A stretch of 64,000 nucleotides of DNA. It comes from Lactarius indigo (Eukaryota > Basidiomycota > Agaricomycetes > Russulales > Russulaceae). Positions 1 to 64,000 of this stretch are shown piece after piece. Position numbers and translations under genes: made by a program. Every line of letters starts with the position of its first letter. Position 1 is the stretch's first letter. Where the stretch lies: NCBI GenBank assembly GCA_025766275.1, contig JAFKAC010000086.1:124001-188000 (forward strand), in the 5' to 3' direction. The notes beneath the pieces were generated by a model, which was given only the letters and a program-made list of their open reading frames with translations, had not been told where the DNA came from and made no database searches.

Positions 1-904
1 CCACAGCAGCATCTCCACAAATGCACAAGTCCCCCAATGTGGCATATAAAGTGAAACTGAAGGCTACATTCAGTTTCAGTAGTTGGAAAAAGATCAAGAA
101 CTGGTCAATGGAGCCCTCTACGGATGCGGAAGCCTGACATGGAGGGGGGCTGAGAATGGGATTGACAGTATGCTGGGATCACATCTGCCAATTCTGGAGG
201 GGTAAAGTTGGCTGGGGTGGGGCAGAAAGGCAATGAGTGCGAGCAGGTAGTGCTGGGATTACTGTTACAGAGTACATGAACAAGGATCTGACTGGTATGA
301 CATTTACACATTGTGCAGCTTGCCAGCATTGAACAATCCCCCAACGTGATCCACTTCACCATGCACAGATGGAACTTGACAAACTAGCACATGAGGTTTC
401 CTTCTGCACCATTGTTGGCTCGCCTTGCAAAGGCTGCAACACATTCATGTGACGTGCTGCCTGCTCCACACATGGATGGTTGTGTTAGAACATCCACATG
501 CAGGGGACATTGGGCAGATCATGTCATCAGAAAAGCAGATGCAGTGACAAAGAAAAGCCTCAGGGATTAGTATATTCTTTGAATTGTACACATACTAGGA
601 ATCCATCTCTTTACTTTTCGATACTGCCCACTGTGCCTGACCACCTGCCACCTACCTGCAACTTGTTCATTTTTCCTCTCACACAATAATAATATAATAT
701 TGTACAACATATGTCAAGTCATCATTTTTTCATGTAAATCATGCTGCTGGGCACACAGGTGAACTAATTTCAATAAACCAATGTAAAATCAAACTATCAA
801 TTGTAGTTCAAGTATGAGAAAAGTGTATAAATGACAAATAAATAAGATATTCTGTTGAACCTGCTAAATTGACATCAATTGTCAGATGGAGCTTTTCCTG
901 ATGA
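1..904. other. Unclassified sequence
   Basis: No recognisable coding, LTR or RNA motif on either strand. Only short frames without conserved motifs are present. It could be flanking genomic DNA or an unrecognised old repeat. Confidence 0.4.
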
Positions 905-1295
905 GTGAGAACTGATGTGGACCAGGAGCATACAGAGTACTCTACTTATACTATACTGAGGTGTGACACTAGTACAAGGAGGGTAATACAGAGTCACAGA
1001 CTACCAGGAGCATTGTTCTACATACAGGACAAAAGGAGTGTACTAAAGGAGAACAAAGTGACTAGAACAAAGGAAGTCCAGACAAGTATGATATCATAGT
1101 GACATCACAATAAAGATAACACTACAAAGGGAACAAAGCAGAAAGTACAATGAAGAGTCCAGAGTAGTCCATATGATGTCATTGTACAGTGATGTCATAG
1201 AAGTCCTACATTGTACAGATCTAATCTAATCTAAAGTAGTCCGAAATCTACAAGTCCTTTTGAGCCACTAAGTGCACAAGGGCTACTTATCAACA
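905..1295 (-). repeat. Truncated Copia-1 LTR
   Basis: Matches the Copia-1 LTR in reverse from the leader (GAACTGATGTGGACCAGG) to the terminal TTATCAACA. The outer end with TGATGAACAGC is missing, so no target-site duplication can be assigned. CpG sites seen in the full-length copy are TG or CA here, as expected of an old copy. Confidence 0.85.
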
Positions 1296-1422
1296 AGGAG
1301 GAGGTGGGGGAGGTGAGGAGAAGAAGGTGAGCAAGGTGATGCTGGAGGAGGTGGTGGTGGTGGTGAGTGAGAGGGAGGGAGGAGGAGGAGGCAAGTGAGG
1401 TGGTGGAGGTGGTGGAGGAGGC
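1296..1422. repeat. GGA/GGT-rich low-complexity tract
   Basis: Nearly pure purine/GT tract made of GGAGG, GGTGG and GAGGA units, between a truncated LTR and the Gypsy-B LTR. The reverse strand would read as Pro/Ser/His-rich peptide, which I take as a by-product. Such G-runs could form quadruplexes. Confidence 0.75.
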
Positions 1423-2662
1423 TGTGGGAAACTCACTATCACTCGACAGTGAGGGGTAAGGCTGGAGACAACAGCAGGCAAGATAGAGACAGAGAATGAT
1501 GAACAGCATGCAGAGATCCAATACTCACAGTGAGACAAAGTACTGTGGTGAGATAATGGGGCAGCTGGAAGCAGCAACAGAGAGATCTTGCAGTAGTGAA
1601 GCAGAGGGGTGTCTGGCACACAGCAGTGAGAGAACTGATGATGGTATTACAGAGGAGAGAACATACCTGGCACACAGCAGTGAGAGAACTGATGTGGACC
1701 AGGAGTGTACAAGCACTACTACTTATACTATACAGGGGAGTGACACTAGTACAAGAGATGTAACGTAGAGTCACAGAATACAAGGTGCATTGTTCTACAT
1801 ACAGGACAAAGGAGTGTATCAAAAGGAGAACAAAGTGCAGAGAAATAAAGAAGGTCCAGAACAAGATGATATCATGATGACATCACAATAAAGATAATGC
1901 TGTAAAGAGAACAAGGATGAAAGTACAATGAGGAGTCTGGAGTAGTCCATATGATGTCATTGTACAGTGATGTCATAGATAAGTAGAATAGTCTGAGATT
2001 GTACAGATCAAATCTAATCTACAGAAGTCCAATTAATCTTATCTAAAGCAGTCCATATCTGCAAGTCCTTCTAGAGCTGCTAAGTGCGCAAGGGTCACTT
2101 ATCAACAGAGAGATTGTTGAGGGCAAAAGGGAGGTGTCTTGGCTCAAAGGAAGTAGTGGTGCACAAGGAGTGGGGCACTTGAAAGAGCTAGGAGGCAAGA
2201 GGGAAGATGTCACAAGTGGACAGTCTAAGGGACTGTCCAATAGATTGTGCTAACTTATATACTACAAGGGGTGGTCTGTGCATAGGTTTAGGGCAGGCTT
2301 AGGGCCTGTCCATGAGTGCTGCACAATACTGTGGATTGGAACATTCCAGAGACAAGTATTAATACTGTCCAATCAGAAAGGGTCTAAACATAGATTGACT
2401 GTGCCACACAGTCAATGATGCCATATTGTGCCATAGTGGCATGATTCCACAGTAACTGTGGAAATCCCATGATTGATACACATGTACCTTCATGTAACTT
2501 GAAAGACAGAGCAATCATGTGATGAGTCACATGATTGTTGAAGAGTGAAGTTCAGACTCCAATTCCAGATTTCCCTTTTTAGGAAGTTGATGACATAAGA
2601 CTGGGCTGGCATGGACTGGTCCTAAGCACCTGAGTCATGACCAGGTTTATAGGTTCATGACA
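1423..2662 (-). repeat. Gypsy-B 3' LTR, interrupted
   Basis: Starts TGTGGGAAACTCAC and ends AGGTTCATGACA on the plus strand, so it is a TG...CA LTR. It shares the central block (GGACAGTC...GACTGTCC hairpin and TATATAAG on the minus strand) with the Gypsy-A LTR but has a different outer end. A solo Copia-1 LTR splits it at 1497-2107. Confidence 0.8.
1497..2107 (-). repeat. Solo Copia-1 LTR (leader intron present)
   Basis: 611 bp, from TGATGAACAGC to TTATCAACA. Flanks GAGAA and GAGAG match at 4 of 5 positions, so the target duplication has one change. Two leader repeat copies are present, both of the GCAGTGAGAGAACTGAT type. Confidence 0.9.
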
Positions 2663-3286
2663 GTATCCCCTTTTTATCATTGTGCTATACCGCTAGCACT
2701 GGTTGGTTTGGGTCTAGGGGCACTGGGGTTGGCCTTGTGGAATTGTTGGACAAGGTCTTGGGTGTGGGTCATTTGGGAGGCTGGAAGCCAGGAATTTTCA
2801 GAGTTGGGGTATCCCTTCCACTTGATCAGGTAAAGTATGCCCTTTTTATTAGGCAATACCTTGGACTGTAGGACCTTTTCAACTTCATAGTGTTCATTTT
2901 CTCCTTGAACAATTTCAGGAGGTGGTCAAGTGAAGTTAGGGCCATGTGTAGTGTTTTCTTTGTATGGGGAGATCAGAGAGTTGTGGAAGACTGGGTGGAT
3001 GCACCATGTTTTTGGGAGCAGGAGCCTGCAGTTAACTCCCCAGGTGGAAAGGACTTTAAATGGTCCATGGCATCTTAGGACAAGTTTAGCTTTTGGATGG
3101 GTAGTGTGGATATTGGTTCCTTCCAACCAGACTAGATTGCCTGATTTGAATTCATGAGAGGGGGTAGATGTTTTTGACCCTCTCATTACTTCTGCTGCTA
3201 CTTTAAGGGCTGCCATAACTTCAGAGCATATCTGGTTTAGTGTGTGCAGTCTTTCCTTGGCTGTAGGTATTTTGGTGGTGAAATGG
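2663..3286 (-). pseudogene. Gypsy-B pol 3' end: integrase C-terminus and chromodomain
   Basis: Minus strand. Readable stretches include NLVWLEGTNIHTTHPKAKL, HGPFKVLSTWGVNC, PVFHNSLISPYKENTTHGPNFT in part, then a degraded chromodomain running into the polypurine tract next to the LTR. These are the integrase GPY/F-type end and the chromodomain thought to tether chromoviruses to heterochromatin. A Copia-1 LTR insertion at 3287 interrupts it and the frame is broken. Confidence 0.85.
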
Positions 3287-3423
3287 TGATGAACAGCAAG
3301 GTGAACAGGGACTATACTCACAGTGACAAGAGGACTGTGGTGAGATATAGGCAGCAGCTGGGAAGCAGAGAGGAGTCTTGCAGGTGAAGCAGAATAGTGT
3401 CTGGCACACAAGCAGTGAGAACT

Positions 3424-4565
3424 TGATGAATAGCACAGACAGATCCAGTACTCACAGTGACAAAGGAGACTGTGGTTGTTGATAAGTAGCCTGTGCGCAC
3501 TTAGCAGCTCTAATGGACTTGTAGATAATGGACTACAGTAGATTAGATTATTCATTTTGATCTGTACAATCTGGACTATGACATCACATGTATATGACAT
3601 CATATGGACTATTCCAGACCTACTATTGTACTACGTTTCTTTGTTCTACTTTTGTTCTTATCTTTATTATGATGTCACTATGATATCATCCTGCTCTAGA
3701 CTCTTCTTGTTCTCATCGCCTTGTTCTCTTTATATCCACTCTTTTGTGTCCTATATAGAACAATGCATCTTGTATTCTGTGACTAGGCATTACTCACCTT
3801 GTAGTACTGTCACTCCCTGTATGAGTATAAGTAGAGTACCATGTATGCTCCTGGTCCACATCAGTTCCTCACTGTTGTGTGCCAGGTATGTCCCCTCTTC
3901 CCCAATGTATTATCAGTTCCTCACTGTTGTGTGCCAGACACCCTCTGCTTTCACTGCAAGACTTCCCCTCTGCTGCTTACCAGTTACACCTTATATCTCA
4001 CCACAGACTCTTTTGCCCTCTGTGAGTATAGGTTCTATCTGTGCTGTTCATCAGTGGTGAGATACTAAATGCAGCTGGTAGGCAGCAGAGGGAACTGTCA
4101 AGCAAGTGAAGCAAAGGTGTTCTGGCACACAAGCAGTGAGAACTGATGTGGACCAGGAGCATACATAGTTCACTACTTATACTGTTTACAGGTGTGACAC
4201 TAGTACAAGGAAGTAACATAGGGTCACATAGTACAAGGGACATTGTTCTACATGTGGACAAAAGGAATGTACAGATGGAGAACAAGGAGCATAAAAATAA
4301 AGAAAGTCCAGACTGAAATGATATCATAATGACATCACAATAAAGATAGAGCTAAAGAAAGAACAAAGGTGTAGTTCAATGACATGTCCAGAGGAGTCCA
4401 CATGATGTCATAGTACAGTGATGTCATAGATAAGTAAATACAAGGTGTCTAAGATTGTACAGATCAATATCTAATCTACATGTCCTGTATATCTAATCTA
4501 AAGCAGTCCATGCTGCAAGTCTGGTCCATATGAGCCACTAAGTGCACAAGGGTCACTTATCAACA
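3424..4565 (-). repeat. Nested solo Copia-1 LTR (intron absent)
   Basis: Own sequence 3424-3476 and 4059-4565. Target duplication GAACT (3419-3423, 4566-4570) lies inside the outer LTR. Only a single leader repeat is present. It is split by a plus-strand copy at 3477. Confidence 0.9.
3477..4053 (+). repeat. Innermost solo Copia-1 LTR (intron present)
   Basis: Runs TGTTGATAAG to TGTTCATCA, 577 bp, with target duplication GTGGT (3472-3476, 4054-4058) inside the 3424-4565 LTR. Carries two copies of the CAGTTCCTCACTGTTGTG repeat around GTATGT. Confidence 0.92.
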
Positions 4566-5125
4566 GAACTGATGTTTAATATTACAGTGGAGGGAACATA
4601 CCTGGCACACAAGCAGTGAGAACTGATGTGGACCAGGAGTGTACATGGTACTCTACTTATACTCCTACAGAGAGTGACAATAGTACAATGCAGGTAACAC
4701 TAGTGACAGAATACAAGGGTGGTATTGTTCTACAAATGGACAAAGGAGTTGATGCTTTGAGAACAAAGAAGGGAGAACAAGGAGAGTCCAGAGCTAAATG
4801 ATATCATAGTGACATCATAATATGATGAACAGCATGCAGAGATCCAATACTCGCAGTGAGACAAAGTGTACTGTGGTGAGATAATGGGGCAGCTGGAAGC
4901 AGCAACAGAGAGAGAGATCTTGCAGAGGTGAAGCAGAGGGGTGTCTGGCACACAGAGCAGTGAGAACTGATGTGGACCAGGGTGTACAAGCAGTCTACTT
5001 ATACTGTACAGAGGTGTGACACTAGTACAAGGGAAGTAACTATAAGTCACAGAGTACAAGGGATGCATTGTTCTACAACAGGACAAAGGAGTGTGCATAA
5101 GGAGAACAAGGTGTATAGAACAAGA

Positions 5126-6317
5126 TGATGAACAGCACACAAAGAGATCATACTCACAGAGGCAAAGAGTCTGTGGTGAGATATGATAGGGTGGCTGGAG
5201 GCAGCAACAGGGAGGTCAAGCAGTGTAAAGCAAGATGGTAGTCTGTGTTGATAAGTGACCCTTGCGCACTTAGCGGCTCGTACGGACCAGACTTGCAGCA
5301 TGGACTGCTTTAGATTAGATATACAGGACTTGTAGATTAGATACTGTTTGATCTGTACAATCTGGACTTATCATTGTGTCATACATGACATCACTACACT
5401 TCTATGACATCATAACATCTGGACTCTGCGTTGTATATTGTCTTTGTACTTTCCTTTGTTCCATACTTAGCTTTATCCTTATTATGATGTCACTATGATA
5501 TCATTTGCTTCTGGACTCTCCTTATTCTTTCTTCCCTTATTCTCAGAACGTCCACTCTTTTGTCTGTTTGTAGAACAATACTTCCTTGTACTGCGTGACT
5601 TAGTGTTACATCCCTTGTACAGTGTCACTACCAGAAAGTGTATAAGTAGAGTACCATGTACGCTCCTGGTCCACATCAGTTCTCACTGCTTGTGTGCCAG
5701 GTAAGCCTCTTCTCTCTAATGTAACAACATCAGTTCTCACTGCTTGTGTGCCAGACCCTTTGCTTCAAACTGCAACTCCCTGTCTCACCTCTGCTTCCAG
5801 CGTCCCTGCATATCTCACCACAGTCTCCTTTGTCACTGTGAGTATGCTCTCTGTGTTTGCTGTTCATCAGTCTGGCACACAGCAGAGTGAGAACTGATGT
5901 GGACCAGGGTGTACAGAGTACTCTACTTATACTATACAGAGGTGTGACACTAATACAAGAGTATTAACACAGAGTCACAGAATACAAGGAGTGTTGTTCT
6001 ACATACAGGACAAAAGGAGTGTACCAAAGGAGAACAAGGCAACTAGAACAAAGAAAGTCCAGACAAGGATGATATCATAGTGACATCATAATAGAGATAA
6101 GAGCTAGAAAGGAACAAAGGACAAAGTACAATGAAGTGTCCGAAGTGTTCTACATGATGTCATTGTACATGATGTCATACATGACACAATGATAAGCGCT
6201 AGATTGTACAGATCAAATCTATGTAATCTACAAGTCCAATTAATCTAATCTAAAGCAGTCCATGCTGCAAGTCTGGTCCATACAAGCCGCTAAGTGCATG
6301 TGGGTCACTTATCAACA
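5126..6317 (-). repeat. Nested solo Copia-1 LTR (intron absent)
   Basis: Own sequence 5126-5245 and 5875-6317. Target duplication CAAGA (5121-5125, 6318-6322) inside the 4823-6569 LTR. Single leader repeat. Confidence 0.9.
5246..5869 (+). repeat. Innermost solo Copia-1 LTR (intron present)
   Basis: 624 bp with target duplication GTCTG (5241-5245, 5870-5874), inside the 5126-6317 LTR: four nested levels counting the outer LTR. The intron-like segment starts GTAAGC, and both repeats are of the TTCTCACTGCTTGTG type. Confidence 0.92.
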
Positions 6318-6768
6318 CAAGAGAGTGTCTAGACAAGTATGATATCATAGTGGCATCACAATAAGGATAACACTAGAAAGGGAACAAAGGATGAAGTACA
6401 ATGAAGAGTCTGGAGTAGTCCATATGATTTTATTGTACAGTGATGTCATGGAAGTGCTAGATTGTACAGATCAAATCTAATCTACATAAGTCCACTTTAT
6501 CTAATCTATAGCAGTCCATATCTGCAAGTCCATTAGAGCTGCTAAGTGTGCACAGGCTACTTATCAACATAATAAAGATAAGAACAAAAACAGAACAAAG
6601 AGACGTAGTACAATGAAGAGTCTGGAAGTAGTCCATATGATGTCATTGTACAGTGATGTCATAGTCCAGATTGTACAGATCAAACTAAGTAATCTAATCT
6701 AAAGTAGTCCGAAATCTACAAGTCCTTTAGAGCTGCTAAGTGCACAAGGGTCACTTATCAACAAATGG

Positions 6769-6968
6769 ATGGGGGAAATGAACTCTGGTTTGTACCCATA
6801 CCAAACTTCAAAGGGTGATTTGTGGGTTGTGCTATGTTGTCAGGCGTTGTGTGCAAATTCCATGAACAGAATTAGATCTACCCAGTTGTCTTGTTGGAAG
6901 TTACAGAAAACATGGAGGTATTGTTCAAGTTCTTGATTAACATGTTCAGTTTCTCCATCAGTTTGCAG
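6769..6968 (-). pseudogene. Gypsy-B integrase fragment
   Basis: Continues the Gypsy-B frame after the LTR nest. It matches the Gypsy-A integrase segment covering the NFQQDNWVDLIPFMEFAHN-like region and the conserved EHVNQ..QYL area, in decayed form. Bounded on the right by another Copia-1 LTR. Confidence 0.75.
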
Positions 6969-7525
6969 TGTTGATAAGTGACCCCTGTGCACTTAGTGGC
7001 TCAAAAAGGACTTGCAGATACAGACTGCTTTAGATAAGATATATTGGACTTGTAGATTAGATTATATGATCTGTACAATCTCAGACTTCTTAGCTTATCT
7101 ATGACATCATGTACAATGACATCATATGGACTACTTCCGGACTTTTCATTGTACTACATCTCCTTGTTCTGCTTTTGACCTTATCTTTATTATGATGTCA
7201 CTATGATATCATCTTGCTCTGGACTCTTCTTGTTCTCATCACCTTGTTCTCTTTATATTCACTCCTTTGTGTCCTATATAGAACAATGCGTCTTGTATTC
7301 TGTGACTAGGTGTTACTCACCTTGTAGTACTGTCACTTCCTGTATGAGTATAAGTAGAGTACCATGTACGCTCCTGGTCCACATCAGTTCCTCACTGTTG
7401 TGTGCCAGACTATTACTCTGCTTCACTTGCTTGACACCCCCTCTGCTGCTATCCAGTTGCTGCCTGTCTCTCACCACAGTCACCTTTGCCACTGTGAGTA
7501 TAGGTTCTGTCTTTGCTGTTCATTA
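6969..7525 (+). repeat. Solo Copia-1 LTR (intron absent)
   Basis: Starts TGTTGATAAG and ends TGTTCATTA (terminal CA now TA). Target duplication TGCAG (6964-6968, 7526-7530). Single leader repeat. Confidence 0.9.
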
Positions 7526-7530
7526 TGCAG

Positions 7531-7766
7531 GTGGAAGGCTGTAGATAGTGTGGATTTGACTCCTAGCTTGCTCCATATTTCTTGCATAACTTTTGATGCA
7601 AACTGAGGGCCTCTGTCAGATATGACTTGTTATGGTAGGCCAGTACATCTCCAAACATTTTCAAGGTAAAGTTGGGCTATTTCATCTGCAGTAATGGTTT
7701 TGTTGCAAGGGGAAATGACTACTGCTTTGCTAAGTCAATTGACCAATACAAATAGTGAATCATAGT
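7531..7766 (-). pseudogene. Gypsy-B integrase core fragment
   Basis: Decayed integrase core matching the Gypsy-A stretch around SDRGPQFASKVMQEIW and the VVISPCNKT region. It is cut at 7766 by solo LTR J and resumes at 25090. Confidence 0.75.
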
Positions 7767-7948
7767 TGTCACGCTCACAAGGAGCATTTGGTCATTCAAA
7801 GGGTAAGTGGATCTGATCTCCCCCACTTGCAGGAGGTGGGTGCTAAGTGTCGTTCTTAGCGTTGTGATTGGAGCTCAAGTCAGCTGTCTGAGAGGGAGGG
7901 AAGACTCACATCTCAGATACAGACAGGTGAGTAGACTTAGGGTCTACT

Positions 7949-8622
7949 TGTGATGACTCACTGTCACTCGACAGGGGGTCACAACGAAGGCAGAGACTGG
8001 GGGCTGAGGAGGGTGTGGAGAACGATGAGGGAGGACAGAAGAACACAAGATACGCTCTTGGCTCAAAGAGGAGTAGTGGCGCGTGATGAGCGGGGCACTC
8101 GAAGGAGCTGAGAGGCAAGAGGGAGGATGTCACAAGTGGACAGTCTGAGGGACTGTCCGTAGAATTGCACCAGCTTATATACTACAGGGGGTGGTCTGTG
8201 CGTAACTTTAGGGCAGGCTTAGGGCCTGTCCACGGGTGCTGCGCAGTACTGCGCAAGGGAACATTCTAGAGACATCTAACAATAGAGTCCAATCAGAATG
8301 TGTTTAAACATAGAACAACTGTGCCGCAGTCAATGGCACAATCTTGCGTCAGGATGGTGTGATTCTGCAGTCAATGCGGGAATCCCCGAGGGGTGGTGAC
8401 TTGGTTGGTTATCTTCATTGAATGATTGACAATCAACTGTTGATAAGTACACATGTACACAACACGTGGTTTGAGAGGCGTGACTGATCACATGATCGTT
8501 TGAGAACAGAATTCAAACTCCGATTCGGAATTCCCCTTTAGGAAGGTGATTACATAAGACCAGGCTGGCGCAGACCGGTCCTAAGCACCCTTGAGTCACG
8601 ACCAAGTTATAGGTTCGTGACA
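7949..8622 (-). repeat. Gypsy-A 3' LTR
   Basis: 674 bp. Plus-strand reading TGTGATGACTC to GTTCGTGACA. It contains TATATAAG on the minus strand followed by the hairpin GGACAGTC-CCTCA-GACTGTCC at the expected RNA start. Confidence 0.95.
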
Positions 8623-8635
8623 GTATCCCCTTTTT
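8623..8635 (-). promoter_or_regulatory. Gypsy-A polypurine tract
   Basis: AAAAAGGGGATAC on the minus strand directly against the 3' LTR. This is the expected plus-strand primer site. The pol stop codon (TAA, 8634-8636) overlaps it. Confidence 0.85.
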
Positions 8636-11600
8636 AGCGTTGTGCTATTCCACAAGCACTAATGTTCTTTGGTTGAGGGGCGGAGGGGTTGTCCTTGTGG
8701 AAACATTTGACAAGTTCTTGGGCATGGGACATTTGGGAGCCAGGGAGCCAGGAATTCTCAGAGTCAGGATACCCCTTCCACTTGATCAAGTAAAGTATGC
8801 CTTTCTTGTTAGGCAATACCTTTGACTGCAGGACCTTTTCGACTTCATAGTGTTCGTCTTCCCCTTGGACAATTTTGGGGGGTGGTCGAGTGAAGTTAGG
8901 GCCATGTGTGGTGTTTTCTTTGTATGGAGAGATCAAGGAGTTATGGAAGACTGGGTGGATTTGCCATGCCTTTGGGAGTTGGAGTTTGCAGTTAACTCCC
9001 CAGGAAGATAGGACTTTAAAAGGACCATGGCGTTGTGGAGCGAGTTTAGCTTTGGGGTGGGTAGTGTGGATATTAGTCCCTTCCAGCCAGACTAGATTGC
9101 CTTCATTGAACTTGTGGGAGGTCATGGTTGACTTGGAATTTCTCATTACTTCTGCAGCAATTTTGAGGGCTGCAGTGACTTCAGAGCAGATTCGGTTCAA
9201 CACGTTTAGTCTTTCTTTGGCTGCAGGTATCTTGCTATTGAAGTGGATGGGGGGAATGAACTCCAGATTGTACCCATACCACACTTCAAAGGGTGACTTG
9301 CGAGTTGCGCTGTGCTGTTGTGCGTTGTGCGCAAACTCCATGAATGGAATTAGGTCTACCCAATTGTCTTGTTGGAAGTTATAGAAGACATGAAGATACT
9401 GTTCAAGTTCTTGATTTACATGTTTGGTTTCTCCATCTGTTTGCGGATGGAAAGCCATGGATAGGGTAGATTTAACTCCTAATTTGTTCCAGATTTCTTG
9501 CATTACTTTCGATGCAAACTGAGGGCCTCTGTCAGAAATAACTTGTTGGGGTAGGCCAGTACGTCTCCAGATATTTTCCAGGTAGAGTTGAGCAGTTTCG
9601 TCTGCCATGATAGTCTTGTTACATGGGGAAATGACTACTGCTTTGCTGAGTCAATCAACAACTACGAACAACGAGTCGTAGTTGTAGGAGGAGGGGAAGT
9701 CTGTGATAAAATCCATTGTGATGGTTCCCCAGATTTCTTCAGGAATAGCATTGGGTTGCAGAGGTACTTGGGTTCGTGGTTTGATTTTCATGGATTGGCA
9801 GGTAGCGCATCCATTGACGTATTCTTTGACAAAGGTTGACATCCCTGCCCACCAAAAGTCTTGGGAAAGTAGTTCATAGGTTTTCCATCGCCCTGGGTGT
9901 CCTGTGGTGATGTGGTCGTGATACTGAGTTACAATGTCTCTTCGTAAGTTGTCATCTTTGGGTACATAGACTTGTCCTCGGAATAAGATGACTCCATCTT
10001 CTAAGTTCCACTCCTCTAACCCCTTGGTTAAGGATCGGGGGCCATTCTTTAAGAGGGTTTCTAGGGCTGTGGTGACTTCTTTGTTGTAAGTGTGTATTTC
10101 TCAGATGTGTTGTTGAAGGGTATTGTCGCCTTGGATAGTAACTGCAGTTCTTTGTACTGCATTAACAGAGAAAAATTTTGTATCCAGGAGCACTCGTTTT
10201 TCATCTTCATCCGCTATCCCCTTTTTATGATCTGGACGCTGGGACAGTGCATCAGACTTGTTCTGAACACCAGGCTTGTGGATGATGATGAACTGGAAAT
10301 GAGAGAGGAAAAGCGCCCACCGCGCTTGCCGTCGGGAAAGTTTCTGCTTCATCATGAAGTAGGCCAGGTTGTTATGGTTGGACCAGATTTCAGTGGAATC
10401 ACTATGTCCCTCGAGGTAGTGTCGGAAGGCATGAAGGGCATGAATAATGGCCAAAAGTTCCTTATCACAAATCTCATAGTGTCGTTCAGCAGGAAGAAGA
10501 GATTTCAATAGAAAGGCAACAGGGTGCCATTGGTGGAGAGCATCGGGTTGTTCAAGGACTGCACCTGTGGCAAAGTCACTGGCATCGGTGATGAGTCGGA
10601 AGGGCTTGGAGTGGTTGGGGAGGGCCAGGACAGGAGCTTCTGTGAAGCATTTGATCAGGGTGCGGAAAGTGCTTTCTGCCGGGGTACCCCAAGAAAAAGG
10701 CACATCTTTCTTGGTTAGATTGAAAAGTGGTCGGGCGATGGTGGAATAATCTTTGATAAATCGCCGGTAAAAATTGCAGAAGCCTAGGAAGGCTTGGACT
10801 TGTTTGACTGTTTGCGGGGTAGGCCACTTGGTAATCCCGGCAACTTTCGCAGGATCCATGGATACTTGGCCATTGGAAATAACGATGCCAAGGTATTCAA
10901 CAGAGGTTTGTGCAAACACGCACTTCTCGGGTTTCAGATAAAGGTCGTGGTGTTCCAGCCGTTGAACCATGTCATGTGTCAACGCTGTGAGGGAGGAAAT
11001 ATCTTCCGTGAAGATCAGGATGTCGTCCAGGTAGACTACTACATGTCCACCGTCAATCAGAGACTCAAAGACTTGGTTCATGAATGTTTGAAACATTGCT
11101 GGGGCATTGCAGAGACCGAATGTCATTACGGTCGGCTCAAAAAGACCTAGGGAGGTCTTGAAGGCTGCCTTGTGCTCGTTGCCTTCACAGATACGGATAT
11201 TGTTGTACCCCCAACGAATATCTAACTTGGTAAAATAACGCGTGTTGTGAAGTTTGTCGATTAACTTGGGAATAAGGGGTAGGAGTGCTGTGTTCTTGAT
11301 TGTAATGTCGTTTAGGGCTCGGTAATCTTGTACTGGTCGGAGTTTTCCATCCTTCTTGTCTACAAAGAAGGGGGAGGCCATGGGGGACTTGGATGGTCAG
11401 ATGTAACCTTTTCGCAGATGCTTGGAAATGTACTCCTTGAGTGTGTCAGCCTCTTTAGGTGTGAGTTGGTAGATGCCACAGTTCTTCATAGTGGCTCCAG
11501 GTTTCAGATCAATCGCATGATCCCAGGGTTGATGTTCAGGTAGACGGTGAGAGGCGTTCTCACTGAAGACTCGGGTGTATCGTTGGAAGTGACTTGGAAT

Positions 11601-12407
11601 GTGCTTGGAGGAAGGTTTAGGTGCGGTCTTCGCAGCTATCTTGGTACTTGTAGTGATTTTTGCTTGGATTGCAAGGTGATTGTACTTACAGAAGCTGTGG
11701 CTCCACAGCCAGGGTTCATAGGCTTCTTGGGTGAATGCGCGTTCAACAGGTTCTATCTCATCGATAGTTGGGAGGCAAGCTGTAGTTGCGTCTTCAGGTT
11801 CTAACTCTAGGATGTTTATTGTAGTAGTTCGCATTTGAGGGACTCGGGAAGAAATAACAACGCTTGTTGTTGACAGAGTACAGGTTTTTGGGCATCTTGT
11901 AAATGCTATCTTGGGTTGATGCCAGTCAATTTCCGGGTTATGTGCTTGGAGCCAATCCGTTCCTAGGATTATATTGTGCTCCCCAAGGGTGGTGGCATAT
12001 AGCTCTACCGTTTCATTGTGATAAGCGTCTTCTGCTGTTCTGATCCGTAATCTCTGGATCGTGGTGTACTTGACTGAACCCATCTTATTGGGTGACCCAT
12101 CCATGTTTCTAACTGGTAAGGGTCGGATTAGTGTTCTCATTGTTAGCCCATTTGCACGTGCAAACCCATCATCCACGATGATGCCCTCCGCACCACTGTC
12201 CAACAGGGTGCGGGCACTGATTTCCTTGCCAGATTTCTTTCCTACTAGTGTCACCTTGAGAACGATTGAAGGAGCTCTCCTATTCCGAATCGTCTCTACA
12301 GGTACAGGCTTGGCTCCAAACGTCTCTAGTAGGGAAAGGCTGTGTACAACGCTACTGGCACAAATACTTCCAATTGACAGTGCTGCAATGGAAGAGCCTA
12401 AAAATCC
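8634..12407 (-). pseudogene. pol: Gypsy-A pol (protease-RT-RNase H-integrase-chromodomain), three stops
   Basis: One continuous minus frame from 12407 to 8634, broken by TGA at 11397, 10101 and 9651. Each replaces what family alignment suggests was arginine CGA. Order: aspartic protease (LLDSGAEG, about 12190), RT with intact YLDD (VVVYLDDILIFTED), RNase H, H2C2 zinc finger (CATCQSMK), integrase core (ISDRGPQFAS, HPQTDGET) and chromodomain (EDEHYEVEKVL, YLIKWKGYPDSENSWLP). The frame opens about 10 nt before the gag stop in the -1 frame, and a run of five T (GAT TTT TAG) could allow -1 slippage. The product would copy and insert the element. Confidence 0.95.
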
Positions 12408-13705
12408 TCATTAATAGGTACCAAACACAGACGCGCATCTGGGTCATAAGGTAGTATCTCTCGATACATCGCCCCTATACTTGCAGGGTGGTCAGTAGGT
12501 GCTTCCTCCAAACTGTCTTCATCAACAAAGGCACCGTGTGCCCTAACGTTGTTGTCAGATTGGCCTCTTTTGGCCTTCATTGCCATTGTCTTTGCTAGGC
12601 ATTCCTTGAGAATGTGGCCTGGCTTGCCACAGTATAAACAGAGTTTGTTCTTGAACTGGTGGTCGCACTCCTCCTTTGTGAGCTTTCCACAAGATTTACT
12701 CGGATGGGATGAAGAAGCATTGATGTTAATGCTGTCGTCTTCCATCAGGATCGCTTGGCCTGAAGCAGACTTCTGGGGCTTGTTGTACTGGTTGATAGCA
12801 TGACCCACGTAAACTCGATAGACACAGTCAAATTCTCTTGCTTTCTCTATGAGATCGTCAAAGGTAGTGGGCAAGGGGGATACGCTGAGTAACTTCATGT
12901 TCAAGGCGGTCGGGATTGCTTGTCGGAAGGCATACATCTTTGTTTGCTCGTTTGCGCCACTTTGTTGGGCATGGGTGGACCATTCTTGGAACCACTCATT
13001 GAAAGGACGGGTGCCCATCTTCAGGGTGTACATTTTGTTTGTGGCTTCCATAGCTGTATGGGCAGGAACGAAGTGTTTGTTAAAGTCAGTTTTGAACGCT
13101 GCCCACGTTCCAAAGGTAATGGCAGCTCCGCCAGTCAGGTTTAAGGCTTTCTTCTGCCTATCCTGGGCCCACTCGCCTGCAGAGGTGCCCACTTTAAAGT
13201 AGGTAAGGGCCGTGGAAATCTTCTTGTTGTCGGTGTTGAAGATGGAACTGTTCAGGTGAAAATAATTTGCCAAATTATTCCAGAAAGCTTCTGCTTTATC
13301 AGGCTTTCCATCAAAGGGTTCAGGTGCTGCTCCAAGGATCTTTGTGGGAGCAGGTGCTGCCATGGTTATACTTGGAGGTGGAACAGATGCAGGGGGTACA
13401 GAGGTTCTCGGGGAAACTGTTGTACTAACAGTGATGGGTGGCGATGGGAGTCGAGGGGGGGGTGTCGGGAATGGCAGACAACTTGGACCAGTGGTACTGG
13501 GGGAAACTTGAGGGGAGGATGGTCGGGAGGTTACTTGGGAAAGTAAGCCGGAAAGAGTCCTAGTAGTACTTTCTAGGATCTGGGAAACTTCAGCTACGTC
13601 ACTGTCGGAGTCGGGGGATTTATCTTTAGTTGGGGTTGCGAACTCTTCGCTCTCGGGTGGCTCTTCCAAGTCAGAAAATCGAACCTTTCGATTGTTGTTA
13701 TACAT
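12398..13705 (-). CDS. gag: Gypsy-A Gag
   Basis: Intact 435-codon frame from ATG at 13705. An acidic, Ser/Pro-rich N-terminus (to about residue 110) leads into a capsid-like region (PEPFDGKPDKAEAFWNNL, later FNEWFQEWSTHAQQSGAN). A CCHC nucleocapsid knuckle, CLYCGKPGHILKEC, sits at about residues 356-369. It packages the element RNA into the particle. This is the only long open frame of Gypsy-A without stops. It follows ORF0 by about 30 nt, and pol follows in the -1 frame. Confidence 0.92.
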   Translation of the reverse strand: MYNNNRKVRFSDLEEPPESEEFATPTKDKSPDSDSDVAEVSQILESTTRTLSGLLSQVTSRPSSPQVSPSTTGPSCLPFPTPPPRLPSPPITVSTTVSPRTSVPPASVPPPSITMAAPAPTKILGAAPEPFDGKPDKAEAFWNNLANYFHLNSSIFNTDNKKISTALTYFKVGTSAGEWAQDRQKKALNLTGGAAITFGTWAAFKTDFNKHFVPAHTAMEATNKMYTLKMGTRPFNEWFQEWSTHAQQSGANEQTKMYAFRQAIPTALNMKLLSVSPLPTTFDDLIEKAREFDCVYRVYVGHAINQYNKPQKSASGQAILMEDDSININASSSHPSKSCGKLTKEECDHQFKNKLCLYCGKPGHILKECLAKTMAMKAKRGQSDNNVRAHGAFVDEDSLEEAPTDHPASIGAMYREILPYDPDARLCLVPINEDF

Positions 13706-13734
13706 CCAAAGCTCTTTGATGAAATTCCAGCAGA

Positions 13735-16443
13735 CTACTTTTCCATGATAGGTGCCATGTAGTGTGTCGTAATCAAGGTCCTTGACCTTTTCGATGTCTG
13801 GGTAAGTTTTCTTGAGATCTTCAAATAATATGCATTCTTGGGTTTCAACCTTTGTCCAAGGATGTTTTCCAGTGGGACTAGTGATATCTTGTCCTTCCCA
13901 CTGAGCGTTATAAAGGTTGTCGTTGTTGGAAAAGAAAGCATTATGGAAGTATACAGGGATGCAGGCTTTCTCTTGCTCTGTAAGAGGTCGTTGCGTGCTT
14001 ATTCAGCTCTGTTGGTGAGGCAGGTGACAGTCCAACTGTCCAGGTTCCAGGGGTAGTAGACTTTGTACGCAGGGAGGAGGATAGCTCTATCCGGACGATG
14101 GGGTCTTTGTGAATGGCAGATCCAATGGTATTCTTCCCAAATACTGAAGTGGGTCAGGGTTGTTTTACTTCTCCACAAGAAGTCTTGAAAATACAAGGGG
14201 CTTGTTGAAACCTCGCTTATGCATGTAAGCGGCTGGGAAAAGTACAGGGTTTCAAGGTTGTGCTGATTTTGATACAACAGAGAACAGTGTCTTCTGAACA
14301 CATCGAGTTCTCGGGGGGTTCGGGTTGGTAGGCTCTTGGTTACTAGGATAGCCTCAGGAAGATGACAATGAATTTCTCGGGGTTGGGTCTCGAGGTACTG
14401 AGCTTTGTCACTGCTTGTGGAATGCTGCCTTGCAGTCGGGGTTGCTTGGATGCTAGGGTACACTGGTTCACTCGGACCAGCTTGGTTAATACTTGGAAGG
14501 GGAATCTGGGTGTTGGTAGCTCGACGAGCTCGGGGGGCCCTCCTTGGGGTTTCAGGGGTACTGGGGATAGAGGCTAGGGGCCGATCGTCCACTTGGAAGC
14601 GACAATGAGTTCTTCTTGGGGCGACGTGTGAAGATGCCAGGTTTATTGCCCAATTGATTGGATCCAGGGTTTGACTTGGAAAATTGTCAAATTTTACACT
14701 CGTAAAATTTATCTTGACAATCTATACTATCTAGACCTTTTCTTTATAAGGTAGATAGTTCACTCCAGGGGACCACAACACTATGTTGGGGGGCGTCGGG
14801 GGGGTGTTGGGACGATAACCGCAGGTGCAGACTTCTTGGGAGCACCAACAGGGGCCTGAATTCAGAGTTGGTCCCCAACCATCGTTAGGGCTAGGCAGCT
14901 GGTTAGTATCTCCGTTATGTAGGGAGATGTCAGAGTCTGAAGATTCGTCCTCAGTTTCAGGGGAACTAGGGGGAAGCCGATCTGTAATTCAGCAAAGCAA
15001 GGGCGGAGTCCAGAAGGTTTCTCTGGCGTTGAGAATTGACACTAATTCTGGGTCGTTGGAGGTAGAAGGGGGGTAATGCCAGACACTGGGGTTGACGAGG
15101 TTCTGGTTGGGGTTGGTTAGGGTAGTTTCCCACACAGAGGTGGTGAAGGAATAAGTGAATTCTGAACTATCGGAGATGACTAGACAGGGGGCAGAGTCAG
15201 GATGAATGACCACTCAGAGTTCTTGAAAGGAAATCTGTATTTCCTGATACGTGAGGCGGAGTCGGTCAACAAAGTGAAGAGAGAAACCGTCTTCAAGTTG
15301 CTGGATATAGTGGTCGCATTGGGGGGGAATGTGGACAAACCAAAGATAGTTGCTCTTGGCCCACACTAGGAGTTGGTCTGTTGGATGGTTGGTGGCAGAG
15401 ACGGAGTTTGAAAGGTGCCAGTAAAGGAGTTGTTCATTGGCAGCCTTGACGACTTCAGAAAGATCATCGATAAACTCGTGGTAAACCCTCTCAGGGATGA
15501 CTTCTCCAAAGTCAAAGAGGTTGATGAGGGTACGTAAGGTGGTAGGGGGTTCTGTCCAACAGTCAAGATGGGGGTTATCAATGAGGTCGTAAGTGGAAGT
15601 GATGGGGTAATAGTGGTCAAGTTGCCGCTGCCTGTGGGACTCAAAGTTAACTCGGGCTCGCACAAACCTTTGTTCTTCAGATAAGTTGAAGGTAAACGGA
15701 GTAGAAGGAGGCACTTAAAATCACTCAATTTTAAGTCCCAAACCAAATAAGTAAACACTTACTTACTTTGCGTTGCACTTAAAACACTCATTTCAAGACA
15801 AGGCAAATATATAACCACTTATCTAAAGTGGCTGGTCGTCGGGGAAGGCAGAGATAAAACTAAAGGGGTCGGCAGGGACACGAGGCGAGAGACAATAAGC
15901 AAGAAGGTGGGGGGCAGAGTGGACCAGGTCCTCAAAGAAATAGGCCTGGTGGTAAGTGTAAATTTGTCCATCAAAAGTGAAGCGTAAATGTCTGTAAGTA
16001 GTCACAATCCTTCCATCCAAAAAGTCCTGGATCTCTAGGGTCACTAGAGAGTCAATATACCCTGTCCTGTAGACATTAGTGAGGGGGGCAAAGACACGCC
16101 ACAGGCCTTCCCTAAAGTCATAGCGGATAGTCCCAAAAGGGGTGTCAGGAGAGGGAAGGTCGTAGATGGCCTTCGAACAGATGTACAGGGGGGGGAAGTC
16201 AGGGAGTTGAGCGGGGTCAACAGTACAAGGGAAAAGGGTGTAGACGTGGGGAGGAAGGAGATGAAAGGGGGTGACCAAGGGGAAAACCGGGGGAAAGGTG
16301 ACAAGGGAGGTAGCAAGGGGAACCTTAGTGATCAGTTCCCGGAGTGTGGTGGAAGTGGGGCGCCAAGATTCTCCTTGGGGGGTGACGACCGCGATGTACT
16401 AGTGAGGGTGTTCTCCCTGGTGAAGGAGACAAGGGGGAGCTTG
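13735..16443 (-). pseudogene. Gypsy-A ORF0, second part (unknown protein before gag)
   Basis: One minus frame holds long open stretches at 15823-16316, 15214-15714, 14989-15213, 13999-14592 and 13735-13941. It joins in phase with 23419-24048, because the inserted block (6,975 bp) is a multiple of three. The protein is Pro/Tyr/Trp-rich with phrases such as GTIRYDFREGLWRVF and LPAYKVYYPWNLDSW. I recognise no domain. Stops at 15214 and 14989 are TGA. A stop-rich piece at about 15723-15822 has GTAAGT and TTTTAAG ends on the minus strand and may be an intron. It could be an extended Gag-like protein or a captured gene. Confidence 0.6.
14683..14721. repeat. AT-rich inverted repeat in ORF0
   Basis: ATTGTCAA...TTGACAAT with inner AATTTTAC/GTAAAATT arms around a 4-base loop and a small bulge. 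It falls in a stop-containing part of ORF0. It may be a structured intron or a mini-element relic. Confidence 0.6.
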
Positions 16444-17328
16444 TGATGAACAGCACAAGAAGAACCTATACTCACAGAGGGCAAAAGGTCTGTGGTGAGA
16501 TATAGGGTGCAACTGGTAAGCAGCAGAGGGTGAGTCTTGTAGTGAAGCAGAGAGGGTGTCTGGCACACAGCAGTGAGAGAACTGATGATAGTATTACAGA
16601 GGAGAGAACATACCTGGCACACAGCAGTGAGAGAACTGATGTGGACCAGGAGCGTACAAGCACTACTACTTATACTATACAGAGGTGTGACACTAGTACA
16701 AGAGTGGTAATGTAGAGTCACAGAATACAAGGAGCATTGTTCTATATACAGGACATAAGGAGTGTATGAAAAGAGAACAAGGTGACTAGAACAAAGAGAG
16801 TCCAGACAAAGATGATATCATAGTGACATCACAATAAAGATAAGAACTAAAGGAGAGCAAAGGACTGAGTACAATGAAGTGTCCGGAGTGCTCTACATGA
16901 TGTCATAGTACATGATGTCATACATGACGCAATGATCAGCGTGTTGATAAGTGACCCTTGCGCACTTAGCGGCTCACACGGACCGGACTTGCAGCATGGA
17001 CTGCTTTAGATTAGATTAAATGGACATGTAGATTACTTACTTCTGATCTGTACAATCTAGCGCTGATCATTGCGTCATGTATGACATCACTGTACAATAA
17101 CATCGTGTAGACTACTCTGGACTCTTCATTGTACTCCGTCTCTTGTTCTCCTTTTAGCACTATGTTTATTATGATGTCACTATGATATCATTTGGTCTGG
17201 ACTTTGCTTGTTCTTGTACGCCTTGTTCCTTTTACACACACTCCTTTGTCCTGTTGTAGAACAATGCGTCCCTTGTATTCTGTGACACTCTGTTACTCAC
17301 CTTGTAATAGTGTCACCCTCCTGTATAG

Positions 17329-17334
17329 TATAAG
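17329..17334 (+). promoter_or_regulatory. Copia-1 TATA-like box
   Basis: TATAAG. The first copy of the 26-bp leader repeat begins 33 nt downstream at 17362, which is where transcription would be expected to start. The motif is conserved in most solo copies. Confidence 0.6.
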
Positions 17335-17387
17335 TAGTAGACTTGTACGCTCCTGGTCCACATCAGTTCCTCACTGTTGTGTGCCAG

Positions 17388-17439
17388 GTATGTCTCCTCC
17401 TCTCTAATGTAATATCAGTTCCTCACTGTTGTGTGCCAG
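17388..17439 (+). other. Predicted 52-bp leader intron in Copia-1 5' LTR
   Basis: Starts GTATGT, ends GTGTGCCAG, and contains CTCAC as a possible branch site 17-20 nt before the end. Its last 26 bp are identical to the 26 bp just upstream (17362-17387). Removing it by splicing or by collapse of the repeat gives the same product, and seven solo LTRs show that product. The 3' LTR has the same segment at 23121-23172. Confidence 0.6.
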
Positions 17440-17555
17440 ACTTCCACTTTGCTTCACTCTGCTTGACACCCCTGTGCTGCTTCCAGTCACCCTCCATATC
17501 TCACCACAGTACTATCAGTCCACTGTGAGTATAGTTCTTATGTGTCTGTTCATCA

Positions 17556-17567
17556 GGTTATGGGCCC
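17556..17567 (+). promoter_or_regulatory. Copia-1 primer-binding site (initiator tRNA-Met anticodon arm)
   Basis: GGTTATGGGCCC directly after the LTR. Its complement GGGCCCATAACC is the anticodon stem-loop of eukaryotic initiator tRNA-Met (CAT anticodon). Drosophila copia and yeast Ty5 use this internal half-tRNA site. Confidence 0.8.
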
Positions 17568-18332
17568 TGGTGCCCTAGCCACTCCACTTGGCTGGTCACT
17601 GTCTTCCTAGGAGGACACACCAGGCTAAGGTCTGTCTGGGGCCTTACCAGCCTTGCCCAAGGCAGAGAGCAGTGGGGCGCCACTTGTCTCTGCTAAGGAA
17701 CCTCCTGTACATGTACTGCCCAGTAGTCCTACTTTCACCCCTACTGTTTTCCTAGCCCCTGCGCTATGCGCAAGGAGACTGGGTCTGGTAGCCCTTCAAT
17801 CAATATCCAGGTGTGCATGGCCCACTGGGCTGTGTATTGTGGAGCTTAGCGCCAGCTGTCTCTGGTGCTCCACACTGGGCACAGGATCTCCTCACCATGG
17901 GAGTGTAAAACCTGGTTCAGACTCTGGGGGGTGTTCACCACTATGGTGTTCTGCAACCAGATACCTGCCTTGTAGCGGCAATGGGAAAGGATTCAGTAAA
18001 GCCACTTGTGGCGATGAGGCAACCAACAGGCCGAGGAGGCTGAGGTAGACAGCCTTGGGCTCTGAAAGCATTCCCTTCACTTTCCCCCTGACGCAAACCA
18101 TTTGAGCTGTGTCTTAGACACATCCTGGCTGGCAGCTAGCTCATGGTATGGCAAAGGGATTCCTTCAACCTGGGCCTAGCCCTTGTATCACTGGCATACT
18201 ATCAGGAGGCAGGACGCGTTAGCGTTCTGGCCTTACAGAATCATAGACAGGAGTGGTACCCCCTCTATCTTTGTCTTGCAAACTATGAAGCACTGTCGCT
18301 GACTGCTCCTCGGCGATAGATAAATCATCCCA
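17568..18332 (+). other. Copia-1 leader
   Basis: About 765 nt between PBS and the gag-pol start. It contains a 131-codon frame (17653-18048) with no recognisable domain, probably fortuitous, or part of an unspliced leader. No other feature seen. Confidence 0.5.
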
Positions 18333-21300
18333 ATGTCTGGCTCTTCATCTACCCCTGCTACTGGTGCTGGTGCTCCTCCCAGCCCCACCGGTGGCTCTGC
18401 AGGAGGCTCACTCCCTCCTCCCTCTGGATCCACTGCTTCTGGGCGACTTGCAAATGCCCACACCACAACCTTTGGCATGCCATCTGGCATCCACCTAACA
18501 CAGTTTGACGGCACTGGTTGGAACGAATGGTCTGGCACCATTGAGGCCATCCTCACGCTGCACGAAGCTGAGGATGTGTTCCTCCTGGACACACCCCCAT
18601 CTGGCATCACTACAGATGAGTGGGATTCGATCCAGCGACGCTCCAAGGCGTACCTCCACCTCTACCTTAAACCAGACGTCTACTCGCTTGTGGCAGATAA
18701 TACTGCCTATCCCATGTTCAAACACAAATGGGCCAAGCTTCAGGATGTGTATGGCGGTGCTTCGGGCAGCACCACCATCTTTAATTTGTGGATTCAGATA
18801 ACTCAAGCCCGCCTCGACGACTCCGCACCCATGGCCTCACAACTGGCCAAGCTCAATGAGCTTAGGGTTGCCCTTTCCAACGCACAGATGGGTGTCTCTG
18901 ACACTCAGTTCTGTCTCATTCTCCTACACGCACTGCCGCCCTCCTACGAGGTGTTGGCCTCTACTATCCTCACCAGTGGGGCCCCCTCCACACTCAAGCA
19001 CGCTGAAATAATTGCGCGCATAGTGTCGGAAGAGGCTCGCCGCTCCGGGCCCTCTGGCTCCTCCCTCAACAAGGTGGCCCCTGTCAAGTCGACAGGCAAG
19101 AAGGGCAAAAAGGACCACTCTGGTCTGACTTGCCACTATTGCAACAAAAAGGGCCATATCAAGCCTGATTGCAGGAGGAAGAAGAAGGACGAGGCTGACG
19201 CAAAGGAGAAGGAGAAAGCAGGCAACAAGGCTGCCAATAGTCATATTCTTGTACCTACCACCGCCTCCATTAAGGAGGTCGAAGAGCCCGCCATAGACTG
19301 GGCCTCTGAATCAATTGGTGTTGCCTTGTATGCTGCCTCGCGTGTGCGTTGGATGATGGATAGTGGTGCTACACACCACATCACCCCACATCGGTCTGAC
19401 TTCAAGGACTACACCCCAACCAAAGGCACTGTACGCCTGGGTGATAAGTCCACTATAGACCAAGTGGGTGTTGGGTCTGTCGTCTTTACTACGAGCCAGG
19501 GTATTTCTATCACCCTCAGCAATGTGCTACACCTACCACAGGTGAAGACGCGCTTCTTGTCGATGCGCGCCCTAGCACAAAAGGGTGCTGAAATTGCCTT
19601 TGACAGTGGCTCATTTAAAATATCTGTCAACCAAAAGTGTGTGGCCAAAGGCTACCTTGAGGACAACCTATACTGGTTGGACGCAGCCAGCGTCGGCCTC
19701 AACGCCCACACAAAAACAAGTGCTGCCACACTTGACATCTGGCATCAACGCATGGGACACATCTCCTCTGCGGCGCTGAAGGCGCATGGTCCCTCTGCCA
19801 CTACCGGCATGGACATAGATAGCTCCACCACGGCCCACACAGTCTGCCGTGGGTGCGAAATGGGCAAGTCGACTCGCCAACCCTTTTCTGCGTCCTCCAA
19901 TAAAAGGACAACTCGTCAATTTGAGATTGTACACAGTGACCTCGCCGGTCCTATGCAGACTCAGTCCCTGCAAGGCTCGACCTACACAGCCACCTTCATA
20001 GATGACCACACTAAGTTCACTGTGGTCCACTTCCTTAAGTCGAAGGATCAGTTTGCTAAGTCGCTGCAGATGTATTTGGCCTGGGGTGAAACCCAGTCTG
20101 GCCATAAATTGCGCGCTCTGCACTCTGACCGCGGTGGCGAGTACATGTCGAGTGTCACGCAGGACATTCTTAAGCAGAAAGGGATAGAGCATCACCTCAC
20201 GATGCCGGGTTCACCACAGTCCAACGGGAAAGCCGAGCGGTTTAACCGCACCATTATGGATAAGGCAATGTCCATGCTTCACACAGCTGGCATGTCTAAA
20301 GGCTTCTGGGAGCATGCAGTGTGCGCAGCTGTGCACATCTATAATCGCTCTCCAGTCCGTGGGCTTAAGTGGCGCACTCCCTATGAGCTCTGGCACTCTG
20401 GCAAAGTGCCCGATGTCTCACATCTTCGCATCTTTGGATGCAAGGGGTACATGCACGTACCCGCTGATAAGCGTCGCAAATTGGATGCGAAGGCCATTGA
20501 GGTCACGCTTATCAGGTTTGAGCCCGAATCTAAGGGCTATAAGCTCTGGGACCACTCAACCCGCTTCGTCCGAGTGTCCAGGGATGTGACATTCGACGAG
20601 AGTAGCTTCCCGTCCCTTCAGGGTGTTGAGACACACCCCACACCTTCACCACCAGTCATGCCTAGCACAACAGTGACTGCCGTGCCTCACCCGCCGGCGT
20701 TACCACCAATGCGAGCCCCCTCCCCTGCACACTCCAGTAGTAGTGAGGAGGAGGATGTTGAAAAGCTCTTAGACCCCCCACAAGTCCAACCACGCCCCAC
20801 CACTCCACCACCTGCTCTGCCAGCTCCGCCCACCACACCAAAGCGTGAGCATGCCACTCCCACTTCACCCCCACCACATCCTAGTGCAACGCGCATTATG
20901 CGCCATGTCCCTCCTCCCTCACCAGAAATGCCTGGGGGTTTTGAGGATCGTGCACAGTGTAGTCAGCTGTTGCGCGAAATGGACAATGCACCAAGGCGCA
21001 CTGCTTGTGTCCCTGTGCCTAATCCGCGTTACTTCAATGCGGACAATGCGGCATGGCGCGGCAGGCGTTTGGGGTATGCGGAGTTATTGGCTGCTGCCTT
21101 TATAGGCCGAGACCCTGCAACCTATGCAGAGGCCATGCGGTCTGCAGCTGCAGATGAGTGGACTAAGGCGTGTCAGTATGAAATGGACGCCCTAGCTAAA
21201 AATGGGACTTGGGAGTTAGTGGATCTCCCGCCTAATCGTAAGGCAGTAAAATCCAAATGGGTCTTTAAGCTCAAAGCGGATGGCCGCTACAGAGCTCACT

Positions 21301-22655
21301 TGGTGGCTAAGGGATTCATGCAGATCCCTGGCGTAGATTTTGATGAAACCTTCTCTCCCGTCGCACGATTTGAGTCGCTACGTTTACTTCTGGCGTTGGC
21401 CGCGCTGGAGGACTGGCACATCCATCAGATGGATGTCAAGTCTGCTTTTCTCAATGGCGTGCTTGACGAGGAGATATACATGGAGCAGCCACAAGGTTTC
21501 ACTGTCACTGGCTCTGAGACGAAGGTGTGTCGCCTGGTTAAGGCGATCTATGGTCTCAAACAGGCCTCCCGCGCATGAAACTTGCAATTCCATGGAGTGC
21601 TCACTGCACTCGGCTTTAAGCGGACGTTTGCTGATGCTGGCATATATGTGATGCCTCAACGGGAGGGGTATGATCCACTCTTTGTTATTGTCTACGTTGA
21701 CGACATCACTATACTGGGTCCCTCGTTGAGTGGAGTCAAGCGTCTTAAGTCAGACTTGTCTGAACGCTATGAGATGACAGATCTCGGGGAGATAGAGTCC
21801 TATCTTGGTATGCGCATTGTGCGCAACCGCTCCCTTAGACGCATTGAAATAGATCAGTCTGGCTACATCAAGGATGTCCTTGAACGCTTTGGCATGTCTG
21901 ATGCCACACCACACAACACACCCTTGCCCGCTGGTGCTGACGAGCACCTGGTTAAATATACGTCGCAGGCAACTGCCTCAGATATCTCTCACTACCAATC
22001 TCTTATTGGGAGTCTGCTTTACGTGCAGATTGGCACTAGGCCAGATATCTCCTTCGCTGTGTCACGTTTGGCGCAGTACGCAGCGAACCCTTCACCACAA
22101 CATCTGCGACTTGTGCAGTATGTCCTGTCCTACTTAGTGGGAACTATGGATATGCGTATTGTCTATGATGGCGCCAATGGCGATGGCCTTCACAGCTACA
22201 CTGATTCCAGTCTGGCTGATCAGACTGACGACCGCCACTCCACCTCTGGTTATGTGTTCCTACTAGCTAACGGTGCAATAAGCTGGTCTTCGTGCAAGCA
22301 AAAGACTGTTGCCCAAAACACAACGGAAGCGGAATACATGGCCATGACCGATGCGGCTAACCAGGCTGCATGGTATCAGAGCTTCCTCACGGAACTCGGG
22401 TACGAGGTCGATGACCCCATCCCACTTCATGGTGACAATAAGGGTGCCATTGACTTGGCCTTGAACCCTGTCACTGGGAGACGGTCTAAGCACATTGCCA
22501 TACGGCATCATGTCATTCGGGAGTACATCGAAAAGGGGACCATCACCCTCATTAGAACTCCTACTGTGGATATGGTTGCGGACGGCTTTACAAAGTCACT
22601 ACCGCGTGTCCTGCTGCAGAAGCACAACGATGACATGGGACTTGTGTGTACTTAG
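18333..22655 (+). pseudogene. gag-pol: Copia-1 Gag-Pol polyprotein with one internal stop
   Basis: A 1,440-codon frame interrupted only by TGA at 21576-21578, where Copia RTs have the Trp of the QASRxW motif (a TGG-to-TGA change). Order: Ser/Pro-rich N-terminus, Gag with CCHC knuckle CHYCNKKGHIKPDC (residues 267-280), protease DSGATHH (Asp343), integrase zinc finger and DDE triad (Asp536, Asp599, Glu635; D-35-E spacing), Pro-rich linker, RT with YVDD (about codon 1121) and RNase H (TDSSLADQT, TEAEYMA). As is, translation stops before the RT active site and gives a 1,081-residue Gag-PR-IN-partial RT product. Start chosen at the first ATG ahead of the conserved Gag. Confidence 0.96.
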
Positions 22656-22664
22656 ATTGTAGAT

Positions 22665-22674
22665 CACGGGGAGA
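22665..22674 (+). promoter_or_regulatory. Copia-1 polypurine tract
   Basis: CACGGGGAGA immediately before the 3' LTR, ten bases after the pol stop. Confidence 0.75.
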
Positions 22675-23288
22675 TGTTGAGAAGTGACCCTTGCGCACTT
22701 AGCGGCTCACATGGACCGGACTTGCAGCATGGACTGCTTTAGATTAGATTAAATGGACATGTAGATTACTTACTTCTGATCTGTACAATCTAGCGCTGAT
22801 CATTGCGTCATGTATGACATCACTGTACAATAACATCGTGTAGACTACTCTGGACTCTTCATTGTACTCCATCTCTTGTTCTCCTTTTAGCACTATGTTT
22901 ATTATGATGTCACTATGATATCATTTGGTCTGGACTTTGCTTGTTCTTGTACGCCTTGTTCCTTTTACACACACTCCTTTGTCCTGTTGTAGAACAATGC
23001 GTCCCTTGTATTCTGTGACACTCTGTTACTCACCTTGTAATAGTGTCACCCTCCTGTATAGTATAAGTAGTAGACTTGTACGCTCCTGGTCCACATCAGT
23101 TCCTCACTGTTGTGTGCCAGGTATGTCTCCTCCTCTCTAGTGTAATATCAGTTCCTCACTGTTGTGTGCCAGACTTCCACTTTGCTTCACTCTGCTTGAC
23201 ACCCCTGTGCTGCTTCCAGTCACCCTCCATATCTCACCACAGTACTATCAGTCCACTGTGAGTATAGTTCTTATGTGTCTGTTCATCA
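22675..23288 (+). repeat. Copia-1 3' LTR
   Basis: 614 bp, differing from the 5' LTR at four sites, including base 7 (T to G) and three transitions. Ends TGTTCATCA against the CAGCG target duplication. Confidence 0.96.
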
Positions 23289-23418
23289 CAGCGCTTAGAT
23301 TGTACAGATCAAATGTAAGTAATCTACAAGTCCAATTAATCTAATCTAAAGCAGTCCATGCTGCAAGTCCGGTCTGTACGAGCCGCTAAGTGCGCAAGGG
23401 TCACTTATCAACAGCTTG

Positions 23419-24048
23419 GTAGGCAGCGGCGATGGCAGGGGGGAGGTTCTCCTGGTTGGGGTGAGGGGCTGGAGGGAAGACGGGGCCTTGGTCAGCTACT
23501 CACTCGTAGTTAATCGGTGAGTCCGGGGTGGCAAGGCAGGAGGGGACTAGAGCAGGAGTCAGAGAGCGACGAGGAGTCGGAGGAAGAACAGGAGGTGGCG
23601 AAGGAGAGCCACGAGGGGAGACAGGAGGGTGGGGGGTTGGGACACGGAGGGGAGGCGCAGACTCGGCACGGGGTTCAGGGGACGAAGGGACAAGGTTCCC
23701 GTTGAGGTTGATGATCTCGAGGACCTCTTCATAGAACTGGGCAGTGCTGGGGGACAGGGAACAAGGGGTGGCTTCTTCAGCTGGGGGGTAGGGGTAGACT
23801 AGTTCGGGGGTTGCGTCCCAAACAAGGGCGACAGGGGCAGGGGGCTCATTACCACTGAAGGTGGCAGGGGTGTAGGGGGCAGTGAAGCGGAGGCTGTCAA
23901 GACGGACAGCGGAGGTGGAGGGAACAGGGGAAGTGTGAGAGAAGTCGAGGGGGCTACCTTGGTTGTCGAACTCTGACTGGTAGCTGGCAGAATCTCCGTC
24001 CCACTGACCGTACTGCAAGAAGTCATACTCATAGTTATAGTCAGCCAC
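23419..24048 (-). pseudogene. Gypsy-A ORF0, first part (unknown)
   Basis: Starts ATG at 24048, only about 30 nt after the PBS, so it would be the first frame translated from the element RNA. The N-terminus is Tyr/Asp/Gln-rich (MADYNYEYDFLQYG), then Ser/Pro-rich with SPPPVLPP-type runs and no membrane segment. It is open for 182 codons to a TGA at 23500 and continues in frame to the Copia-1 insertion at 23418, then 16443. No homologous frame was recognised in the other chromoviruses here, whose 5' ends are gag. Role unknown. Confidence 0.6.
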
Positions 24049-24077
24049 TGGGGCAGCCTGGAGTCAGTCTATTGGTT

Positions 24078-24087
24078 AGACTGTCCA
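24078..24087 (-). promoter_or_regulatory. Gypsy-A primer-binding site, self-complementary to its own RNA start
   Basis: TGGACAGTCT on the minus strand, two nucleotides inside the 5' LTR. It is the exact complement of AGACTGTCCA at 24278-24287 in the same LTR, which starts 35 nt after the TATATAAG box. It also begins TGG, so tRNA priming cannot be excluded for this family alone. Confidence 0.65.
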
Positions 24088-24089
24088 AG

Positions 24090-24763
24090 TGTGATGACTC
24101 ACTGTCACTCGACAGGGGGTCACAACGAAGGCAGAGACTGGGGGCTGAGGAGGGTGTGGAGAACGATGAGGGAGGACAGAAGAACACAAGATATGCTCCT
24201 GGCTCAAAGAGGAGTAGTGGTGCACGATGAGTGGGGCACTCGAAGGAGCTGAGAGGCATAAGGGAGGATGTCACAAGTGGACAGTCTGAGGGACTGTCCG
24301 TAGAATTGCACCAGCTTATATACTACAGGGGGTGGTCTGTGCATAACTTTAGGGCAGGCTTAGGGCCTGTCCACGGGTGCTGCGCAGTACTGCGCAAGGG
24401 AACATTCTAGAGACATCTAACAATAGAGTCCAATCAGAATGTGTTTAAACATAGAACAACTGTGCCGCAGTCGATGGCACAATCTTGCGTCAGGATGGTG
24501 TGATTCCGCAGTCAACGCGGGAATCCCTGAGGGGTGGTGACTTGGTTGGTTATCTTCGTTGATTGATCAACAATCAACCGTTGATAAGTACATGTGTACA
24601 CAACATGTGGTTTGAGAGGCGTGACTGATCACGTGATCGTTTGAGAACAGAATTCAAACTCCGATTCGGAATTCCCCTTTAGGAAGGTGATTACATAAGA
24701 CCGGGCTGGCGCAGACCGGTCCTAAGCACCCTTGAGTCACGACCGAGTTATAGGTTTGTGACA
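24090..24763 (-). repeat. Gypsy-A 5' LTR
   Basis: 674 bp, same ends as the 3' LTR, flanked outside by CTACT. Minus-strand TATATAAG at 24315-24322. Confidence 0.95.
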
Positions 24764-25089
24764 CTACTCTCCATGCCACGTTGTGCTTAAATACATCTTC
24801 TAAAGGTGACATCACCTTGTCTGACAGAATAGGTATCTACAGAACTGGGGGTGCGTAAGGTTAACAGAGACAATTGACAGTAGAGAGGCAATGGGGCCAG
24901 CCCATGAGGGAGAAGGGGAAAGAGTTGGTAACAAGGGTAACAAGAGATGTGTATGTTTGGAAATAAAGAAGTGGTCAGCATGGCAAGGAGAATAATAGTG
25001 TGCTCCTAGAAATGGGTGTGAGAATGGTGTCATAGGGGAATACTGAGGGAGTGTGAACATGGAAAGAGGGGCCAAGGTGTAACAATAGT

Positions 25090-25768
25090 TGTGGGACAGG
25101 GGAAGGTCAGTGATAAAGTCCATTGTAATGGTTCCCCATATTTCTTCAGGTATTGTATTTGGTTGTAGAGGTACTTGGGTATGTGGTTTGATTTTAGTAG
25201 CTTGACATGTGGCACATCCATCAACGTAGGTTTTGACAAGATAGTCCTGGCCACCAGAAGTCCCAGGATATTAACTCATAGGTCTTCCATTCTCCTGGGT
25301 GTCCTGTGGCAATGTGATCATGATATGTTTTGACAATATCTCTTCATAGGTTATTGTGTTTTGGAATGTAGACTTGACCTTTGAACAAGATAATGCCATC
25401 TTCTAAGTTCCACTCTTCTAGGCCTTTAGCTAGGGATCAAGGGCTGTTCTTTAAGAGTGATTCTAAGGCCATACTGACTTCCTTGTCATATGTCTGTGTG
25501 TTTCTGATGCATTGTTAAAGGGTGGTGTCCCCTTGAATGGTTACTGCAGTTCTTTGTACTGTGTTGATGGAGAAATATTTTGTATCCAGGAGTACTTGTT
25601 TTTCATCTTCATCTGCTATCCCCTTTGTATGGTCTGGATGCCAAGACAGTGCATCAGATTTATTCTGTGTGCCTGGTTTGTGGATATGATGAACTGGAAG
25701 CAAGAGAGGAATAAGGCCCATTGGGCCTGATGACAAGAGAGTTTTTGTTTTGTGGTAAAGTAGACAAG
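25090..25768 (-). pseudogene. Gypsy-B RNase H to integrase zinc-finger fragment
   Basis: Decayed minus-strand protein matching Gypsy-A from the end of RNase H (PDHTKGIADEDEKQVLLDTK) through the H2C2 finger to MDFITDLPLSHNY at the integrase start. Multiple stops. Interrupted at 25769 by element C. Confidence 0.8.
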
Positions 25769-26735
25769 TGTAACGCCACTACAGGGGTGTTAGGTACAAC
25801 CTGTACCAAGTCAGTCAATAAGTGGTAGTACAAGCTCACTGGCTTGACTTCAGTAGAATGATGCACAAGGATCACAAGGACAAAGTCACTTGGATCATAG
25901 AGGGGATGCTAAGGCTCAAAGACCTAGCTATAGACAGGGATTGTGAGACAGGGAATGCACAAAGGCAACCTTTGTTAGATGAGTTTAGTTGTTACACAAG
26001 AAGTCTAGTCTACTGTACAAGCTAGGTGAGACTAGGTTTAAATAGCCAGCTGTGTGTATGTACCATATCAACAGATGGCACCATCATCTTAACTGGGAAT
26101 AAAGGAGAACATATAAGAGGAACAAAGGGAAGTCATAGTGAGAACAAAGGTGAATCATGCAGGCTCATGTGTGAGTAGAAACAAGACGGAAACTACCACA
26201 TGTCAAGCTTTATCAGTAAAAGGCTGTCAATAAGCAGGGCACGCGATAGGAACCAATAAAACATAATGTCCATGTGATCATACAGGGCTCGTATAGTATT
26301 GGGAATGTGTTGATAAGTGACCCGCACACACTTAGCGGTTAGCGGCTCGTATGGACCAGACTTGCAGCATGGACTGCTTTAGATTAGATTAATTGGACTT
26401 GTAGATTACTTACATTTGATCTGTACAATCTAGCACTGATCATTGCGTCATGTATGACATCACTGTACCTTATGATATCATAGATCCGGACTCTGCATTG
26501 TATTCAACGCCTTTGTACTTTCCTTTGTTCTATCTTTATCATGATATCATTATGATGTCATTTACTTCTGGACTCTCCTTGTTCTGTGCTCCTTGTTCTC
26601 CATTAGCACACTCCTTTGTCCCACATGTAGAACAATGTCTCTTGTATTCTGTGACCCTATGTTACTTCTCTTGTACAAGTGTCACTCTCCTGTATAGTAT
26701 AAGTAGTAGGCTTGTACACTCCTGGTCCACATCAG

Positions 26736-27362
26736 TGTTGATAAGTGACCCTTGCACACTTAGTGGCTCGTACAGACCGGACTTGCAGCATGGACTGCTT
26801 TAGATTAGATATACAGGACTTGTAGATTAGATACTGTTTGATCTGTACAATCTGGACTTATCATTGCATCACATATGACATCACTGTACCTCTATGACAT
26901 CATACATCTGGACTCTGCGTTGTATAACGCCTTTGTACTTTCCTTTGTTCCGTACTTAGCTTTATCCTTATTATGATGTCACTATGATATCATTTAGCTC
27001 TGGACTCTTCTTGTTCTCCATACCCTTGTTCTCAAAGCATCCACTCTTTTGTCCGTTTGTAGAACAATACCTTCTTGTATTCTGTGACTAGTGTTACTAG
27101 CGTTGTACTATTGTCACTGCCTGTAGGAGTATAAGTAGAGTACCATGTACGCTCCTGATCCACATCAGTTCTCACTGCTTGTGTGCAAGGTAAGCCTCTT
27201 GTCTCTCAATGTATAACATCAGTTCTCACTGCTTGTGTGCCAGACTCCATCTGCTTTACTCTGCAAGATCTCCCTGTCTCACCTCTGCTTCCAGCACTCC
27301 AGTATATCTCACCACAGTCTACTAGCCACTGTGAGTATACCTTTAGTGTCTGCTGTTCATCA
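26736..27362 (+). repeat. Nested solo Copia-1 LTR (intron present)
   Basis: 627 bp with target duplication ATCAG (26731-26735, 27363-27367), inserted at the start of the leader repeat of the outer LTR. The intron-like segment starts GTAAGC. Confidence 0.92.
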
Positions 27363-27537
27363 ATCAGTTTCTCACTGTTGTGTGCCAGGTATGTTCCCTC
27401 TTCTCCAATGTAACATCAGTTTCTCACTGTTGTGTGCCAGACACTTCTCTGCTTCACTTGCTAAGACCTCCCCTCTGCTGCTATCCAGTTGCTATCTGTA
27501 TCTCACCACAGTCTCCCTTGTCACTGTGAGTACAGGT

Positions 27538-28152
27538 TGATGAACAGCACACAGAAGTAGCATACTCACAGTGGACTAAGAGGACTGTGGTGAGATAGGC
27601 TGGGTGGCTGGGAAGCAGCAACAGGAGTCTCTAGCAAAGTAAAGCAAGAGTGTCTGGCACACAAACAGTGAGAACTGATATTATACATTGGAGGGAAGGG
27701 AGCTTACCTGGCACACAAACAGTGAGAACTGATGTGGACCAGGAGCGTTCATGCTACTCTACTTATACACTTTCTGGGAGTGACACTATACAAGGGATGT
27801 AACACAAGTCACGTACTACAAGACAGTTATTGTTCTACAAACGGACAAAGGAGTGGACGTTCTGAGAACAAGGGCAGAAAGAACAAGGAGAGTCCAGAAG
27901 TAAATGATATCATAGTGACATCATAATAAGGATAGACCTAAAGGAGAACAAAGAAAGATACAAGAACGCGTAGTACAATGAAGAGTCTGGATATGTCCAT
28001 ATGATGTCATTGTACATGATGTCATAGATAAAGAAGTCCTAGATTGTACAGATCAAATCTAATCTAAAGCGGTCCTAATTAATCTACAGCAGTCCATATC
28101 TGTAAGTCCGGTCCGTATGAGCCGCTAAGTGCGCAAGGGTCACTTATCAACA
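27538..28152 (-). repeat. Nested solo Copia-1 LTR (intron present)
   Basis: 615 bp with target duplication CAGGT (27533-27537, 28153-28157). Both leader repeats carry the AAACAGTGAGAACTGAT variant. Confidence 0.92.
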
Positions 28153-28232
28153 CAGGTTATGTCTTTGCTGTTCATCAGAATGGAATGATAAGTGCAGGAA
28201 AGAACAAGTCCAAGAGATAAGAAATCATAACA

Positions 28233-28245
28233 TTACCCCCCATTC
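28233..28245 (-). promoter_or_regulatory. Element C polypurine tract
   Basis: GAATGGGGGGTAA on the minus strand adjoining the 3' LTR. Confidence 0.8.
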
Positions 28246-28266
28246 AGGCTTGAAGATGCCTCGACT

Positions 28267-29783
28267 TCAGGACTCAGGGTCGATCAGGTCATAGATGTCT
28301 GCATCCAGGTTGTTTTCTGGCCACTCCAACACATCTCTGGGGCAGTAGTGGGTGCGTAAAAACAGGAAGGGACCTTGTGCCCCACACTTGCGACACATCT
28401 CATATTGGGGGCACCAGATTTCATTGTGGTTGGTGTTAGTGCAGAAGCATCGCCCACACCACCTCCCCTGAGTGTTGGAGTGTTGGCGGCAATGGTCAGA
28501 GGAGAGGGAACTGTAAAGGCCATGGTTTTGTCGGGGGACATTTCATGGCATATCTGCTCTTCTGCTTGTTGGGTGGTGATGACCTCAGTGACCATGTCCA
28601 TTCACCGAAAGATGCATTGGTGTGACTGATGCTCTTGACTCTGACAATGTCAACAGGCTGGTTGGGGTCTTGTAGGGCAATCATGTACGAGGTGGTGGGG
28701 GCTGTTGCAGTGGTAGCACTGTTGCCATCTAGGCCTGTCATGGAGTCAGGGGAACTCTACTGGCCCTCCTCGTCAGGTGGAGAAGGGAATAGCATGGTGG
28801 GAGTGTTGTAGCAGGGCAGGGATTGCTGTAAGATGAGCATATTCATCAGCGATGGTGGTGAGGGCTCCCACATACTGTAGGTGTCATTTGGTGCTTGCCA
28901 ACATCATGTCCACGGTGAGTCATTCGGCACAAAGTTTTCAGCCAGCCTCTTCCAGTTCCTTGTACTTTGTATCTAGCTCCTTCATTGCCGCCAGTCCTGT
29001 GCGTAATCGTGTTACTTCTGTGGTGAGGCGTGGGGAGTTGAGCTCAATTAGGGTTTCATCAAGCACACAGACATGGATGTTGTTTGGGTCAAAGAATTGG
29101 AGCTGCTCAGTGGTAAACAGGGGAGCTGAGACGTTGGGGTGTAGAGTTGACAAATAGACTGTTTCACCATAGCATGGCTGCCCTCTTCCCATTGTCCCCA
29201 CTACCTCAGTGAATCCCTTGCAATAGTAGATGTACTTTGCAATATGGAATCCACCCTCAGGTAATGGGATTTGCAATGGGTAGTATTTGGGTGATCCTGG
29301 AGTGTTTGAGACAAACAGAGCACCTGGGTTGTCAGTTTCTGCTTCAGGTGTGTTGGGGCAGTTGTAGTCAATTGGCATATGGGTGCAGACAGGAGTGAGG
29401 GGAGTAGGAGGGGATTCGAGTGGGGGTGGTGGAGTCGACTGTTGTGAAGATGGGGGAGAGGGTGCGGGTTCTTCAGGGGGTGGCATCAGATTTTGATGAG
29501 GAGGGGGTGTTGGTGAGTACTGGCCTTCTTCAGGTGTGGATGGGGTGAGCTCAACTGGTTCTCATTTGGGAGAGCGAGGCACAATGGGTACAGGGTTGAT
29601 GGTCATGGTAGACTGAGGGGAGTTTGCTGCTGATGGTGGTGGTGGTGATAGTTGGGGGATGCCAAGGATGGTGAAGGATAAGTTGGTGATGGCAACAGTT
29701 TCTCCTGAGAAGAGGGCAACTAGACAGGGATTGACGTCAAGGACATTGACCAAGGTGGTGTTGGAAACTGGGGTGGTGGTCAT
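28267..29783 (-). pseudogene. Element C ORF3: proline-rich, zinc-knuckle protein after integrase
   Basis: Minus-strand frames between the chromodomain and the polypurine tract. The N-terminal part from ATG 29783 is Pro-rich, then has a domain with GFTEVVGTMGRG and PNVSAPLFTTEQLQFF, then a helical stretch (TTEVTRLRTGLAAMKELD). After a frame change come CCHC knuckles CYHCNSPHHLVHDC and C-x-HCQSQEHQSHQC (one position now TGA), CGRCFCTNTNHNEIWC and a last Cys/His module, ending ADIYDLIDPES. Element D has the same order. Position matches an env gene, but no signal peptide or membrane segment is seen. A second nucleic-acid-binding protein is the simplest reading. Confidence 0.7.
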
Positions 29784-30352
29784 AGCATGTTGTGATAAAG
29801 GAGGGTAGGTGCGATGGGTGGTGTTTTATATCTTTTGTCCAGCCCCAGTGGTGGATGGGTATAGGTGGTAGTACTCCCTAATTGTGTCTTTGGTGTGTGT
29901 CAGATTAGTTGCCAGTTCTCACATATTGTCACTTGTGGGGAATCCTTTCCACTTGACTAGGAAGTGGGGTTTGTGCCCTCGGCCTCATACCTGGGTGTCT
30001 TCAATTCACTCCACTTTGTGTTCCTCTTCCCCATTGATAAGGTCAGGTGGAGGTTGGGTGAAGTTTGTCCCGTGCATCTCTGTTTCCTTATACAGTGTAA
30101 GAAGGTTTGCATGGAACACAGGGCAGATCTTCCATGATGTGGGGAGTTCCAGCTTGTAAGAAACATCTGATAGAACCCTTGTTATCTTGAAGGGTCCATA
30201 TCTTTTGGGGGCAAGTTTACTTGTGGGGTAGAAGGTATGGAGATTCATCCCTTCTAGCCATACATGGTCTCCTTGCTGATAAGGTGTGAAACCTGTCTTT
30301 CCTCACTGTGCCATGAGACATTGTGCATGGCTGATGCTATCTTGGGCATGTT

Positions 30353-31096
30353 TGTCATGAACTCCCCTGTTGCCTTTCCTTCGTTCTTCCCTTATCTGAT
30401 CCATTCCCTTTCTTGACTGTTACCCTTCCTGAACCTATGCTTCCCTTTTATCTGATTGTTCTAGCACCTTCTGTGCTATTCTTGTCCACCCTTCCCCTGC
30501 CTTGCTGGCATAACACCATCCCACACGACGATGACACCATTTTGCCAGCACATTATTCTATCTATAGCAACCAGTAGCACTATGCGCTCAGGCGCAATCC
30601 TGTACTATATAAGGAACCCTGTAGTGCGCCTTAGCTCCTTAGCTTTGGCTTAATCAACTATCTGCGTTGTATCTCCCATTGACTCCTTGAGTGCCTCAGT
30701 TCCTTCAGCACTCAAGCCCTTGACCCAGAACCTCTGACCCTTGACCCTTATCCCCTTTGGGTCATTCCCCTCTCAGCCTCTGTGCAGGCATCCCCTTGAC
30801 TTCGCTCTCATCCTCCTCTTGTCTTACTGGTCAGCCCAGTGACACGTGACCTTTGGACTTAGGCCACTGAGCTCGTCCATCGCTACAGACTCAGTCACCT
30901 TCACGCAAGGGGGCTGTTACAGAAGGACCTTCCCACCTCAGCGTAGGGGGATTGCCACAGACTCAGCTACCTTGGCGTAGGAGCTGTTACAGAGGACCTT
31001 AGGAGTTGTTGCACACAGTGCCAACCCGACTTGGCTGTCGACTGCCACGTGACAGGAAGCCATTACAGAAGACCGCGCCCCCGCAGAGGCGTGACA
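30353..31096 (+). repeat. Solo LTR 'I' in element C integrase
   Basis: 744 bp, TGTCATGAAC to GCGTGACA, with target duplication ATGTT (30348-30352, 31097-31101). TATATAAGG at about 30606 gives the orientation. Unrelated to the other families here; parent element not in this window. Confidence 0.85.
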
Positions 31097-31722
31097 ATGT
31101 TGCCTGAGAATGAGTAGTTCCTCCAATTGTTGGTCTACCGCAGGGCAACTCAAAGGTTTGGGGGTCCACGTAGTTCGGGGTTCCCACCCCATCAGGAGTG
31201 AGAATGGGGAGTGTTTGGTGGTGGCATTAGTCCACAAGTTGTGTGCGAATTGCATCATAGGTAGGACTTCTGCCCAGTTGTCTTGTTTCATGTTACACCA
31301 ATGTCGTAAATATTGCTCCAACCATTCGTTAGTATGTTCAGATTGCCCATTGGTTTGGGGGTGATATGCCGATGATATGTTCTGTTGTATTCCAAGTGTG
31401 GAGCATAATTGTCTCATGAACGTTGATGCGGATCTGGGGTCCCAATTGGATATGATTTTTTGGGGTAGTCTGTAATGGGGGTATACATGTTGGAGGTATA
31501 ACTTTGCTACTCCTTCTGATGTGATTGTTTCATTACAGGGAATGAATATGGCTGCCTTTGAGCAGTTGTGGTTGGTAATAGTGAGGATCGAATTGTATCC
31601 ATGGGAATGGGGGAGTTTTACAATGAAATCCATGGATACCACCTCAAACGGTTCCACAGATGGATTGGTCGTAATAGGGAATAGGTGTGGCTTTTGCTGG
31701 TGGGGGTTGATCTTATTGCTTT

Positions 31723-32300
31723 TGATGAACAGCACACATGAAACTATACTCACAGTGGACTAGGGGACTGTGGTGAGATATAGAGGGTGGCTGGAAGCTG
31801 AGGGTAACAGGGAGTCTTGCAGAGTAAAGCAAGGGGAGTCTGGCACACAACAGTGAGGAACTGATATTATATTAGAGAGGAGGGGACATACCTGGCACAC
31901 AACAGTGAGGAACTGATGTGGACCAGGAGTGTACATGGTACTCTACTTATACTCATACAGGGAGTGACAGTACTACAAGGTGAGTAACGCCCAGTCACAG
32001 AATACAAGACGCATTGTTCTATACAGGACACAAAGGAGTGGATATAAAGAGAACAAGGTGATGAGAACAAGAAGAGTCCAGAGCAGGATGATATCATAGT
32101 GACATCATAATAAAGATAAGAACAAAAGTAGAACAAAGGAATGTAGTACAATAGTAAGTCCGGAATAGTCCATATGATGTCATATACATGTGATGTCATG
32201 GTCCAGATTGTACAGATCAAAATAAATAATCTAATCTACTGTAGTCTGTTATCTACAAGTCCATTTGAGCCACTAAGTGTGCACAGGCTACTTATCAATA
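31723..32300 (-). repeat. Solo Copia-1 LTR (intron present)
   Basis: 578 bp, TGATGAACAGC to TTATCAATA, with target duplication GCTTT (31718-31722, 32301-32305). Both leader repeats are of the AACAGTGAGGAACTGAT type. Confidence 0.92.
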
Positions 32301-32488
32301 GCTTTGACATGTGGTGCAGCCTTTGATGTAGGCTTCTACATCTTTTTGCATGTTTGGCCACCAGAAGTCACATTGTACCAGTTTGAGTGTATTTGTGATT
32401 CCTGGGTGTCTGGCACTTGGTGTATCATGGAAAAAGGTAATCACCCCCTGTTTAAGATTGTTGTTTCCCACAACAATGAGGGCATTGC

Positions 32489-33045
32489 TGATGAACAGCA
32501 CAGATAGGAAGCATACTCACAGTGGCAAAGGTGACTGTGGTGAGATATGCAGAGAGTGCTTGAAGCAGCAACAGGAGTTGTCTTTAGAAGTGGAGCAGAG
32601 GGTGTCTGGCACACAACAGTGAGGAACTGATGTGGACCAGGAGTGTACATGGTACTCTACTTATACTCCTACAGAGAGTGACACTAATATAATGTAGGTA
32701 ACACTAGTGACAAAGTACAAGGGTGGTATTGTTCTACAAATGGACAAGGGAGTGGATGCTTTGAGAACAAGGCAAGGAGAACAAGGAGAGTCCAGAGCCA
32801 AATGATATCATAGTGACATCATAATAAAGATAAGAACAAAAGACAGAACAAAGGGACATAGTACAATGAAAAGTCTGGAAGGAGTCCATATGATGTCATT
32901 GTACATGATGTCATAAATAAGCTAGGAAGTCCAAGATTGTACAGATCATATAATCTAATCTACAAGTTCAATATATCTTATCTAAAGCAGTCCATATCTG
33001 CAAGTCCTTTTGAGCTGCTAAGTGTGCAAGGGTCACTTATCAACA
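32489..33045 (-). repeat. Solo Copia-1 LTR (intron absent)
   Basis: 557 bp with target duplication ATTGC (32484-32488, 33046-33050). Single leader repeat. Confidence 0.92.
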
Positions 33046-34084
33046 ATTGCCTTTCCACCATAGGCCATTGTGTTTCTTTAAGTTATGGGGTTCAATCCAT
33101 GGGAGTAGTGTTGTTTCATCCATATTTTGTGCAATTTGGCACCATATGTCCATGTCATGCATGGATGTTTGGGTAACTTTTAGGAATACTTCTTTTGGTA
33201 ATACCATGATGTGGTCATTATCTGTCATGCTGTCATCATAGTCTGGGTGTCTAGATAGTGAGTCTGCCTGTGTATTCTTCATACCAGGGATGTGTTTGAG
33301 TACAAAGTTGTATTCTGAGAGTTCTTGGAATTCTCGGGTGACTTGTCTGCTGATTTTTTGTGGTCCCTTCCAGTACTGAAGGTTTGCATGGTTGGTATGG
33401 ATAGTTATGAGATGGGAAGATCCTATTAGGTATGTACGCCATGTCCATAGAGCCTTAACAATGGCAAGTAGTTCTCAGTCATAGATGTTGTAATTTTGTT
33501 TGGCCTCTGTCAGGGATTCAGAGTAGAATGCAACTGGGTGGAGCTTTCAGTCTTCCCCCTTTTGGTTTAACACAGCTCCTAGGGTGTAACTAGAGGCATC
33601 TACTTCAATCTCAAAGGTTTGATCTCAAAGGGTTGATCCAGTTGAGGAAAGAGGAGTACTGGTTCACTGCTGATTTGTTCCTTGATAGTGTCAAACACTT
33701 TTTATCTTGCCTCTGTCCATTCCCATGGTGTATTCTTTTTTGTGAGATTGTGTAAAGGTCTAGCGATGGTTGAAAAGCCTTGTATGAAACACCTATAGAA
33801 GTTACAGAATCTTAGGAAGGCCTGTACTTCCTTGAGGGAGTTTGGCACCTTCCAATTGCATACACCTTGTACTTTTATGGGGTCCATCCATAGTTTGCCA
33901 TGTCTGATGATCAGTCCCAGGTACTCCACCTCGTAGACTTTGAAGATACACTTCTCTGGTTTAATGTAGAGATCATGTTCATCGCATAGGTTTAGGACTT
34001 GATGTAGGATGTTCCTGTGGTGTTTGAGGTTGTCTGGTGTTGTGATTAGGATGTTGTCCATGTATACAATGACCTCTCCCATTA

Positions 34085-34774
34085 TGTTATGGACCAGACT
34101 TGTTTTCAACTTTACTTTGATTTCTTACTTACACTTGCATTCACGGGAAAGTCTTTCCTTTCTTGGCTTTCCCTTTCTTGGACTTGCTGTGCACTAGGAG
34201 CCTTAAGATTCTCTCCTAGTGCAAAGTGAGACAATGAAACACTCATTGTCCTTATAAGTCTTTATTACTACTATACTTGGGCTAAATGCACCCTTTTATG
34301 GCAGGTGTCTCACTTGCCTTTTATATCCTTGTTTCTTCTCACACTTACTGCGGATAGCTGTGCACATCTTCTTCTTTTTCCTGTGCCTGCTGCGGATTGC
34401 TGTACTTTCTTCTCACACTTGCTGCGGATTGCTGTGTTACTTCTCACACTTGCTGTGGATTGCGCCATTTGTTTGTTCTGCACAAACAAACCTTTTTCTA
34501 TATAAGTTGTGGCCCTAAGTAGCTTGTATCCTTAGACTCAACTTCTTTACCATCACAGTATACATTGTTTTCCCATTCCCTTGGGGTAACTCTCTGCTGA
34601 ACTGTCAAACCTCTTGAACCCCCTGAACTCCACTCACATCTTGAGTATTGTGTCATACTCTGAGATCCTTGTTAACCACTTAAACCTTGCCACTACCGGC
34701 TGAACCCTTGCTCACTGACATGGAAAGACCAGACTTGCTCATGCCAAGCTGAATGTTCCTACTGTAACATTACA
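34085..34774 (+). repeat. Solo LTR 'H' in element C reverse transcriptase
   Basis: 690 bp, TGTTATGGACC to CATTACA, with target duplication CATTA (34080-34084, 34775-34779). CTATATAAG near 34498 gives plus orientation. Contains three tandem-like copies of a CTCACACTTGCTGCGGATTG-type unit (34334-34452). Confidence 0.8.
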
Positions 34775-35958
34775 CATTAGTACCAATTCACAGAAGATGG
34801 TATCTATCATAGTTTGAAAGGTACTGGGGGAGTTTGTCAGGCTGAAGAACATCACTCTTGGTTTGAACAGTCCCTGGTTGGTCTTGAACGCCGCCTTCCA
34901 TTCATCTCCTTCCTTGATGTGAACATTATTATATCCCTATCATATATCTAGTTTTGAATACAATTGTGTGTTTCAAATCCTATCGATGAGTTCCGGGATA
35001 AGGGGGAGCGGATAGTGGTTTTTTATAGTGATGTCATTAAGATGGCAATAGTCCTGCACCAGGCATAGTTTCCCATCCTTCTTTTTAATAAAGAAGAAGG
35101 GAGATGCATAGGGTGATTTTGATGGTTGGATATATTCCTTCCTGAGGTGTTTGGTGATGAACTCTGAGAGAATTTCAGTTTCTGGGACCATTAGGGGGTA
35201 TACCTTGCAGTCCATGGTTTTAGGGGCATCAGGGACGAGGTCAATAGTGTGATCCCAGGTTCTTGATCGGGGAAAGCATTGTGATGCTTCTTCGCTAAAC
35301 ACCTTTCGATGTCTCCAGTATTCCTTTGGGACCATTTCTTCAAAGGTTTTCAGGGTTTTTTTGGCCGCTTCTCACTGGGCTAATTCTGATGCTGTGGTGG
35401 TTTTTCATAGTCAGATGTGGGGGTCTCCTTCCCATTCCAATTGTTCCCAGGCTAATTTGTCGAGTTGATATGTCTCCAATGCCTTAATGGTAGATTCCAT
35501 AGGCATGGCTTCGTCCAACAAATTTAGGCTGGTGATAACAACTGGTTGAAATTCCTCATCAATAGTGGCATCTCACCAGTGGAATTTCAGTTCAAAGGCT
35601 GTGAACCAAGGGTATCCTAGGATCACTTCATCGTTTCCTAGGTCAGTGATGAGGAATCGGAGATTTTGGATCTTTTCTCTGGTTTGGACAGTTAGGTCTG
35701 TGAAGGATGTGATCTCCCCTCCTTGATTGTGGGTTCCATCTACGTTCCATATCTTGATGGATTGTTCCATGGGAAGGCAGGTAATCTTGAGTCATTTCAG
35801 AAGGTTCATACTTATAAAGTTGTCTGTTGCTCCAGAGTCTATAAGGATGTTTCGTTCGGCCGTCACATGTGCAGATTTGAAAAGGACTGGAATTCGCATG
35901 GATCAGAATCTGCTATTGTACATGCTAAGTTTAAGTGCTTTAGCCCAGGCTGCCAGGT

Positions 35959-37611
35959 TCAAGTGTTCAGAAGATCCTTTTTTTGCCCGAATAATTTATC
36001 CACCATGAGTTCACGGACTTCAGGACTTTGCACAAATAGGGCGGCAACTTGTGCCTCCACTTGTTCTTCATTGGAAAGAGGTTGTGAGGTGGTTATAGAG
36101 ATAGTGGCTGTGGTTGGGGTAGTGGTATCCACAACTTTTGTGGTTACTGCTGGTTTTTGAGGACAGAAGTGCAAGATATGTCCTTGTCCTCAGCATTGGA
36201 AGCATCTCCCTTCCTTTTGGAGTTGCTTATTTTCATCATCCATCATGGCTGTGTGGGCTCGAGTACAGCTGATGTCCATTGCATTTGGATCTCTTGTTTT
36301 ATTCAAAGTCAACAGCCATTGATCTTTGGAGGCTCCTCCCTGTTTGTCGTTTCTTCCTTTAGTGAGTTTGTCTTTAAGGAGGAGGTATTCTGCTTGTTGA
36401 AGGGTGACCACGGCCTTCCAGTCATCCCATGTTATCAGATGGTGGAATTTGATTGCATTTACAACTAACGTCCCTGGTAGTCCCTTCTGGAAGATTTCCA
36501 GGGTGGTAGCTTCATTTTTATTGTATCCCGCTTTATTTGCCAGGTTAGAAAATTTGGCAATATATGTGTTGATGTCTTCTTTGTCCATTCTGAGTGTTTG
36601 AAGGGCATGGCACGCTTTCTGTTGTTGGGTAGTATCAGTGTAGGCTTGAATGAAGCACATTTCTATTGTGTTCCATAGGTTTTCAGTGTTCCTTGCTACT
36701 CCTCCAGCTAGTTGATCTACTAACCATTGGATTTGTTCTTCTACCCAGTTGTCGACCAATGGTCCTCAGATATAGGACAGCAGGGTCATGGCTTGTGAAT
36801 AGGGGAGCATCAGCTGTTGAATGTGTGGGTTCATTCCTTGGTAAAGGGAAAAGGCGTTGAGGAATGCTCTACTGGTTTCTCAGTCTCTGGTGAATTCTGG
36901 AGGGGGATTTCCTCCAAGTCATCCATTTGGAAGTGGGGCTCTGCCTGCTGTGGCAGCAGTGCCTCCAATGCCACCTCCACCTCTAGGCATGCCACCTCCA
37001 CCTCCAGGTGCACTGCCTCCACCTCCAGGCACACCACTTCCAGGATTGCCTCCTGCGCCTCCTGAAGGGCCACTTCCACCTGTCGGCATACTTCCTCCCA
37101 GAGGATGTCCTCCACTACCTGAAGGATGTGCTGTTGCGGATGAGCTTGCAGTGGGCTGTCCTCCTGTGGTACTGGTGAGGGTGGTCAAGAGTTGTGTGGT
37201 GGACATGTCAGCATATGATGCAAAGTCAACCGGTCTGGTGATGGTAGGGGTGTGTGCTGGGTTATTTTCATCTTTGGAATTGGTATTGGGTTCTTTGACA
37301 TCAGAGTTGGTGTTGATTGCTTGGATATTTCCTTTTCCTGGTCCTAATCTGAGTGATTGTGGTACTGGTTTGATGGAATACCAGGATTGCTTCTGGTCAG
37401 AATAGGCAATATAGGCCCAGATGTGCTGGTCTTCAATATATTCGATGGGATTGTAGGAATTTTTGTCCAGGTCAAAGATGTAATATCCTTCATCATGTGG
37501 GGTATTTCTTCAAAGGGCTGTCCCTTTGATTGAGGATCAGAGGTCATCATGGGGGTGTTGTTCCAGGAACTCCTGGACAAACTTGGTTCAGCTTTGGCTG
37601 GTGAGAGCCAT
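35959..37611 (-). pseudogene. gag: Element C Gag
   Basis: One minus frame from ATG 37611 to 35959 with several stops, including TGA at 36190 inside the nucleocapsid knuckle CFQC-x-GQGHILHFC, where CGA is the likely ancestor. A Gly/Pro-rich segment (36919-37110) precedes a capsid-like region (FIQAYTDTTQQQKACHALQTL, IFQKGLPGTLVVNAI). It starts about 10 nt after the PBS. It would form the particle core. Confidence 0.85.
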
Positions 37612-37622
37612 GGTGTGCAAGG

Positions 37623-37633
37623 AGACTAGACTT
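37623..37633 (-). promoter_or_regulatory. Element C primer-binding site, complementary to its own RNA start
   Basis: AAGTCTAGTCT on the minus strand, two nucleotides from the 5' LTR. Its exact 11-nt complement AGACTAGACTT lies in the LTR at 37868-37878, 33 nt after TATTTAAA. No tRNA-like TGG start, so self-priming is favoured. Confidence 0.75.
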
Positions 37634-37635
37634 AA

Positions 37636-38223
37636 TGTAATGCCACTACAGGGGTGTTAGGTATGACCTGTACCAAGTCAGTCAATAAGTGGTAGTACAA
37701 GCTCACTGGCTTGACTTCAGTAGAATGATGCACAAGGATCACAAGGATGAAGTCACTTGGATCATAGAGGGGATGCTAAGGCTCAAAGACCTAGCTATAG
37801 ATGGGGATTGTGAGACAGGGAATGCACAAAGGCAACCTTTGTTAGATGAGTGTAGTTGTTACACAAGAAGTCTAGTCTACTGTACAAGCTAGGTGAGACT
37901 AGGTTTAAATAGCCAGCCATGTGTATGTACCATATCAACAGATGGCACCATCGTCTTAACTGGGAATAAAGGAGACATATAAGAGGAACAAAGGGAAGTC
38001 ATAGTGAGAACAAAGGTGAATCACACGGGCTTGTGTGTGAGTAGAAATGAGATGGAAACTACCACATGTCAAGCTTTATCAGTAAAAGGTTGTCAATAAG
38101 CAGGGCATGCGATAGGAACCGATAAAACGTAATGTCCATGTGATCGTACAGGGCTTGTATAGTATCAGGAATGGAATGATAAGTGCAGGAAAGAACAAGT
38201 CCAAGAGATAAGAAATTATAACA
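37636..38223 (-). repeat. Element C 5' LTR
   Basis: 588 bp, TGTAATGCC...TATAACA, uninterrupted. Flanked by ACAAG. Confidence 0.94.
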
Positions 38224-38228
38224 ACAAG

Positions 38229-39254
38229 GTTGCCATGGTCAGACCAGATTTCCATGATGTCATCCCATCCTTCCAGATAGTGACGGAAGGCATGAAGGGC
38301 ATGAATGATGGCAAGGAGTTCCTTGTCACAGATTTTGTAGTGATGTTCAGCAGGAAGGAGGGATTTTGATAGGAAGGCAACAGGGTGCCGATGTTGTAAG
38401 GCATCAGGTTGCTCAAGGATGGTGCCAGTGGCAAAGTCACTTGCATCTGTAATGAGTCAGAAGGGCTGGGAATGGTCAGGGAGGGCCAGGACAGGAGCTT
38501 CTGTGAAGCATTGGATCAAGGTGTGGAAGGCATGTTCTGTTGCTGTATTCCAAGAGAAGGGGACATCCTTCTTGGTTAGGTCAAACAGGGGGTGGGCAAT
38601 GGTGGAATAGTCCTTGATGAACCATTGGTAGAAGTTGCAGAAGCCTAGGAAGGCTTGCACCTATTTAACCATGTGTGGAGTGGGCCATTGGGTAATACCT
38701 GTGACCTTTGCAGGGTCCATAGAAACTTGACCATCAGAAATGACAATGCCAAGGTATTCAACTGAGGTTTGTGCAAAGGTGAATTTCTCTGGTTTTAGGT
38801 AGAGGACATGGCATTCCAGTTGTTGAAGCACATTGTGCATCAATGCTGTAAGAGAGGAGATATCTTTTGTAAAGATCAGGATGTCATAAAGGTAGACCAC
38901 TACATGTCCACCATCAATTAAGGATTCAAAGATCTGGTTCATGAATGTTTGGAAGGTCACAGGGGAATTGCAGAGGCCAAATGTCATTACAGTGGGTTCA
39001 AAAAGGCCTAAGGATGTTTTGAATGCTGCCTTGTGTTCATCACCTTCATAGATACAGATATTGTTATATCCCCAATGAATATCTAGTTTGGTAAAGTAGC
39101 ATGCACCATGGAGTTTGTCAATAAGCTCAGGGATGAGGGGGAGGGGGGCTGCATTTTTGATGGTTATATTGTTAAGGGCATGGTAGTCTTGTACAGGTCA
39201 GAGTTTACCATCCTTTTTATCAACAAAGAAGAAGGGAGAGGCCATAGGGGATTC
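38229..39254 (-). pseudogene. Gypsy-B reverse transcriptase fragment
   Basis: Minus strand, continuing Gypsy-B after element C. MTFGLCNSPVTFQTFMNQIF, then VVVYLYDILIF in which the YLDD active site is YLYD (Asp to Tyr), then SVEYLGIVISDGQVSMDPAKV and the RT-RNase H linker. Inactivated both by the active-site change and by loss of everything upstream of the KDGKL motif. Confidence 0.85.
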
Positions 39255-39911
39255 TGGGCACAGAACATACAAGAGAAGGCATGGTCTCATGCCTGTTTGA
39301 ATTGGTCTAACCACAAGGAGACTTGTGGGATAGGAGAGGGCCTTTTGATCCAATCAGCATGGGGGTTGAATCCTGATAAGAGGAAGAAAGGGGACTCCTG
39401 TTTGGTTTCATTGGGCCAATTGTTATGTGTGAATTCCACCATTGGCAGATAACAGACCCAGTCATCCTGCCGCTCATTTACCCAGAATTGGAGATATTGT
39501 TCTAGCCATTGATTGGTTTGTTCTGATTGGCCATCCATGTGCAGGTGATACACTGTCGAGATGTTTTGACTGATTCCAAGGATCTTGCATAGGTGACATA
39601 CAGAGCAGCCATTCCTTCAGCAGTAATCTCTTCATTTCAGGGGATGAAAACTGCTGCTTTAGTACAGTTGTGATCAGTGATGGTGAGAATGGAATCATAT
39701 CCTTGTGAGATGGGGAGTTTTGTGATGATGTCCACTGCTATTGTCTCAAATGGCAGGACCTCTGGTTTGGGAAATATGGGCTGTAGCAGTGCTTTGATGG
39801 GACAGTGGTTGAGTTTGTGTTGTTGGCATTCAGCACAACCTTTGATGTAATTGGTGATGTCATTCTTCATTTGTGGCCACCAATAGTGACACTCCATAAG
39901 TTGGATGTACA
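39255..39911 (-). pseudogene. Element E integrase
   Basis: Minus strand. Half of the H2C2 finger (CAECQQHK), core VDIITKLPISQGYDSILTI, DHNCTKAAVFIP followed by a stop, then MDGQSEQTNQWLEQYLQFW and FTHNNWPNE. The C-terminal domain and chromodomain are missing. Confidence 0.85.
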
Positions 39912-40700
39912 TGTTATGGCTATCCCCTCACAACCTCAGCAAACGGCGATATGAAGGGTGCAATTGTGTGGAAGGAAGAAGATGAAAAGCAAAAGGCTGA
40001 GATAAGCCATAAAACATGAGCTAAGTGTCCCAGCCTGCATTATCACTGGACCTCCTGTGATAATCCGCAGATGTGTAGGTTTCACCAGCCCAGATAAGAA
40101 GATCAAGATGCCCATTACATGACCCTGGCATGTGTCCTGGCTAGAATGCACCGGAAGAGTCCAGATGAGCTTGTGCCTGGCTGACTGATGTTTGGTACCT
40201 GATGACTGATACTGGCTGCGAATTACTCATAGACAACTACACTGTTACAATAAGGATGACTGATGTTCTGTTCTGATTGGTTGACCAACTGTATGCTGAC
40301 TGATGATTACACATCCCCAATGACACTCTTACTGTATGATTACTCACCCTAGGATCATTGTATTAGGGTTTCTGAATCCAAACCTTATGGCTAGTGAGTA
40401 TAAGTAGGGTAGCTTGTATCCCCTACTCACTAGCTTGAGATATTGTGACAATCACACCAGCTGTCTGCTGAAGTGCCTATCCTCTATCTTTTGAGTCTGC
40501 TGCCTTCCCCTCCCTTCCTCTCTATTATCTGCCATTCTCTGCCTCTCAGTGCTCTTGCCTGATAGAGTGCTGCTAATACCTTTGTCAACTAGGGGACGCC
40601 TTGGCTGTATTTGCCCCTCCTGTAAGTTGGCTGGCAATTTGGGGCATTGTGTTCCCACAGAATGTTTAAGTCAGACACTACGCCCGTGTGAAGCATAACA
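39912..40700 (+). repeat. Solo LTR 'F' in element E integrase
   Basis: 789 bp, TGTTATGGC to GCATAACA, between integrase residues GHPGIK and YIQLMECHYWW. Target duplication TACA (39908-39911, 40701-40704; a 5-bp TACAT reading is also possible). TATAAG near 40400 suggests plus orientation. Otherwise featureless. Confidence 0.78.
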
Positions 40701-41865
40701 TACATTTAATACCTGGATGACCATAAACAGGGGAATCATGATGCACCACAATGATAGTGTGCTTGTCATGGATCTCTCCAGTGATGATGCAACACCCATC
40801 TTTGTACCATGTTCCTGCGATGTCTTTGAGTCAGTGCACATCAATCCAGGGTTGTAACTTAGCTCTGTCCTGGGCATAAATCAGATTTGCAGGGGTCATA
40901 TCAGTGGGTAATATCTCTGGCCTCCAGTTGGGATGGTGTGGCTCACCATCAATGGTAGTTGTGTGGACAAATACATGATCTTGAAGGACAGTAATTCCTT
41001 CATTATCATTTTCCCCCTGGTCATAGTCTGGTCATCTTGAGAGAGCATTGGCATGTCCATTGGATGCTCCTTTGATATGGTAAATTGCAAAGTGGTATTC
41101 TGAGAGTTTGAGTACTTCCCTAGCAATGTGTCAACTGATCTTCTGTGGTGACTTTCAATATTGTAGGTTAAGGTGATTGGAGAAGACTTTGATTTTGTGG
41201 GGAGAGCCCACTAATAAGGGTCTGCAGTGTTGGAATGCTTTGATGATGGCAAGGAGTTCAAGATTGTAGATGTCATAATTTCATTCAGCTTTATTGAGCA
41301 TAGAAGAGTAATAACTGATGGGATGTTACTTGCCATCTTCTTTATGCTGCAACAGTACTGCACACATTGCAAAGCCTGATGTGTCAACTTCTAGTTTGAA
41401 TTGCTGGGTAAGATTGGGGTGTGTGAGCGCTGGTTCACTGATGACTAGGGTCTCAAGGTCTTGGAACACCTTCTCTTCTTCTGTTCCCCAGTGCCATTTG
41501 ACATCCTTGTGTGTGAGTTTGTTGAGGGGGTGTGTGCTTTGGTGGCAAAACCATGGATAAAAGGTTGATAAAAGTTGCAGAAGCCAAGAAAAGAGCAGAT
41601 GTCCTTTACTTTAGTTGGCATTGGCCAGTCCTTGATACTGGAAATTTTGACAGGGTCCATGCATATCACCCCCTTTCAAGGATTACCCCCAGGTAATCCA
41701 TGTGCAAAGAGTGGAAGAGACATTTTTCCAATTTGTAGTATAGGTTGTGTTTGGTGGAGATGTGGAGTATGTCCTTGACTGCTTCAATGTGGTCTTGTAG
41801 TGAATACTTAAGTCCTGTAGTGATGCCAATGTCGTCCATGTATACCTGTATGGCCATACCACATG
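40701..41865 (-). pseudogene. Element E RT C-terminal half and RNase H
   Basis: Minus strand. Active site VYMDDIGITTGLK is intact, then [28 protein letters not shown] and a decayed RNase H and linker (HDSPVYGHPGIK near 40740). Upstream RT continues at 49838 after element D. Confidence 0.85.
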
Positions 41866-42446
41866 TGTTATGCCCTAGCAGGGGCATGGGTTCTGAAGGT
41901 TCTGAGTCACACAAATACCAAGCAAAGATGTCTGTTGTCTTATTGCTATGAAGTACAAGTGGTAGGGGTGTGGCACAGTGTGCAGCACTACTCTGTAATA
42001 TAGAGCTCCTTGCTCAAAGTGTATAACACTTCTCTACACTTGATCTTGCTAGTGCACAGAGTCTAACAGGTGTGATGTGTTGATATAGTTCAGCTGCAAA
42101 GGCTTTGAGGTGTCCTGGTTAAGGACAGAGGTAGGGGATGCACAAGAAGAGGGGATAGAGCAAAGTCACACCAAAGTATGAAGGCAAGGTTGCTAGATTG
42201 CAAATGAAGCCAAGTCTGGCTTCCTATGGTCTATGGTACAAGTTTATATAGGGTGAGGTTCCAAACAACATGAACACAGGCCCACATAGTAGCAAAGAGA
42301 CTAGATGGGTCAAGGGGATACTCAGATCAAGGGAAACAGTACCACTAGTGATAGTAGCTCCTTTGGTAACAAGGTATGGACCAAAAAGGGGAAAGAACAT
42401 GTTGAGAACATACTGTAACTGAGGTCCAAAGCATCAGATCATAACA
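41866..42446 (-). repeat. Element D 3' LTR
   Basis: 581 bp, TGTTATGCCC...ATCATAACA, flanked outside by ACATG. Confidence 0.95.
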
Positions 42447-42459
42447 TGAGCCCCTCTCT
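42447..42459 (-). promoter_or_regulatory. Element D polypurine tract
   Basis: AGAGAGGGGCTCA on the minus strand beside the 3' LTR. Confidence 0.75.
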
Positions 42460-42472
42460 AAGTCAACTCTCC

Positions 42473-43890
42473 CTAGAGTGCTTCAAAGTCCATCAGGTTG
42501 TAGACATCATTGTCTACATTGTTAGAGGGGGTGCTTTCACAAGGGAGGGGGCAGTGGTGTTGGCAAAGGAAATTGAAGGGACCATGGGCCCCACACTTGC
42601 AACAGTTTTAATATTTGGGGCACTTGATCTCTTCATGGCTGTTGTTAGTGAAACACTTGCCACACCACTGAGTGTGTTCTTCTGGGGCTGGCCAAAGGCA
42701 CTGATAGGGGAAGTGGTCAGTGCTAGAACACCTCCAGCAGTACTTCTGTTTTTGAGGACAAGCAAAGGATAGGTGGTCTTCAGACTGGCACCTGTAACAA
42801 AGTTGGATGGTGCCACCCTCCTTCCTGTTGGCTCTGCACTTGCATCTTCTCTTCCTTTCTGCAGAGGGGCCAGGTCCTTCTGGTTTGTCATGGAGCTCAG
42901 GCATAGAGTGGTAGTGAGGCAGAGCAGGAGCAGGGATAGGGTGGACTCCAAAGGGGTGAGTTTCTTCTTCAAGAGGAGGGGGGTGTAGGGTGAGCCACCA
43001 ATCTGCAATCCTCATGTAAGCCTTGTGTTCTTGCAGCCTCCTTTAGGCACTGGTCAGTTGCATGTCCATATTGAGAAGGTGCCTTTTGAGGGGCTCCATC
43101 GTCTTGTACAGGCCTTTGATCTCCTTTTGGAGGGCCTTCTGGTTTCACAGGAGCCAACAAGTCCTGAAGACTTCTGCTGTGAGGTGGTCATCTCCCATGT
43201 CTTCTAAGACTTTGTTGACTTGGCTAGTCATAGGGGAAGCTTCATTGAAGTTCTGCATCTGGGCTGGGGTGATGAGGGGAGCTGGGTTGTGGGGGTCATT
43301 GTCTTTGGGAAGGAGGAAGAGGGAGAGGCCATAGTGAGGGAGATTTTGCCCATGGTGCCAATGACCTCTTCTTTGTTTTTGCTGATCTTGATCCACTTAG
43401 CATCCTTTTGGATGTACAAGGTTGGGTCAGCATCATCAGGGATAAGGAAGTGGACATAGCAACTACTCCAAGGGTCATTCAAGAAGAAAGGGTAGCCAGG
43501 GTTGTTGTCCTCTTCAGCAGTGATGTGCATCCTTTCATAGTTGATAGGGAGCGCATCCATGATTGGGTTGTTGACTATTTCACTGAGGCAAGCTATGGTT
43601 ACTCTGGGGTCAGGAGGAGAGGTGATAGATCAGTGTATCTCAGGAGTGGGGGGAGCTGTGTGTCCAGGAGGGGGAACACAAAGAGTTATTCCTCCTCCTT
43701 CTGTTTCTATGATGCTGGGCACAGTAGGGTTGATAGGTTGTGGTTTGTGGAGGACTGGGGGTAGGGAAGGGGGCTGTACTGGGAAGGGAGAGTACCCAGA
43801 GGAGGGTGTGACAGAGGGTGTTTCATCAAAGGAGCCTCTTTTCATGGCATGAGCAACGAGGTGTTCTACAGAGGAGGAGCAAGAGGGCAT
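42473..43890 (-). pseudogene. Element D ORF3: zinc-knuckle protein after integrase
   Basis: Follows the chromodomain by about 30 nt. N-terminus from 43890 is Pro-rich. A middle domain has VHFLIPDDADPTLYI and EVIGTMGK, then, one frameshift later, APLITPAQMQNFNEAS, matching the middle of element C ORF3. A helical Lys/Glu-rich stretch leads to a basic patch (KRRCKCRANRK) and knuckles CYRCQSEDHLSFAC, CWRCSSTDHFPYQC, CGKCFTNNSHEEIKC and a fourth Cys/His module, ending YNLMDFEAL at 42473. Stops at 43145 and in the last module. No membrane segment, so not an envelope protein by sequence. Function unknown; nucleic-acid binding is inferred from the knuckles. Confidence 0.75.
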
Positions 43891-43923
43891 GGTTGAGAGG
43901 CTAGTGGGGAGGGTGGTTACTGT

Positions 43924-46900
43924 TCATATTGTTACTTCCTTTTGTTTTAACCACTGCTTTGCTCCTTTACTTCTGGAGTTGCTTTCAAAGTGTTCCTGGA
44001 TGAGTTCTGGGGCATTGAGGTTCTTTTCTGGTTCCCAGCTGTTGTGTGCATTGGAGTATCCTCTCCACTTGATCAGGAACTGTAACTGGTTCCTGTGGTG
44101 TCTTGTTTCTAGTATTCTCTCAACTTCCCACTCCTGTTTTCCATCTACTAGATTTGGGGGTGGTTCTGTAAAATTCTTTCCATGTATGGGGGTTTCTTTG
44201 TATGGCATCAAGAGGGATGCATGGAACACTGGGTGGATCCATCACTGATGGGGAAGTTTCAGGGCATATGTTGTGGTGGAGATCTTCTTTGTGACCCTGA
44301 AAGGTCCATATCTTTTTGGGGCTAACTTGAAACTGGGGTGCATTGTTTTCAAGTTTCTGGCATCCAGCCACACACTATCTCCTTCTGTGTGTTATTTAAA
44401 ACAAGAGGATCCTTTGTAGAGTGACTGTGCATGAGTAATCACTGCTTGGGCAGTCCTTCTGGCCTCTTGGATCTGCTCTAGTCTTTCTTGTGTTCCTGGT
44501 ACTGTAGCTGTTCTTTCTGGTTGGTGTACCCTTGGGATGTATCCAAGGATTAGTTCATAGGGTGCTTTTTTACTGGTTGTGCTTGGCCAGGAATTGTGGG
44601 TGTATTGTGCCAGTGGTAGTAGCTCTGTCCAGTTGTTTTGTTGGTGATTTATGAACATCTGGAGGTATTGCTCTAACCACTGGTTTGTTTGTTCTGATTG
44701 TCCATCTGTTTGTGGGTGGTATGCTGTGCTGATGTTTTGTTCTATGTCAAGTACTCTGCACAGTTCCCTGATGAACTTTGCTGTGAATCTAGGGTCTCAG
44801 TCAGAGATGACCCTTCTTGGTAGTCTGTAGTGTGGCAGGACTGTCTTGGCATAGAGTTTTGCCACTCCTTCTGCATCTATTGTTTTGCTGCATGGGATAA
44901 TAAAGAAGGCTGCCTTGGAACAGTCATGATCCATGATGGTGAGAATTGTGTCATTGCCTTCCAACTGGGGTAACTTTGTGATAAAGTCTAGGGCAATGGT
45001 TTCAAAAGGGAGTGCTTCTGGGTTAGTCTTGATGGGGAATATCAGGGGTTTCAGGTTTCCAGGGAAGTTCTTGTTTGATTGGCATGTGGCACAGCCCTTT
45101 ACATATGCAGATATGTCATCTTTCATGTTTGGCCACCAGAAGTCTTGTGACACCAACCACAAGGTCTTTGTTATTCCAGGGTGTCTGGCTGTTTTGTACC
45201 ATGAAACAGGGAAATTGTCCCCCTCTTTAGTGGTGTGTTGTCCACAACCACCAGTTTGTTGCCCTTCTACCAGTGTTTGCCTTGTTTTACTAGTTGGAAG
45301 GGGGCTGCCCACTCATCTAGAGTGTCCTGGTGATCTAGTTGGTGTGTCATAACTCAGCCATCTATCCTTATGGAGAGAGTGGAGTTTGCAAAGATGGTTG
45401 GGGTCAGGACCACTACATCGGTGTTATCTTCTGCTCTAGTGTCATGGTCAGGGCATCTTGATAGGGCATCTGCATGATTCTGGGGTCCCAGTTTGTGGTG
45501 GAGTTTGATGTGGTAATCTGCAAGTCTGGGGATGTATCATGCTACCCTTCTGTTGATTTGTTGAGGGTGGCAATAGTATTCCAGGTTTTTGTGGTCTGTG
45601 AACACTGTGATTTTATGGGGGGATCCTAATAGAAGGTGTCTCCAGTGTTCTAGTCCTCTGATTACCACTAAAAGTTCTCTATCATGGATGTCATAGTTGC
45701 GCTCTGCTTCTGTGAATGATTTGGAAAAGTATCCCACAGCTTGTGGCTTGTTTCAGCTATCCCTTTGTGTTAGGATCACCCCTGTGGTGAAAGCAGAGGC
45801 ATCCACTCCTAGCTCAAAGGGTTTATCCATATCTGGTTGACATAAGATGGGGTCTTTGCACACAAGCATGATGAGTGTTTCTAGGGCTTCTGCTGCTTCT
45901 TTTGTCCATCTGAAGGGTCCTTCTGATGTTTTTATTGTGTTTGTGATGGGTCTTGCTAAGTGAGCGAAGTTGGGGATGAAGGGTCGTTGATAGCTTAGTG
46001 TCCCCAACATGCTTCATGCTTGTTTGACTGACTTGATGTCTCTTGGCCAGTCCTTCAGTCCTTCTACCTTTTTGGGGTTGATTTTGATTTGGGACCCATT
46101 GATGACAATGCCTAAGTAGTGGATCTTCCCTTGTTCAAACATGCATTTCAATGCTTTGAGGAAGTAGGACTCCTTTTCGCAGATTTCCAGGAACTTATGT
46201 ACAATTTGTCTATGGCATTCAGTGTCCTCTTCTGTGGCTATTAGGACATCATCCATGTATACAAACAGTTCTCTAGGGTATTTGTCCATGAGTGGTTGGA
46301 GTATTCTGCTCATGGTTCTTGCAAAGGTGGCTGGCGCATTTGTGATACCAAAGGTCATTACTCAAGGGATGAACAGCCCCCTTGGTGTTTTGAAGGCTGC
46401 CTTCCACTGGTCTTCTTTTATTTGGATATTATGGTACCCCCATCTGATGTCGAACTTTGAGAATAGTGTTTTCCTGTTCAAGTTTGTCAAAATGTTGGAG
46501 ATAAGGGGTAGTGGGTAGGTGTCTTTTATTGTCCAGGTGTTTAAGGGTCTGTAGTTGAGGATAGGGTGCAATCCTCCATCTGTCTTCTTTCTAAAGAAGG
46601 AGGAAGCATAAGGGGAGCTCCCTTCATAGATGTACCCTTTTGCTATGTTTTTGTTGAGGTAGCCCTTCAACTCTTTGTCTTCCTCTGGGGTCAAAGGGTA
46701 GATTTTACAGTTGATCTTGTTGGGTGCATCTGGTCATAATGTAATGGGGTGATCTTCTTCTCTTTCTGGGAGGAAACATTGTGCTTCTTCATCTGAGAAC
46801 ACCTTGTTGTGGCATTGGTATTCTTCTGGAATGGTAGTTTCTTTTACTGGGTTAAAGGTGGTTGCTGCTGCTTTGGCTTCTTGGTGTCACTTCCTTTGAA

Positions 46901-47230
46901 AACGGTAACCCCCTGTCAGGATGGTGACTGCTTCTCCTTTTAGTTCTTGTTTCTTCCAGTCTATGTCCAGGTTTTCATGTTCAAACCAGGGGTATCCAAA
47001 GATCATTCTGTCTTCTCCCAGACTGGTTACAAAGAATTGGAAGGGGACTTCCTCTTCTCCTCTTTTTATCCATAACTGGCATGTCTCCATCATGGTGCTG
47101 TCTTTGTTTAATGATCCATCCACATTTCAGACCAGTCTGGGTGGTTTTAAGGGGGTGGCTCCTAGCCCAAGCTTTTGGATTAGGTTCAGTTGATCAGGTT
47201 GTCTGTTGCACCACTGTCTAGCAGCACATT
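43924..47230 (-). pseudogene. pol: Element D pol with chromodomain
   Basis: Minus strand. Protease LLDSGATDNL (about 47215) then FGYPWFEHENLDIDW. RT in frame 46014-46694 with intact YMDD (LFVYMDDVLIATEED) and one TGA. RNase H (45340-46010). Integrase with finger (HPGITKTL, CATCQS), LDFITKLPQLEGNDTI and YHPQTDGQSEQTNQW. Integrase C-terminus and a classic chromodomain (EWEVERILETRH, LQFLIKWRGYSNAHNSWEP). A frameshift separates the RNase H and integrase frames, another lies just after the protease motif. Inactive copy. Confidence 0.92.
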
Positions 47231-47383
47231 TATGCAAGCTTCTTTGAAGTAAAGGTGAACAGAAACTTTGATTGTCATAGCACTATCACGAATACTGTAC
47301 ATTAAGTTGGCCTCCCTGTCAGCTCTCACAGGTCAGCATCACAAAAATCCTGGTCAAGGGCATAGCAGCATCTTCTTTCATCC

Positions 47384-49045
47384 TCAGTCACTTTCATCCT
47401 CAGTCATGCCTTGGACAAGTGCACGGGCCTGTCAGACCTTGTCTTTGGTTGTGGCAGCAGACACTAATGAGGTGCTCACTTCTGGGGTGTATGGGGGTGC
47501 AGTGTCTGCTTCTTGGGTGTCTGTAGCTCTGGCTTTGGTTTGGTTGGTGGTGTTTTGTCATTGGTAGTTCCTAGCCATGTGTCCTTGTTGTCTGCACTTG
47601 AAGCAATGTCCTTCTTTCATGAGGGTTTTCTTTTCTTCTTCAGTGGGCTTCTTGAAGGGGTTGGAGGTAGTGGCATCTACATCCATTGCATTTGGGTCCC
47701 ATTTGGGTTATCCTTGATGGATGTTCTGGGTTGGTCCTGGGTTTCTATTTCCTGGTCTGGCTTTTAGCAGCTTCCAGCATTGGTGTTCTGCTCTGGCAGC
47801 TGTTTGCCACTTGTCCATGGTGTTGGGTATGGTGGTCCTCATGAGACAAGCACGATACAGTCCTGTGGGTAGTCCCCTTTTGAAGAATTCTACCATTCCA
47901 AGGGTATCTCTTGCCCATCCTGCTATCCCTGCAAGGTGTTTGAAGTTGAGGATATAGTTGTCTAATGCTCCACCCTGCATTGTCAGGTTGATGAGCTTCT
48001 GGTAGGCTCTTTCCTTGTTTAGGGTGTCAGTCCAGTCTCTGTCAAAGGTGTCAAGGAAACCATCCCAAAGGTCTTTGCTGTTCTTGGTGAGAGCTTTGGT
48101 GGGGTCTGCTAGTGCCACTTCCATATCATCTTCAGTTTGATTGACCCATAGTTGTACTCTGGGTCCCTTGAACAGTGTAAGGGCAAATAATACTTGTGCA
48201 TAGGGTTCTTTGATGAGCTCATTTTCACTGCTTAACTTGATGTATCACAGTAGTTCTCTTTTGAACTGACTGCTCTCTGTTCTGTCTCCTGTGAACAGAG
48301 TGGGAGGCACTCCTTTGAGTCCTCCTGAGTTTGTTATTGGTGTTCCTTCTGCTCTGGCACTTGAGCTGGTGCCCGTACCAGTGCCTGAGCCAGTGCCTGT
48401 GGCATTTATGGCTGACATGATGAGTGTTGGTTGCATTGTGATGGGGATTTGGGGTGGTTCAACTGGGGAGGGTACTCTGATTGCTGGTAGTGGGGCTGGG
48501 AATCCTTCTTCTGCTGGGGATGGTTCTATCCAAATAGGGATAGTTGAACTGGCTTGTGACAAAGCTTGTGTGGGTACTGTGATGTCTAAGTGGTGCTCAG
48601 AGGAGTGAGATGGTTCTGAGTGTGATTCTGCTTTGTCTGAACTGGGTTCCTCTTCTGAGGAGTCTTGTTGTAGTCCATATGTTCCTCTAGTGTTTCTTGG
48701 TGCCAAGGATGATTGTTGTGTGGGTGTCTCTGGGTTCTGTTCATCTTCTTCATTCCACCAGCCTAGTCCTTCAGCAAATCTGTGTGGTGTGATGTTTATG
48801 GCCCTGGTGTGGTATGCATTTTGGAAGTATCGGAGGATGTACCAGTTGTTGTTGTTGAATTCCACTGGTCTGAGTTCACCTTTAATGAGGGACTTGTAAG
48901 AAGGTGGTCTGTTTGGTGTTGTGGCACAGCGAGCTCCTCTTCCAAATTGATTGCTTTTAACATGGTGTGGGAGGTCATCTTGTGTTCTGGTTGTGACTGG
49001 GGTCCAATCATTGTCTGATTTGAAGGTGACACTGATGCTAGCCAC
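47384..49045 (-). pseudogene. gag: Element D Gag
   Basis: Minus frame with a TGA at 48245 and later stops. An N-terminal globular part (NNWYILRYFQNAYHTRAI, HRFAEGLGWW) precedes a Ser/Glu/Pro-rich linker, a capsid-like region (LWDGFLDTFDRDWTDTLNK, VEFFKRGLPTGLYRACL) and a knuckle CFKCRQQGHMARNY whose last Cys is now Tyr. The true start probably lies up to 150 nt upstream; I could not fix it. Confidence 0.85.
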
Positions 49046-49239
49046 GATTGTGGTCTGTTCTGAGTGCTGGTCTGTGTGAGGGGATGGCTGAAGCAGCCTC
49101 TTGTGTCAGGGAGGATCTGTTGCCCAGCTATGCCATCATTCTGGGTTCTATTGAGTGTCTGGTTGTTGGCTGATGGTCCTCTTGGATCATCACCCACTCT
49201 GCTGTGTGGCAGTGGTGTCTTAGGTGTGTTGGAAGTTGT

Positions 49240-49250
49240 AGACTTGGCTT
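49240..49250 (-). promoter_or_regulatory. Element D primer-binding site, complementary to its own RNA start
   Basis: AAGCCAAGTCT on the minus strand, one nucleotide from the LTR. The 11-nt complement AGACTTGGCTT lies at 49593-49603, starting 33 nt after TATATAAAC. Confidence 0.75.
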
Positions 49251-49251
49251 A

Positions 49252-49832
49252 TGTTACACCCTAGCAGGGGCGTGGGTTCTGGAGGTTCTAAGTCACACAA
49301 GTATCAAGTGAAGATGTCTGTTGTCTTATTGCTATGAAATACAAGTGGCAAAGGTGTGGCACAATGTGCAGCACTACTCTGTAATGTAAGGCTCCTTGCC
49401 CAAAGTGTATAACACTTCTCTACACTTGATCTTGCTAGTGCACAGAGTCTAACAGGTGTGATGCATTGATATAGTTCAACTGCAAAGACTTCAAGGTGCC
49501 CTGGTTAAGGACAGAGGTAGGGGATGCACAAGAAGAGGGGATAGAACAAAGTCACACCAAAGTACGAAGGCAAGGTTGCTAGATTGCAAACGAAGCCAAG
49601 TCTGGCTTCCTATGGTCTATGGTACAAGTTTATATAGGGTGAGGTTCCAAACAACATGAACACAGGCCCACATAGTAGCAAAGAGACTAGATGGGTCAAG
49701 GGGATACTCAGATCAAGGGAAACAGTGCCACTAGTGATAGTAGCTCCTTTGGTAACAAGGTATGGACCAAAAAGGGGAAAGAACATGTTGGGGATATACT
49801 GTAACTGAGGTCTGAAGCATCAGATCATAACA
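49252..49832 (-). repeat. Element D 5' LTR
   Basis: 581 bp, TGTTACACCC...ATCATAACA, flanked by ACATG. Minus-strand TATA at 49629-49636. Confidence 0.95.
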
Positions 49833-49837
49833 ACATG

Positions 49838-51055
49838 CCTCATGCTTAGCAATAATATCCCTGAAGATGAAGTTCATCATGGTCTGGAACATTGCTGGGG
49901 AGTTAGTTAGGCCAAAGAACATCACCATTGGTTCAAATAGCCCATAGTGTGTTTTGAACACTGCCTTTTCTTCATCTCCTTCCTTGATTTGTACATTATT
50001 GTAACCCACCTTACATTGAGCTTGGTGTAGATGTGGGCATTGCTGAGGTCCAAGATGAGGTCCAAGGTGAGAGGGAGGGGATACTGGTTGCAGATGGTGA
50101 TGGCATTGATTTTTTGATAGTCCTGTACCAGGTGTAGCTTTTCATCCTTCTTTTTGATGACAAAGAAGGACAATGAATACAGGGACTTTGAGGGGCATAT
50201 ATACCCCCTTTTTAGTTGTTCTTCAATCTGCTCCCACAACTTTTTGTCTTCTTCTTGGGTCATAGGGTATATTTTGCAATCAATTGTGTCAGCTGTCCCA
50301 GACTTAAATTCAGTGGTGTGGTCCCAAGGCTGGCTGGGAGGAAAATGATCAGAGGCCTCTTCACTGAAGAGGTGAGTAAATTCTTGGTATTCAATGGGTA
50401 ATTCCACCTTTGTGGTGTACTGTTGGGCTACAATGGCAAGATCAGTGGCAGTTGCCCTAATTTGGCATCTTTCTTCAAAGACCTGCCACTGTTCATCAGT
50501 GATGACACAGGCATGTATGACCTCATAGTCATTGTCCTGTACAGAAGTGGCTGTGACAACTGGTTGAATATGTTTGCTATGTGAATTTATGGACTGGATG
50601 ATGATGGGGAGCATTCCTTCATGAATAACCCCCTGTGACCACCTAATTTGAGGGTTGTATGTTGCAAGCCAGGGGTATCCTAGGACAATATCCTCACTAC
50701 CAATGTTGGTAATGAGGAAGTGCATTTCTTTATTAATTCCTTTAGTTTGAACATCAACATCCATGTAATGGGTGATACACCCAGCTTTATTTTCTGTGTT
50801 GTCAATATTCCATATTTTTTTGGGATTGTCAAGTGCTTTCATTCTGAATCCCATCCTTTTGATGAAGGAGGGCCTCATGAAGCAGTGAGTTGCTCCTGAG
50901 TCTACTAGTGCATGTATGTTGGCCATTGTGTAACTTGTGCAAATCAATACTGGAGCTCTCATAGAATGGTAGTGAGTCATGATTACACTGTTACAATTAA
51001 CTGCCCCCACCCAGGCTGATGGGTTCAGGTGTCCTGAAAACCCTCCCTTTTCCAC
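49838..51055 (-). pseudogene. Element E protease and RT N-terminal half
   Basis: A 377-codon minus frame (49922-51055) holds the protease (ALVDSGATHCFM), VLGYPWLATYNPQIRW, a linker, then RT motifs [21 protein letters not shown] and [14 protein letters not shown] frame change at about 50015 leads to the [17 protein letters not shown] segment and on to the element D insertion at 49837. No stop inside the longest frame, so it is less decayed than its neighbours. Confidence 0.88.
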
Positions 51056-51555
51056 AACTGCTGGAGGATAATGTCCTTTACATCATCCATTTCTCCTGCT
51101 ACTCCATTGAGCCAATCATTGGTGTGCTGTTGCAGTGGTGCTTCCTGGACTGCACATGTAGCAACTTCAGGTTCTTGCTGATGGTAGTTGGTGTCTATGA
51201 ACCAACTGCTTGATGCTTGAGGCTGTTGACATTGGTGCCTTTGATGTAAGACAAGAAGAGCAGCACTTGTTGGTAAGGTGTGGCCATAATCCCTTCATTG
51301 GTGTTCATACCCCAATATACATGCCATTGTGTGAGAAACACCTCAACTTTGCTGCATTCTCCATTGAATACTGTTGGTGCTTCACCAGCTAACTTGTTGT
51401 TTTGAGGAGGTATAGGTACTACACCTGGTAACCCTCCTCCAGGCAGTCCTCTGCCTCCTCCTGGTGGTCCCATGGGGTATCCTCCAGGGAATCCTCCAAA
51501 TCTTCCACCACATGGAGGTGGTCCTTCTCTGGGTAATCCCCCAGGAGGTCCTCCA
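51056..51555 (-). pseudogene. Element E Gag, middle part
   Basis: Minus strand. A Gly/Pro-rich run (GPPGGGRGLPGGGLPG) followed by NNKLAGEAPTVFNGECSKVEVFLTQWHVYW, a typical capsid start, then a short remnant with most of the capsid and nucleocapsid missing before the protease. Cut at 51556 by D2. Confidence 0.75.
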
Positions 51556-52080
51556 TGTTACACCCTAGCAGGGGCATGGGTTTGGAAGGTTCTAAGTCAC
51601 ACAAGTATCAAGCAAAGACATCTGTTGTCTTATTGCTATGAAATACAAGTGGCAGGGATGTGGCACAAAGTGCAGCACTACTCTGTCAAATAAGGCTCCT
51701 TGCCTGAAGTGTGTAACACTTTTCTACACTCTATCTTACAAGTGCACAGAATCTAACAGGTGTGACACATTGATATAGTTCAACTGCAAAGACTTTGAGA
51801 TGCCCTGGTTAAGGACAGAGGTAGGGGGTGCACAAGAAGAGGGGATAAGACAAGATCACACCAGGGTACAAAGGCAAGGTTGCTAGATTGCAAATGAAGC
51901 CAAGTCTGGCTTCCTACAGTCTATGGTACAGGTTTATATAGGACAAGGTTCCAAACAACATGAACACAAGTTCACACAATATCAAAGAAACCAAACAGGT
52001 TAAGGGAGTATTTGGATCAAGAAAACAGTGCCACTAGGGTAGTAGCTCCTTTGGTAACAAAGTATAGTACAGAAGGGGAA

Positions 52081-53141
52081 TGTTACACTCCACCAGTGTT
52101 AGTCTGACTTGGACTTGTGAAGGCATAGGCAACTTAGCAAAGTAAGGTGAATGGGAACCTCAGTGTCAACCCAACACAAGCTGAATGGGGGCTCAACAGC
52201 ACACAACTGCAGCAAAAGATGAGGAAGCTCCAGATGAACAGCACAGATAGGGAGCATACTCACAGTGGCAAAGGTGACTGTGGTGAGATATGCAGAGAGT
52301 GCTTGAAGCAGCAACAGGGATTGTCAGGCAGTGAAGCAGAGGGTGTCTGGCACACAAGCAGTGAGAACTGATGTGGACCAGGAGTGTACATGGTACTCTA
52401 CTTATACTCCTACAGAGAGTGACAATAATACAATGCAAGTAACACTAGTCACAAAGTACAAGGATGGTGTTGTTCTACAAATGGACAAAGGAGTGGACAC
52501 TTTGAGAACAAGGAAAGAAGAACAAGGAGAGTCTAGAGCTAAATGATATCATAGTGACATCATAATAAAGATAAGAACAAAAGAAAGAACAAAGGCGTAG
52601 TACAATGACAGTTCTAGAGGAGTCTGCATGATGTCATGGTACAGTGATGTCATAGATAAGTAAATACAAGGCATCCAAGATTGTAAAGATCAATATCTAA
52701 TCTACATGTCCTGTATATCTAATCTAAAGCAGTCCATGCTGCAAGTCCAGTCTGTACGAGCTGCTAAGTGTGCAAGGGTCACTTATCAACAGCTCCACCC
52801 TTGGTAAGTTGAAGCAGAAGTACTCTTAGTTCAAGACTAAGGCAGACAGGAGACAAATCAGATGGTGGATTGAAGAAGACCAAGATGGGGATTCTTGGTC
52901 TTCCATGACTACTACTTATACAGATATGTGCAGGCTTTAAAGTGCCACTTGAACAATAGGTAACCAATAGCATAACTAGCTCAAACTCTAGTACAGCTAT
53001 CCTTGGAATGAGTCATACACAAGTCACAATCACATGTAAACTACTATGCTGACTGATGTGATGTAAGAGTCCATGACTAATACTGAGTTGGACTGTAGTC
53101 ATAACTGGTCATGAGTCATACCAAGAAGTCATACCATAACA
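52081..53141 (-). repeat. G-family 3' LTR (element G2), split by a Copia-1 LTR
   Basis: Own sequence 52081-52231 and 52797-53141, TGTTACACTCC...CATAACA, about 496 bp. Same family as the element E 5' LTR at 60495. Followed by polypurine tract GAAAAGGGGGTAA (minus, 53142-53154), so it is a 3' LTR with internal sequence to its right, not a solo LTR. Confidence 0.8.
52232..52791 (-). repeat. Solo Copia-1 LTR (intron absent)
   Basis: 560 bp, first base changed (AGATGAACAGC), ending TTATCAACA. Target duplication GCTCC (52227-52231, 52792-52796). Single leader repeat. Confidence 0.92.
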
Positions 53142-53173
53142 TTACCCCCTTTTCATCAGTGAGGCCTACCTCA

Positions 53174-53480
53174 CTAATCTGCCATAGAGTCCTGTCTCAT
53201 CTGTTCTGCTTCATCTTCCATACATGCCAATATATTGGCCCTTTCAAGATGATGGACACTTGCCTTTTTATCCTCTGCTGCCATGTACTTCTCCTCTTGA
53301 AGTTGCCTGATTTGCTGATACCCCAAACTGCCACTAGATGGTTTGTAGAGCAGCTTGAGATAGTCAGGTTTGGGAGGTCAAGGAATATAATGACTGCATT
53401 GAGAGAAGGGGACAAGCAATGCTGGTTGGGTTGGGCTATTGGCCTATGAGAGAACAATAAAAATGTTGTATTATTGGCCA
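53174..53480 (-). pseudogene. G2 terminal coiled-coil ORF fragment
   Basis: Minus frame ending just before the polypurine tract, in the position of ORF3 in C and D. Reads DYLKLLYKPSSGSLGYQ then a heptad-like Lys/Glu/Leu-rich segment (QIRQLQEEKYMAAEDKKA, HHLERANILACMEDEAEQ) and stops. No zinc knuckle is visible. It is probably the C-terminal end of the G-family third ORF or of an extended Pol. Upstream limit unclear. Confidence 0.5.
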
Positions 53481-53982
53481 GAGTCAAATGCAATCTTGTC
53501 AGCTGGAGACCATGGTATTGCTAAAGACACAATGCAGTGGCATGCTAGCCAGAATCGCAATGCAAGCACTTGCACTGGAGTACAATAAAATGCAAGAACT
53601 TGGGAAATGTAGAGTAGCAATGGAAAATAAAATCCAAAGCCTAGAGAATTGTAGTTGAGAGCAGGAAGGTTATAGTAATAGTGGGAATTTCCTAGCATAG
53701 GATGCTGGGTAGATACAATGAAATCCTGGCCCTTAAATAGGCCTCTTCTGTGCTACCGTCAGCTGTAGAAAGAAATCCAGAGTGGTACTTGTTGAGCTAT
53801 ACATACCTAACAAACTACCAATCAGGGGCTGTGCCATTGGCACAAGGCATGATCATTGTCAACCGACGCAGTTGGTTACTCTGGAGGTTGCGGTTGCTAA
53901 CCGTACCGAGTGCTTGCTGATATGAATCTTAACAACAGGGGTTCAAGGGTGCTGGTACATGATCGCAATTGTGGTCTATAGC
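53481..53982. other. Unclassified sequence
   Basis: Probably internal to G2 but with no recognisable motif on either strand. Confidence 0.4.
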
Positions 53983-54641
53983 TGTGATGACTCACTGTCA
54001 CTCAACAGGGGGTCACAATGAAGGCAGAGACTGGAGGCTGAGGAGGGTGTGGAGAACAACAAGGGAGGACAGAAGAACACAAGATACGCTCTTGGCTCAA
54101 AGAGGAGTAGTGGCACACAATGAGTGGGGCACTCAAAGGAGCTGAGAGGCAAGAGGGAGGATGTCATAAGTGGACAGTCTGAGGGACTGTCCGTAGAATT
54201 GCACCAGCTTATATACTACAAGGGGGTGGTCTGTGCATAGGTTTAGGGCAGGCTTAGGGCCTGTCCATGGGTGCTGTGCAGTGCTACACAAAGGAACATT
54301 CTAGAGACATCTAACAATAGAGTCCAATCAGAAAGAGTTTAAACATAGAACAACTGCACCGCAGTTGATGATGCCATATGGCACCATAGTGGTGTAATTC
54401 CACAGTCCTGGCAGAAGTTCCCAGAGGGGTGGTGACTTGGTTGATTATCTTTGTTGATTGATACATGTGCATACACACACGTGACTTGAAAAGACAGAGT
54501 GGACACGTGACACATCATGTGACCATTGGAGAGTGAAATTCAAACTCCGATTCCGGATTTCCCCTTTAGGAAGTTGATGACATAAGCCTGGACTGGTCCT
54601 TAAGCGCCTTGAGTCACAACTAGGTTTATAGGTTCATGACA
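53983..54641 (-). repeat. Solo Gypsy-A-family LTR
   Basis: 659 bp, TGTGATGACTC...GTTCATGACA, with target duplication ATAGC (53978-53982, 54642-54646). The hairpin GGACAGTC...GACTGTCC is conserved while CpG sites are largely TG or CA. Confidence 0.93.
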
Positions 54642-54646
54642 ATAGC

Positions 54647-55154
54647 ACCTTGAGGACATTGAGTGGACTGAGGGTGGTCTATGCAGTTGCTGGGCTTTCT
54701 CAGGATCAGCCTATTAGTCCTGCAGACTAGGAGCAATGCTGACACACTGCTGCGTGTGTCTCACTGGTACAGAGCCTGGGACTGTGCCTCCTATCTTCCT
54801 AACATGTAAGAGAGCCTGAACTGTTCATGGTACTGCCCTCTGGCCTGGGATTGTCTTCTGTGTTTCCACTTGTATTGCTGTTGCTGGTCTGTGCTTCCGC
54901 CAAGTAAAATCAGTGTAAATGTCACTCTATCAGGCTAGCTGTGCACTGTGTATCATCTCCTCCCTACTGAGCTTCTGACTGTCCCCAGTCAGTCTGGTTA
55001 TAGTCAGCTGGTAATTGGTAAGGTCTCTTGTTGCTGAGATCACCTGTTGTGTGAATTGTCCTCTTGTCTGGCACTTGCCGTTGGCAAGAAGGTCATGTGT
55101 TGCATGGTTGATTTCTTGACTTGTCATTTGCTTCCATGCCCTCCATCTACCATT
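54647..55154. other. Unclassified sequence
   Basis: Upstream of a decayed plus-strand gene and possibly its promoter region. No recognisable motif. Confidence 0.35.
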
Positions 55155-56647
55155 ATGTCTGCCCCACTACTCCACAAGTATGAAGTTGCCCTCAAGGCAC
55201 TGCTGAGGATGCATCCAGAACTGGATGGGGTCGTGTCCATTGCCACTGACGCAGCTGATTGGGTTCAAGAGTTCTTGTCTTCTTTGGTGAGTAGACTTGT
55301 CGTACTTCTGGTGTTTGCTTAACTGTACAATACAGGACACTGTATTCGAGGCTGGGGCTTTTGCCAGTGTCGATGTGCCTGTCGTAGGTTTTCTTCAAGA
55401 TATTTGCAGTCAGCTCCTTCATCTCACTGATGAGGACTGGATCAAGCATTCACCTTGTGTTGTTGAAGGACAAGAGCAGTTACACCAACTGGCTGCCATG
55501 CATGCCATGCCTGCTCCTGCTGTTCCCACCACCAATTCCACCATTCCTGTGCAGCTCAGTCCACTGCCCTTGGATGAGTTTTTGTGGCTTGTAGAGTACA
55601 CCAAGTGAGTTAACAAGGGCACAATGTCCTTGGCTGAGTTTGAGGAACACAAGTGGCACGTCCTCACCACAGGGCAGGATACTGTGCCTGTGGTCTCACC
55701 ATCCCTTTCTGTCATTCCACCACCTTCTTCTTCTGTGCTGTCGCTGTTGCAGTCTCTAGTGCCATCTCTGGCACCGTCAGGAGCCTCTGTGCCATCACCT
55801 GTCTCCTTACCTGGACTGATACCCAATCCCACACCATCATCATCTCAGTGGCCTGTTTGTTAAGCTGCACTCACTGTGTTGGCTGCTCTCATTGCACCAG
55901 TATGCATCTTCCTTCTTTGTCCTTTTGCTTTCGGTCAACCTTTTATAACTCATAGGAGTCTTCCTCTTCCATGCGGCAATCTGGTGTCAAGCATGCTCAT
56001 TCAGAGGAGCTGATGGATATCAGCCTTCTGCTGGATTATGTTTGGGTAAGTGTTCTTTTCTTTGTCTCTTCTTCTTTTGCTGACATCTACTGTAGTGTGA
56101 TTTTTGTACATGCAACAAGGTCAAGTGCACACCATGGGTAGGCTCTATTGCACTGTATACATGTGCTCGTTGACAGGACACCAAACATTCTTGCATTCCA
56201 CTGGCTGTTGTGCCATCTTGTACTCATTGCAAGGTTGGTTGTGCTGGCCCGACCCTGGCCCTTGTCCTTCCTTCTACTGGCCCAGCTGGGCTGCTCAAGA
56301 CCAATTCTGGGGTTCTGCCTGGGACTGACAAGGCTGCCATGATGCTTTTCTGGTGGACCAAACTTGTGTGGGCTTGCACGACTGCCGAGGTTGCTCTTGC
56401 ACATGTCTCTTTCATTGAGCAGAGGTATGCAGAAGTCTTGGGCAATGTTATCATGCCAGAGCCATTGGTCTTGGAGCCTTGGCTGAAGTGTGCAAAGGTT
56501 GAGAAGGGGAAGAAGCGGTCTGTCAATGTTCTGGATGATGATGAGGTTGTTGAGGTGGATGGTCCCACCACTGTTGTGAGTTCTATGGTAGCAGCTGACT
56601 GTCCTTCTGTTGCAGTGGAGTTTGATACTACAATGGGCAATGTGTGA
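55155..56647 (+). pseudogene. Decayed spliced gene with Zn2Cys6-like Cys clusters
   Basis: Exon 1 from ATG 55155 to 55286 (44 codons), intron GTGAGT...ACAG 55287-55335 (49 bp), exon from 55336. A possible GTATGC...TAG intron lies at about 55899-55954 and a GTAAGT...GTAG intron at 56046-56095 (50 bp). The last exon ends at 56647. Exon 3 opens CDFCTCNKVKC, then CAR-stop-QDTKHSC and CTHCKVGC: C-x2-C-x6-C spacing like a fungal binuclear zinc cluster, with one Cys replaced by TGA. An acidic tail (VLDDDEVVEVDG) follows. Two further stops (TGA in TK-stop-VNKG, TAA after QWPVC) show decay. Function not recognised; DNA binding is an inference from the Cys pattern. Confidence 0.6.
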
Positions 56648-56895
56648 GGCTGGCTGGACCTTTGAACTTGTGCTTACTACATTGCTGTCATCTTGCTTTG
56701 AATTTACGTGCTTCATGATGTTCTTCTGACTGGCATGATAGTGATTGTTCCTTTTTTTCTTTCTTTCCTCCTCCACTGAAAAAAAATTGGCTGTCCCCAG
56801 CTGAGGCATTGGGCACGCTGGCTGTATCAGTTGGTTCGGTCCAGTGATTGGTAATTGTACTTGGCTGAGTCAGTCGATCTGTGTAGAGCCAATGG

Positions 56896-59222
56896 GTGAC
56901 TTTTAATACCTGTCAAGATTCATGGTTGCCAGTCTTGCCTGTTGCTTTATTTGTCCTTTCCACAAAGGTTATGTCATCTGCCACTTTTCACTTGCTTCTC
57001 TTCCCTTGCCTGACCATTCAGGTCACCTCCAAATTGCAGAACGCACTCTGCTGCTGTATGGACAGACTATGGTCAAGTGTCCGTTATGGGTGAAAAATGT
57101 TACTGAGTGGTTGTGGCGCTTCTATCCTCTTTGGGTGAGGGACTCTGTTGTTTTTCCACTTCTGCTGCTGATATACAAGCAGGCCAGCATTCACACCGCT
57201 GCCAGTCTTTCTTGTTCGGCCATCAGTTGTGAGGCTTACAAATTGTTCTCTGAGGTTAAGGAATGGGCTGTGCCATATGCCATTGTTGAATGGCTACAGC
57301 TATTCCCCAAAGTTGTAGAGGGTGTCCATGACTGGCTGGTGTTGCATTCTGCCATTATATCAAATGCACAGGCATGTGTTCTCAACATTTGGCTTCTTGT
57401 GGTGGCCACGAGTGGAAACCTTCCTGATGTGTATGATCTCACCAACCAGGAGCTCAGGGACTACTACCAGACCATGTTGATAAGTGACCCACGCACACTT
57501 AGTGGCTTGTATGGACCAGACTTGCAGCATGGACTGCTTTAGATTAGATTAATTGGACTTGTAGATTACATAGATTTGATCTGTACAATCTAGCGCTTAT
57601 CATTGTGTCATGTATGACATCACTGTACTTCTATGACATCATACTTCCGGACTTTGTGTTGTACTCAACACTTTTGTACTTTGCTTTGTTCTATACTTAT
57701 TATGATGTCAGTATGATATCATTTGGTTCTGGACTCTTCTTTTTCTTCCTCTCCTTGTTCTCAAAGTGTCCACTCCTTTGTCCCTTTGTAGAACAATACT
57801 ACCTTTGTCTTTTGTGACTAGTGTTACTAGCGTTGTACTATTGTCACTCTCTGTAGGAGTATAAGTAGAGTACCATGTACACTCCTGGTCCACATCAGTT
57901 CTCACTGCTTGTGTGCCAGACTACCATCTTGCTCTACATTGCTTGACTTCCCTGTTGCTGCCTCCAGCCACCCTATCATATCTCACCACAGACTCTTTGC
58001 CTCTGTGAGTATGATCTCCTTGTGTGCTGTTCATCAGACCACAGTGATTATGTGCAAAGAATATGTTTGGCACCTTGGTCGACTTGAACTCAGCTGTCTA
58101 GAGGCTTCCTGGGAACAGCTGTTAGCATGTGGATCAGCTGTGACACAATCTGGGACTCTGCTGAGGGCTGAGGAGACTGTTGTCCTTGACCAAGGTAAGC
58201 GCTCAATGCTTCATGTTTCTGGTCCATGTTAATCTGTGTGTGAAAGTAGTTAGTTTGCCTCCCTCTAGTTCTGGAAGTGGTGAGCTGTCAGGTAACTGGT
58301 AGAATGCGCTGGGGGACCTGGCTTGTTGTAGTGCTGTATCGTGTAAAGCAGAACATAAATTTTCATTGAGTGGGTTCCATCAGCTGAAGGAAAATGTCCT
58401 ATCTGCAGCAGCTGATCTGCATGAATGAGGCAAAATGGTCTCAGGGGAAGCTACTTAAGGCCAGTGAATCCAGCCACAGGTGGTAGATTCCTTTCCTCAA
58501 TGTATCATGTCTGGTCACAATAATCAGGAGGTCGCTAATACTTTGCATGGCCATGCAGTTGAGGTGTTTGAGCTTGCACAGAAGAGTTTTCTCATGCTGA
58601 GTGAAACTTGGCCTAAGCGGCCCCTCTGTAGCCAGACAGTGGCAACTTGGCTGTTTTTGCTCTATCACTCCTGGGTGCATCTTCTTTTGATTTGTTTGCT
58701 TGTTGGGGCTGAGAGAGCAATAGAAGAACCTTGAGGTGCTGGCTGAATTTGCCAATGTTTCTGGAGTTGGCAAATGCCCACTTGCAATATATGCAGAAAT
58801 TGAGACAGAGGCTTGACCCTACGAGTTAGACTGGATTCAGAAGTTCCCAAGAGTCATCGCCAGAGACAAGGATTGCTTGATCCAATTTTATGCCATCCTC
58901 AACTGATCCTATTTTTCTGCCTTTGTCATCAGTCCTCCTCTGCCTGGTGAGTGATTTACTGCTTTTGAGTTCACAGCTGCCAATTTTGAATACCACTGGG
59001 CGACAGGGCTGATTAGCCTTGAAGACTTCAACTGGTACCAGGCCAAATTGAACTGGATCAAGCTTGATTTCGTCCTAGAACAGGAGCACCTGGCTAGGAT
59101 GACTTCATCAAGTTCTGCCTTGAATGGGTCAGCCAACATGCAGTCCAGTGCTGTCAGGGATATTGTTGCAATGAGAAGGAGAGTAGACTCGGTTCCTCTG
59201 GCCCATGAAGTTGAGCCAAACT
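56896..59222 (+). pseudogene. Second decayed plus-strand gene, unknown, split by Copia-1 LTR
   Basis: A long open stretch from 56922 to 57474 resumes in frame at 58042 when the LTR and its GACCA duplication are removed, ending near a GTAAGC donor at about 58194. It has Trp/Leu-rich, helical protein (VTEWLWRFYPLW, NIWLLVVATSGNLPDVYDL). Shorter frames follow at 58480-58734 and about 58965-59222 (FEYHWATGLISLEDFNWYQA). No known domain. It may be one gene with introns or two. Confidence 0.45.
57475..58036 (+). repeat. Solo Copia-1 LTR (intron absent)
   Basis: 562 bp, TGTTGATAAG...TGTTCATCA, with target duplication GACCA (57470-57474, 58037-58041). Single leader repeat. Confidence 0.93.
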
Positions 59223-59477
59223 TGTTATTTGTGGCTAGAGCGTCGTTGTTTCACCTATTCTGTGACTGTACATTGCCCTAAGTGGAGTTACCTTATTTAG
59301 ATATGCTTAGTCAGGTTGATATATCCTGCAGAGGACGGAAAATATCCCTTTAGTCTTATATCCTCCTCTGCAGGTGAGTAACTATCTTTACTTTGATCAA
59401 TATAGTCTTATATCCTCCTCTGCAGTCCCCTTGTGTCCTCTGTGACTCAAGGGCCCTCTATAGGTCGCATTCTAACA
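59223..59477 (+). repeat. Copia-2 LTR, apparently solo
   Basis: 255 bp, TGTTATTTGTGG...ATTCTAACA, near-identical to the Copia-2 LTR at 61066 in opposite orientation. The left flank (AAACT) and right flank (GGTAC) do not match. The right flank is D-family LTR and the left flank is the decayed gene, so a rearrangement has occurred here. Confidence 0.85.
59374..59425 (+). other. Predicted 52-bp leader intron in Copia-2 LTR
   Basis: Starts GTGAGT and ends CTCTGCAG. Its last 23 bp (59403-59425) repeat the 23 bp just upstream (59351-59373). The first repeat starts 31 nt after a TATATCC box at 59320. Same length and layout as in Copia-1. Confidence 0.6.
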
Positions 59478-59746
59478 GGTACAAAGGCAAGGTTGCTAGA
59501 TTGCAAATGAAGCCAAGTCTGGCTTCCTACAGTCTATGGTACAGGTTTATATAGGACAAGGTTCCAAACAACATGAACACAAGTTCACACAATATCAAAG
59601 AAACCAAACAGGTTAAGGGAGTATTTGGATCAAGCAATCAGCACCACTAGGGTAGTAGCTCCTTTGGTAACAAGGTATAGTACAGAAGGGGAAAGACAAG
59701 AAGGAGACATACTGTAGCCAGAGTCCAAAGCATCAGATCATAACAC
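59478..59746 (-). repeat. D2 right LTR remnant
   Basis: D-family LTR from its GGTACAAAGGCAAGG point to ATCATAACA, 269 bp. Contains the self-priming target AAGCCAAGTCT. The outer flank is CTCCA. Confidence 0.85.
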
Positions 59747-60473
59747 TCCACTACTAGGTGGGTCTGGTTGGTCCAGCCCAATGGTGTGGTGTATGGCAAT
59801 GTTGTTGTTGGTCATTCAATGACTGGTGTGTGGGTTGATAGGGGCCAGGATGGCCTGCACTTCTTGTGCAATATGGTGTTGTTCTTTTTGAGCAAGCCAG
59901 TTGAGAGATTTGGCTGCTCATCATTCTTCTTCATGAGTGATGGTGGTGGTAGCCATAGCTACTGCTAGGGAATGAATGTGAATTGTTTTGGGTTCAGGTT
60001 GGTGAATAGTAAGCAACTCAGTTTGCTGGATGATGTGATGTGCTCTCCAATAGCACCTAAGCTTTCTGAGGGCATATTCCCTCTGCTAGGGGATTCCTGG
60101 TTCTCTGACTCTTCCTCTCCACTAATTCCTTTGTCTGTTATATGTTCTCTTGCTTGTTCATTGATAGGACTGTAGTCTGTGTGGCTGTTTAATTTGCACA
60201 TGTTGATGTCACAATTATAGTGTCTTCCAGCTGGACAGACAATGTCCCAACAATGGTCTATGGGGTTCCACATAACCTCAGTCCAACAGAGATGGTTGAA
60301 AATGAACTCAACAGGTTGGTAATGGCTCAGACCATTAAACTCCACAAAGTATCTTCATGACATTCTCTCCACTGGGCAACTCCTGGTAATCTTATTGATA
60401 CATTGTGATCTCCTTGTCATTTGAGGGAGTAGGGGTGGAACAAAGTCCACTGGTCTCTTGTCATATATGCCAT
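59747..60473 (-). pseudogene. Element E Gag, N-terminal part
   Basis: Minus strand, between the D2 insertion and the PBS. ATG at about 60473 (MAYMTRDQWTLFHPYSL). A 126-codon open piece (59965-60345) is Glu/Ser-rich in its middle (GISGEEESENQESPSRGN). Reading frames are broken. Its place directly behind the PBS identifies it as the start of gag; sequence alone would not. Confidence 0.5.
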
Positions 60474-60481
60474 GATGAAGG

Positions 60482-60492
60482 ATCTTGGTCTT
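60482..60492 (-). promoter_or_regulatory. Element E primer-binding site, complementary to G-family RNA start
   Basis: AAGACCAAGAT on the minus strand, two nucleotides from the LTR at 60495. Its complement ATCTTGGTCTT is in the G-family LTR at 52876-52886, 34 nt after TATAAG. The LTR copy at 60495 is cut before that point, so the match is with the family member. Confidence 0.65.
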
Positions 60493-60494
60493 AA

Positions 60495-60575
60495 TGTTAC
60501 ACTCCATAGGTGTTAGTTCAACTTGGACTAGTGATGGTGTAGATAACTTAGCAGATAACAGGCAAACATGGACCA
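60495..60575 (-). repeat. Element E 5' LTR, start only
   Basis: TGTTACACTCC..., about 75% like the G-family LTR at 52081 by eye. Cut at 60576 by a Gypsy-B derivative. The rest would lie outside the window. Confidence 0.7.
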
Positions 60576-61065
60576 TGTGGAGAACTCACTGTCACTCAAC
60601 AGCAAGGGATACGGTTGGAGATGATGGCAGGCAAGATAGAGGTGGAGGGAGCATTGGAGGGGGTGAAGAGGAGGCATCTTGGTTCAAAGAAGGTAGTGGC
60701 ACACACAAGGTGGGGCACTCAAAGGAGCTTGGAGGCAAGAGAGGGAAGATGTCACAAGTGGACAGTCTGAGGGACTGTCCAATAGATTGTACTAGCTTAT
60801 ATACTACAGGGGGTGGCCTTGTGGAATTGATGGACAAGGTCTTGCATGTGGGTCATCTGGGAAGCAGGGAGCCAGGAGTTTTCAGAGTCGGGGTATCCTT
60901 TCCACTTGATCAGGTAAAGTATGCCTTTCTTGTTAGGTGATACTTTGGATTGCAGGGCCCTTTTGACTTCATAATGTTTGTCTTCTTCCCCTTGGACAAT
61001 TTCAGGGGGTGGTTGGGTGAAGTTGGGGCCATGCATGGTGTTTTCTTTGTATGGGGAGATCAAGG
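60576..61065 (-). mobile_element. Gypsy-B2, deletion derivative
   Basis: Begins TGTGGAGAACTCAC like the Gypsy-B LTR and follows it through the hairpin and TATA box to about 60812. It then jumps straight into the pol 3' end (GTGGCCTTGTGG...). The junction lies in GGGGTGG, shared by both parent sites. The remaining protein is a chromodomain (GILYLIKWKGYPDSENSWLP) and integrase end (ISPYKENTMHGPNFTQPPPE). Interrupted at 61066 by Copia-2. Confidence 0.8.
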
Positions 61066-61321
61066 TGTTAGAAAGCGACCTATAGAGGGCCCTTGAGTCA
61101 CAGAGGACACAAGGGGACTGCAGAGGAGGATATAAGACTATATTGATCAAAGTAAAGATAGTTACTCACCTGCAGAGGAGGATATAAGACTAAAGGGATA
61201 TTTTCCGTCCTCTGCAGGATATATCAACCTGACTAAGCATATCTAAATAAGGTAACTCCACTTAGGGCAATGTACAGTCACAGAATAGGTGAAAACAGCA
61301 ATGCTTTAACCACAAATAACA
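61066..61321 (-). repeat. Copia-2 3' LTR
   Basis: 256 bp; minus strand TGTTATTTGTGG...TTTCTAACA. The 23-bp direct repeat lies at 61170-61192 and 61118-61140 with GTGAGT between (predicted intron 61118-61169). Confidence 0.93.
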
Positions 61322-61331
61322 CTCCCCCATG
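61322..61331 (-). promoter_or_regulatory. Copia-2 polypurine tract
   Basis: CATGGGGGAG on the minus strand directly before the 3' LTR. Confidence 0.8.
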
Positions 61332-61352
61332 AATGTGCAGGGCTCTAAATTC

Positions 61353-64000
61353 CTAACTGAATAATCCAAGCATCTTAGCACACTTCTCAACATTGAATCG
61401 GTCAAGAGCCTTTGTAAAGATGTCAGCAGCCATCTCCTGTGTTGTCACAAAGCTGGGACTGATTACACCATCTTGAACAGCATCCCTCAGCCAAAATAGG
61501 CGAAGAGAGAGGTGCTTCATCTTGCTATCATGCTCTGGGTTCTTGCTCACTGCAATGGCCGATTGATTGTCCATCTTCAGCAGTGAGGGGCCAGAGATCT
61601 TGTAGCCAAGCTCCCCCATGAATTGGCGCATCCAGAGGATCTCCTTGCCCGCCTCAACAGCAGAGATGTGCTCTGCTTCAGTTGTGGACAAGGCAACCAA
61701 GGGCTGCAACTTGGAGCTCCAAGACACCGCTCCAGAGCCAATCTTGACCACATATCCACCAGTTGACTTGCCATTGTCCGGGTTTCCACCATGATCAGCA
61801 TCAGAGTAAGTGATGAATGGCTCAGGTGAAGTGGAGGGCTTGTAGACAAGCTTGTAGTCAATTGTACCCTTCAAATAGCAAAGCACATGCTTGGCTGCTT
61901 GCCAATGAGCTGGGCCAGGGTTGGAATTGAATCTGGCAAGCACTCCGGCAGCATAGGCAATGTCAGGCCTTGTGGTGACTGCCAGATACATCAGGCAGCC
62001 TACAACAGAGATGTAGGGGTATTGGTGCATTTCTGAGGCTCCTGCATCATTCTGGGGACACATGGAGGTGGAAAGACGTGTCCCAGGGTTGAGAGGAGTG
62101 GAGACAGGCCTGGAATCGCTCAGACCATGCTCCTGAAGCAGATTGGAGATGTACTGGCTCTGGGAGATGGAAAGGCAATGATTGGGACGATCTCTGTGGA
62201 TTTCTAGGCCAAGTAACTGGGTGGTAGGGCCAAGATCTCGAAGTTTGAAGTGACTGGACAGCTCTTGGACAATTGAATCAATCTTGGCTCCATCCTTGCT
62301 GGCAAGCGTGATATCATCAACAAACACAGGCATTAGGATCCTGACATCATCCCTGAGGTAGATGTACAGCCCATGGTCGGATTGGACGCGATTGAAGCCC
62401 ATAGAAGTGAGCACAGAATGAAGGGTCTTGTTCCAGACCCTGCCAGCTCGCTTCAAGCCATATAGTGACTTTCTCAGCTTGCAGACATGATCTGGACCGC
62501 CCACTTCAAATCCCTCAGGCTGCAGCATGTAGATCTCTTCCTCCAGAGTGCCATTGAGATATGCATGAGAGATGTCAATGGAGCGAAGTTCAAGGTCTTC
62601 AATGGCTGATAAAGCAAGGACAATGCGAATGGTGGAATAGCGAACTGTGGGAGCAAATGTCTCCTTGAAATCAAAGCCAGGACGCTGAGAATAGCCCTTG
62701 GCCACCAATCTGGCCTTGTACCGGTCCAGGGAGCCATCAGCATTGTGCTTGACCTTCATGAACCATCTAGAGCCAATTGCACGCTTCCCAGGTGGCAGTT
62801 TGACGATCTCCCAAGTGCCATTGAGTCTGTGAGCCTCCATCTCTTCCTCACAAGCCTTATGCCACAGATCTGCATCAGAGCGACGCTGGGACTGACTGTA
62901 GGATGTGGGCTCAGCTGTGGAGGCTGCACCAGCCTGGATGATGTCAAGGGGATCATCAGAGTCATCATCCTCGTCTGAAGAGACTATTGCTGGTGTGGGC
63001 TCCCTTGGCTGCTTGTAGCGATCTGGAACAGCCCATTGCTCTGGCAGCCACTGATCTCTAGGACGTCTGGAGCGCTGGGGACGAGAGGGAGGAGGAGGAG
63101 GATGAGGGAGACGAGCTGGAGGTGTTGAAGGTGATGGAGATGAAGGAGGAAGTGAATGATAAATGGACTGAGGTGTCTGTGAGTGAAGAGGGGCTGGAGC
63201 GACGCTTGGAGGTGAGATAGGAGGAACAGAGGGCAGATCAGAGTCAGTGGACCCATCTCCCCCATGAACTGGCATCTGTGACTCAAATGGAGCGTCCAGA
63301 ACGTCATCTGAGAAGTCTGGGAGCGAAATGGAAGCAGGAGGTGTGTCAAGAAGGGAATCAAGACGAGGGGGAGGCAGGTGGGGTACAGAGTGAGTCTGGA
63401 GCATGAAAAAGCGTTCATCAAAGTCAGCCCTCTCTGAGATGAGCACCTTCTTGGTCAAGGGATTGTAGAACTTCCATCCCTTGTATCCTAGAGGGTATCC
63501 AATGAATACACACTTCTCCATGTGCGATCCAAGGCTCCCAAGTGGTCGCTTATCTCTCTGGATCAGCACATAAGCAGTACAGCCCCAGACACGAAGCCTA
63601 GACAGATCTGGCTTGCTCCCAATGAATGCCTCATGAGGTGTGCTGCCTGGGACCGCTGAAGTGACCAGTTTATTGCTAGTGTGAATGAAAGCGGCCAGAG
63701 CTTCGCCCCAGAAGGCTGTGGGCATCCCAGACTCGTGCAGCATCGAAATGACACCTTCCTCTATCGTCCTGTTGGCCCTCTCAGCCACTCCATTCTGCTG
63801 AGGCCGATTCCTGGCAGTGTGCTGCCTCTGGATGCCATGCTCAATGCAGAATGCTTCAAACTCCCCAGACATGTACTCCCCACCTTTATCGTCCCTCAGA
63901 GTGCCCAGTTTCGCTCCAGTGACATTCTCAGCCCAAGACTTGAACTGCTTGAAGGCAGCAAATGTCTCAGACTTTCGCTTCAAGAGGTAAACAGCCTTGA
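61353..64000 (-). CDS. pol: Copia-2 Pol (integrase, RT, RNase H), partial
   Basis: At least 876 codons, open from the window edge to a stop at 61353; N-terminus lies outside. The visible start is inside integrase: LGTLRDDKGGEYMSGEF carries the second catalytic Asp, and NGVAERANRTIEEGV the Glu. A Pro/Ser-rich linker follows (about 63000-63420). RT has GSRWFMKVKHNADG, ARLVAKGYSQRPGFDF, LYGLKRAGRVWNK and the active site FVDDITLAS (FVDD in place of YVDD). RNase H has YSDADHGGNPDNGKSTGGY and STTEAEH, and a C-terminal ADIFTKALDRF. No stop or frameshift, unlike almost every other frame here. Confidence 0.96.
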   Translation of the reverse strand, partial: KAVYLLKRKSETFAAFKQFKSWAENVTGAKLGTLRDDKGGEYMSGEFEAFCIEHGIQRQHTARNRPQQNGVAERANRTIEEGVISMLHESGMPTAFWGEALAAFIHTSNKLVTSAVPGSTPHEAFIGSKPDLSRLRVWGCTAYVLIQRDKRPLGSLGSHMEKCVFIGYPLGYKGWKFYNPLTKKVLISERADFDERFFMLQTHSVPHLPPPRLDSLLDTPPASISLPDFSDDVLDAPFESQMPVHGGDGSTDSDLPSVPPISPPSVAPAPLHSQTPQSIYHSLPPSSPSPSTPPARLPHPPPPPSRPQRSRRPRDQWLPEQWAVPDRYKQPREPTPAIVSSDEDDDSDDPLDIIQAGAASTAEPTSYSQSQRRSDADLWHKACEEEMEAHRLNGTWEIVKLPPGKRAIGSRWFMKVKHNADGSLDRYKARLVAKGYSQRPGFDFKETFAPTVRYSTIRIVLALSAIEDLELRSIDISHAYLNGTLEEEIYMLQPEGFEVGGPDHVCKLRKSLYGLKRAGRVWNKTLHSVLTSMGFNRVQSDHGLYIYLRDDVRILMPVFVDDITLASKDGAKIDSIVQELSSHFKLRDLGPTTQLLGLEIHRDRPNHCLSISQSQYISNLLQEHGLSDSRPVSTPLNPGTRLSTSMCPQNDAGASEMHQYPYISVVGCLMYLAVTTRPDIAYAAGVLARFNSNPGPAHWQAAKHVLCYLKGTIDYKLVYKPSTSPEPFITYSDADHGGNPDNGKSTGGYVVKIGSGAVSWSSKLQPLVALSTTEAEHISAVEAGKEILWMRQFMGELGYKISGPSLLKMDNQSAIAVSKNPEHDSKMKHLSLRLFWLRDAVQDGVISPSFVTTQEMAADIFTKALDRFNVEKCAKMLGLFS

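What the first reader, a model, noticed from the sequence alone, without database searches (positions are those of the whole stretch)
59351..59425. LTR leader intron whose 3' end is a copy of exon 1, in two unrelated Copia families
In Copia-2 a 23-bp block (59351-59373) is followed by GTGAGT and repeated at 59403-59425 ending CAG: a 52-bp GT...AG unit. Copia-1 has the same plan (26-bp block 17362-17387, GTATGT, repeat to 17439, also 52 bp). In both, the first block begins where transcription should start (31 and 33 nt after the TATA box), so the repeat equals predicted exon 1. Hypothesis: the leader is spliced in genomic RNA, and minus-strand strong-stop DNA made on spliced RNA can pair with the second copy in the 3' LTR, which regenerates the intron each cycle. 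I know of no described LTR element with this design.
Basis: partly seen in the sequence, partly recalled or inferred. Interest (0 to 1): 0.9.

Follow-up and report, generated by a model that had tools for sequence, protein, structure and literature searches.

The report
Self-rebuilding introns in fungal retrotransposon LTRs
Several families of jumping genes in this genome carry an intron in their leader that is apparently cut out of the RNA and rebuilt when the RNA is copied back into DNA, because the end of the intron holds a copy of the joined exons as a landing site.

Summary
In detail: 11 LTR leaders in the window (9 Copia-1-like, 2 Copia-2) have block1-GT...block2-AG. It reaches beyond the window. 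Copia-1 block1 is followed by GTR in 1019 places of the 90-Mb genome and by A (intronless) in 276. Two more families share the plan: C3, a Ty3/Gypsy chromovirus, and C4, another Copia.
Two results go past resemblance. (1) Copia-1 block1 varies between LTRs, indels included, yet block2 equals it in 43 of 45: concerted evolution. (2) C4 has two leader introns, and the repeat ending intron 2 is exon1 joined to exon2 without the intervening GTAAGT...AG intron, in 13 of 13 LTRs read; exon-2 variants appear in both copies. That copy can hardly come from anything but spliced RNA that was reverse transcribed.
Start sites and splicing are inferred from DNA, not measured. Seven searches of open papers aimed at the design showed none like it.

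The parts
59320..59325 (+). TATA-like box of the Copia-2 LTR (TATATC), 31 nt before block 1
   Evidence: sequence
59351..59373 (+). Copia-2 predicted exon 1 (block 1)
59374..59425 (+). Copia-2 predicted leader intron GTGAGT...CAG, 52 nt; its last 23 nt (59403-59425) are block 2, the proposed landing site
   Evidence: of 31 distinct LTRs 31 end in AG and 28 have block1 = block2
61066..61294 (-). Second Copia-2 LTR region, downstream of a Copia pol frame (63998-61356); block1 61192-61170, intron 61169-61118, block2 61140-61118
16942..23288 (+). Complete Copia-1 element with 5-bp target-site duplication CAGCG; both LTRs carry the leader intron; pol frame interrupted by one stop (left as is)
17329..17337 (+). 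TATA box TATAAGTAG of the Copia-1 5' LTR, 33 nt before block 1
17362..17387 (+). Copia-1 predicted exon 1 (block 1), 5' LTR
17388..17439 (+). Copia-1 predicted leader intron, 52 nt, ending in block 2 (17414-17439)
17556..17575 (+). Putative primer-binding site GGTTATGGGCCC... directly after the LTR end; half-tRNA type as in Drosophila copia (recalled, not tested)
23095..23172 (+). Copia-1 3' LTR: block1 23095-23120, block2 23147-23172
3860..3937 (+). Copia-1-like leader, block1 + intron with block2
5673..5754 (+). Copia-1-like leader, variant block ACATCAGTTCTCACTGCTTGTGTGCCAG, same in both copies
1613..1694 (-). Copia-1-like leader, variant block CATCAGTTCTCTCACTGCTGTGTGCCAG, same in both copies
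16560..16641 (-). Copia-1-like leader, variant block, same in both copies
27654..27733 (-). Copia-1-like leader, variant block ATCAGTTCTCACTGTTTGTGTGCCAG, same in both copies
31840..31917 (-). Copia-1-like leader
27363..27440 (+). Copia-1-like leader of an older LTR interrupted by another LTR (26736-27362), target-site duplication ATCAG
57533..58037 (+). Intronless Copia-1-like LTR: block 1 ends at 57919 and runs straight into the sequence that follows block 2 elsewhere
52230..52733 (-). Intronless Copia-1-like LTR
32488..32991 (-). Intronless Copia-1-like LTR

Best explanation
These are LTR retrotransposons with a spliceosomal intron in the R region of the LTR. Transcription starts at block 1 and the leader is spliced. 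The RNA that serves for reverse transcription has exon(s) joined to the downstream leader. Minus-strand strong-stop DNA made on it therefore ends in a copy of the joined exons. In the unspliced 3' LTR of the RNA the only continuous match is the second copy at the 3' end of the intron, so the strong-stop DNA lands there, and extension copies intron, first exon(s) and U3. Each such cycle keeps the intron in DNA and overwrites block 2 with block 1. The last exon before the intron must end in AG because its copy is the 3' splice site. Shown by sequence: the repeats, concerted change (Copia-1, C4), the fused exon copy (C4), the variable joint (Copia-1), intron loss. Inferred: start site, splicing, strand transfer, and that the 3' LTR intron escapes splicing. 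Likely benefit (inference): intron-dependent mRNA accumulation, as known in basidiomycetes; the host being a basidiomycete is itself an inference.
For: C4: exon1-intron1 (62 nt in L071, GTAAGT...TTATAG)-exon2-intron2, with intron2 ending in exon1+exon2 fused; only one cut of the first copy gives the fused copy, and it is exactly GT...AG. 13 of 13 LTRs read (two of them identical) have it, with exon-2 variants CC/AC/CA the same in both copies. Copia-1: 43 of 45 LTRs have block1 = block2 across 7 shared block variants; summed within-LTR edit distance 1 by the script (4 after counting a 3-nt loss it trimmed away) against a minimum of 60 in 2000 permutations. On a tree of flanking sequence 12 block changes are needed among the 45 double-block rows, 10 without the two rows with a private change. 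In 70 LTR pairs with near-identical U3 the last 4 nt before block 2 differ at 0.18 per site, U3 at 0.017, the U3/block1 joint 0 of 420. Same plan in Copia-2, C3 (chromovirus) and C4, block start 31-35 nt after the TATA box. Places with U3-block1 joined straight to the downstream leader in all four families. Introns are needed for mRNA accumulation of most tested genes in Cryptococcus neoformans (PMC3744415, abstract) and reported necessary for expression in Armillaria and Ganoderma (PMC4935854, PMC7017817, listing).
Against: No RNA data: start sites and splicing are not measured. The variable joint is seen in Copia-1 only; in Copia-2, C3 and C4 it is nearly constant. Exon 2 of Copia-1 is also fairly variable (0.064 per site). 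Copia-2 block1 does not vary (31 of 31 identical) and C3's does not either (11 of 11), so concerted change is untestable there. Whether block 2 lies upstream of the poly(A) site is not shown: C3 has NATAAA 35 nt after block 2, but true AATAAA in only 3 of 11. Why the 3' LTR copy of the same intron is not spliced is unexplained. How often the spliced route is used cannot be read from DNA. LTR trees may be distorted by recombination.
Confidence: 0.8

Rival explanations
1. Splicing and reverse transcription of spliced RNA made the second copy, but only rarely. Most cycles use unspliced RNA with ordinary block1-to-block1 transfer, and rare spliced cycles suffice to keep the copies alike.
For: Any conversion rate above the mutation rate would give the identity seen. 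The variable joint is clear in only one family.
Against: If spliced transfer were rare, the joint should not differ about tenfold more often than U3 between near-identical Copia-1 LTRs, nor the U3/block1 joint be constant (pairs not independent).
Confidence: 0.13
2. Tandem duplication of an AGGT-containing stretch created an intron by chance, and ordinary recombination or slippage keeps the two copies alike. Spliced RNA plays no part in replication.
For: Tandem duplication is a known route to new introns (recalled). Deletion between the repeats gives the same product as splicing, so intronless LTRs prove nothing by themselves.
Against: C4's second copy lacks the intron between its exons, with one possible cut, at GT and AG. 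None of 45 double-block Copia-1 leaders has a further unit: after block2 comes AC, AT or AA, never GT. The same plan at the same place in four families of two superfamilies.
Confidence: 0.04
3. The repeat is an RNA or DNA signal (start-site element, dimerisation or packaging site) needed twice, and GT/AG are incidental.
For: Position near the start site.
Against: The block sequences differ between families; GT...AG, the AG end and the position are what they share, apart from an 11-mer common to C3 and C4. It does not explain the fused exons.
Confidence: 0.02

Closest known systems
Ty1/copia and Ty3/gypsy chromovirus LTR retrotransposons
   Same: RVT_2 pol (Copia-1, Copia-2, C4) or integrase with chromodomain (C3); TG...CA LTRs and 5-bp target-site duplications checked in one Copia-1 and two C4 insertions
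   Different: As usually described, the RNA template of reverse transcription carries an unspliced leader identical to the 3' R region (general knowledge); here the leader appears spliced and a second exon copy serves for transfer
Retroviruses with a splice donor close to the RNA 5' end that silences the 5' poly(A) site (HIV-1, foamy viruses)
   Same: Splice donor in the leader with a role in RNA processing (PMC12789967, passages)
   Different: Their packaged genome is the unspliced RNA (same passages); no exon copy at an intron's 3' end is known to me
Split-intron retroviral vectors (Ismail et al. 2000)
   Same: A splice donor put into the 3' LTR is copied to the 5' LTR by reverse transcription, so that transcripts are spliced (PMC3182074, passages; the 2000 paper itself was not read)
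   Different: Engineered for one round; splicing removes the packaging signal, so nothing is perpetuated
Asymmetric LTRs of HIV-1 proviruses
   Same: 5' and 3' LTR of one insertion can differ in structure (PMC9278108, abstract), like the C4 element at G000:C2:375-382 kb
   Different: Commonly major 3' deletions there; here exactly the two introns are missing from the 3' LTR

Membership tests
Ty1/Copia (Copia-1, Copia-2, C4) | RVT_2-type reverse transcriptase | tested here: met
   PF07727 hits E 4.7e-50, 1.1e-71 and 1.1e-17
Ty1/Copia (Copia-1) | integrase upstream of reverse transcriptase, LTRs with target-site duplication | tested here: met
   rve at 531-631, RVT_2 at 960-1083 in one frame; TSD CAGCG
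Ty3/Gypsy chromovirus (C3) | integrase followed by a chromodomain | tested here: met
   SH3_Tf2-1, Integrase_p58_C and Chromo hits in one stretch before a 3' LTR; C3 reverse transcriptase was not fetched
Spliceosomal intron | GT...AG ends, donor like GTRNGY | tested here: met
   Donors GTATGT, GTAAGC, GTATGC, GTGAGT, GTGCGT, GTAAGT and GTATGC, all with AG ends; the GTRNGY and branch-site consensus are recalled
Spliceosomal intron | removed from RNA | tested here: inconclusive
   No RNA data; the fused exon copy of C4 implies removal of intron 1
LTR retrotransposon replication by the standard scheme | R at both RNA ends identical, strong-stop pairs with the start of R | tested here: inconclusive
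   Concerted blocks and the variable inner joint of Copia-1 speak for pairing with block 2; not measured

The most novel reading that the evidence does not exclude
An intron that survives passage through its own spliced RNA. At least four retrotransposon families of two superfamilies use a copy of the joined leader exons, kept at the intron's 3' end, as the regular acceptor for strong-stop DNA, so introns are cut out and rebuilt every cycle and the exon copy is rewritten each time. C4 shows that this works for two introns at once.
Probability: 0.75. Interest if true: 0.93.

Novelty: new variant of a known kind. Interest (0 to 1): 0.9.

Why it matters
Passage of spliced RNA through reverse transcription is taken to erase introns; that is how retroposition is recognised. 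Here the same passage appears to keep them. It would be a new step in LTR-element replication, would explain how a parasite of intron-dependent fungi can have introns in the region it must copy end to end, and offers a DNA-only signature (TATA+30 exon copied at the end of a GT...AG intron) that can be searched in any genome. It also leaves a readable record of spliced RNA as the template.

Tried and rejected
A start-site claim from 27363, where a leader begins exactly at ATCAG after an LTR end, was dropped: a later LTR (26736-27362) sits in an older leader with target-site duplication ATCAG. Intronless LTRs as proof of splicing were dropped: deletion between the direct repeats gives the same product, also in C4. 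A fifth family was sought in the 355,565 bases then held (loci overlap one another and the window); none found. In that scan 35 distinct repeats had a TATA-like box upstream; 24 were GT...AG, all of the known families; the other 11 were 4 Copia-1 fragments, 2 C4 exon-1 repeats and 5 without the plan. In a second scan, 38 of 375 distinct TATA-like sites had a repeat of 12 nt or more starting 27-41 nt on: 36 of the known families, 2 others without GT/AG at the repeat (its TATA pattern misses Copia-2). More divergent Copia-2 LTRs: the search returned the same near-identical set. Naming the host was not possible; that it is a fungus, probably a basidiomycete, is inference from genome size, intron lengths and element types. 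Other fungal genomes could not be searched.

Parsing limits: 62 Copia-1 promoters gave 45 double, 15 single, 2 other (both interrupted or truncated); one of the 15 'single' is a double leader cut by an insertion, so 14 are intronless. One search reports 44 of 45 identical because it trimmed a 3-nt loss in the block1 of the L032 minus-strand LTR; I count 43 of 45. For the tree 2 of the 60 leaders, both single, were dropped for lack of flank. The mislabelled row was in the tree; without it the intron state still changes 8 times, and 7 times in a tree without the three long-branched rows.

Full report
What was checked. A scan of the whole window for an exact repeat after GT that ends in AG gave 11 leaders, 9 Copia-1-like and 2 Copia-2, with period 52 or 54. 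The window has 12 direct repeats of at least 20 nt with period 38-110; 6 are GT...AG on the + strand and 5 on the - strand; 20 Markov surrogates had no such repeats.

The elements. The window is G000:C277:124001-188000 of a 90.3-Mb genome. Copia-1 has a complete copy at 16942-23288, target-site duplication CAGCG, both LTRs with the intron. Its first pol frame has copia-type gag, integrase and RVT_2. Copia-2 pol is at 63998-61356, minus strand, 35% identical to Copia-1 in RT/RNase H. The Copia-2 LTR region did not hit Copia-1 LTRs in a BLAST of the window.

Concerted evolution in Copia-1. From window and loci I parsed 62 promoters: 45 with two blocks, 15 with one (one of these a double cut by an insertion), 2 other. 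Most loci were fetched by similarity to the intron-bearing Copia-1 LTR or by its promoter. The donor is GT in 45 of 45 and the acceptor CCAG in 45 of 45. Block1 has 7 variants other than two private mutants, differing by substitutions and indels, and block2 follows in 43 of 45; the two exceptions (L040, L032) have a private change in block1. Shuffling block2 among LTRs gave a summed distance of at least 60 in 2000 permutations, against 1 observed by the script (4 after counting the L032 loss). On a tree of the flanking sequence of 58 LTRs, block type changes at least 12 times among the 45 double-block rows, 10 times without the two private rows; intron state changes at least 8 times, 7 in a tree without three long-branched rows. 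So block changes reach both copies again and again. Genome-wide, U3-block1 is followed by GTR in 1019 places and by A, that is intronless, in 276 (exact pattern, so lower bounds).

The joint. Among 70 pairs of double-block LTRs with near-identical U3 the differences per site were: U3 0.017, U3/block1 joint 0 of 420, block1 0.008, spacer 0.031, last four bases before block2 0.18, block2 0.004, exon 2 0.064 (pairs are not independent). In the standard scheme an untidy strong-stop end would mark the U3/R joint (inference from general knowledge). Here the U3/R joint is tidy and the inner joint is not, as expected if the strong-stop end lands on block2. Copia-2, C3 and C4 do not show this, their joint being nearly constant.

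Copia-2. In 31 distinct LTRs the block1 is always the same; 28 have an identical block2 and 3 a single change in block2; AG in 31 of 31. Nothing can be said there about concerted change.

A third family, C3. Found in L079; 40 copies were scored of 420 candidates. A TATATAAACC box stands 35 nt before a 27-nt block, and a 66- or 67-nt GTGCGT...CAG unit ends in the same block. In the 11 LTRs read (two look identical), 11 of 11 have identical blocks. LTR pairs lie about 7.24 kb apart, and the stretch before one 3' LTR encodes integrase parts with a chromodomain: a Ty3/Gypsy chromovirus.

A fourth family, C4, and the strongest result. L071 holds TATATAAG, 34 nt later exon 1, a GTAAGT...TTATAG intron, exon 2 ending in TAG, then GTATGC... 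whose 3' end reads exon1+exon2 fused. Only one way of cutting the first copy gives the fused copy: removal of 62 nt from GTAAGT to TTATAG. In 13 of 13 LTRs read (two identical) the structure holds, and where exon 2 reads CCTAG, ACTAG or CATAG, the fused copy reads the same. The fused junction occurs 72 times in the genome in exact form, at least 3 of them in intronless LTRs. C4 pol is Copia, 66% identical to Copia-1 over the RT end and RNase H. A copy in which an intron has been removed at its splice sites, embedded in DNA and kept in step with its exons, means that spliced RNA was reverse transcribed into the LTR, repeatedly.

Intron loss. Five C4 LTRs have U3 directly followed by exon1+exon2+exon3. 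L117 and L118 are the two LTRs of one insertion (target-site duplication GGCCC), both intronless. At G000:C2:375-382 kb one insertion (target-site duplication TTTAT) has a 5' LTR with both introns and a 3' LTR without, the compared 184 bases otherwise differing at one. Places of the intronless form, counted by pattern and not read, also occur in Copia-2 (26 at up to one mismatch) and C3 (38). Loss is expected if strong-stop DNA lands on the first exon copy, but deletion between the direct repeats gives the same product, so loss does not by itself prove splicing.

Mechanism. Shown: repeats, position after TATA, GT/AG, concerted change, fused exons. Inferred: start at block1, splicing of the 5' leader in the template RNA, an unspliced 3' LTR, landing on block2. 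A functional constraint follows and is met in all four families: the exon before the last intron ends in AG (CCAG, GCAG, TCAG, TAG), since its copy must act as the 3' splice site, whereas C4 exon 1, which is not last, ends in AGT. The model also needs block2 upstream of the poly(A) site. In C3, NATAAA stands 35 nt after block2 in 11 of 11, but it is AATAAA in only 3, so this is a hint.

Why have it. Introns are needed for mRNA accumulation of most tested genes in Cryptococcus neoformans (PMC3744415, abstract) and reported necessary for expression in Armillaria and Ganoderma (PMC4935854, PMC7017817, listing). In HIV-1 and foamy viruses U1 binding to a leader donor silences the 5' poly(A) site (PMC12789967, passages). 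Either could favour a leader intron. The host is taken for a fungus, probably a basidiomycete, by inference only.

Literature. Seven searches of the open PMC library aimed at the design, seen as listings, showed no LTR element of this kind; three more looked for side points. Subscription papers are mostly absent, so the claim is limited. Checked by passages and not of this kind: PMC5014426, PMC2864245. The closest engineered case is the split-intron vector (PMC3182074, passages).

Verdict. RNA evidence is missing.

Noticed in passing
L079:619-645 and L071 exon 2 (2236-2251, minus strand): The C3 exon 1 (Gypsy) and the C4 exon 2 (Copia) share the 11-mer AACTTGTCCTC, and C1 and C3 spacers share TCTCCAATGTWA, which hints at exchange of leader pieces between families.
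   Followed up: no
G000:C2 375.0-382.3 kb (L120, L109, L121, L115): One C4 insertion with matching target-site duplication has an intron-bearing 5' LTR and an intronless 3' LTR, which the standard scheme does not produce.
   Followed up: partly
17525-17530: A second donor-like GTGAGT stands about 25 nt before the primer-binding site in Copia-1 U5 and recurs in related LTRs; its use would remove the primer site from a messenger RNA.
   Followed up: no
G000:C2:793198/793452 and G000:C280:160614/160868: Two intronless Copia-2 leaders in inverted orientation at the same 254-nt distance occur at two places, as if one inverted-pair unit had been copied.
   Followed up: no
Copia-2 LTRs, 4-5 nt before block 1: A dinucleotide just upstream of block 1 reads CC, GG or GC in otherwise near-identical LTRs.
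   Followed up: no
26736-27362: A Copia-1-like LTR has inserted into the leader exon of another one with target-site duplication ATCAG.
   Followed up: yes
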